Assembly: GCA_028719125.1 (NCBI GenBank)
Contig: JAQUKM010000002.1
Span: forward strand, 17,951 to 53,900
Direction of reading: 5' to 3'
Source: Minisyncoccota bacterium
GTDB lineage: Bacteria; Patescibacteriota; Minisyncoccia; UBA6257
DNA: 35,950 nt
The notes beneath the pieces are model-generated. The model saw only the letters and a list, made by a program, of their open reading frames with translations, was not told where the DNA came from and ran no database searches. Positions 1 through 35,950 of this stretch are shown piece after piece (within the stretch, counting starts at the first letter, position 1; each line of letters opens with the position of its first letter). Made by a program: the position numbers and the translations under genes.

Positions 1-5
1 ACTAA

Positions 6-35
6 TTTTAAATTTTAAATTTTAAATTTTTAAAA
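6..35. repeat. AT-only heptamer tandem repeat
   Basis: Three exact copies of ttttaaa (6-26) and a fourth, slightly lengthened one (27-35) lie just past the rpsK stop. Nothing else is readable in the first 60 bases. It may be a low-complexity spacer between rpsK and the next gene, which lies outside the window. Confidence 0.7.
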
Positions 36-60
36 TAATTTTTTAACACCTTCTTGTAAA

Positions 61-504
61 TTATACTCTTCTCATTTTTTTAGGGCGTGGCCCATTATGA
101 GGAATTGGCGTAATATCCTTAATCATAGTTATATCTAACCCTTGGCTAGCAAAAGAACGAATCGCCATATCCCTGCCACCCCCAATTCCCTTTAAATAAA
201 TTTCTGCTGTTTTTAATCCCATCTTCCTGGCTTTCTCCATCAAAACGCTCACTACTTTTGAGGCGGCAAAAGGAGTCGCTTTTTTAGGGCCTTTGAACCC
301 TAAAGAACCGGCGGAAGACCAAGCAAGAGCATTACCCTTCAAATCAGTTATTAAAATTGAAGTATTGTTGTAAGAAGCGTTTATATAAATTCTCCCCTTC
401 TCTATTGTCTTTTTAATCAGGGATTTTGATTTAGAAGAAACAATCTTTTCTTCCATCTTGATAGCTTCTTCTCCTGCTTTGGTAATAACTCTTTTCTTGC
501 CCAT
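61..504 (-). CDS. rpsK: 30S ribosomal protein S11
   Basis: S11 sits on the 30S platform next to the 16S 690/790 loops and contacts S18 and S21. At 147 residues it is longer than the usual ~130 because of a Lys/Glu-rich N-terminal tail of about 25 residues. The family core follows: YINASYNNTSILITD, SAGSLGFKGPKKATPFAA, and a basic C-terminus with TPIPHNGPRPKK. It follows rpsM by 66 bp, the normal alpha-operon order. The expected next genes (rpsD, rpoA, rplQ) are beyond the window edge. No clear Shine-Dalgarno sequence precedes the ATG. Confidence 0.97.
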   Translation of the reverse strand: MGKKRVITKAGEEAIKMEEKIVSSKSKSLIKKTIEKGRIYINASYNNTSILITDLKGNALAWSSAGSLGFKGPKKATPFAASKVVSVLMEKARKMGLKTAEIYLKGIGGGRDMAIRSFASQGLDITMIKDITPIPHNGPRPKKMRRV

Positions 505-570
505 AATTATATATCCATTAATTATATAAACACTAAACTCTTAACACTAAACAAATACTTTTGAGTTTTA

Positions 571-963
571 TTACGTCGGTGTTGGCGCTTTCCTTTTGCC
601 AGAACCTACAGTTTTTCTCACATTGCCTCTAACTGTCCTTGAATTCGTTTTGGTTCTTTGCCCTCTTGCCGGCAATCGTCTAATATGCCTCAAACCCCGA
701 TAGCTATTGATATTTATTAACCTTTTTATATTATCCCTTACCTCTCTTCTTAAATCACCTTCTATCGTAATTTGTTTTTTTTCTAAGAGTTCTTTTATGG
801 TATTTAATTCTTTAGAGGTTAAATCTTTGGCTTTTTTTTCAAAATTAATCCCCGCTTCCTTGAGAAGCTCCTCTGATAAAGATTGCCCTATTCCATAGAT
901 ATAAGTCAGGGCAATCTTAATGTTTTTATCATCCGGGATATTTATTCCTAAAAAACGAACCAT
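571..963 (-). CDS. rpsM: 30S ribosomal protein S13
   Basis: S13 is in the head of the small subunit, bridges to 5S/L5 and contacts the P-site tRNA through its basic tail. The 130 residues carry the helix-two-turn-helix start (FLGINIPDDKNIKIALTYIYGIG), the RGLRHIRRLPARGQRTKTNSRT signature, and a Lys/Arg-rich C-terminal end. Length is slightly above the usual 115-125. It starts 13 bp after the rpmJ stop, in the conserved order infA-rpmJ-rpsM-rpsK. Confidence 0.97.
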   Translation of the reverse strand: MVRFLGINIPDDKNIKIALTYIYGIGQSLSEELLKEAGINFEKKAKDLTSKELNTIKELLEKKQITIEGDLRREVRDNIKRLININSYRGLRHIRRLPARGQRTKTNSRTVRGNVRKTVGSGKRKAPTPT

Positions 964-976
964 TGTTAATTATCTT

Positions 977-1090
977 TTATCCTTGGCGCTGTTTATGTTT
1001 TGGATTTTGGCAAATAACATATAGGCGACCTTTTCGTCGCACCACTTTACAATTCTTACAAATTTTTTTTACTGAGGATCTAACTTTCAT
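977..1090 (-). CDS. rpmJ: 50S ribosomal protein L36 (zinc-binding form)
   Basis: This 37-codon gene was found by reading the gap between infA and rpsM on the minus strand. It begins [19 protein letters not shown] and ends [11 protein letters not shown] before a TAA. C11, C14, C27 and H33 form the zinc ribbon of the C+ form of L36. L36 binds 23S rRNA near the base of the L7/L12 stalk. Position and length match the family exactly: infA lies 36 bp upstream and rpsM 13 bp downstream. Confidence 0.96.
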
Positions 1091-1126
1091 ACCAATATTT
1101 GAGCGCAGCACACTCCGCCCCTAACT

Positions 1127-1348
1127 TTACAGCCGATAAACAATGCGACCGCGTTTAGAATCATAAGGGGATATTTCAACCACAACATTATCGCCGGGAA
1201 GGACTTTAATAAAGTGAAGACGAAGTTTGCCGGCTAAATGAGCTAAAATTTCTTCGCCTCCTTCATTGAGCCGGACACGAAACATTGTGTTCCGCAAAGA
1301 TTCAATTACAACCCCTTCTTTACGAATCGCTTCTTTTTTCTGCGCCAT
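1127..1348 (-). CDS. infA: translation initiation factor IF-1
   Basis: IF-1 is a single OB-fold protein that binds the 30S A site during initiation. The 73 residues match the family over their whole length ([51 protein letters not shown]). Instead of following map directly, as in most bacteria, it has its own candidate promoter (TTGACA at 1383-1388) and lies after a 13.5-kb block of other genes. That promoter would give a leader of only about five bases. It heads infA-rpmJ-rpsM-rpsK. Confidence 0.97.
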
Positions 1349-1359
1349 AAAACTTTTTT

Positions 1360-1388
1360 AGGTTATCAAAATAAGTAACTTTTGTCAA
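1360..1388 (-). promoter_or_regulatory. Candidate sigma-70 promoter of infA
   Basis: On the minus strand a perfect -35 TTGACA (1388-1383), preceded by GGGG, is followed by a 17-bp spacer and TAACCT (1365-1360). The -10 matches only 3/6 but is preceded by the extended-10 TG. Predicted start is near 1353, about five bases before the infA ATG at 1348. Confidence 0.6.
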
Positions 1389-1394
1389 CCCCGT

Positions 1395-1475
1395 GATTAC
1401 ATTGCTACATTATTAAATCGTTTCATTGCTTTCTTTATTATTGTTGTATTGTTCTGTCATTATTGTTCTACCATT
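1395..1475. repeat. Degenerate ATTGYTA-type repeat tract (copy 1)
   Basis: Low-complexity tract built from variants of attgcta/attgtt (attacattgctac, tttcattgc, ttgttgtattgttc, attgttcta). It fills the gap between the baseplate-J-like gene and infA, directly upstream of the infA -35. The 13-mer attacattgctac (1396-1408) recurs exactly at 28758-28770 upstream of the tuf promoter. Confidence 0.6.
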
Positions 1476-1502
1476 ATATTGACGCCGTACGCCATTATGC
1501 AT

Positions 1503-2978
1503 TTATTTTACTGATAGATTAATCTTCTCTTGAGAATTAGGAACTTTTCTAATCCAAAAAGGCCAAAGTTTAACTTTAGCTTCTTGGACTCCAGGAATAT
1601 TTCGCAAAATTTCATCCAATTCTTCTTTATCTTTTCCAAGAAGAGCATTTTCTATCGCATCTAAATCAATCTGGTGGCATAAAGTTTGATTGGTCTTAAT
1701 AGTCATTTTTAAAGACCCCCTTTCAAAATCGGCCTCCAAATCAGAGTATTCTATCTGGGGTTCTCCGCAAAAATCATAATTCTCATCTTTATCCTCTCCT
1801 AAAATACTTTGAATAAAGTTTATCATGTGGTTTTTATTAAAAGCAATTACTTTTATCTCTATTTCGGCGCTTACGGTGAATTTATCTGTATAATCTCCTA
1901 TTTTGGCGTCGCTTTCTATTTTACTGATTTTTACACCGCTCTTTGCCCCCGGTAAAATTATTAATTCTTTAGGCACTTTATTTTCCACATCTTGATTTAT
2001 AGAATCCATTATTTTGTCTAATATCGCGCCTTCCGCATTTTTAATATCTTCTGCGGAAACCATCGGCACTTCTCCTAAACTGCCTCCGGTCATCGGCTGT
2101 TTAGAAACTCCATAGAATCCCTCAAATTCAGGCATTCCCTGAAATCCTGGAATCGTAAATTTACAATCCGGCAATTGGCAAGGGCCTATATTATAATCCG
2201 GGCCCGGCTTATCAGCAGTAACTTTGACATCAATTGTTGAAGGCACTAATTTGCCATTTTCAGTCGTCGCCCCTGGCACTACTACCCGTGAATCAAGACG
2301 AAATATTTTATGATATGGCGTTTCAAAACGAGTTGTCGCTACTAAAATTTGGGGCGAAGTGGAATAATTATTATAAATTGTAATCACACCTTTTGCTTTT
2401 GTCTCATCTTTACCCTGCCCAGTACTTTTAAATTCCTCTGTCTCTGTGGAATTAAAAACAAATAAATTACCGGGAATAACTGCTTTTCTGGTGTCTATTG
2501 ATGATACATTACTATCAACCACAATACTTTTTGAAAAAGGAATCTCCGTCTTCTGGGTAATAATCTCAATATCGGCGCGAGCTGAAGCAACAAACCCTAT
2601 ATAATACAAAGCGACCAACACAATTGGAATGCCAAAAAGCAAAAAAGGCTTTAAATTTTTTATTTTTTTTCGAGTTGGGGGTTTAATAACTATAGTTTCC
2701 CCTGATTCCTGCCTCTCTTCCTCCCTCATCTCTTCTTTTTCTTCTTTTTCTTCCTTTTCTTCCTTTTCTTCCTTTTCTTCCTGACTTCCTGAGACTGTTT
2801 CTATCCGAGAAATAGCGACTAATTTTTCTTCCATTTCTACACTTATTCCCTCTTCATTTTCCTCTGGCATTTGAGAAGTTTCTGGGGTCTCAAAAAAAAC
2901 ACCCGGCTTTAATTCATGCGGAGAAAAAATATCTTTGACTTTTCTTCTGCTCCTTTGTTGATTATCCTGATTATCCAT
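1503..2978 (-). CDS. Baseplate-J-like single-pass membrane protein
   Basis: This 491-residue protein has unknown function. A charged cytoplasmic N-terminal part (1-108) includes an EKE low-complexity run at about 66-83. One membrane helix follows (about 111-131, FLLFGIPIVLVALYYIGFVA), then a ~360-residue outer region. That region holds KGVITIYNNYSTSPQILVATTRF, a VPGA segment and PGPDYNIGP, and ends with a short motif around PFWIRKVP. This pattern matches what is often annotated as baseplate J/gp47-like in CPR genomes; the phage link is a distant similarity, and no phage genes are nearby. It lies 63 bp downstream of alaS with its own promoter-like sequence and an AAGGA ribosome binding site 7 bp before the ATG. 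Confidence 0.75.
   Translation of the reverse strand: MDNQDNQQRSRRKVKDIFSPHELKPGVFFETPETSQMPEENEEGISVEMEEKLVAISRIETVSGSQEEKEEKEEKEEKEEKEEMREEERQESGETIVIKPPTRKKIKNLKPFLLFGIPIVLVALYYIGFVASARADIEIITQKTEIPFSKSIVVDSNVSSIDTRKAVIPGNLFVFNSTETEEFKSTGQGKDETKAKGVITIYNNYSTSPQILVATTRFETPYHKIFRLDSRVVVPGATTENGKLVPSTIDVKVTADKPGPDYNIGPCQLPDCKFTIPGFQGMPEFEGFYGVSKQPMTGGSLGEVPMVSAEDIKNAEGAILDKIMDSINQDVENKVPKELIILPGAKSGVKISKIESDAKIGDYTDKFTVSAEIEIKVIAFNKNHMINFIQSILGEDKDENYDFCGEPQIEYSDLEADFERGSLKMTIKTNQTLCHQIDLDAIENALLGKDKEELDEILRNIPGVQEAKVKLWPFWIRKVPNSQEKINLSVK
2733..2777 (-). repeat. In-frame 9-bp minisatellite (Glu-Lys-Glu codons)
   Basis: Five 9-bp units (plus-strand ttctttttc twice, then ttccttttc three times) code for repeated Glu-Lys-Glu in the cytoplasmic part of the baseplate-J-like protein. 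The unit is a multiple of three, so copy-number changes would keep the frame. Confidence 0.85.
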
Positions 2979-3003
2979 TTTTTATTCCTTATTTTTCATT
3001 TTT

Positions 3004-3033
3004 AGTATATCATAAAAATAGTTTACCTCACAA
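3004..3033 (-). promoter_or_regulatory. Candidate promoter of the baseplate-J-like gene
   Basis: Minus strand: TTGTGA (3033-3028), an 18-bp spacer, and TATACT (3009-3004) preceded by TG as an extended -10. It lies in the 63-bp gap after the alaS stop. A predicted start near 2997 leaves a short leader containing AAGGA before the ATG at 2978. Confidence 0.5.
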
Positions 3034-3041
3034 GACCCCCC

Positions 3042-4964
3042 TTACTCTAAAATAGCTTTTATCCTTCTGACACCGGCGCTAGATGATTCTTCTTTAATAA
3101 TTTTAAAATGCCCCAGCTCCCCGGTTGATTTTGCATGAGGTCCTCCACAAATTTCTTTTGAAACCCATTCATCTTCTTTACCAATCATATAAACTTTTAC
3201 CTTCTCGCCGTATTTTGATTCAAAAACCCCAATCGCCCCTTCTTCTTTCGCCTCTTTTAAGGGTATCTCCTTAAAAGATACTGGCAAATTATTTTTGATT
3301 ATCTCATTAACTATCTCTTCCACTTTTTTTATTTGCTCATTGGTCAATTTCTCTGGATAGGAAAAATCAAAGCGCAATCTTTCTGCGGTAATATTAGAGC
3401 CTTTCTGCCTCACTCCCTCTCCTAATACTTGCCTTAAAGCAGCCCCTAAAAGGTGGCAGGCAGTATGGAGACTTCTGGTTTTAAAAGAGGTATCTAATAA
3501 GCCGCCTCTAAATTTCCCTGCCGCGGCAGTTCTTGAAAGTTCTTGGTGTTTTTTAATTTCTTCCCGAAATAATTTTAACAAATTTCCCTCTGTCTCTTTT
3601 GACATAGGGGTCCCGCCGGCTTGAACCCTTTTTCTGTTTATCTCTTCAATGCTTAATTCAAAAGGGAAACCATATGTCTGGTATAAATTAAACAAGGACT
3701 TTTCATCCAAAACAAAATTTTTAAAATTGCCTTTATAATTGTCAAATAATTTTTCAAGTTCTTTAAGGCCTTTTTCTAATGTTTTCTCAAATTTAATTCC
3801 TTCATTGGCTAAATTATCCATTATAAATTTGGCATTCCTCTCTAATTCAGGATACACCGATTTATACTTATCAATAATAACCTGAGCTATTTCTTGAATC
3901 CACAAATCTTGTTTTATCTCTATTTGCTGACCGTAGCGAATAGCTCTCCTGATTAAACGCCGCACTACATATCCTTGGCTAACATTAGAAGGCGCTACCC
4001 CTTTATCATCACCCATAATAAAAGTGGCGGCCCTTAAATGGTCAGCAATTACCTCAAAGGGAAGCATATTATTTTCATATTTTAACCCCGAGAGCATCTC
4101 AATTTTTTTAAGAATATCAATAAATAAATCTGTTTTAAAAATATTTTTCTCGCCCTGTAATATCGCAACTAGACGCTCCAAACCTCCGCCAAAATCTACA
4201 TTCTTTTGAGGCAAGGGTTTAAATCCTTTGTTGGTGTTAATAAACTCTATAAAAACGCTATTGCCAATTTCTACAAAACGACCACAGCCACAATTAATAT
4301 GGCAGGGTTGATTCTTGTATTTTGAATTCTCGTGCCTCTTTAATTCTTCCCCAAAATCATAAAAAACCTCGCTGTCTGGACCGCCAATCTCTCCAATCGG
4401 CATTTCATTAGGGGCGCCAGAACGCGACCACCAATTTTTACTTTCGTCATAATAAAAAATGCGGCCATTATCTATTCCTTTTTTCTCAGCAAAATCAACA
4501 TCTTTAGCCTCAATACCGTTTTTCTTAAAAATATCTTTCCAAATTTCCACAGATTCTAAATCCCTCTCAATGCCAATTTCTTTATTTCCACGGAAAACAG
4601 AGACATAAAGTTTTTGAGGGTTTAATTTTAACTCTTCAATCAAAAATTCAAACAACCAATTCAACTGTTCTTTCTTAAAATAATCGCCTAAAGACCAATT
4701 TCCCATCATTTCAAAAAAAGTGGTGTGGCGATTGTCTCCTACTTCTTCTATGTCTTCAGCCCGGAATGATTTTTGAATATCAACCAGTCTTTTGCCTAAA
4801 GGATGCGGTTCCCCCATCAAATACGGCACCAAGGGTTGCATCCCTGAACTAGTAAATAAAGTGGTGGGATCGTTTTCCGGGATTAAAGAAGCTGAGGAAA
4901 TAATTTTATGGCCCCTTTCCTCAAAAAACTTTAAAAATTTTTTTCTCAATTCTTCAGAAGACAT
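3042..4964 (-). CDS. alaS: Alanyl-tRNA synthetase, short form without C-Ala
   Basis: It charges tRNA-Ala. At 640 residues it is far shorter than the E. coli enzyme (876). The class II core is intact: motif 2 region RHTTFFEMMGNWSLGDYF (79-96) and motif 3 DFGGGLERL (257-265). The helical tRNA-recognition part runs to about 470. The editing domain follows at once, with HTACH (H500, H504) and CGGPH (C606, H610), the zinc-binding set that hydrolyses mischarged Ser/Gly-tRNA-Ala. Two parts are missing: the ~100-residue beta-barrel that normally precedes the editing domain and the C-terminal oligomerisation (C-Ala) region. The frame is uninterrupted and ends cleanly at AGVRRIKAILE, so this is a real short form. 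It is separated from the MurE-like gene by 164 bp. Confidence 0.95.
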   Translation of the reverse strand: MSSEELRKKFLKFFEERGHKIISSASLIPENDPTTLFTSSGMQPLVPYLMGEPHPLGKRLVDIQKSFRAEDIEEVGDNRHTTFFEMMGNWSLGDYFKKEQLNWLFEFLIEELKLNPQKLYVSVFRGNKEIGIERDLESVEIWKDIFKKNGIEAKDVDFAEKKGIDNGRIFYYDESKNWWSRSGAPNEMPIGEIGGPDSEVFYDFGEELKRHENSKYKNQPCHINCGCGRFVEIGNSVFIEFINTNKGFKPLPQKNVDFGGGLERLVAILQGEKNIFKTDLFIDILKKIEMLSGLKYENNMLPFEVIADHLRAATFIMGDDKGVAPSNVSQGYVVRRLIRRAIRYGQQIEIKQDLWIQEIAQVIIDKYKSVYPELERNAKFIMDNLANEGIKFEKTLEKGLKELEKLFDNYKGNFKNFVLDEKSLFNLYQTYGFPFELSIEEINRKRVQAGGTPMSKETEGNLLKLFREEIKKHQELSRTAAAGKFRGGLLDTSFKTRSLHTACHLLGAALRQVLGEGVRQKGSNITAERLRFDFSYPEKLTNEQIKKVEEIVNEIIKNNLPVSFKEIPLKEAKEEGAIGVFESKYGEKVKVYMIGKEDEWVSKEICGGPHAKSTGELGHFKIIKEESSSAGVRRIKAILE

Positions 4965-5030
4965 GATGATAAATAAAAAAAATTAAACTCAAAGATCAAA
5001 ATTCAAAACTATAAACTTAAAAAGCGAAGA

Positions 5031-5058
5031 AATATACTTTGAGAAACGCCCAAGACAA
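5031..5058 (-). promoter_or_regulatory. Candidate alaS promoter
   Basis: Minus strand: TTGTCT (5058-5053), a 16-bp spacer, and TATATT (5036-5031, 5/6 to consensus). The predicted start near 5024 gives a ~60-base AT-rich leader with an eight-T run before the alaS ATG at 4964. Confidence 0.35.
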
Positions 5059-5091
5059 ATAAATGATATATTTTTGAAATCATCCGCAGCC

Positions 5092-5111
5092 GAGGGGGCA
5101 TGGCGCCCCTC
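5092..5111 (-). terminator. GC-rich hairpin after the MurE-like gene
   Basis: A strong stem (GGGGC 95-99 pairing with GCCCC 105-109, plus a flanking GA/TC pair and one bulged G) with a five-base loop lies 17 bp after the MurE-like stop. There is no T-tract on its 3' side in the direction of transcription, so it is either an atypical terminator or an mRNA-end stabiliser. Confidence 0.4.
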
Positions 5112-5128
5112 TTTTGCTTGCCTTCTTT

Positions 5129-6400
5129 TTAGTACCCTTCTTCTTTCAAAACCTCCTTCGTGACCTCCCGATCATCAAACGGAACTGTCTTTTTGCCATA
5201 ATCCATTATTTTTTCATTGCCTCTACCAAGGATAACAATTAAATCCTCTTCTTCAGCTAATTGAATTGCTTTTCTGATTGCTTCTTTTCTGCTATCAATG
5301 GCCAAATACTTTTCTGGGGAAACATTTTTTTTCTTAACAAAATTCAAGAAATCATCAATACTTGCCTGAGGAGATGGTTCCTGAGGATCGTCTTCGGTAA
5401 TAATTGTCAAATCAAAAAAATTTGTGGCTAGGGCGGCTAACTTTTCTCTTTCTTCTATCGGGCTTTCCCCAAAATTTCCATAAATAGCTATTTTCCTTTT
5501 TACATCTAAAATTTTAATAAAATCTATTATACCACGAAATGCTGTTGGCGTGTTTGCTTTATCAACAATAATAGAAAATGGTTGTTTCCCCTTTATATAT
5601 TCTAACCTGCCAGGAATATTATTAAGTTTTTCTAGCCCCCTTTTTATCTGACCTGAAGTAAAATCAAATTTTTTAACAGCGCCGACAGCAGCGAGGGCAT
5701 TACAGATATTAAATAATCCCGGCAAGGGTAAGCCAACAGAAAAAGAACTGTTACCGTTATGGATAATGATTTTGCTGTTTTCTTTCGTGACCTCTTCTAT
5801 TTCAAACCAGATATCAGAATTATTGTCTTTGCCAAAACTGATAACTTTGGCTTTTGTGTTTCTGTTAAATAAATCAAAGTATTCGCTTTCTTTAGGTAAA
5901 ACAGCTATGGCTGTTTTATCCAAACGCTTAAATAATTTTAATTTTGCCGCAATATATTGCTCCATACCGCCATGAATAGCTAAATGATGGTTATAGGAGA
6001 TGTTCGTTAAAACCGCGCTTGCGAAATCTAAACCATAAACCCGTTCATACATCAACCCGAAAGAAGAAACTTCTATAACCACTGCTTTAATACCTTTAGC
6101 TTTCATCCGCCTCAATAAAGAACAAAGAAAAAACGGATCAGGCGTTGTCGCTGGTGTGTGCGCCTTAGGATAAACTATATCAGAACCAATATAAAAACCA
6201 GCGGTGCTGATTAAGCCGGTTTTAATGCCATTATTTTCCAAGATGCTCTTTATCATAAAGCAGGTCGTCGTCTTGCCTGCTGTGCCAGTAACTCCAATAA
6301 TCGCAAGACCGTGTCCGGGAAAACCAAACATTAAATGCGCTGAAAAAGCAATAGTTTTTCTTAACAAAGAACTCCTTTTAATTTTCTCCAGTAAAGTCAT
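5129..6400 (-). CDS. MurE-type Mur ligase, N-terminally truncated and divergent
   Basis: Mur ligases add an amino acid to UDP-MurNAc-peptide using ATP. The P-loop GTAGKTTT (about 39-46), TPATTPD, IEVSS, TNIS, AAKLKLF (carbamylated Lys near 153), GRLEY and FDDREV identify the MurE branch. The ~90-residue N-terminal UDP-binding domain is absent, as in other CPR homologues. Several usually conserved residues differ: EVSSHA is EVSSFG, HLDYH is HLAIH, DYAHTPD is DKANTPT, GKGHE is GRGNE, and the substrate motif DNPR is DDPQ. Meso-DAP specificity is therefore unlikely and substrate or activity is uncertain. I chose the ATG at 6400; a TTG two codons upstream is possible. It is 12 bp after rpoD; ddl is in the same gene string. 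Confidence 0.8.
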   Translation of the reverse strand: MTLLEKIKRSSLLRKTIAFSAHLMFGFPGHGLAIIGVTGTAGKTTTCFMIKSILENNGIKTGLISTAGFYIGSDIVYPKAHTPATTPDPFFLCSLLRRMKAKGIKAVVIEVSSFGLMYERVYGLDFASAVLTNISYNHHLAIHGGMEQYIAAKLKLFKRLDKTAIAVLPKESEYFDLFNRNTKAKVISFGKDNNSDIWFEIEEVTKENSKIIIHNGNSSFSVGLPLPGLFNICNALAAVGAVKKFDFTSGQIKRGLEKLNNIPGRLEYIKGKQPFSIIVDKANTPTAFRGIIDFIKILDVKRKIAIYGNFGESPIEEREKLAALATNFFDLTIITEDDPQEPSPQASIDDFLNFVKKKNVSPEKYLAIDSRKEAIRKAIQLAEEEDLIVILGRGNEKIMDYGKKTVPFDDREVTKEVLKEEGY

Positions 6401-6412
6401 AAACAAAAACTA

Positions 6413-7660
6413 TTATTTCAAAAATTCCTTTAATCTTTTTGCTCCGGTATGTTCTTTAAGTTTCTCCAATGTTTTTGCCTCTATCTGTCTGATCCTTTCT
6501 CTCGTTACCCCAAAGGCCTCACCTACTTCTTCCAATGTATGTGTTTTCTCGCCGCTTAAGCCAAACCTCATTTTAATTATTTCTCTCTCCCGTTCTGTCA
6601 ATTCATTCATAACTTTTTCTAATTCATCTTTTAAAAGCTGACGCGTTGCCTGACCATCAGGAGTAATGGTTTTGGTATCCGAAATAAAATCTGCTAATTC
6701 GCTGCCTCCTTCTTCGTCGCCTAAAGGTTGATTAAGCGAAGAAGTGCCTTGAGAAATTTGCATCAGATAAAGAATTTCTTCAACATCTTTGCCCATCTCC
6801 GAAGCTATTTCTTCTGGCAAGGGCTCTCTCCCCAAAGTTTGGGCTAATGATCTCTTTGCTTTTAAATATTTGCTAATCGTTTCCACCATATGGACAGGAA
6901 TTCTGATAGTTCGGCCCTGATCTGCCAAGGCACGTGTTATCGCCTGTCTGATCCACCAGGTGGCGTAAGTTGAAAACTTAAATCCCTTTTTGTAATTAAA
7001 TTTATCTACCGCTCTTGAAAGGCCAATGTTCCCTTCCTGAATTAAATCCAATAAACTTAAGTTGCTACTTCTCCCAATATACCGTTTGGCGATAGACACA
7101 ACCAAACGTAGATTAGCTTCTATCATTTGTTTTCTTGCCTGTTCATCGCCTTCGCTAACTTTTTTAGCCAAAATCCTTTCTTCTTCTGGGGTAAGCAATG
7201 GCACCTTGCCGATTTCTCTCAAATATGACTGGACAGCGCCGGAAACAGCGCCAGCGTCAGATACTTTCAGAGCCTCTTTTAATTCTTTATCAGATACTTC
7301 TCCTTCCGGTATTAACAAGTCGCCGCTCTCTATAACTTCTATGTTAGCTTCGGCTAATGAATCATAAAGTTTTTCTAAAAGATCAATGTCTTCTTCTATT
7401 CGCGGAAAATATTTTAAAATTTCGTCCTGAGTGATAAATCCCCGTGATTTTCCCCTCTCTATTAAATTCTCTATTCTTCCTGCCACGCTTTTCTCTTTTT
7501 TGCTGTAATCCTTGTTTCCTTTTTTCTGTGTTTTTCGCGCCTCTTTGGGCTTTTTAACTGGTTTAGTTTTTCTGTGAATGGTTTTTATGGGTTTCAACGA
7601 GTTATCTTTCCTCTTTTTTATTTTTTTTGCAGCTTTTTTTATTTTTGTTGGTTTTTTCAT
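6413..7660 (-). CDS. rpoD: RNA polymerase primary sigma factor (RpoD/SigA)
   Basis: Housekeeping sigma factor. The 415 residues hold a Lys-rich N-terminal tail (1-57), a 1.1-like segment (about 58-112), region 1.2 ([16 protein letters not shown], from 146), region 2 with [17 protein letters not shown] (205-221) and [16 protein letters not shown] (229-244), region 3, and region 4 with [22 protein letters not shown] (375-396). The intact 2.4 and 4.2 helices fit the TATAAT/TTGACA-like promoters in this window. It follows dnaG by 41 bp, the classical macromolecular-synthesis pairing, here without rpsU. No clear ribosome binding site is seen; the leader is almost all A/T. Confidence 0.97.
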
Positions 7661-7701
7661 TTTTTTTATTATTTTTATCAGTCAGCGGATTATTTTTTTG
7701 T

Positions 7702-9603
7702 TTAAGTTAGTAATTGCTTTGACAATTGATTAAATTTTTTTATTAATTCTTCTAATGTTTTACTATTCTCTTTTTCGGCTAATCTAATTTCTTTTTCGAT
7801 ATCGGTTAATTCCTTTTTAATTGCCTCTCTTTTTAACTCCTTTAATTCTTTTTCTAATTCGTCCCTTACTGATACTTGAAATTTTTCTAATAGTTCTGTT
7901 TCATAATCAGCCTTCAGGGCTAATTGGTTTATTTTCTGTTTTAGTTCATCGGCCATATTAAGGTTCTTTAAATTCTCCCAGTTTAATTCCTTTTCGGTAG
8001 AAATATTTTTGATTACTTGAAAAATTTTCTGAAAATCTGAAGGAAAATACTCTTCATATTCCAAAGCGTTTTTTTTAAGTAGAGGAGATTTAATCAAAAA
8101 AGAAATTATTCTCTCGGCTATTCCTTCTATTCGCGGCTGAAATTGGGAAACTGGAAATTGATATAAAGATTCATCTTTATCAAATGCCTCTCCTCTCAAA
8201 TCTTTTTTTGATAATTTTGATATTTTTTTTAATTCATCTTCCAAGGCTCCTTCTGAGATATTTAAAAGACGAGAAAGTTTATTAATCCAAAAAGACTTAT
8301 CTAAAGCATTGTTCAATCTATTAATCTTTGGCAGAAAATATGTAGCAATAGTTTTCTTCCCCTCAATTGTATTTTTATCTCCCATTGTTTGAGCCCTTTC
8401 AAAATAAAAATCCATTATCGGCTCTGCTTGCTTTAATAATTTATTCATTAAAAGACTGCTTTCTTTCTGATTCTTTCCTCCCTCTCTTAGAAGATAATCT
8501 GCTAAATCTTTTCCTTTTTCCAACCGAAGAATCTTGATGTTAAATTCTTTTGCTAGCGCCAATTCAATTGTCCTCTCAGCGGCCTTCTCTCCTGCTTCGT
8601 CCATATCAAACCCCAAAGTTAAAGTATTACTATATCTTTTTAAAATTTTCAACTGATAAGGGGTGAGGGCGGTACCAGAAGTAGCCACTACATTTTTGAT
8701 GCCTGATTGCCAAACCGCCAAAAAATCCATCTGTCCTTCCACTAGCAAAGTTTCTCCTTGAGAATGTAGATAAGGCTTGGCTTTGGAAAGCCCATAAAGA
8801 ATTGTGCCTTTGTCAAAAATCAAGGTCTGAGGGCTATTGACATACTTGCCGATTCTCTCAATGTCTTTAATCGTTTTTAAAGGATTTTTTCCTTGAAAAA
8901 TTCTCCCGGTAAAACCTACTACTTGCTGGGAGATATCATCTATGGGAAACATAATTCTGGCGCGAAAACGGTCATAGATATCTGTATTCTGTATCCTATA
9001 TTCTACTTGCCTCGCCGAGTCAAGGCGGATATTCTGCGTCTTAGAATTAATTTCTGCTGGCTCTATTTTGGAAATTGCCAAACCGCTGGCGATAATTTCT
9101 TGAGGTTTAAATCCTTTTTGGATTAAAAAATTGCTTAAACCCCGCCAATCATCCAAAGCCCACCCTAGATGAAACTCCTTGATTGTTTCGTCTTTTAATC
9201 CCCTCTCGTGGAGATATTCAAGTACTTCTTTATTTTGCCAGAGATTATTTTCAAAAAAAATAGCCGCTTCTTTGTTTATATCAAGCAATTTTTGCTTTTG
9301 GGAGCGAAGTTGAGGGCTTTCAGGAATTAATTTTACCCCAGCTTTCTTGGCTAACATTTCCAACGCCTCCTTAAACTCAATATTTTCTATTTTCATCACA
9401 AAAGTAAAAATGTCTCCTCCGCAATTGCATCCAAAACAGTGCCAAATCTGACGGCTGGGAGAAACAAAAAATGAAGGAGTTTTTTCCTTATGAAAAGGGC
9501 AGAGAGCCTTATAGTTAGCCCCAGCCTTTTCTAACTTTAGGTACTGGCCAATGATTTCTACAACATCCAGTTTATTTTTTATTTCTTCTAATGGGGAAAG
9601 CAT
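7702..9603 (-). CDS. dnaG: DNA primase
   Basis: It synthesises RNA primers at the fork. The 633 residues contain the CHC2 zinc finger (C35, H38, C56, C59), the RNA-polymerase core with YDRFRARIMFPI (210-221), a TOPRIM fold with LLVEGQMD (E289) and GFDMDEAG (D333, D335), and a helical C-terminal region expected to bind DnaB. Length is near normal (about 580-650). Between SGLAISKI and IYDRFR there is an extra run of about 28 residues (181-208), where homologues usually have only a few. Its DNA carries a 19-bp palindrome and looks inserted in frame. The gene lies 11 bp after dgkA and 41 bp before rpoD. Confidence 0.97.
   Translation of the reverse strand: MLSPLEEIKNKLDVVEIIGQYLKLEKAGANYKALCPFHKEKTPSFFVSPSRQIWHCFGCNCGGDIFTFVMKIENIEFKEALEMLAKKAGVKLIPESPQLRSQKQKLLDINKEAAIFFENNLWQNKEVLEYLHERGLKDETIKEFHLGWALDDWRGLSNFLIQKGFKPQEIIASGLAISKIEPAEINSKTQNIRLDSARQVEYRIQNTDIYDRFRARIMFPIDDISQQVVGFTGRIFQGKNPLKTIKDIERIGKYVNSPQTLIFDKGTILYGLSKAKPYLHSQGETLLVEGQMDFLAVWQSGIKNVVATSGTALTPYQLKILKRYSNTLTLGFDMDEAGEKAAERTIELALAKEFNIKILRLEKGKDLADYLLREGGKNQKESSLLMNKLLKQAEPIMDFYFERAQTMGDKNTIEGKKTIATYFLPKINRLNNALDKSFWINKLSRLLNISEGALEDELKKISKLSKKDLRGEAFDKDESLYQFPVSQFQPRIEGIAERIISFLIKSPLLKKNALEYEEYFPSDFQKIFQVIKNISTEKELNWENLKNLNMADELKQKINQLALKADYETELLEKFQVSVRDELEKELKELKREAIKKELTDIEKEIRLAEKENSKTLEELIKKFNQLSKQLLT
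8980..9063 (-). repeat. In-frame palindrome-bearing insertion within dnaG
   Basis: These ~84 bp encode DnaG residues 181-208. The centre is CTTGCCTCGCCGAGTCAAG (9006-9024): arms CTTG/CAAG and CTCG/CGAG pair, leaving one mismatched pair and one central base. One side carries short repeats of the type attctgtat. The layout recalls Rickettsia palindromic elements placed in frame inside genes. I infer an inserted repeat; no second full copy is in the window. Confidence 0.55.
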
Positions 9604-9614
9604 AGAAAATAATT

Positions 9615-9992
9615 TTAATTTAACATTATGAACATTAATAGGAGCTTAGGCGAGAAAATCAAAATTCCTATAATTAAAGCCATTAAACAAGCAATTAAAA
9701 CAGCGCCAGCAAGGGTATCTTTAATCTGTTTCACTCTAAGAGATTTGGTTGGTTCTAAAATATCCAAGGCCGTTTCTACCATTGTATTCAGCATCTCCAA
9801 ACTAAGGACTGAGCCGATAACAATAATAAGCGCTAGCCATTCATAATAAGATATTTTTAGCCAAAAACCCAGCCCTAAGCTGATAATCGTCAAAAGAATC
9901 ATTATAAAAAAGTTTTGCTGGGAGCAAGCGTATTTTATTCCTTCAAAGGCGTTGAAAACGCTTTGAAGCCATTTTTTGAAAGAAAGTTTCAT
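9615..9992 (-). CDS. dgkA: Diacylglycerol kinase / undecaprenol kinase family (DgkA)
   Basis: Small integral-membrane lipid kinase of 125 residues. The membrane-exposed basic N-terminus (FKKWLQSVFNAFEGIKYA) and three hydrophobic helices (about 29-48, 52-66 and 95-122) are visible. The family active-site stretch is SLEMLNTMVETALDIL, with its E, N and E residues. In wall-making bacteria lacking large lipid pools, such proteins often phosphorylate undecaprenol, which would fit the nearby ddl and MurE-like genes. The true lipid substrate cannot be read from sequence. It is 7 bp after ddl and 11 bp before dnaG. Confidence 0.9.
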   Translation of the reverse strand: MKLSFKKWLQSVFNAFEGIKYACSQQNFFIMILLTIISLGLGFWLKISYYEWLALIIVIGSVLSLEMLNTMVETALDILEPTKSLRVKQIKDTLAGAVLIACLMALIIGILIFSPKLLLMFIMLN

Positions 9993-9999
9993 TAATTAA

Positions 10000-11118
10000 C
10001 TAATTGTTATAAGAATCTTGATAAGAAAATCTCAGTTTAGATTTTTCTTGATGGCTTTCTATCGCTAACTGAATAAGATTATCCAACAGTTGAGGATATT
10101 TTAATCCAGAAATCTCCCACAATTTAGGATACATACTGATTTGAGTAAATCCCGGAATGGTATTTGCTTCGTTAACTACTAATTGCCCATTTGGTTTTAA
10201 AAAGAAATCTATCCGCGCCATTCCTCGCAAATTCAGCGTTTTGAAAACTTTAATGCTTAATTCTTGAATTTTCGCAACCAGTTTTTTATTTAATGGAGCT
10301 GGGACTAATAATTTGGCTTCATTTCCATTGGGATCTAGATATTTCGCTTTGTAAGAATAAAAAGAAAGGGACTTGATTTCACCGGGCAAAGAGGCCTGAG
10401 GAGCATCATTCCCCAATACTGAGCATTCTATTTCTCTTCCTTTGACAAATTTTTCAATCATAATCTTTGTATCGTATTGAAAAGCGTCTTCAATGGCTTT
10501 TTTTATCTCTTTTCTCGAAAAAACTTTAAAAACACCCACTGAAGAGCCTAAAGAAACAGGTTTAATAAACAAAGGAAAATGAAATTGCCTTACCACCGCC
10601 TTTATTTTTTCTTTTTTTTCTTTCAGAGAATCTTTTTTATCAATTACAACAAATTTAGTTACTGGAATTTTCTCAATGCTTAATAATTTTTTTGTCACTT
10701 CTTTGTTCATTCCTATTGCCGAGCCAAGAACATCAGCTCCCACATAAGGGACGCCCAAAATCTCCAAAAATCCCTGAAGACAGCCATCTTCGCCAAAAGT
10801 GCCGTGAATCAAAGGAAAAAAAATATCCACTTTAGCCAATTTTTTCTTCTTTTTTAAACTGAAAATCTGGCTGTAATTTTTATCTTTTAATAAAACTATC
10901 TCTTCTAACTGCGGCTTTAATCTCCATAAAAGACCCCGAGTATCCACTAAATCTTCAAAGCGGCGGCTAAAAAACCACTTTCCTTTTTTGGAAATCGCCA
11001 AAACAAGCGGCTGATACTTGTTTTTGTCTATATTATTATAAACATAAAAGGCTGAACGTAGAGAAACTTCGTGTTCCCCGCTTTTTCCTCCGCAAATAAT
11101 AGCCACTCTTTTTCTCAT
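10000..11118 (-). CDS. ddl: D-alanine--D-alanine ligase
   Basis: It joins two D-Ala for the peptidoglycan stem peptide using ATP. The 372 residues have the ATP-grasp layout: N-terminal IICGGKSGEHEVSLRSA, the central glycine-rich FIKPVSLGSSVGVFKV, EIECSVLG, SFYSYKAKYLDPNG, ARIDFF, and the metal-binding and substrate end VVNEANTIPGFTQISMYP. Length is normal for the larger Ddl forms. It starts 3 bp after the TraD-like ATPase gene, so it is probably co-transcribed with it. Together with the MurE-like ligase it implies a peptidoglycan wall. Confidence 0.96.
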   Translation of the reverse strand: MRKRVAIICGGKSGEHEVSLRSAFYVYNNIDKNKYQPLVLAISKKGKWFFSRRFEDLVDTRGLLWRLKPQLEEIVLLKDKNYSQIFSLKKKKKLAKVDIFFPLIHGTFGEDGCLQGFLEILGVPYVGADVLGSAIGMNKEVTKKLLSIEKIPVTKFVVIDKKDSLKEKKEKIKAVVRQFHFPLFIKPVSLGSSVGVFKVFSRKEIKKAIEDAFQYDTKIMIEKFVKGREIECSVLGNDAPQASLPGEIKSLSFYSYKAKYLDPNGNEAKLLVPAPLNKKLVAKIQELSIKVFKTLNLRGMARIDFFLKPNGQLVVNEANTIPGFTQISMYPKLWEISGLKYPQLLDNLIQLAIESHQEKSKLRFSYQDSYNN

Positions 11119-11121
11119 AAT

Positions 11122-12675
11122 TTAAGAACCTTGGTGAAATATATTCTTGATGATATTTTTTATTTCCTCTCCTTTAGGTTCTGTTTTCATCCTTGGTGGT
11201 TTATTTGAACCAGAAGGCAAAACACTCGCTTTTTGAGCTCTTTTTATTTCTTTTAAACAATCTTCGCAATAAACGGGCTTTCTCAAACTGGGCCTAAAAG
11301 GAACGATAATCCTTTTGCCGCACTGGGAGCAAACTGCTTCCCATCCTTGCTTGATACCAAATCTTTCATCTCGACCTTCTCTTTTTGTTGCGCTTGGAGA
11401 AAAATCTAAAAGTTCCCAATGAGCGATATTTCTTTCTACTTCTTGACGAGGGGCAGCATATTGTTCTCGGGAGTATTTAATTATTTCTTGAACAAAAGAT
11501 TGGTGAGGCAAACTTGAGGGCGGAATATTCATAGCTGAAAAACTCTTTGAAAGGACGCCGTCAATCATCAATTTGATGTAAAAATTATAATTAGGCAGGT
11601 TAATCAGATCTTCCTTCGTAAATTCAGGGGCAAAATATTTTTCCAAAAACTCCGCATCCTCAGGTCCTAATCTAAAAGCCACTAAAGTACCGATATTACC
11701 AAAAATAGAATCCCTCACTTGCTCATTAAGCTGGGCGATATATTGGTGGGCGAGAATCAAATCCAAACGATATTTTCTCGCTTCAGCAAAAATGGTAGCA
11801 AAAGATTCTGTAGAGAAATTTTGAAACTCATCAACATACAAATAAAAATCTCTCCTATTCTCTTCCGGCGTTTCAATTCTTCCCATGGCAGCTAATTGTA
11901 TTTTTGTTATCAATAGCGCTCCCAAAAGGCTGGAATTATCCTCACCGATCAATCCTTTGGACAAATTAGCTATAAGAATCTTCCCCTCGTCCATAATTCC
12001 CCTGATATCTATTTTTGGTTCTTTTTGGCCGATTATATTTCTAATTAAAGGATTGGAGATAAATTGTCCTACCTTGTTTTGAATCGGAGCAATGGCTTCT
12101 GTCGCAAATCGGGCATTATAACGGGCGAATTCCTTTTCCCAAAAAGACTTCACAATAGGGTCAGTAACTTTTTCCATTACCGCCCGGCGAAAATCTTCAT
12201 CTGCCAATAAACGATTGATGCTTAATAAAGTTGAATTCGGGTATTCCAATAAAGCCAACAAGGCATTATTCAAAATATATTCCATTCTTGCTGACCAAAC
12301 ATCAGGCCAGATTTTTTTGAAAACTCCCATCAGCCCCGCCACCACTAAATGGCGATATTCCAGAGGAACGTCCTCAATCACATTAAAAGCAATCGGCCAT
12401 TCAATATCGCCGGGGTTAAAATAAATTATATCCTTAACTCTTTTTTCGGGAATAAAATATAACAATTTATTTGCCAACTCCCCGTGAGGATCAATTACCC
12501 CCACTCCCTTGCCATTACGGATATCCTGAATAATCATATTTTCCATCATTGTCGTCTTGCCAGTACCGCTTTTCCCTACTAAATACATATGCCGGCGCCG
12601 ATCGTCGGTTTTAATCCCAAATCGCTGATACTCATCTCTAAAATTTGTTATTCCAATGTAATTAATTTCTTCCAT
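11122..12675 (-). CDS. TraD/VirD4-like DNA-binding ATPase with C-terminal zinc ribbon
   Basis: 517 residues of the HerA/FtsK-type hexameric ATPase group, in the branch used as conjugation coupling proteins. Walker A is GKSGTGKTT (34-42), Walker B is YLYVDEF (278-284), followed by AHQY (309-312) as the likely sensor region. No N-terminal membrane helices are present, so membrane contact would need a partner. A C-terminal zinc ribbon has CSQC (C449, C452) and CEDC (C470, C473). It starts 6 bp after the membrane protein gene at 12682-13908, a likely partner. No relaxase, VirB4 or pilus gene is in the window. Role in DNA transfer, uptake or segregation is unknown. Confidence 0.85.
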   Translation of the reverse strand: MEEINYIGITNFRDEYQRFGIKTDDRRRHMYLVGKSGTGKTTMMENMIIQDIRNGKGVGVIDPHGELANKLLYFIPEKRVKDIIYFNPGDIEWPIAFNVIEDVPLEYRHLVVAGLMGVFKKIWPDVWSARMEYILNNALLALLEYPNSTLLSINRLLADEDFRRAVMEKVTDPIVKSFWEKEFARYNARFATEAIAPIQNKVGQFISNPLIRNIIGQKEPKIDIRGIMDEGKILIANLSKGLIGEDNSSLLGALLITKIQLAAMGRIETPEENRRDFYLYVDEFQNFSTESFATIFAEARKYRLDLILAHQYIAQLNEQVRDSIFGNIGTLVAFRLGPEDAEFLEKYFAPEFTKEDLINLPNYNFYIKLMIDGVLSKSFSAMNIPPSSLPHQSFVQEIIKYSREQYAAPRQEVERNIAHWELLDFSPSATKREGRDERFGIKQGWEAVCSQCGKRIIVPFRPSLRKPVYCEDCLKEIKRAQKASVLPSGSNKPPRMKTEPKGEEIKNIIKNIFHQGS

Positions 12676-12681
12676 CTTTTT

Positions 12682-13908
12682 TTACCCTATTGGTAGCCCT
12701 ACTGGCGGCTCACCTTTTTTGCTCAAAACCCTTGTCAAAGTAGGCGCTTTTATTTTTAAAGCGGGAAAATGATAAATAGTTGCCAATTCTTCCGATGTCA
12801 AAATTATTGATTTTTGCTCCGGCTTTCTTTGCGCCGCTGCCTGATAAAAATTTCTTTTCTTCAAAAATAATCTTCTCGCTTGAAATAGCTTAGTTTTAAC
12901 AGTGGTTGAAGCTTCTTCGTTAACTTTAAAGGCGTTCAGGTCTTTTGAATTAAATTGTTTTAAGTAAGCCATAAAGCCGATTGCTTTGGATTCGTTGAAA
13001 ACCGGATGCGGCGCAACATATAAGACCCTAATCCCTGTTTTAAATGATAATTGGCTTATTTTTTTCTCAATAGCGCTTATTTTATTTTTCTTAGATAAAG
13101 CAATTTCACCAGCAGGAGGGCTTTCTTTCTTCTCTCCTTCACCCGGCCAGATCGGCGGCTCAATGACACCCACCAAAAGATTTCTAAAGAAAGCCGCTAC
13201 CCAATCCATCCAAGTAATTGTTTTTGGCGCTTTCTTTCCTGATAAATCATCCATTTCTTTCTTCCCTTCCTCATTTAATTCTTTTTCTTCGTCTTTTGAA
13301 AGGGATCTTATAGAAATTTGAAAAATACACCATTCAGACCTCTCAAGGGTGCTAAGAGTTTCGGCTAAACTCGCCATCGGGTCAATCCTTTTTTCCTCTT
13401 TCGCCTCTTCAAAATAAGAATATGTTTTTATCGGATAGCAATTCGCTTTTTCAAAAATAATCTCTGTCCCCCATAAATCAAAATCCTTATTGGGCAAATT
13501 TGGGGCGACGCTTGAGAAATAATCCTCAATTTCTTTAATCTCTATTTCCGGATATTGGGAATAAAATTGAGAAGTAACTAAATGCCTATATTCTTTAGGA
13601 GCGCGAATAATAAAATGCATCTCCCGATTAATGCCCACTATCTCTAAGCTGAGGCGCCCCTTTTCAATAACATTCAAACTATTGAATACTTGCTCCATCG
13701 CCTTTGGGGTTTGTAAAATTTCGCGATTGATTTTCGCTTCTAACACAACCCAATCTTTTATTGTTTCTTTTTCTTTTTTTTCTTTTGCCTTAAACTGTTT
13801 CTTTAAATTAACATAAAATCGCCCTAAAAAAAACAGGACGATCAGCCACCAAAAATCCCGAATAATCCCGAAAATAAAAAGCAAAACTTCTTTTATATAA
13901 TAAGGCAT
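12682..13908 (-). CDS. Uncharacterised membrane protein paired with TraD-like ATPase
   Basis: 408 residues; family not firmly recognised. There is a hydrophobic N-terminal segment (about 5-30, rich in F, W, L, I), then a charged linker, an alpha/beta part including EYRHLVTSQFYSQYPEIEI, a second weakly hydrophobic, tryptophan-rich stretch near WMDWVAAFFRNLLVGVIEPPIWP, and a C-terminal region ending KKGEPPVGLPIG. Similar membrane proteins often precede VirD4-like ATPases in CPR genomes (from memory, not searched). I chose the ATG at 13908, whose A overlaps the upstream TGA; a TTG one codon earlier is possible. The tight junctions on both sides suggest one functional unit with the ATPase. Confidence 0.7.
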   Translation of the reverse strand: MPYYIKEVLLFIFGIIRDFWWLIVLFFLGRFYVNLKKQFKAKEKKEKETIKDWVVLEAKINREILQTPKAMEQVFNSLNVIEKGRLSLEIVGINREMHFIIRAPKEYRHLVTSQFYSQYPEIEIKEIEDYFSSVAPNLPNKDFDLWGTEIIFEKANCYPIKTYSYFEEAKEEKRIDPMASLAETLSTLERSEWCIFQISIRSLSKDEEKELNEEGKKEMDDLSGKKAPKTITWMDWVAAFFRNLLVGVIEPPIWPGEGEKKESPPAGEIALSKKNKISAIEKKISQLSFKTGIRVLYVAPHPVFNESKAIGFMAYLKQFNSKDLNAFKVNEEASTTVKTKLFQARRLFLKKRNFYQAAAQRKPEQKSIILTSEELATIYHFPALKIKAPTLTRVLSKKGEPPVGLPIG

Positions 13909-15032
13909 CAAACCTCAAGTATTTTATATGGCTTCACTAAAGTATAACGTTTATCCGGCAGTTTTTTAAAGTATTGTTTATTATGGAGATTAAGGATAAT
14001 GGTATTATCTTTCGCTATTCTTCTTTTTTTAACTTCCTTAATGATATCCTCTTGTTCCAAGGGCTTTCCTGCTTCCTTGAGAACATCTTGGATAATATCA
14101 ACTATTTTCCCCGGTTTATACCCACTCTCTCTAAGCGCATAAATTCCCCTACCAATCAAAACAAACCTTGGGTCTCTAATTAACTCATTATGAACTGTTT
14201 GAATGCAAACTTTTTTCTGCCAAGAATGAGAAGTTAAATGAGAACGAACAGGCAATTTGTTAATTTCATTAAGACGTTCTGTAATTTCTGAAAAATGCAT
14301 CGGTTCTTTCAAGTGTTTCATTAATAAATAGGCTTTTTCTCGGGTTCCTACGGGATCTATTTCTGCCAAAGTAAATAAACCATACTCTCCAAAAGGATTT
14401 GTTCCTATTTTTTTAGAAATGCGGAAATAGGCCTCTAATTCTTCTTCATTAATACCAGCGCTAATGTTCTTTTTCGCCCAAGCCAATATTTCATCCAATA
14501 AGCAAGCTCTTTTTTTGTTTTTAAAATATTTTTCTAATGCCTTTATATTTTTGATGATTGTTTCTTTGGAAATTTCTCTTAGGTGCCAAAAACTGTGGTT
14601 TGATTCGCTTTCTTCTTCAAGAACAAAGTCAGGCGAGAGTATTAATAAAAACTTAATTGCCGATAAATTCCCTTTTTCCCCTGATTTTCTATTAGCATTT
14701 AAAGCTTTGTCTACTTTTTTGAGGAATTCCCTTTCCTCTTCCAAACCGCCGCTTTCTTTTAGTAAAGATTTGCTTAAATTGGCAAACTCGCCGATTATTT
14801 CTGAAATTGGCTGTTTTTTTATCGTTTTTAGGGCACTTTCTATTATTTGCCTTACTCTCTCCCGGGTAATTTTATAGGTTTGGCCCACTGCCTCCAAGGT
14901 CTTCGGCTTATCATCTTCAATACCAAACCTTTTCTTAATAATCTCCTGGTTTCGAGAGGGTAAAACAGCAATAATTTTAAGGGATAGCGCTTGGGGATTA
15001 TTTCCGTCCAAAAATACTTTTTTCATATTCAT
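13908..15032 (-). CDS. Sigma-region-4-like / HARE-HTH DNA-binding protein
   Basis: 374 residues. Residues about 14-73 match sigma-70 region 4 (LPSRNQEIIKKRFGI, then TLEAVGQTYKITRERVRQIIESALKTI), which in RpoD binds the -35 element. There is no region 2, so it cannot act as a normal sigma factor by itself. A charged helical middle follows. Residues about 228-300 resemble a HARE-type winged helix (HFSEI, VHNELIRDPRFVLIGRGIYAL), and 306-366 a second winged helix. A regulator that touches -35 DNA or RNA polymerase is a reasonable inference. It has the best promoter of the window just upstream and starts the gene string leading to rpoD. Confidence 0.75.
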   Translation of the reverse strand: MNMKKVFLDGNNPQALSLKIIAVLPSRNQEIIKKRFGIEDDKPKTLEAVGQTYKITRERVRQIIESALKTIKKQPISEIIGEFANLSKSLLKESGGLEEEREFLKKVDKALNANRKSGEKGNLSAIKFLLILSPDFVLEEESESNHSFWHLREISKETIIKNIKALEKYFKNKKRACLLDEILAWAKKNISAGINEEELEAYFRISKKIGTNPFGEYGLFTLAEIDPVGTREKAYLLMKHLKEPMHFSEITERLNEINKLPVRSHLTSHSWQKKVCIQTVHNELIRDPRFVLIGRGIYALRESGYKPGKIVDIIQDVLKEAGKPLEQEDIIKEVKKRRIAKDNTIILNLHNKQYFKKLPDKRYTLVKPYKILEV

Positions 15033-15042
15033 TATTTTATTA

Positions 15043-15071
15043 ATTAAAGCAAAAATTTAATAAAGAGTCAA
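15043..15071 (-). promoter_or_regulatory. Strong promoter before the sigma-4/HARE gene
   Basis: Minus strand: GGGG directly before TTGACT (15071-15066), a 17-bp spacer ending TGC (extended -10), and TTTAAT (15048-15043, 5/6 match). The predicted start near 15036 leaves only three or four bases before the ATG at 15032. Confidence 0.7.
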
Positions 15072-15149
15072 CCCCTGATATAAATAATAATAATAAAAAG
15101 ATTAAGATATATGTAAATTAAAACGGCAAGGAGAGCAATAAAATGCAAG

Positions 15150-15902
15150 TTATTTTGTAATTACAATCGGTCCTTTTTTGGTAATTGCCACTGTATGCTC
15201 AAAATGACAAGCTACTTCTCCATCAGCCGTAACAAAACTGCCATCTTGTTTTTCTTTTATTTCGCCGCTAAAGAAAGTCACCATTGGTTCTATAGCAATA
15301 ACTAAACCTTGTTTTAATTTCAACCCTTGCCCCGGCTTCCCAAAATTAAAAACTGCCGGTTCTTCATGAGGCAAATAACCAACTCCGTGACCTACTAAAT
15401 TCTTAATAACAACCAAACCATTTTTTTCAACATACGACTGAATAGCATAGCCGATATCTCCTAGAGTATTCCCTATCTTTGAAGCTCGAATGGCTTTGTT
15501 TAAGGCTTCTTTTGTTACCTTAATTAATTTCTGATATCTCGGCTTTATTTTGCCTACGCCGACACTAACCGCCATATCAGTGAAAAGACCCCGATATTCC
15601 ATACCGAGATCCAAAGAAACCAAATCCCCTTCTTTGATAATTATTTTTTTTAAAGGAACGCCATGAACTATTGTTTCATTAATAGAAACACACAGACTTT
15701 TTGGAAAAGGTTTCTCAGCAAAATCAGGCTGGTAATTTAAAAATGATGGCTTGCCCCCATATTGATTGATAAGGTTAAAAGCTAATTTATCCAAATCATC
15801 GCTGCTTATGCCCGGCTTTACACCTCTGACTATCTTTTTTAAAACTAAAGACAACCTTTGACCTCCTTGGCGCAAAACCCTAATTTCAGAATCAGTTTTC
15901 AT
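15150..15902 (-). CDS. map: Methionine aminopeptidase type I
   Basis: It removes the initiator Met from nascent proteins. The 250 residues carry the five metal ligands of the pita-bread fold: D98 (VSLDLG), D109 (LFTDMA), H172 (GHGVG), E205 (IAIEPM) and E235 (HFEHT), plus H80 in ETIVHGVP. Length is typical of the short type I form without N-terminal extension. It begins 3 bp after adk in the usual secY-adk-map order. The next gene is not infA as expected but an unrelated string 117 bp away. Confidence 0.97.
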   Translation of the reverse strand: MKTDSEIRVLRQGGQRLSLVLKKIVRGVKPGISSDDLDKLAFNLINQYGGKPSFLNYQPDFAEKPFPKSLCVSINETIVHGVPLKKIIIKEGDLVSLDLGMEYRGLFTDMAVSVGVGKIKPRYQKLIKVTKEALNKAIRASKIGNTLGDIGYAIQSYVEKNGLVVIKNLVGHGVGYLPHEEPAVFNFGKPGQGLKLKQGLVIAIEPMVTFFSGEIKEKQDGSFVTADGEVACHFEHTVAITKKGPIVITK

Positions 15903-15905
15903 CTT

Positions 15906-16571
15906 TCATCTTTTCCCGCCGGTTGGCGGATTGATTTTGTTAACTATATTCTGATGAATTTCCATCACCGAACCTTCGCCCTTAACTTTAATTAACATAT
16001 TTTTTTTATGAAAATAATTAATCACTGGGATAATATTTTTTTTAAAAAATAACATCCTGTTTTTAATAGCCCGAGGATAATCATCAGGCCGACGAATTAA
16101 TTTTCCTCCACAATGGGAGCATTTTTTTAGACCGGGTGTTAAAATTAAAGAAAACTCTTTATGGCATTGAGAACAAATTCTTCGATTCAATAATCTATTA
16201 GTCACTTCTTTTTCTGATGTTTCTAGGTATATAACTATTAATTTCTTACGGCCAAACCATGACAAAACTTCTTCCAGTATTTTTGCTTCCTCTAATAAGC
16301 GGGGGCTTCCCTCCATAATAATTCCCTGTTTAGGGGAAAGATTAAGAAATTTATCAAGCCAGCAATAAATTACAAGCCAGAGAGGAACTAATTTTCCCTG
16401 CGTAATGGTCTCTAAAATATTTTTTCCGAATTGATCCTTTCTTTTAGCTAACTCTCTTAAGATATCACCGCTGTCTATATTAACTAAAGAAAATTTTTTT
16501 GACAACAATTCTGCCTGGGTTCCTTTACCAGACCCTGAACGCCCCAATAAAATAATATTAAGAGATTTCAT
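15906..16571 (-). CDS. adk: Adenylate kinase with zinc LID
   Basis: It interconverts AMP + ATP and 2 ADP. The 221 residues have the P-loop GRSGSGKGT (10-18), NMP-binding DSGDILRE, and a zinc-type LID with CSQC (C133, C136) and CSHC (C151, C154), then RRPDDYP and KNRMLFF. The usual DGFPR motif reads EGSPR (87-91), a change at a normally conserved aromatic position in the AMP-binding region. The C-terminal residues NPPTGGKR are encoded by a CCGCC/GGCGG palindrome. The start overlaps the secY end by 14 bp, suggesting translational coupling; the stop is TGA. Confidence 0.94.
   Translation of the reverse strand: MKSLNIILLGRSGSGKGTQAELLSKKFSLVNIDSGDILRELAKRKDQFGKNILETITQGKLVPLWLVIYCWLDKFLNLSPKQGIIMEGSPRLLEEAKILEEVLSWFGRKKLIVIYLETSEKEVTNRLLNRRICSQCHKEFSLILTPGLKKCSHCGGKLIRRPDDYPRAIKNRMLFFKKNIIPVINYFHKKNMLIKVKGEGSVMEIHQNIVNKINPPTGGKR
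15916..15929. repeat. CCGCC-GGTT-GGCGG palindrome at adk 3' end
   Basis: A five-base perfect stem with a four-base loop inside the last codons of adk. It belongs to the same palindrome type seen at 21744-21754 and 28594-28609. Confidence 0.5.
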
Positions 16572-17829
16572 ACTCGCGCATTATTAATTGAGCTTCAATG
16601 GTATCCATTGTTTCTATGGCTACTGAGACCATAATCAAAAGCGACGTGCCGCTTATGGCAAAAGCGGTAATCCCTGTAAATTGCTGCATTAAAATAGGAA
16701 GAATGGCGATAATTCCCAAAAATACCGCCCCGAAAAAAGTAATTTTACTGCTGGTATTAGTTAAATACTGAGCGGTTGTTTTCCCCGGTCTATACCCAGG
16801 AATAAAACCTCCTCTCTTCTGCAGATTTTCTGCAATGGTTTCAGGATCAAAAGTAACAGTTGTATAAAAATAAGTAAAAAGAAAAACAAGGCCAAAATAA
16901 CATAAAAGATAAACCCAAGACCCTTGATTAAAGTTTTGAAATAATACAGAAATCTTTAATAACCATTGGTTTTGGGATCCGGCTAAAAATTGACTTATCA
17001 TTTGAGGAAACATCAAGAATGCAAGGGCAAAAATAATTGGAATTACTCCGGCCTGATTAATTTTTAAAGGTAAATAAGTAGAAGCACCGCCATAAATTTT
17101 TGTCCCCCTTACTTGTTTGGCATAACTTACCGGAATTCTTCTTTCTCCTCGGGAAATAAAGACGACTCCGATCATCATCAAAAGAGCAACGACGAAAAAG
17201 GCTATCATATTAGGTACCCGACTGGGATCTACTGTCAATACAGTTTGTAAAATCTCCCGAGGAAAATCTATAACAATCCCGGAAAATATTATCAAAGAAG
17301 TTCCATTCCCCAATTTCTGCTCTGTGATTAATTCCCCAATCCACATCAAAAACACCGAAGAAGCAACTATAATAATTAAATCCTTGATTAAATCCAAAGG
17401 GCTGGCAATAATAATTACCCCTTGCCGGCTTAATAAATTTAGAAACCCATACCCCTGGAGAGCCGCCAAAGGCACTGTTAAAAGACGGGAATATTGCATA
17501 AACTTTGCCCTTTCTTTTTCTGTGCCTTCATATAAAGATTCTTTCAAACTTGGAAAAATCATTGTCAGCAATTGCATTATAATAGAGGCAGTAATAAAAG
17601 GACTAATACCTAAAAGGGCAATAGAGATATTTTTAAATGCACCTCCAGTAAAAATATTAAAAAGGCCGAGAATCTGGTTCGAGCTTAAAAATGCCTGCAA
17701 TTGACCTTTATCTACGTCAGGCAAAGGGATGGTTGCCATTATCCGAAAAACAACCAAAAGGAGAAAAACAATCAATGCTTTTTTCCTCAAATCAGGCGTT
17801 TGCAATAAAGATAAAATAGTCCTAAACAT
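16558..17829 (-). CDS. secY: Protein translocase subunit SecY
   Basis: Central channel of the Sec translocon in the inner membrane. The 423 residues show about ten hydrophobic helices, the plug-side start (IMATIPLPDVDKGQL), GISPFITASIIMQLL in helix 2, the basic SRGERRIPVSYAKQVRG loop, and FTYFYTTVTFDPETIAENLQKRGGFIPGYRPG in the large C-terminal cytoplasmic loop. Length is typical. The gene follows rplO by 4 bp and overlaps adk. SecE and SecG are not in this window. Confidence 0.97.
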   Translation of the reverse strand: MFRTILSLLQTPDLRKKALIVFLLLVVFRIMATIPLPDVDKGQLQAFLSSNQILGLFNIFTGGAFKNISIALLGISPFITASIIMQLLTMIFPSLKESLYEGTEKERAKFMQYSRLLTVPLAALQGYGFLNLLSRQGVIIIASPLDLIKDLIIIVASSVFLMWIGELITEQKLGNGTSLIIFSGIVIDFPREILQTVLTVDPSRVPNMIAFFVVALLMMIGVVFISRGERRIPVSYAKQVRGTKIYGGASTYLPLKINQAGVIPIIFALAFLMFPQMISQFLAGSQNQWLLKISVLFQNFNQGSWVYLLCYFGLVFLFTYFYTTVTFDPETIAENLQKRGGFIPGYRPGKTTAQYLTNTSSKITFFGAVFLGIIAILPILMQQFTGITAFAISGTSLLIMVSVAIETMDTIEAQLIMREYEIS

Positions 17830-17833
17830 AAAT

Positions 17834-18286
17834 TTATCTATTTTTAATTTCGACTTTTCCCCCGGCTTTTTCTATTTTCTCTCTTGCTTTTTGAGAAACT
17901 AAACAATTTTTAACCTGATAACTTTTTGATAATGATGTTCCACCCAAAATTTTAACAGGACGGTAATTGCTTTTAGCGCTTTTTATTAAATTGGCTTTCC
18001 TTAATTTTTTGGGAGTTATAATACCACCCTCTGGAAAAGATTTTGTAATATCTTCTAATTTTACTATCATCGGAGATTTTTTAAAAGCGCTAAAATGAAT
18101 TCCTCTCCTCTTGGGGAATTTTAATACCATTTCTCTTACTTGAGGTTTAATTTTGGCTCCGGCGCGAGATTTTTGTCCCTTTATTCCTCTTCCAGAATAA
18201 GTTCCTTTCTTGCCGCCACGGCCAACTCTTTTTTTCTTCTTTTGGGATAATCTATTATCCGGTTTTTTCAATTGATGGATCTGCAT
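17834..18286 (-). CDS. rplO: 50S ribosomal protein L15
   Basis: L15 helps assemble the 23S rRNA core. The 150 residues carry the glycine/arginine-rich RNA-binding start (KKRVGRGGKKGTYSGRGIKGQKSR) and the globular C-terminal part ending REKIEKAGGKVEIKNR. The first 32 bp overlap the rpsE end in another frame. In most bacteria rpmD (L30) lies between these two genes; here there is no room for it. Confidence 0.97.
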   Translation of the reverse strand: MQIHQLKKPDNRLSQKKKKRVGRGGKKGTYSGRGIKGQKSRAGAKIKPQVREMVLKFPKRRGIHFSAFKKSPMIVKLEDITKSFPEGGIITPKKLRKANLIKSAKSNYRPVKILGGTSLSKSYQVKNCLVSQKAREKIEKAGGKVEIKNR

Positions 18287-18782
18287 GGTTGTTTTTTTTA
18301 GGCTTGCTTTTTTCAGGAGGAATCTTTAATTTAGAAAGAGCTAAAATTGTTACCCGGGCATTATTTATGGCATTACTGGTATTGCCTAAAATTTTAGCGA
18401 TAGCATCGGGAACATCGGCTAGTTTTAATACTGTCCTCACAGCTCCGCCGGCAATAATCCCTTTCCCCTTGGGAGCCGGTTTTATAATCACTTCGGCCGC
18501 TTTGTATTTTGCCGTTATTTCATGCGGTATTGTATTATTAACAATCGGCACTGTGATTAGATTTTTTTTAGCTTTGTTGCTTGCTTTTTGTATTGCCTGA
18601 GAGACATCCTTCCCTTTATCAACACCGATACCAACCTGATGTTTTCCTTTATTACCGACCGCCACTGTTGCTCGAAAGCTCAATCGCTTGCCACCGGCAA
18701 CTACCCGAGTCACTCTGGCAATATCCAAAACCGCTTCTTCAAAATCTGTTTTATTAAATTGGGATTTTTTATTAAAAACCAT
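18255..18782 (-). CDS. rpsE: 30S ribosomal protein S5
   Basis: S5 acts at the mRNA entry side and in decoding fidelity. The 175 residues have the double-stranded-RNA-binding half (VVAGGKRLSFRATVAVGNKG, GVDKGKDV) and the second half (KGKGIIAGGAVRTVLKLADV, GNTSNAINNARVTILAL). A ~25-residue charged tail (KPKKNNHADPSIEKTG) is created where the gene runs over the start of rplO. It starts 16 bp after rplR. Confidence 0.97.
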   Translation of the reverse strand: MVFNKKSQFNKTDFEEAVLDIARVTRVVAGGKRLSFRATVAVGNKGKHQVGIGVDKGKDVSQAIQKASNKAKKNLITVPIVNNTIPHEITAKYKAAEVIIKPAPKGKGIIAGGAVRTVLKLADVPDAIAKILGNTSNAINNARVTILALSKLKIPPEKSKPKKNNHADPSIEKTG

Positions 18783-18798
18783 ATTGTCTTTGAAATAA

Positions 18799-19155
18799 TT
18801 AAAATATCAAGCCTGCTTTTCTCGCCCCTTCAGCCAACGCCTTAACTCTCCCTTGGTATCTAAACCCCCCTCTATCAAAAACTACTTTTGTAATTTTATG
18901 ATCCTTGGCCTTTTGAGCCGTTAATTCGCCCACTTTTTGCGCTATTTCCGTTTTTTTGCCTCCTTGGTCTTTAATATCAAAATCAGAGGCAGAAATAATA
19001 GTCACTCCTTTCTCGTCATCGATAATTTGCGCATAAATATGTTTGTTGGATCTAAATACACAAAGTCGGGGCTTCTCTTCCGTTCCTAAAATTTTTGCCC
19101 TTATTCTTTTATGCCTCCTTTCTCTTTGCTTTTTATTATTATTATTTGTTTTCAT
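18799..19155 (-). CDS. rplR: 50S ribosomal protein L18
   Basis: L18 binds 5S rRNA with L5. The 118 residues show the basic N-terminus ([15 protein letters not shown]), [19 protein letters not shown], the central helix [17 protein letters not shown], and the conserved end [28 protein letters not shown]. Standard length and position, 17 bp after rplF. Confidence 0.97.
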
Positions 19156-19172
19156 TTCTTTAAATTATCCTC

Positions 19173-19718
19173 TTAGGCGGCGCTGCCACTGACTTTTTTA
19201 CCCACCTTTCTTAAAATATCTTCTCCAACATAATATATTCCCTTCCCTCTATAAGGTTCTACCGGCCTTTTTGATTTAATCAAAGCGGCAAATTGATTAA
19301 CTCTTTCTTTGGATATTCCGGAAACAGTTATGATATTTTTTTCTACCTTAACTTCTAACCCTTCCTCGATAGGTACAATAACTGGATGGCTGTACCCTAA
19401 TTTTAAATTTAAATTCTTTCCCTCAACATTAGCTTGATAACCCACACCATTGATTTCCAATTGTTTCACAAACCCTTTCTCCGCCCCTTCTATTAAATTA
19501 TTTATTTTTGACCTCAAAGTTCCCCATTTAACAGAAGTTTCCTTACTGTCCCTGAGAGGAACAACCTTAAGCATATTATCATTTAACTCAACATCGAAGC
19601 CATCAGTGACTATTAAAGAACCTTCCCCTTTTGGCCCCTTTGCTTTAAGTTCTCTTCCCTCAAGGCTCATTGATACCGGAGCAGGAATAATAATTGATTT
19701 TTTGCCTATTCTTGACAT
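19173..19718 (-). CDS. rplF: 50S ribosomal protein L6
   Basis: L6 lies near the sarcin-ricin loop and the factor-binding site. The 181 residues contain two alpha/beta repeats: SRIGKKSIIIPAPVSM to LRSKINNLIEG, then GVGYQANVEGKNLNLKLGYS and RPVEPYRGKGIYYVGE, the C-terminal rRNA-binding signature. Length is normal. The gene follows rpsH by 43 bp. Confidence 0.97.
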   Translation of the reverse strand: MSRIGKKSIIIPAPVSMSLEGRELKAKGPKGEGSLIVTDGFDVELNDNMLKVVPLRDSKETSVKWGTLRSKINNLIEGAEKGFVKQLEINGVGYQANVEGKNLNLKLGYSHPVIVPIEEGLEVKVEKNIITVSGISKERVNQFAALIKSKRPVEPYRGKGIYYVGEDILRKVGKKVSGSAA

Positions 19719-19761
19719 AATAATAAAATAAAATTTATTTGGCTAAGCAAGGCGAAGAAAT

Positions 19762-20175
19762 TTACCATATTTCCAATAGCACTTCGCCACCTAGTTTTAA
19801 TTTTTTTGCCTCTAGGTCAGAAAGAATTCCCTTTGAAGTAGATAAAATTTTTAATCCAAGCCCTTTCTTAAATGGCCAGATATCTTTCTCTTTTACAAAA
19901 ACACGCTTTGAAGGTTTTGATACCCTTTTTATTTCTGAAATTCTAGGTTGGCCTTTCTTATCATATTTTAGGATTACCTCAATAAATTTCTGGCTGGTCC
20001 CCCGGTTGTTTTTAGCTCTTCTTTTGACTTTTTCTAATCCTTCAATAAACCCATTGTCCAATAAAACATCAAGTATCTCTAATTTTATTTTAGAATAAGG
20101 GATAAGAACAGTTTTCTTTTTTACTGCTTGCGCATTGCGAATTCTTGTTAACATATCTGCTATTGGGTCGGTCAT
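19762..20175 (-). CDS. rpsH: 30S ribosomal protein S8
   Basis: S8 is a primary 16S-binding protein and, in enterobacteria, the translational repressor of the spc operon. The 137 residues start MTDPIADMLTRIRNAQAV and include LIPYSKIKLEILDVL, KRVSKPSKRVFVKEKDIWP and a shortened C-terminus: the usual STSKGILSDLEAKK is followed by LGGEVLLEIW. Whether it autoregulates here is not visible. A 75-bp repeat-bearing gap precedes it. Confidence 0.97.
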   Translation of the reverse strand: MTDPIADMLTRIRNAQAVKKKTVLIPYSKIKLEILDVLLDNGFIEGLEKVKRRAKNNRGTSQKFIEVILKYDKKGQPRISEIKRVSKPSKRVFVKEKDIWPFKKGLGLKILSTSKGILSDLEAKKLKLGGEVLLEIW

Positions 20176-20204
20176 AAAAATATAAAAATATAATAAAAAA
20201 AATA

Positions 20205-20242
20205 TAAATTGCTATATTGCTAATTTGCTAAATTGTCATTCA
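20205..20242. repeat. Degenerate ATTGYTA-type repeat tract (copy 2)
   Basis: Four consecutive variants (attgcta, attgcta, tttgcta, attgtca) sit in the 75-bp gap between rpsN and rpsH. No promoter hexamers are evident next to this copy. Confidence 0.6.
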
Positions 20243-20250
20243 TTTAGAAT

Positions 20251-20436
20251 TTACCAGCTGGTTTTTTTAACGCCGGGAATTTCTCCTTTAGAAGCCATTT
20301 CTCTAAAACAAATCCGGCAGAGGCCAAAAGTTCTCATATAGCCTCTTTTTCTTCCGCAACGCCAACAACGCCTCACTATCCGTGAAGAGTATTTCGACTT
20401 TTTTCTTGCTCTGGCGACTACTGATTTTTTTGCCAT
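20251..20436 (-). CDS. rpsN: 30S ribosomal protein S14, zinc type
   Basis: The 61-residue short form (sometimes called rpsZ) of this head protein of the small subunit. It has a complete zinc ribbon, CWRC (C24, C27) and CRIC (C40, C43), and ends [11 protein letters not shown] like its family. Its start overlaps the rplE end by 19 bp, suggesting coupled translation. Confidence 0.97.
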
Positions 20437-20981
20437 AAAGGAAATCCTAGTAATTGATATAATCTTATTGCTTGCTCTCTGTTTTTAGCATTGGTGACAA
20501 AAGTTATTTCTAAACCAAATGTTGGAATGTTTTGAATTTGTTCTGCTTCTGGAAAAATATTGTATTCCTTAATACCATAATTTAAATTTCCCTTTTCGTC
20601 AATATTTTTTAAAGGAATGCCCCAAAAATCCCTAATCCTCGGTAAACCTAAATTTATAAATCTGTAAATAAAATCTTCCATCCTTTTACCCCTTAAGGTT
20701 ACTTTTAAACCAACAGGCATTCCTTCCCTAACTTTAAAGCTAGCAATTGATTTTTTTGCTGGCCGCAAAGACGGCTTTTGGCCAGTAATAATTGCGATTA
20801 CTCCTGAAATTTTACCGATTAATTCTTGGCTATCCTTGGAAGCAGCCACTAAACGGCCAACACCAACATTAATTACCACTTTAGTTATCTTGGGTACGGT
20901 AAAATCATTTTTAAAACCAAACTCTTTTTTCATTTCCGGAATAACCATTTTTTTAAATTGTTCTCTATAAGGAAGTGTCAT
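20418..20981 (-). CDS. rplE: 50S ribosomal protein L5
   Basis: L5 binds 5S rRNA in the central protuberance and contacts the P-site tRNA. The 187 residues contain [61 protein letters not shown], and [12 protein letters not shown], then [21 protein letters not shown]. Length is near the usual 180. It lies 8 bp after rplX. Confidence 0.97.
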
Positions 20982-20989
20982 AAATATTT

Positions 20990-21298
20990 TTAAGAGATTC
21001 TAGAGCCGCATTTTTTGCAAATCCTAAATTTAAGACCATTATCTTTTTGATTGCTTATCTTTGTCGGCTTTTTACAATTAGGACAAATTAACATCACATT
21101 GGACCGAGCAATAGGCCGGGGAACAGTTATTATTTCACTTTTCTCTCCTCCTTTTTTCGCTTTCTGAATTTTCTTCACCAAATTTAAGGATTCAATAACA
21201 ACTTTGTTTTTTGCTGGCAAAACCTTTATGACTTTGCCTGTCTTGCCTTTATCTCTTCCTTTTCTAATTAATACTGTATCTCCTTTTTTTATATTCAT
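20990..21298 (-). CDS. rplX: 50S ribosomal protein L24 with zinc-ribbon-like tail
   Basis: An assembly initiator for the 50S subunit. A KOW motif occupies the start (KKGDTVLIRKGRDKGKTGKVIKVLP). The tail has four cysteines in two CxxC pairs, CPNC (C72, C75) and CKKC (C94, C97), able to form a zinc ribbon. 102 residues, normal. It follows rplN after a 52-bp AT-rich gap with nothing else recognisable. Confidence 0.97.
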   Translation of the reverse strand: MNIKKGDTVLIRKGRDKGKTGKVIKVLPAKNKVVIESLNLVKKIQKAKKGGEKSEIITVPRPIARSNVMLICPNCKKPTKISNQKDNGLKFRICKKCGSRIS

Positions 21299-21350
21299 AC
21301 TAATGAAAAGTTTTTTTAATTTCCAATTTTAAATTTTTATGATTAAATGT

Positions 21351-21719
21351 TTAAACTAATTCTGGAGATAAAGCGACTACCTTAGAATACCCCATTTCCT
21401 TAATTTCTCGAGGAATAGAACCAAAAATACGATTACCCAAAGGCTCATTTTTATCATTAACAAGAACAACCGCATTTTCATCAAAACGAATATAGCTTCC
21501 ATCTTTTCTTCGAAAGGGTTTCTTTTGACGGACAACTAATCCCTTGACAATATCTTTTTTCTTCACCTCTCGACGCGGTTCTGACACTTGCACTGAACCG
21601 ATAATAATATCGCCTATCTGAGCATATCTTTTCCTGCTTCCGCCTAAAATTTTAAAACAACGAATAATTTTTGCGCCGCTGTTATCAGTCACTCTTAAAA
21701 TTGTTTGAGGTTGAATCAT
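21351..21719 (-). CDS. rplN: 50S ribosomal protein L14
   Basis: A highly conserved subunit-interface protein, also the binding site of the silencing factor RsfS. The 122 residues cover the whole family: MIQPQTILRVTDNSGAKI, GSRKRYAQIGDIIIGSV, RFDENAVVLVNDKNEPLGNRIFGSIPREI and VVALSPELV. Placed 15 bp after rpsQ. Confidence 0.98.
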   Translation of the reverse strand: MIQPQTILRVTDNSGAKIIRCFKILGGSRKRYAQIGDIIIGSVQVSEPRREVKKKDIVKGLVVRQKKPFRRKDGSYIRFDENAVVLVNDKNEPLGNRIFGSIPREIKEMGYSKVVALSPELV

Positions 21720-21734
21720 GTCTTTATAAAATAT

Positions 21735-22085
21735 TTAATCTTTCCGCCAGCTGGTTTTGTCAACTGGCTCCGCCGGCTGAGGGATTAATTTATTATCTTG
21801 ACCATGCGAAGCAAGAGAAATTACTCTCCATCTCTTATCTTTAGATAATGGCCTCGTTTCTTCTATAATAACTTTATCCCCAATTTGACATTGGTTTTTC
21901 TCATCATGTACCTTGAAATTTCGTGAAACCCGATAATATTTCTTGTATTTCGGGTGCAATCTCACGCTTGAAACTCTGACGACCACTGTTTTCTGCATTT
22001 TATTTGAGATAACCTCTCCTTCTAGAACCCTTTTTCGTCTTTCTATTTTTGAATTACCGTGTTGAGTAATAGATGGTTTTTCCAT
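21735..22085 (-). CDS. rpsQ: 30S ribosomal protein S17 with extended ends
   Basis: S17 binds the 5' domain of 16S rRNA. The OB-fold core ([58 protein letters not shown]) matches the family. The protein has 116 residues against the usual ~85, with ~15 extra at the N-terminus and about 20 at the C-terminus. The C-terminal extension ([12 protein letters not shown]) is encoded by palindromic DNA with CCAGCTGG, so the old stop may have been displaced by a repeat. It is 15 bp after rpmC. Confidence 0.96.
21744..21775. repeat. Palindromic CCGCCAGCTGG element in rpsQ 3' end
   Basis: CCGCCAGCTGG (21744-21754) contains the perfect palindrome CCAGCTGG. Ten bases on, caactggctccgccgg (21761-21776) repeats the half-sites. 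All lies within the coding sequence of the S17 C-terminal extension. Confidence 0.5.
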
Positions 22086-22100
22086 ATTAATAAAAATACA

Positions 22101-22298
22101 TTAAATTTTGAGATTTCTCTCGCTTAAAATAGTTAAAATGCGAGCAATATCTTTCTTTAGGGCATGAATTGCGCGTACATTCTTAACTTTACCGCTTGCT
22201 AAATTAAACCTCAGCTCTCTTAATTTGTTTTGACATTCGGAGAGTAGTTGATTTAGCTCTTCATCAGGTTTTAAACGCAAATCTTTTGTTTTAACCAT
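22101..22298 (-). CDS. rpmC: 50S ribosomal protein L29
   Basis: L29 is a two-helix protein beside the exit tunnel. The 65 residues have the family pattern: KTKDLRLKPDEELNQLLSE, CQNKLRELRFNLASGKVKN, then ALKKDIARILTILSER. Its start immediately abuts the rplP stop, so the two are probably translationally coupled. Confidence 0.97.
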   Translation of the reverse strand: MVKTKDLRLKPDEELNQLLSECQNKLRELRFNLASGKVKNVRAIHALKKDIARILTILSERNLKI

Positions 22299-22709
22299 TT
22301 ATTTTTTAACAATTGATGTTTTTATCGGCAACTTAGAAGCTGCTAAGCGAAAAGCTTCTTTTGCTTTCTCTTCCGAAACACCGTCAATTTCAAAAAGGAT
22401 TCTTCCTGGCTTTACTGGGCAAACATAATATTCTACATTGCCCTTTCCACCGCCCATAGTAACTTCTGGTGGTTTTCTAGTTATCGGCTTATCTGGAAAC
22501 ACCCTCATCCAAACCTTGCCCTCTTTCTGCAAAACTCTGGCAATAGCTCTTCGCGCCGACTCTATCTGTTGAGAAGAAAGCCAGATTTCTTCCAATGCTT
22601 TCAAGCCAAAACTGCCGAATGAAAGATTGATTCCGCGGCTATCAATTTGACGGGTTCTCCCCCGCCCTTTCTGCATTTTTCTGTGTTTAACTTTTTTAGG
22701 CAGCAACAT
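22299..22709 (-). CDS. rplP: 50S ribosomal protein L16
   Basis: L16 organises the A-site region of the 50S subunit. The 136 residues have [67 protein letters not shown] and a C-terminus with [22 protein letters not shown]. Normal length. It follows rpsC by 45 bp. Confidence 0.98.
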
Positions 22710-22754
22710 AACTCTTTTTAAAATTTAAAATACGTCTGTATAAACTTTTTGAAT

Positions 22755-23408
22755 TTAATCGCTCGCTTCAGAATTAAAAAACTTTTCTCCTTTATAAATC
22801 CACACTTTTATCCCAACTATCCCATAAGTACAATGAGCTTCAGCAGTGCCATAATCAATATCTGCCCTTAAAGTGGATAAAGGCAATCTTCCTTTTTTGA
22901 GCCATTCATCACGAGCTATTTCTACGCCATCTAATCTTCCAGAAACCATAATTTTAGCGCCTAAAACTTTTTTATGCTGGGTTATTTTATTTAAATGCTG
23001 TTTTAAAACCCGTCTATAGGGAATTCTTTTTTCTATATCTTCTGCTATCCCTTGGGCTACTATCTGAGCGGAAATCTCCGGATTCTTTACCTCTTCCACG
23101 GAAATATTAATATTTAAATCAGTCCTCAAGATTTTTTTTAATCCTTTTTGGAGCGCTTCTATCCCTTGCCCTTGGCGACCGATCAGAATTCCGGGACGAG
23201 CAGTGCGAATAATAATTTTTATGTCTTTTGTTTTCCTCTCTATATTGATGCTCTCTATTCGGCAATTTTTTCCTTTTTCAAAAATAAACCGGCGGATTCT
23301 GTAATCTTCTTCCAATAATTTTGAAGCTTCCTTCAAATTAAACCATTGGGACTCCCAATTCTTATTAAAACCTAATCTCTGAGACTTTGGACTAACTTTT
23401 TTACCCAT
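22755..23408 (-). CDS. rpsC: 30S ribosomal protein S3
   Basis: S3 forms part of the mRNA entry channel and its helicase centre. The 217 residues start MGKKVSPKSQRLGFNKNWES, hold a type II KH domain with GILIGRQGQGIEALQK, and the C-terminal domain with VSGRLDGVEIARDEWLKKGRLPLSTLRADIDY and GIVGIKVWIYKGE. It lies 23 bp after rplV. Confidence 0.98.
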   Translation of the reverse strand: MGKKVSPKSQRLGFNKNWESQWFNLKEASKLLEEDYRIRRFIFEKGKNCRIESINIERKTKDIKIIIRTARPGILIGRQGQGIEALQKGLKKILRTDLNINISVEEVKNPEISAQIVAQGIAEDIEKRIPYRRVLKQHLNKITQHKKVLGAKIMVSGRLDGVEIARDEWLKKGRLPLSTLRADIDYGTAEAHCTYGIVGIKVWIYKGEKFFNSEASD

Positions 23409-23431
23409 ACGAATGAATGATTATTAATCTT

Positions 23432-23965
23432 TTAAATTGCTTTGCGGCGAAATACTTTTTTCTTCAAGGTAGGCTCTTTTACTGATACCTTTTTTATCTG
23501 TTCTGATTCTGTTTTTACAAAAGACGGCTGTTTTGATTTTAGCGCTTTTTTCCTCTTTTCTATCTCTTCCGGCTCTTTTTCTGGCTTTTCTATTGTTTTT
23601 ACCTTTGGCTTAAGAGTTGGCTGCGACTTTTTTTGAATTTCATCAAGAACCAAAAAAATATGAGATGTTCTTTTTTTGATACCGGAAGCAGAACCTCGGG
23701 CTCGAGCTCGCCATCTTTTAAAAGATGGCCCCTCATCAACTCTTATAATTTTAATATAAAGATTATCTTTATCCAAGTTAAAATTATTTTCCGCATTAGC
23801 AACCGCTGATTTTAATAATTTTAAAATAGGTTGACCGCTTTTTTTAGAAATATAGGTTAATTGAGCTTCAGCGTTTTTAACAGGCAAGCCCTTGATTAAC
23901 TTGGCAACCAGACGAGTTTTGCGAGGACTAATTCTTAAATATTTTAAAGAAGCTTTTACTTCCAT
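23432..23965 (-). CDS. rplV: 50S ribosomal protein L22 with long charged tail
   Basis: L22 lines the exit tunnel with its beta-hairpin. The first ~112 residues are the normal protein (LKYLRISPRKTRLVAKLIKG, LLKSAVANAENNF, DEGPSFKRWRARARGSAS, SHIFLVLDE). A further ~65 residues are rich in Lys, Glu and Pro and probably disordered on the ribosome surface. Similar tails occur here on S17, S19 and L23. It is 20 bp after rpsS. Confidence 0.96.
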   Translation of the reverse strand: MEVKASLKYLRISPRKTRLVAKLIKGLPVKNAEAQLTYISKKSGQPILKLLKSAVANAENNFNLDKDNLYIKIIRVDEGPSFKRWRARARGSASGIKKRTSHIFLVLDEIQKKSQPTLKPKVKTIEKPEKEPEEIEKRKKALKSKQPSFVKTESEQIKKVSVKEPTLKKKVFRRKAI

Positions 23966-23985
23966 GGTCTTCTTATAAATTTAAT

Positions 23986-24327
23986 CTATTTTTTCTCACC
24001 TTGAACTTTCCCGCCAGATGCCTCTCCCTCTTTGCCTGAAACCTTCGTTTTTATTTCCAACTCTCGCTGCATCCTTCCTCCATGCTTAATAAATTTCCGT
24101 GTGGGGGCAAATTCTCCTAGGCGATGACCCACCATTTCTTCTTTTGCCTCAACTCTTACAAAGGTTTTACCATTATGAACCATAAAAACATAACCAACCA
24201 TCTCTGGCGTAATCATTGAATCCCTCGACCAAGTTTGAATCGGAGTTTTATCTCCTTCTTTCATCTTTGAAATCTTTTTTAATAATTTCGGATGAATATA
24301 TGGACCTTTTTTTAGTGAACGTGACAT
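23986..24327 (-). CDS. rpsS: 30S ribosomal protein S19
   Basis: S19 in the 30S head contacts S13 and the intersubunit bridge. The 113 residues include [64 protein letters not shown], then a ~20-residue Lys/Gly/Glu tail beyond the usual end. A 74-bp gap with the ATTGYTA repeat separates it from rplB. Confidence 0.97.
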
Positions 24328-24332
24328 AATAC

Positions 24333-24382
24333 TACATTGTTAAACTATTGCATTGTTAGATTGCTAAATTATTAAATTGTTA
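24333..24382. repeat. Degenerate ATTGYTA-type repeat tract (copy 3)
   Basis: Tandem variants acattgtta, attgcattgtta, attgctaa, attattaa, attgtta occupy most of the rplB-rpsS gap. On the transcribed strand these read as TAACAAT-like units. Confidence 0.6.
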
Positions 24383-24401
24383 TCTACTGGTTGAAATCAT
24401 T

Positions 24402-25229
24402 TTACTTTTTCTTTCTTCTGACTATTATAAATTTATCAGAATATCTTTTTTTCTTTCTGGTTTTCTTGCCTCCAGTTACTTTACCATAAATACTCTTCGG
24501 CTTTCTAGTGCCTCTTTTTGTCCTCCCCTCCCCACCCCCATAAGGATGGTCAACTGGATTCATAGCTGTCCCTCTAACTTTAGGTCTTATTCCCATATGG
24601 CGAGAGCGTCCTGCTTTGCCAACAGAAACCATTTTATGCTCTATATTGGAAAGTTGACCCAATGATGCATAATAAATATTTTGGATAGTTCTGACTTCAG
24701 AAGAAGGCATTTTTAAATGGGTGTATTTACCATCTTGGGCAATAATCTGCGCGGCAGATCCAGCAGACTTCGCCAGTTTTCCTCCAGCGCCTGCTTTTAC
24801 CTCAATATTATGGATAAAGGCGCCAACCGGAATATTTTTAAGCCTCATCCTGTTACCTTTTTTCAATGGGGTTTTCTCATCACAAATAATCTTATCACCG
24901 ACTTTTAATCCTTGGGGAGCTAAAATATAACCCCACGCCCCATCCTCGTAGGATATTAAAGAAATAAAAGAAGAACGGTTAGGATCGTACTCAATAGTTT
25001 TAACTATGCCGGGGACGCCTTTTTTTTCTTCACCAAAAAAGATACTGCGATAAAGTTTTTTATTGCCGCCGCCTTTATGTCGAACTGTTATCTTCCCTTT
25101 GGACCTGCCTAGGTCTTTTCTTTTAAAGGCGGTTAACTTTTTAAAAGGTTCATCTCTTGATAAAACAGAGTAATCACTTACTGTATAATGACGTCTTGCC
25201 GGTGTTGTTGGTTTGTACTTTTTTATCAT
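24402..25229 (-). CDS. rplB: 50S ribosomal protein L2
   Basis: L2 is the conserved core protein needed for subunit joining and near the peptidyl-transferase centre. The 275 residues have GRSKGKITVRHKGGGNKKLYR, PNRSSFISLISYEDG, AGAGGKLAKSAGSAAQI, and the catalytic-region loop RGTAMNPVDHPYGGGEGRT with its conserved His. Normal length. The start overlaps the rplW end by 4 bp. Confidence 0.98.
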   Translation of the reverse strand: MIKKYKPTTPARRHYTVSDYSVLSRDEPFKKLTAFKRKDLGRSKGKITVRHKGGGNKKLYRSIFFGEEKKGVPGIVKTIEYDPNRSSFISLISYEDGAWGYILAPQGLKVGDKIICDEKTPLKKGNRMRLKNIPVGAFIHNIEVKAGAGGKLAKSAGSAAQIIAQDGKYTHLKMPSSEVRTIQNIYYASLGQLSNIEHKMVSVGKAGRSRHMGIRPKVRGTAMNPVDHPYGGGEGRTKRGTRKPKSIYGKVTGGKKTRKKKRYSDKFIIVRRKKK

Positions 25230-25663
25230 ATTCCTAATTCTATTTTTTGCCCTTCTTTTAAAGTCACAATCATTTTTTTGTTCCCTTTCAAGCTATTTTT
25301 GTTATTTCTCCACTTTTTCGTTTTCTGAGTGGCGCTTAAAACATTTATTTTTAATACTTCCACATTATAAATGCCTTCTAAAAGTTTTTTAATTTCATTT
25401 TTTGTGGCTCTGGAATGAACTTCAAAAATATATTCATTATTTTTCTCTCCTAATAAAGTAAATTTTTCACTCAAATAAGGTTTTATTAAAAGGCTTTGTC
25501 TTTTTATTGAACTCTTTGAAAAAACTGGAGGAACGCTTGTTATTTGGTCAGCCGAAGCAGTGGTTGGTTTTTCTTTTTGCTGTTCTTTTTGCTCCTTTGG
25601 TTTTACCGAGGATTCTTTAGGCTCTTTTTTTTGTTTTTTCTGAAAAATATTTAAAATACTCAT
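25226..25663 (-). CDS. rplW: 50S ribosomal protein L23 with N-terminal extension
   Basis: L23 at the tunnel exit is the docking point for trigger factor and SRP. The core (SLLIKPYLSEKFTLLGEKNNEYIFEVHSRATKNEIKKLLE to KKMIVTLKEGQKIEL) matches the family. A ~55-residue Lys/Glu/Gln/Ser-rich N-terminal extension precedes it; no convincing internal start is seen, so it is kept. 145 residues against ~95-100 usual. Confidence 0.95.
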   Translation of the reverse strand: MSILNIFQKKQKKEPKESSVKPKEQKEQQKEKPTTASADQITSVPPVFSKSSIKRQSLLIKPYLSEKFTLLGEKNNEYIFEVHSRATKNEIKKLLEGIYNVEVLKINVLSATQKTKKWRNNKNSLKGNKKMIVTLKEGQKIELGI

Positions 25664-25701
25664 TGAATTATATATTTTGTATATTTTGATTAAAGTTTTA
25701 T

Positions 25702-26331
25702 CTATTTTTTCAATGCCGAGAGCGCTTTTTCTGAAAACAACACATATTTATGATTTAGAAGGTCTATTAAGTTAATGTTCTCGCTGTTAATAACTTTAAG
25801 ATAAGGGAGATTTTTCGCAGATCTAAATAATTCTTTCTCTTTTGAATCAACAACAAATAAGATGCTGGGGATTTTTTTCTTTTGACCAAAAACATTTTTA
25901 CAAAAATTATCTATTAAACTTGTCTTTGGTTTTTCTAATTTTGTTTTCTCAATAATTTTCAATTCTCCTTCTCTTAATTTTTGGGACAAAACTATTTGAA
26001 TTGCTTCCTGCTTTGTTTTTTTGTTTATTTTTCTCTTCAGATTGTTATCTTTAGTTTTTGGGCCAAAAGTTACGCCTCCGCCTTTCCAGAGAGGAGAGCG
26101 GATAGAACCGTGGCGCGCTCTGCCAGTTCCTTTTTGAACCCAAGGTTTTCTACCACCGCCTCTTACTTCTCGCCGATTCTTAGTGTAAGCTAATGGTTTT
26201 CGCCCAACACTTAATAAGCTTTTGTATACTTGATAAACTAAATCATTGTTAAACTCCTTACCAAAAATCTCTGAAGATAATTCAATATCTCCTTTTAATT
26301 TTCCTTCTAAATTATAAATTGGCGCTTTCAT
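25702..26331 (-). CDS. rplD: 50S ribosomal protein L4
   Basis: L4 lines the exit tunnel; in E. coli it also represses the S10 operon. The 209 residues contain GKEFNNDLVYQVYKSLLSVGR, the tunnel loop REVRGGGRKPWVQKGTGRARHG, SPLWKGGGVTFGPK, and a C-terminal half with SLIDNFCKNVF, a lysine-rich stretch and LLNHKYVLFSEKAL. Whether it acts on the hairpin upstream of rplC is untested. Confidence 0.97.
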   Translation of the reverse strand: MKAPIYNLEGKLKGDIELSSEIFGKEFNNDLVYQVYKSLLSVGRKPLAYTKNRREVRGGGRKPWVQKGTGRARHGSIRSPLWKGGGVTFGPKTKDNNLKRKINKKTKQEAIQIVLSQKLREGELKIIEKTKLEKPKTSLIDNFCKNVFGQKKKIPSILFVVDSKEKELFRSAKNLPYLKVINSENINLIDLLNHKYVLFSEKALSALKK

Positions 26332-26346
26332 CTTAACTTATAATTT

Positions 26347-26931
26347 TTAACCTATAATTTTTAATAAGGAATTTCTTCTGCCCGGAACGGCTCCTTTTAA
26401 GTAAAGAAGGTTCTTTTCAGGAATAATTTTGACTACCTTAACTCTTTTTAAGGTTATCTGCTCTTGTCCCATTCTTCCCGCCATTTTTTTCCCTTTTACT
26501 ACTCGCTGGATTCCTGTATAACCAATTGACCCTGATGTTCTTAACTGATCTTTCGTTCCGTGAGTCGCGGAACTGCCCTTAAATCCGTGTCTCTTCACAA
26601 CACCTTGAAAACCTTTGCCTTTGCTCTTCCCAATAACCCAGACTTCGTCCCCTTCTTGAAAAACATCAACTTTTATTTCATCTCCTATTTTCAAGGTAAT
26701 TTCTTCCTTCTCGTTTTCTCTCTTTTTATCTAAATTGAATTCCTGAAACCACTGAAATTTATTTTTTTTCTTTCCAAATCCCACCTGAATTGCCTCGTAG
26801 CCATCCTTATCTTTTGTTTTTAATTGAGTAACCTTAACTGGCCCCGCTTCTAAAATAGTTACTGGAATCACTTTCCCCTCTTCATCAAAAATCTGGGACA
26901 TTTCTAATTTTTTAGCTAAAATAATTTTCAT
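26347..26931 (-). CDS. rplC: 50S ribosomal protein L3
   Basis: L3 reaches the peptidyl-transferase centre and starts 50S assembly. The 194 residues have ILAKKLEMSQIFDEEGKVIPVTILEAGP, KGKGFQGVVKRHGFKGSSATHGTKDQLRTSGSIG and KGKKMAGRMGQEQITLKRVKVV. It has a clear AGAGG ribosome binding site 8 bp before the ATG, unlike most genes here, and follows a strong hairpin 29 bp upstream. It therefore looks like the first gene of the S10 unit. Confidence 0.98.
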   Translation of the reverse strand: MKIILAKKLEMSQIFDEEGKVIPVTILEAGPVKVTQLKTKDKDGYEAIQVGFGKKKNKFQWFQEFNLDKKRENEKEEITLKIGDEIKVDVFQEGDEVWVIGKSKGKGFQGVVKRHGFKGSSATHGTKDQLRTSGSIGYTGIQRVVKGKKMAGRMGQEQITLKRVKVVKIIPEKNLLYLKGAVPGRRNSLLKIIG

Positions 26932-26960
26932 ATTTTGAACCTCTTAAATGCTTTTTAACT

Positions 26961-27004
26961 TTTCATTAGAAAAACTGGGCATTAGCCCAGTTTTTCTAAT
27001 GAAA
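26961..27004. terminator. Perfect 20-bp hairpin between rpsJ and rplC
   Basis: Two 20-base arms (26961-26980 and 26985-27004) are exact reverse complements around the four-base loop atta. The core ACTGGGC/GCCCAGT is flanked by A5 before and T5 after on either strand, the layout of a bidirectional intrinsic terminator or attenuator. Beyond the T-tract the pairing continues (CTAATGAAA). It lies 29 bp after the rpsJ stop and 29 bp before the rplC ATG. Confidence 0.85.
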
Positions 27005-27032
27005 TTTCATTCTCAGACTAGGCATTCCGGGC

Positions 27033-27359
27033 TTACATCTTTATTTCTATATCTACTCCCGCTGGCAAATCTAAATTAGTAAGAGCTTCTATTATTTTTT
27101 GGTTTGGATTAGGAATCTCTATTAATCTTTTATGAATTCTGATTTCAAATTGTTCTCGGGCGTCTTTCTTGACAAAAGTAGCCTTATTCACTGTATACCG
27201 ATGAATCTCTGTCGGTAAAGGTATCGGCCCCCTAACTTCGCTTCCATATCTCATCACTGTTTCAATTATCTGCTTACAGGAATTGTCAAGAATCCGATAA
27301 TCGTACCCCTTGATTTTTATTCTGATCTTCTGTTGGGTTTCAACTTTAGAAGCTGGCAC
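27033..27359 (-). CDS. rpsJ: 30S ribosomal protein S10
   Basis: S10 is in the 30S head and, as NusE, also joins NusB and NusG in transcription. The 108 residues include KIRIKIKGYDYRILDNSCKQIIETV, SEVRGPIPLPTEIHRYTV, FEIRIHKRLIEI and LDLPAGVDIEIKM. It follows tuf by only 12 bp and is split from rplC by a terminator-like hairpin, so it appears to belong to the str unit here. Confidence 0.98.
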   Translation of the reverse strand: MPASKVETQQKIRIKIKGYDYRILDNSCKQIIETVMRYGSEVRGPIPLPTEIHRYTVNKATFVKKDAREQFEIRIHKRLIEIPNPNQKIIEALTNLDLPAGVDIEIKM

Positions 27360-27371
27360 AATAATAAAAAA

Positions 27372-28571
27372 TTATTTAATTATCTTTGTTACAACTCCTG
27401 CGCCCACTGTTTTTCCTCCTTCCCGAATGGCAAACCGTGAACCCTCATCGAGGGCTACAGGAACAATCAATTTCACTGTAAACTTAATATTATCTCCCGG
27501 CATTACCATTTCCACACCTTCTGGCAAGGTAACTTCACCAGTCACATCAGCTGTTCGGATATAAAATTGAGGTTTATATCCTGTGAAAAATGGCGTATGT
27601 CTGCCCCCTTCTTCTTTGGCTAAAATATAAACTTCTGCTTCAAACTCAGTATGAGGGGTGATTGATCCTGGTTCCGCTACTACTTGTCCTCTTCTAACCT
27701 CTTCTTTTTTTAATCCTCTTAATAAAATCCCTACATTATCTCCAGCCTGGGTCCCTTCGAGGGATTTATTAAACATTTCTAAACCGGTGGCCACAGTTTT
27801 AATGCTTGGACGATAACCAACAATTTCTACTTCATCATTCAATTTAATTTTTCCTCTTTCTACTCTTCCGGTAGCTACAGTTCCTCTCCCTTCTATGGAA
27901 AAGACATCCTCAATTGGCATTAAAAATGGCTTATCAATATCTCTTTTAGGCTCTGGAAAATATGAGTCAATAGCTTCTAATAAATCAAATATTGGTTTAA
28001 GATTTGGATCATCCACTGATTTAGCTTCCAGCGCCTTTAAAGCAGAGCCCCTTATTATTGGTACATTTTTCCCGTCATATTCATGCTTAGTTAATAATTC
28101 TCTAATTTCTGTCTCTACCAAATCTAATAATTCTTTGTCTTGAACCATATCAACTTTATTCAAGAATACTACTATCGCGGGGACACCAACCTGCCGCGCT
28201 AAAAGAATGTGCTCAAATGTTTGAGGCATTGGCCCATCAGGAGCAGAAACAACCAAAATGGCACCATCCATTTGAGCGGAACCGGTAATCATATTTTTAA
28301 TATAATCAATATGCCCCGGGCAATCTATATGGGCATAATGCCTTTTTTCGGTTTCATATTCAGAATGATGAACATTAATAGTAATTCCTCGCGCTTTCTC
28401 CTCTGGCGCATTATCAATTTCATCAACATTTGCGTCTTTTTTTTCTAGCCCTTTCAAGTAAAGAGCATGCAAAATTGCAGCTGTTAAGGTAGTTTTACCA
28501 TGGTCGATATGACCAATGGTTCCTACATTCATATGAAATTTGTCGCGAACAAATTTTTCTTTTTCTGCCAT
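27372..28571 (-). CDS. tuf: Translation elongation factor Tu
   Basis: It brings aminoacyl-tRNA to the ribosome as a GTP complex. The 399 residues carry GHIDHGKT (20-27), DCPGH (83-87), NKVD (138-141) and SALKA, then the two beta-barrel domains. Family length is about 395. A TTGACA/TAATAT promoter lies ~145-170 bp upstream, giving a ~135-base leader that contains a 14-bp tandem repeat and a CCGCCA palindrome. No Shine-Dalgarno sequence is visible before the ATG. rpsJ follows 12 bp later. Confidence 0.98.
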
Positions 28572-28593
28572 ATTATTTTATTTATTATTTATT

Positions 28594-28609
28594 TCCGCCA
28601 ACTGACGGA
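28594..28609. repeat. CCGCCA palindrome in the tuf leader
   Basis: TCCGCCAACTGACGGA is a 16-base imperfect palindrome (six of eight pairs) located 23 bp upstream of the tuf ATG. It is related to the elements in the ends of rpsQ and adk. Confidence 0.5.
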
Positions 28610-28632
28610 TTATTTTTATTTTTAAACTCTTT

Positions 28633-28700
28633 CTTTAAGCTTTGAGTTTTAAGCTTTGAGTTTTAAGCTTTGAGTTTTAAGCTTTGAGCTTTGAGCTTTT
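28633..28700. repeat. 14-bp tandem repeat in the tuf leader
   Basis: Four successive units of ttttaagctttgag (28633-28646 with a first-base change, then 28647-28660, 28661-28674, 28675-28688 exact), followed by a half unit ctttgag and a partial ctttt. Each unit contains the aagctt palindrome. It lies between the putative tuf transcription start and the ATG. Confidence 0.9.
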
Positions 28701-28713
28701 CTATGTATCTACC

Positions 28714-28742
28714 ATATTAAGGCATAATTAATTTATTGTCAA
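28714..28742 (-). promoter_or_regulatory. Candidate tuf promoter
   Basis: Minus strand: GGGG directly before a perfect TTGACA (28742-28737), a 17-bp spacer, and TAATAT (28719-28714, 4/6). The predicted start near 28707 lies about 135 bases before the ATG at 28571. Confidence 0.6.
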
Positions 28743-28744
28743 CC

Positions 28745-28817
28745 CCAATTACCCCCAATTACATTGCTACTTTGCTACATTGTTTCATTGTTAAATTGTT
28801 AAATTGTTGAATTGTTA
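28745..28817. repeat. Degenerate ATTGYTA-type repeat tract (copy 4)
   Basis: Units such as attacattgctac, tttgctac, attgtttc, attgttaa, attgttaa, attgttga, attgtta run from the tuf -35 up to the fusA stop. The 13-mer attacattgctac is shared with the infA upstream tract (1396-1408). Confidence 0.65.
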
Positions 28818-30956
28818 CTCCTTGTACTCCTTGTCTGACTTATTTTTATTAGTGCTTATCTTGCCTATAATTTCTTGAACAATATTATAGGGCACTTCCT
28901 GGTAGTGGTCAAACTCCATAGTAAAAACCCCTCGACCCTCGGTCAAAGAACGCAATTTGGTAGCAAAACCAAACATTTCTGCTAATGGCACTTTAGCTTC
29001 AATAACTTTTATCATTCCTCGGTCGCTAATATTCTCTATACTACCTCTCTTAGAGCTTATATCCCCTGTCACGTCCCCTAAGTATTTTTCTGGTATCACT
29101 ACCTCTAATTTCATTATCGGCTCTAGAAGCGCTGGATCAGCTATTTTTGCTCCGCTTTGAAATGCCATAGAACCAGCTATTTTAAAAGCAAAATCTGAGG
29201 AATCTACTTCATGAAAAGATCCGTCATAAAGGGTTACTTTTACGTCAGAAACCGGATATCCAGCTATAATGCCTTTTTCTAGGGCTTCCTTGACTCCTTT
29301 TTCTACAGCGGGAATATATTCTTGAGGAATCACCCCTCCCTTAATTATATTAACAAATTCAAATCCTTTGCCTCTTTCTAATGGCTCCAATCTCAACCAA
29401 ACATGACCATATTGACCTCTCCCTCCGGATTGCCTGATATACTTTCCTTCGCTTTCTACCTTCTTCTTTATTGTCTCTTTATAGGCCACTTGCGGCTTGC
29501 CTGTTTGAACGTTCAAGTTAAATTCTCTTTTCATTCTATCCACTAAAATTTCCAAATGAAACTCACCCATCCCTGAGATTATAGTTTCTGATGTTTCTGC
29601 ATCGGTTTTTATTTTAAAAGTAGGGTCTTCTTCCGATAATTTCTTTAAAACTAATGATAATTTTTCTTGGTCAGCTTTTGTTTGCGGTTCTACTTTTATT
29701 GAAATAACTGGTTCTGGAAACTCAATCTGTTCTAAAATTATTGGGTTATTTGGGTCACATAAAGTATCACCGGTAGCGGTATTTTTTAAACCAACTGTTG
29801 CCGCAATATCACCAGTTCTCACTTCATCTAATTCCTCGCGCCGATTAGAATGCATTAGCAATAATCTGCCAATTCTTTCCTGGTTTGATTTACTCGCATT
29901 TAAAACATAGTTTCCTTTTTTAAAAACCCCTGAATAAACACGGAAGAAAGTTAAAGTTCCCACGTAAGGATCGCTAGCTATTTTAAATACCAAAGCCGCA
30001 AAAGGTTCCTCATCTCTCGGCGAGCGAATAATAGTTTCTCCTGTTTTTGGGTGAACGCCTTGAACTGGAGGTAAATCCACTGGTGAAGGCAAATACTCTA
30101 CAATCGCATCAAGGAGTGGCTGAACCCCTTTATTTCTGAAAGAACTGCCGCAAAAAACCGGGATTATTTTCCCTTCAATTGTTGCTTTCCTCAATATTGC
30201 TCTTGTTTTGTCTGCATTCGGCTCCTTGCCTTTTTCCAGATATTCTGTTAAAGCGTCTTCATCGTGCTCTATTATTTTTTCAATGAAAGTTTTTCTATAT
30301 TCTTCCGCTTGACTTTTCAATCCGGAAGGAATCTCTTTTGTGACTACTATTTCCCCCTGAACTCCTTCAAAATAAATTGCTTTCATAAGAATCAAATCAA
30401 TCACCCCTTCAAAATTACTTTCAGCGCCGATGGGGATATTAACGGCTAAAGCATTTGGGGTTAACCTTTCTTCTATAGATTTAAATGCTTTCTTAAAATC
30501 AACCCCTATCCTATCCATTTTATTGATAAAACATATCCGTGGCACGCTGTATTTATCTGCTTGGCGCCAAACTGTTTCTGATTGCGATTCAACTCCGGCA
30601 ACCCCGTCAAAAATAACCACCGCTCCATCAAGAACCCTTAAAGATCTCTGAACCTCTGCCGTAAAATCAATGTGCCCTGGCGTATCAATAATATTAATGC
30701 GGTGTTCATAATTAGGATCTTCTCCTCTATATGTTGGAGTCCAAAAACAAGTGGTTGCCGCCGCCGTGATAGTCACCCCTCTTTCTCTTTCCTGCTCCAT
30801 CCAATCCATAACAGTTGTCCCTTCGTCTACTGAACCAATCTTGTGGGTTATTCCTGTATAAAACAAAACCCGTTCGGTCGTTGTTGTTTTCCCGGCATCA
30901 ATATGGGCAATAAAACCGATGTCCCTTATTTTCTCTTTAGGATATATTTTAAGCAT
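28815..30956 (-). CDS. fusA: Translation elongation factor G
   Basis: It drives ribosome translocation with GTP. The 713 residues have [13 protein letters not shown] (17-29), [12 protein letters not shown] (switch I), DTPGH, NKMDRIG, the domain III/IV segment with [30 protein letters not shown], and a domain V end with [13 protein letters not shown]. Length is normal. It lies in the usual place between rpsG (109 bp) and tuf (243 bp). A ribosome binding site is not evident before the ATG. Confidence 0.98.
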
Positions 30957-31065
30957 ATCAATGTTTTGTTAATCCAGTTTTTTGAAGGACTGATTAATTT
31001 TTATATTACTATTTTTTATATTACTTTGATTTATTTGTTTTATTTCGACGTTCATTTTAAACTCT

Positions 31066-31533
31066 TTAAAAACTGAAGCGAGCAAAAGCCCGATTAGCTT
31101 CGGCAATCCGATGAACATCCAATTTTTTCTTAATTGCCGCTCCTTCGTTTTTGGAAGCCAAAATCAATTCTTCTGCCAACTTTTCAGCCATTGATTTTCC
31201 TTTTTTCCCTTGGGAAGCATTAATCAACCAACGGCAAGCCAAAGTAACTTTTCGATGCTCAGGCACTGCTTGAGGCACCTGATAATTAGCGCCACCTATT
31301 CTTCGAGTCTTAACCTCAATCTCTGGAGATACATTTTTAATTGCTAAATTAAATACCCCTAAAGGATTCTGCTTTGTTTGTTTTTCTATAATTTCCATTG
31401 TTTTATAAAAAATTCTTTGGGCAGTGGATTTTTTGCCGTCTTTCATTAAATAGTGAATAAAGCGTGTTGCCAAGGCGCTTTCATAAATCAAATCTTCTTC
31501 GTATTGTTTTTCTTCTCTGTGCTTTCTTCTCAT
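31066..31533 (-). CDS. rpsG: 30S ribosomal protein S7
   Basis: S7 nucleates assembly of the 30S head and, in E. coli, represses the str operon. The 155 residues show the basic N-terminus MRRKHREEKQ, LATRFIHYLMKDGKKSTAQRI, PEIEVKTRRIGGANYQVPQAVPEHRK and a C-terminus with KKKLDVHRIAEANRAFARFSF. It is preceded by 73 bp of nearly pure A/T after rpsL and followed by a 109-bp AT-rich gap without recognisable sites. Confidence 0.98.
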   Translation of the reverse strand: MRRKHREEKQYEEDLIYESALATRFIHYLMKDGKKSTAQRIFYKTMEIIEKQTKQNPLGVFNLAIKNVSPEIEVKTRRIGGANYQVPQAVPEHRKVTLACRWLINASQGKKGKSMAEKLAEELILASKNEGAAIKKKLDVHRIAEANRAFARFSF

Positions 31534-31606
31534 AAATATTATTTAATTATTATATTAATTATATATATTAATTTTAATAATGAAGCAAATTGCTTTTTGC
31601 ATCGAT

Positions 31607-32020
31607 TTATTCTTTCGGCTTCTTTACTCCATATTTACTTCTTTGTTGTTTTCTCCCTTCAACGCCAAGGGCGTCATATCTCCCGCGAACTATATGATAA
31701 CGGACGCCGGGCAAATCTTTTACCCGCCCCCCTTTTACCAAAACAATTGAGTGTTCCTGCAAATTATGCCCCTCTCCAGGAATATAGGCGGTAACCTCCA
31801 TTCCATTACTTAATTTAACACGAGCAACTTTTCTTAAAGCTGAATTTGGCTTTTTGGGGGTTGTTGTAAAAACTTTAAGACAGACTCCTTTTTTAAAAGG
31901 AGAGTTATAGTATGTCGGCTTGTTTTTAATAGTATTAAAAGATAAAGAGAGAGCAACTGATTTGCTCTTTTTTGTTAATGGTTTTCTTCCTTTCCTGATT
32001 AATTGATTTAAAGTAGGCAT
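31607..32020 (-). CDS. rpsL: 30S ribosomal protein S12
   Basis: S12 controls decoding fidelity. From [14 protein letters not shown] the 137 residues match the family: [27 protein letters not shown], then [13 protein letters not shown] and [20 protein letters not shown]. The two lysine-loop regions known for streptomycin resistance are of sensitive type. I place the start at 32020, not at the in-frame ATG 36 bp upstream, because the family begins here and a promoter covers the upstream codons. That promoter ends seven bases before this ATG, so the mRNA may be leaderless. Confidence 0.97.
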
Positions 32021-32027
32021 GGTAAAA

Positions 32028-32056
32028 AGATTAGCAAATAAGGCACTTTGTGTCAA
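32028..32056 (-). promoter_or_regulatory. Candidate rpsL (str operon) promoter
   Basis: Minus strand: perfect TTGACA (32056-32051), a 17-bp spacer ending TGC (extended -10), and TAATCT (32033-32028). Seven bases separate the -10 from the rpsL ATG, putting the start at or next to the A of ATG. Confidence 0.65.
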
Positions 32057-32067
32057 TTACTCCTCAA

Positions 32068-32685
32068 TTACCCCAAATAAATACCGGTAAATAAAGAGAA
32101 TAATAACATTGCTAAAGGCAGAATAACATTGCCGGCAAATATAATAAAAAAGAGTAAAAGAATGGTGCCATAGCGGGAAAGAATCGTTTCAAGATTGCGG
32201 GAAGGAAATAAATAAAATAATATCTTTGATCCGTCTAAAGGAGGAATTGGCACTAAATTAAAAATTGCTAAAATTAAATTAATCCAAACAATAAACATTA
32301 AAAAAGGCATCAAAGATACAAATAGCGAGGTAGCGCTTATAATTCTAATAATAAGGCCGAAAATTAAAGCTAAAAAAAGATTAGCCAAAGGACCGGCAAA
32401 AGCCAATAAAGCAGTGTCTCGTTGCGGGTCTTTAAGTTTCAAAGGATTATAAGGCACTGGCTTGGCCCAGCCGAAAATAAATCCTGAATTCATGAGCACA
32501 AGAATTAGGGGCAAAAAAACCGAACCGATTGGGTCTAAGTGTTTCAGAGGGTTTAAGGTTAACCGTCCCATTTTTTCTGCAGTATCATCTCCAAACTGCA
32601 AAGCGGCTAAGCCGTGTGAAACCTCATGAATAATGACAGAAAATAACAAAATAATGATCTGAAAAACTAAAGGCACTGAAAGCAT
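32068..32685 (-). CDS. Site-2 protease family (M50) membrane metalloprotease
   Basis: An intramembrane zinc protease of 205 residues. The first helix holds HEVSH (H20, E21, H24), the zinc site; the third ligand is the Asp in NLVPIPPLDG (D151). About five hydrophobic segments are visible, and there is no PDZ or CBS domain, so it is the minimal form. Such proteins cleave membrane-bound regulators or signal-peptide remnants; the substrate is unknown. It lies 23 bp after the AMP phosphorylase gene and ends 12 bp before the rpsL -35. Confidence 0.92.
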   Translation of the reverse strand: MLSVPLVFQIIILLFSVIIHEVSHGLAALQFGDDTAEKMGRLTLNPLKHLDPIGSVFLPLILVLMNSGFIFGWAKPVPYNPLKLKDPQRDTALLAFAGPLANLFLALIFGLIIRIISATSLFVSLMPFLMFIVWINLILAIFNLVPIPPLDGSKILFYLFPSRNLETILSRYGTILLLFFIIFAGNVILPLAMLLFSLFTGIYLG

Positions 32686-32708
32686 AAAAAAATATTAGAT
32701 TAATTGAT

Positions 32709-34307
32709 TTAATTATGATTTATTATTGCATACAATTCTAATTTTTTAAAAGCGTGCTTGGCTAAAAGCAATCTTTGATCGCTATTAGTATAAAAAGTAC
32801 AAAGAACTTCTTTTTTCTTCACTTTCTCTCCAACAGTTTTGTTCAAATAAACGCCTGCTTCTTTGGTTGAAGGAGCGCCTAATAATCTGCAAATTTTATT
32901 TAAATTCTTGTTATCAATCGCTTTAATTAAGCCTTCTTTTGGCGATTTTAATTCCCAAAAAACCTTTCCTATTTTTATTTCCTCAGAATCAATATTAAAA
33001 TCTCCTCCTTGGGCTTTTATAATCTCCCGCATTTTCTCTAAAGCTTTGCCTGACTTTAAAGAATCTAAAGCTATTTTTTGACCTTTATTTTTTTTAGCTC
33101 TCCCCACTAATTCTAATAATTGGCCGGCGAGTAGAACGGCTTTCTCTTCCAAATCTTTTGGCCTTTCTTCCTTTTGCTGCAATACCCTCATTACATCTCT
33201 CGCCTCTAAAGAAGGGCCAATGCCCCGGCCGATTGGGCCCATTGCTTTTGTTGTAATAATCTTTATTTTCATTTGAAAGCGTCGAGCTAAATAAAAAAAT
33301 AAATTTTTAACAAAACGGACATCTTTTTCATTATGAATCTTTGCTGTCGGACCGACCGGCATATCAATTATTAAACGATTGACTCCTGTGGCTACTTGTT
33401 TAGACATAATGCTGACTACCATCTTTGAATAAGGTTCTCTTCCTAAACGACGGGTAATCTCCACAAACCTATCATCAGCCGGCGCTAATCTTAAAGCACC
33501 ACCCCAAATCAAACAAGCGTTTGTTTCCTTGACTATTTTTTTAATCTCCTTTGCGTTAAACCCAACTGGGGCTAAAACCTCCATTGTATCAGCAGTACCA
33601 GCAGCAGAAGTGATTGCTCGGGAAGAAGTTTTGGGGATAATTACTCCATAGCTAGCGACAATGGGAATTACTATTGGTGTAACCCTGTTTCCCGGAATCC
33701 CCCCTATTGAATGTTTATCTGCCACTAAATTTCCGAATTTCAACATTTCCCCAGTCTCACTGATTGCCTTGGTCAAATAATAAATTTCTTCCCGGGAAAA
33801 GTTTTTCTCATCAAAAGCCGAGGCGATAAAAAAAGCTAATTCTAAATCGTTGATTCTAAATTTAGCAATGTCAGAAACCAAAGAGCAAATTTCCTTATAG
33901 GTTATCCTTTCCCCATCTAATTTTTTATGAATTGTTTTAATAGAAGCTGGTTGTCCAGCAAGTTTTAACTCTAAAAGCTCCCTTTCTCTAATTTTATATT
34001 TATTGGTAATATCCCGAAAAAGTCCTATTTCACCCTTATTAACCATACTCCTTGTCGTATCTACCGCTATCTCCGTTTGCTTATTTTTCCATTTTAAAGC
34101 CACTTCATCACCCGGCCTAATACCAAAAGTTTCGCCATCTTCCTCGTGGATAACCGCAATCCAGGGATAACCGGTTTGAATATCCAAATATTTTACTTTC
34201 AGCAAGAAAGTACTGTTTATTTTGGAATTATTTTTTCGTGGATTATTTTTCTTACTATTCTTACTATTTTTCCTATTTTTCCTATTTTTATTTTTCATAG
34301 AAATCAA
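32709..34307 (-). CDS. AMP phosphorylase (archaeal-type DeoA family)
   Basis: It is expected to convert AMP + phosphate to adenine + ribose 1,5-bisphosphate. The 532 residues have the extra N-terminal domain of archaeal AMP phosphorylases (about 34-115) and the shared core: LVADKHSIGGIPGN (194-207), PKTSSRAITSAAGTADTMEVLAP (225-247), then WGGALRLAPADD and GPIGRGIGPSLEARDV. The N-terminal domain favours AMP phosphorylase over thymidine phosphorylase. Residues 4-32 form a Lys/Asn-rich low-complexity tail absent in the family; a TTG at residue 35 is an alternative start. The start overlaps the PRPP synthetase end by 20 bp. Partner enzymes (R15P isomerase, RuBisCO) are not in the window. Confidence 0.87.
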   Translation of the reverse strand: MISMKNKNRKNRKNSKNSKKNNPRKNNSKINSTFLLKVKYLDIQTGYPWIAVIHEEDGETFGIRPGDEVALKWKNKQTEIAVDTTRSMVNKGEIGLFRDITNKYKIRERELLELKLAGQPASIKTIHKKLDGERITYKEICSLVSDIAKFRINDLELAFFIASAFDEKNFSREEIYYLTKAISETGEMLKFGNLVADKHSIGGIPGNRVTPIVIPIVASYGVIIPKTSSRAITSAAGTADTMEVLAPVGFNAKEIKKIVKETNACLIWGGALRLAPADDRFVEITRRLGREPYSKMVVSIMSKQVATGVNRLIIDMPVGPTAKIHNEKDVRFVKNLFFYLARRFQMKIKIITTKAMGPIGRGIGPSLEARDVMRVLQQKEERPKDLEEKAVLLAGQLLELVGRAKKNKGQKIALDSLKSGKALEKMREIIKAQGGDFNIDSEEIKIGKVFWELKSPKEGLIKAIDNKNLNKICRLLGAPSTKEAGVYLNKTVGEKVKKKEVLCTFYTNSDQRLLLAKHAFKKLELYAIINHN

Positions 34308-35205
34308 TGAATCCGCCTAAATTATGTTCTAGAAAGTATCTAGCCAGGGGTTTAATGATATCAACGGCATAGTGAAGATTTTCTAAAGTATTGGTAAATA
34401 TAATTTTTTTAGGGCCAATTATAGCCAATCGGTCAATCACTTCGTCGCCAAAAATAGAGTGGACAAAAGCGAAATTAATTGTTTTTATTTGAAACTGTTT
34501 TATTATTTTAGCTGTTTCTAAAATGGTTCCGCCTGTGGAAACAATATCATCAACAATAATTACCTCCTTACCTTTCAAAATGTCTCCTGTATTTTCTGGA
34601 TAAATAAAATTCACCTTCCCTGTCTCTTTATTTCTGTGTTTTTCAAAAATCAGCTTAGAAGCCGGAAAATTCCTGCAGAAATTGTCAACAAAAGCTTCGG
34701 CTTCTCTGTCGGGACCGATAACAATCGTATTAGAAGGAGAAAATTCTTTAAATTTCTCTGCCATCTCTTCAAAAAGAAAAACATTATAAGCTGGAATTTT
34801 AAATAAATCTCTAATCTTCTTTCTGTGCTCATGCATATTACAGGTAAGGAAAACATCCGTATTTTTCTCTATTAATTCCGCCAAATAAAGAGAAGAAAGT
34901 GGCTCTCCTTCGCGAAAAACAGAGTCCTGCCGACTGTAAGGCAAATAAGGCATAATAGCGATCGTCTTCTGACTAAGGTCTCTTATTTTCCTAAGCAATA
35001 AAAGATATTTTACAAGATAGCTGTTTATATTCTCTTTTTGTTTTTTCTGAATAATTAAAATAGCTTCTTTTGTTTTTTCTTCTTTTGCTAGTCGAGGCTG
35101 AACTTCACCATCATTAAAAATCCTATCTTCAAAAGAAATAAACGGCATCTTTAGCTCTTGGCCCAGTTTTTTTCCCAAATCGTCTCCGATTACTACTTTA
35201 TCCAT
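34288..35205 (-). CDS. prs: Ribose-phosphate pyrophosphokinase (PRPP synthetase), divergent
   Basis: It makes PRPP from ribose 5-phosphate and ATP. The 305 residues contain DRIFNDGEVQPRL, MPYLPYSRQD (85-94), GPDREAEAF (164-172), and the PRPP loop VDDIVSTGGTI (218-228). The usual LH.Q motif is NMHEH (123-127), and the protein is a little shorter than classical bacterial Prs (~315), nearer to archaeal forms. It overlaps the AMP phosphorylase gene by 20 bp, so the two are probably translated together. It begins 6 bp after rsmI. Confidence 0.88.
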   Translation of the reverse strand: MDKVVIGDDLGKKLGQELKMPFISFEDRIFNDGEVQPRLAKEEKTKEAILIIQKKQKENINSYLVKYLLLLRKIRDLSQKTIAIMPYLPYSRQDSVFREGEPLSSLYLAELIEKNTDVFLTCNMHEHRKKIRDLFKIPAYNVFLFEEMAEKFKEFSPSNTIVIGPDREAEAFVDNFCRNFPASKLIFEKHRNKETGKVNFIYPENTGDILKGKEVIIVDDIVSTGGTILETAKIIKQFQIKTINFAFVHSIFGDEVIDRLAIIGPKKIIFTNTLENLHYAVDIIKPLARYFLEHNLGGFIDFYEK

Positions 35206-35211
35206 AAATAC

Positions 35212-35919
35212 TTATTGGCTTTGATAAATTATCACTGTAAACTCTCCTTTTATTCTATCATATTTTATCTTATCAATCATCTCTTCTAATGTTCCCCAAT
35301 AAATTGTTTCAAATTTTTTTGTTAATTCCCGACCAATTACCACTTGATAATCTAGATCAAAACCTTGAACCCGGCTATAAACCTCCTCTAATGTTTTGAT
35401 AATCCGATGAGGCGATTCATAAAAAATAACCGGGTGTTTAAAATTATTTAATTGATAAAGCAATTCTTCAAAGAATCGGTTCCTTTTGTTTTTGTTTGGC
35501 GGAAATCCCAAAAAAACAAATTTATCCATTGGTAAACCAGAAACGCTGCTAAGAGCCAAGAGGGCTGAGCATCCCGGTATAGGAATAATTTTAAAATCTT
35601 TTAAAGAATCACTCTTCTGAATCAAAAAACTAATCAATTTATTGCCGGGATCAGAAATGCCCGGAGTTCCAGAGTCAGAAACCAAAGCCAAATTTTTCCC
35701 CTCTTGAAGCATTAGTAGAATCTGCTTCATCTTTTTAATTTGCGAATGTTGATGATAGCTGATTACCGGCGTTTTAATATTATAATGGGATAATAACTTC
35801 TTAGTCACTCTTGTGTCTTCGCATAAAATTAAATCCACTTCTTTTAAAATCCGAAGCGTTCGTAAAGAAACATCCTCCAAGTTGCCAATCGGAGTGGCAA
35901 CAACAAATAAATTCCCCAT
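35212..35919 (-). CDS. rsmI: 16S rRNA (cytidine-1402-2'-O)-methyltransferase
   Basis: It methylates C1402 in the ribosomal P site with SAM. The 235 residues are the tetrapyrrole-methylase-fold core: VVATPIGNLEDVSLRTLRILKEVD, LCEDTRVTKKLL, ALVSDSGTPGISDPG, IPIPGCSALLALSSVSGLP, FLGFPP, and FYESPHRIIKTLEEV with GRELTKKFE. It lacks the C-terminal extension of the longer (~280) E. coli form. Upstream only 31 bp are visible, with no clear promoter. Confidence 0.96.
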   Translation of the reverse strand: MGNLFVVATPIGNLEDVSLRTLRILKEVDLILCEDTRVTKKLLSHYNIKTPVISYHQHSQIKKMKQILLMLQEGKNLALVSDSGTPGISDPGNKLISFLIQKSDSLKDFKIIPIPGCSALLALSSVSGLPMDKFVFLGFPPNKNKRNRFFEELLYQLNNFKHPVIFYESPHRIIKTLEEVYSRVQGFDLDYQVVIGRELTKKFETIYWGTLEEMIDKIKYDRIKGEFTVIIYQSQ

Positions 35920-35950
35920 TTAGTTAAAACAATTTATTCTCTATCCTTAT

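Follow-up and report, generated by a model that had tools for sequence, protein, structure and literature searches.

A conserved terminator-like hairpin before rplC is a candidate attenuator of a ribosomal-protein operon in a Parcubacteria order

A 20-bp hairpin between rpsJ and rplC in a Minisyncoccota genome seems to represent a conserved, switch-like RNA element that many related families carry immediately upstream of rplC. It was found in the window, by which we mean the whole 35,950-nucleotide stretch of DNA analysed here, and we lean towards reading it as the predicted terminator part of a leader RNA, of attenuator type, that belongs to the rplC-rplD... operon. Comparison of related sequences reveals a conserved element that is tied to rplC, and a complementarity between an upstream strand (element P) and the hairpin loop that covaries in relatives. 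An element so placed probably controls how strongly a long series of ribosomal-protein genes is transcribed. We hold as evenly balanced the fuller proposal that this is a novel ribosomal-protein leader RNA of the Parcubacteria order, in which the upstream strand would pair with the apical loop of a terminator and regulate the whole rplC-rplD... operon, acting as an intra-transcript switch in the window's family, which would have lost the rplC promoter. Little is known about the control of ribosome production in ultra-small Patescibacteria and Rfam holds no matching ribosomal-protein leader. A covarying element tied to the largest ribosomal-protein operon offers a concrete, testable feedback site; it also indicates that regulation can remain with rplC even though rpsJ belongs to the tuf unit.

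The gene identities given in the initial annotation (tuf, rpsJ and rplC, all on the minus strand) were confirmed by NCBIfam matches (Table 1). The start of rpsJ 12 bp past the tuf stop was also correct, and a Shine-Dalgarno-like AAGAGG is present 8 nt ahead of the rplC ATG. The hairpin, located on the minus strand between the rpsJ stop (27033) and the rplC start (26931), was indeed a perfect one separating the two genes, with 20 pairs, of which 7 are G-C in the window sequence, and a loop of 4 nt. The 101-nt rpsJ-rplC leader folded at -35.9 kcal/mol, compared with a shuffled mean of -15.9 (z = -6.2; 0/200 shuffles as good). The described distance of 29 bp to both genes held for the rplC start, whereas the rpsJ stop lies 28 bp away, and the A5 and T5 runs, which had been taken as flanks of the hairpin, proved to be part of the 20-bp stem. 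Beyond the full stem, the 3' side on the minus strand reads AGUUAAAAAG and is not U-rich. The form of an intrinsic terminator, namely a G-C stem of at least 5 pairs, a short loop and a U-tract, was found instead in the compact core CUGGGC-UAAU-GCCCAG-UUUUU, whose U-tract is base-paired with A's of the extended stem.

Genome-wide controls were drawn from a sample of about 340 kb of the window's own genome, taken as stretches. In this sample, window included, the hairpin was the third-longest perfect inverted repeat when runs of N were ignored. It occurs once in the 438-kb, 32-contig genome, and this single copy rules out a repeat or mobile palindrome.

Table 1 Features around the window copy of the element.
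Feature	Position	Strand	Description
rplD (L4)	25702..26331	minus	second gene after the element; NCBIfam TIGR03953
rplC (L3)	26347..26931	minus	first gene after the element; NCBIfam TIGR03625
Shine-Dalgarno-like AAGAGG for rplC	26940..26945	minus	sequence, 8 nt before ATG
Hairpin	26961..27004	minus	20 perfect pairs, loop UAAU; contains core CUGGGC-UAAU-GCCCAG-UUUUU
Target Q, GGGCUA	26983..26988	minus	in 5' arm and loop; possible partner of UAGUCU in P
Element P, CUAGUCU	27015..27021	minus	upstream strand partly complementary to hairpin 5' arm and loop
rpsJ (S10)	27033..27359	minus	last gene of the tuf unit; NCBIfam NF001861
tuf (EF-Tu)	27372..28571	minus	NCBIfam TIGR00485
Promoter-like TTGACA-17-TAATAT before tuf	28714..28742	minus	consensus match 10/12; match alone not proof of function

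The idea that S10 had moved to the str unit was partly upheld: tuf was directly upstream of rpsJ at 95 of the 103 loci of the order where rpsJ was found, and rpsJ thus belongs with tuf, but as the norm of the order and not through a move specific to this genome. An S10 gene closing the str cluster is known from cyanobacteria (Sanangelantoni and Tiboni 1993, as cited in PMC1242208), and since a predicted rplCD leader has already been recorded there as well, the layout alone is not new.

We then compared the rplC upstream regions of about 130 genomes of the order, from 27 families, counting hairpins with dG <= -8 that ended within 60 nt of the rplC ATG. Such a hairpin was present in 72/128 leaders (27 families); the window copy, which ends 29 nt before the ATG, is of this type. 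Its frequency was 43/61 in rplC leaders with rpsJ near and 29/67 in those with rpsJ far or absent, compared with 0.9 expected from shuffles in each group, while a hairpin of the same type preceded only 13 of 264 ordinary ORFs of the window's genome, rplC included (5%). The hairpin therefore goes with rplC and not with the end of rpsJ. Moreover, a strong promoter match was found in 52 of the 83 long rpsJ-rplC gaps (expected, 4.1), a good promoter usually lay upstream of the hairpins retained at rplC with rpsJ elsewhere, and some relatives (L016, L032, L071) carried a separate terminator right after rpsJ. Consistently with the initial annotation, rplC was supported as the head of its own unit, with a conserved termination- or attenuation-like element ahead of it across much of the order, in line with the proposed control from rplC onwards. 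For the order as a whole, these comparisons support the idea of attenuation.

Leaders of similar layout and other sequence were also seen before rplC, in families f17 and f24 (L138, L143, L146) and in Uhrbacteria and Magasanikbacteria (L186, L211, L231); complementary pairs in such leaders include GCGUAU with AUACGC in L143 and L146, and CAAGGA with UCCUUG in L138.

In the window's own family, represented by 11 genomes of which 10 had readable rpsJ and rplC, a terminator-like hairpin lay in the rpsJ-rplC gap of all 10, each with the U-tract after the G-C stem retained. The core of the hairpin was near-invariant across genera whose L3 identity to the window goes down to 54%, and its flanks drift. 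Upstream of it, the CUAGU of P was invariant in 7 aligned members, about 25–33 nt before the apex, with only one other invariant column before the hairpin, and a slide control supported the pairing register. In the window, P and Q form 6 contiguous pairs, two of them G-U, with one loop position mismatched; this imperfection arises because the loop reads UAAU, against UAGU or UAGG in most relatives, the change from CUAGU to CUAAU costing one pair. The P-apex helix was 94.6% paired in the family alignment, with little variation in the sequences, and P-loop pairing per genome in this family was not better than in shuffles. Since the stem core and the P-loop pairing hardly vary, covariation is uninformative inside the window's family.

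The distance from hairpin to ATG was only 11–29 nt in 6 of the 10 readable family genomes, so that no promoter fits after the hairpin in these six, and none of the family genomes has a 10/12 promoter match in the 400 nt before rplC. Thus, the hairpin must be at least partly read through, as rplC and the later genes would otherwise be silent, unless they are served by an unrecognised promoter.

The search for compensatory changes, which the initial annotation had suggested and which the near-invariant stem core of the window's family could not satisfy, found strong covariation in related families. In family f27, a typical leader has AGAUUUAGCC, a spacer, and then the hairpin AUAGCC-GGCUAAGUCU-GGCUGUUUU; the apex of this hairpin is complementary to P. 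The P-apex helix was 87.5% paired and the stem 88.5% paired in the f27 alignment, and overall pairing fell to 51–58% when the partners were slid by one column. The covariation score of the P-loop helix and stem in relatives was equalled by 0/500 shuffles and was far lower in slid versions. A covariance model built from f27 alone, with the P helix left out (R1), served to align 28 matches belonging to f27 and to several further families. Leaving aside one terminal pair, 92% of the P-apex pairs, which lie outside the model, were standard in this alignment; both partners had changed in four pairs, and no shuffle reached the observed values. Over 244 whole genomes, R1 gave 24 matches at E<0.001, in f27, f21, f25 and f16, each lying no more than about 300 nt ahead of rplC as judged by position or locus check; rplC was confirmed downstream at the loci checked (both f21 matches, f16 and others). 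Among 384 genomes of the class, matches at E<0.001 were found in f27 only.

R1 gave no match to the window copy (E = 6.2). Outside the window's family, a model of that family (R2) recognised almost no rplC leaders (f3 at E = 0.009), and the best match there was a terminator-like hairpin that is not beside rplC. An automated test of P-loop pairing was significant in f27 and a few others and not significant over all families (Fisher on family medians, p ~0.05–0.09), partly because the most stable hairpin is not always the right one. P-loop swaps between families were not significantly worse than true pairs (p = 0.21), a null result due to the UAG/CUA core common to the families, and no Rfam family reached its gathering score, either in the window or at 20 loci of relatives. 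Judged by position and design, the window copy appears to be an element of this type, and attenuation is the best reading of it. Given the missing R1 score, the near-invariant pairing in the family and the null loop swaps, common descent of the window-family version and the f27 type is no more than plausible.

We propose that P would pair with the hairpin loop and the top of the 5' arm while RNA polymerase is synthesising the hairpin; as P and the loop emerge before the 3' arm, P could hold the apex and so delay the terminator. Such pairing would delay or prevent termination and let transcription continue into rplC, while with P unpaired the hairpin would form and transcription would end just before rplC. 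A full-length P-apex helix and the closed hairpin are probably sterically incompatible. A sensor of ribosome supply would tip the balance, and the most plausible candidate is a ribosomal protein from one of the downstream genes. In the S10 leader of E. coli, L4 promotes termination (PMC10931766), and such a protein may by analogy favour termination here; by this analogy only, the rplD product L4 is a candidate feedback regulator. In many relatives the element belongs to the 5' leader transcribed from a predicted rplC promoter. The window's family has no detectable rplC promoter, and there the element would act inside a tuf-rpsJ-rplC transcript that would most likely start before tuf, and the promoter-like site listed in Table 1 is the nearest good candidate upstream of this whole unit. 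Termination, switching, a ligand and the continued switching of the window copy are what we infer from these features.

The main rival to attenuation is a constitutive partial terminator, which would only lower transcription after tuf-rpsJ, leaving abundant EF-Tu in excess over the downstream ribosomal proteins, and would involve neither switching nor a ligand. The terminator anatomy of the hairpin, its position directly after tuf-rpsJ with no promoter behind it in the family, and the very stable stem of the window copy would all suit such a device. Indeed, a 6-pair antiterminator could hardly compete with a 20-bp stem at equilibrium, which counts against an attenuator, and this extreme stability suggests that the balance in the window is set towards termination, or that the window copy is a near-constant partial terminator. 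We nevertheless consider a purely constitutive element unlikely, because the hairpin accompanies rplC even when rpsJ and tuf are located elsewhere (the 29/67 leaders above), and because a plain terminator need not conserve the sequence of its stem, nor have a covarying complementary strand upstream.

Two further explanations also have to be weighed against the attenuator. The hairpin might act in RNA processing or stability, being cleaved or blocking exonucleases so that the tuf-rpsJ and rplC messages differ in lifetime, or it might act on rplC translation; a long perfect stem between two cistrons of one likely transcript, close to the rplC start, would be well placed for this. However, the U-tract kept in every readable family member is needed by a terminator and not by processing, and P would be left unexplained, which makes this reading quite improbable. 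We give least credence, and very little, to the idea that the str-like unit ends here in an ordinary complete terminator and that rplC is transcribed from a separate, unrecognised promoter lying within rpsJ or in the leader. The good promoter matches between rpsJ and rplC in many relatives (52/83) and the extra terminators right after rpsJ in the three relatives named above would agree with it, but the short hairpin-ATG distances in six of the ten family genomes, with no strong promoter match in the 400 nt upstream, speak against it, and a promoter upstream of the hairpin would leave the hairpin in the rplC leader anyway.

The attenuator-type leader that we favour shares features with several known systems. 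Like the E. coli S10 leader, it would control an L3-L4... operon through a terminator-like leader hairpin before the first gene, with L4 encoded downstream (PMC10931766); the E. coli leader, however, precedes rpsJ as first gene and is long and highly structured, whereas here rpsJ lies upstream of the element, which is a short P-plus-hairpin before rplC. The cyanobacterial rplCD leader (cluster 5, PMC1242208) also belongs to an rplC-led operon with S10 outside it and has a predicted structured leader, but it is a prediction only, from a 345-column alignment, and the likeness to our element is one of description only. A candidate L4 leader in Archaeoglobi (PMC7247131) likewise precedes rplC-rplD-rplW-rplB; that one is archaeal, whereas our element matches no Rfam family. 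The L10(L12)4 and L20 leaders of B. subtilis share the principle of ribosomal-protein feedback on alternative antiterminator and terminator structures (PMC10931766), but they serve other operons and their kink-turn or rRNA-mimic sites were not recognised here. Finally, the G-C-rich stem followed by a U-tract is that of any intrinsic terminator, from which the element differs in its conserved stem sequence, its associated upstream strand, and its place before an essential operon without a later promoter.

Several minor observations were made along the way. In the own-genome sample (loci L034-L053), terminator-like hairpins stood shortly before ORFs that, judged by eye, resemble rplJ (MISKEKKIQIVEDLTAEIQK...), nusA (MLNLKTLRPLIRQIADEKGL...) and trmD (MMRFDILTIFPEVFKNYFDT...), and other translation operons may be attenuated too. 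In several families of the order, the rplC open frame was only about 140–180 aa long and its match to the window's L3 started near residue 80–90, which suggests, from the predicted frames, that the N-terminal half of L3 is shortened or diverged there. The fusA-tuf gap of the window contains a 14-bp tandem repeat (TTTAAGCTTTGAGT; 28634–28699; 4.7 copies, 96% matches) between the promoter-like site and tuf, and a short minus-strand hairpin, UCCGUC-AGUU-GGCGGA (28594–28609), about 22 nt before the tuf start, which is a possible tuf leader structure. Directly upstream of the str genes, a 205-aa ORF (32068–32685) showed weak similarity to RseP-like intramembrane metalloproteases.
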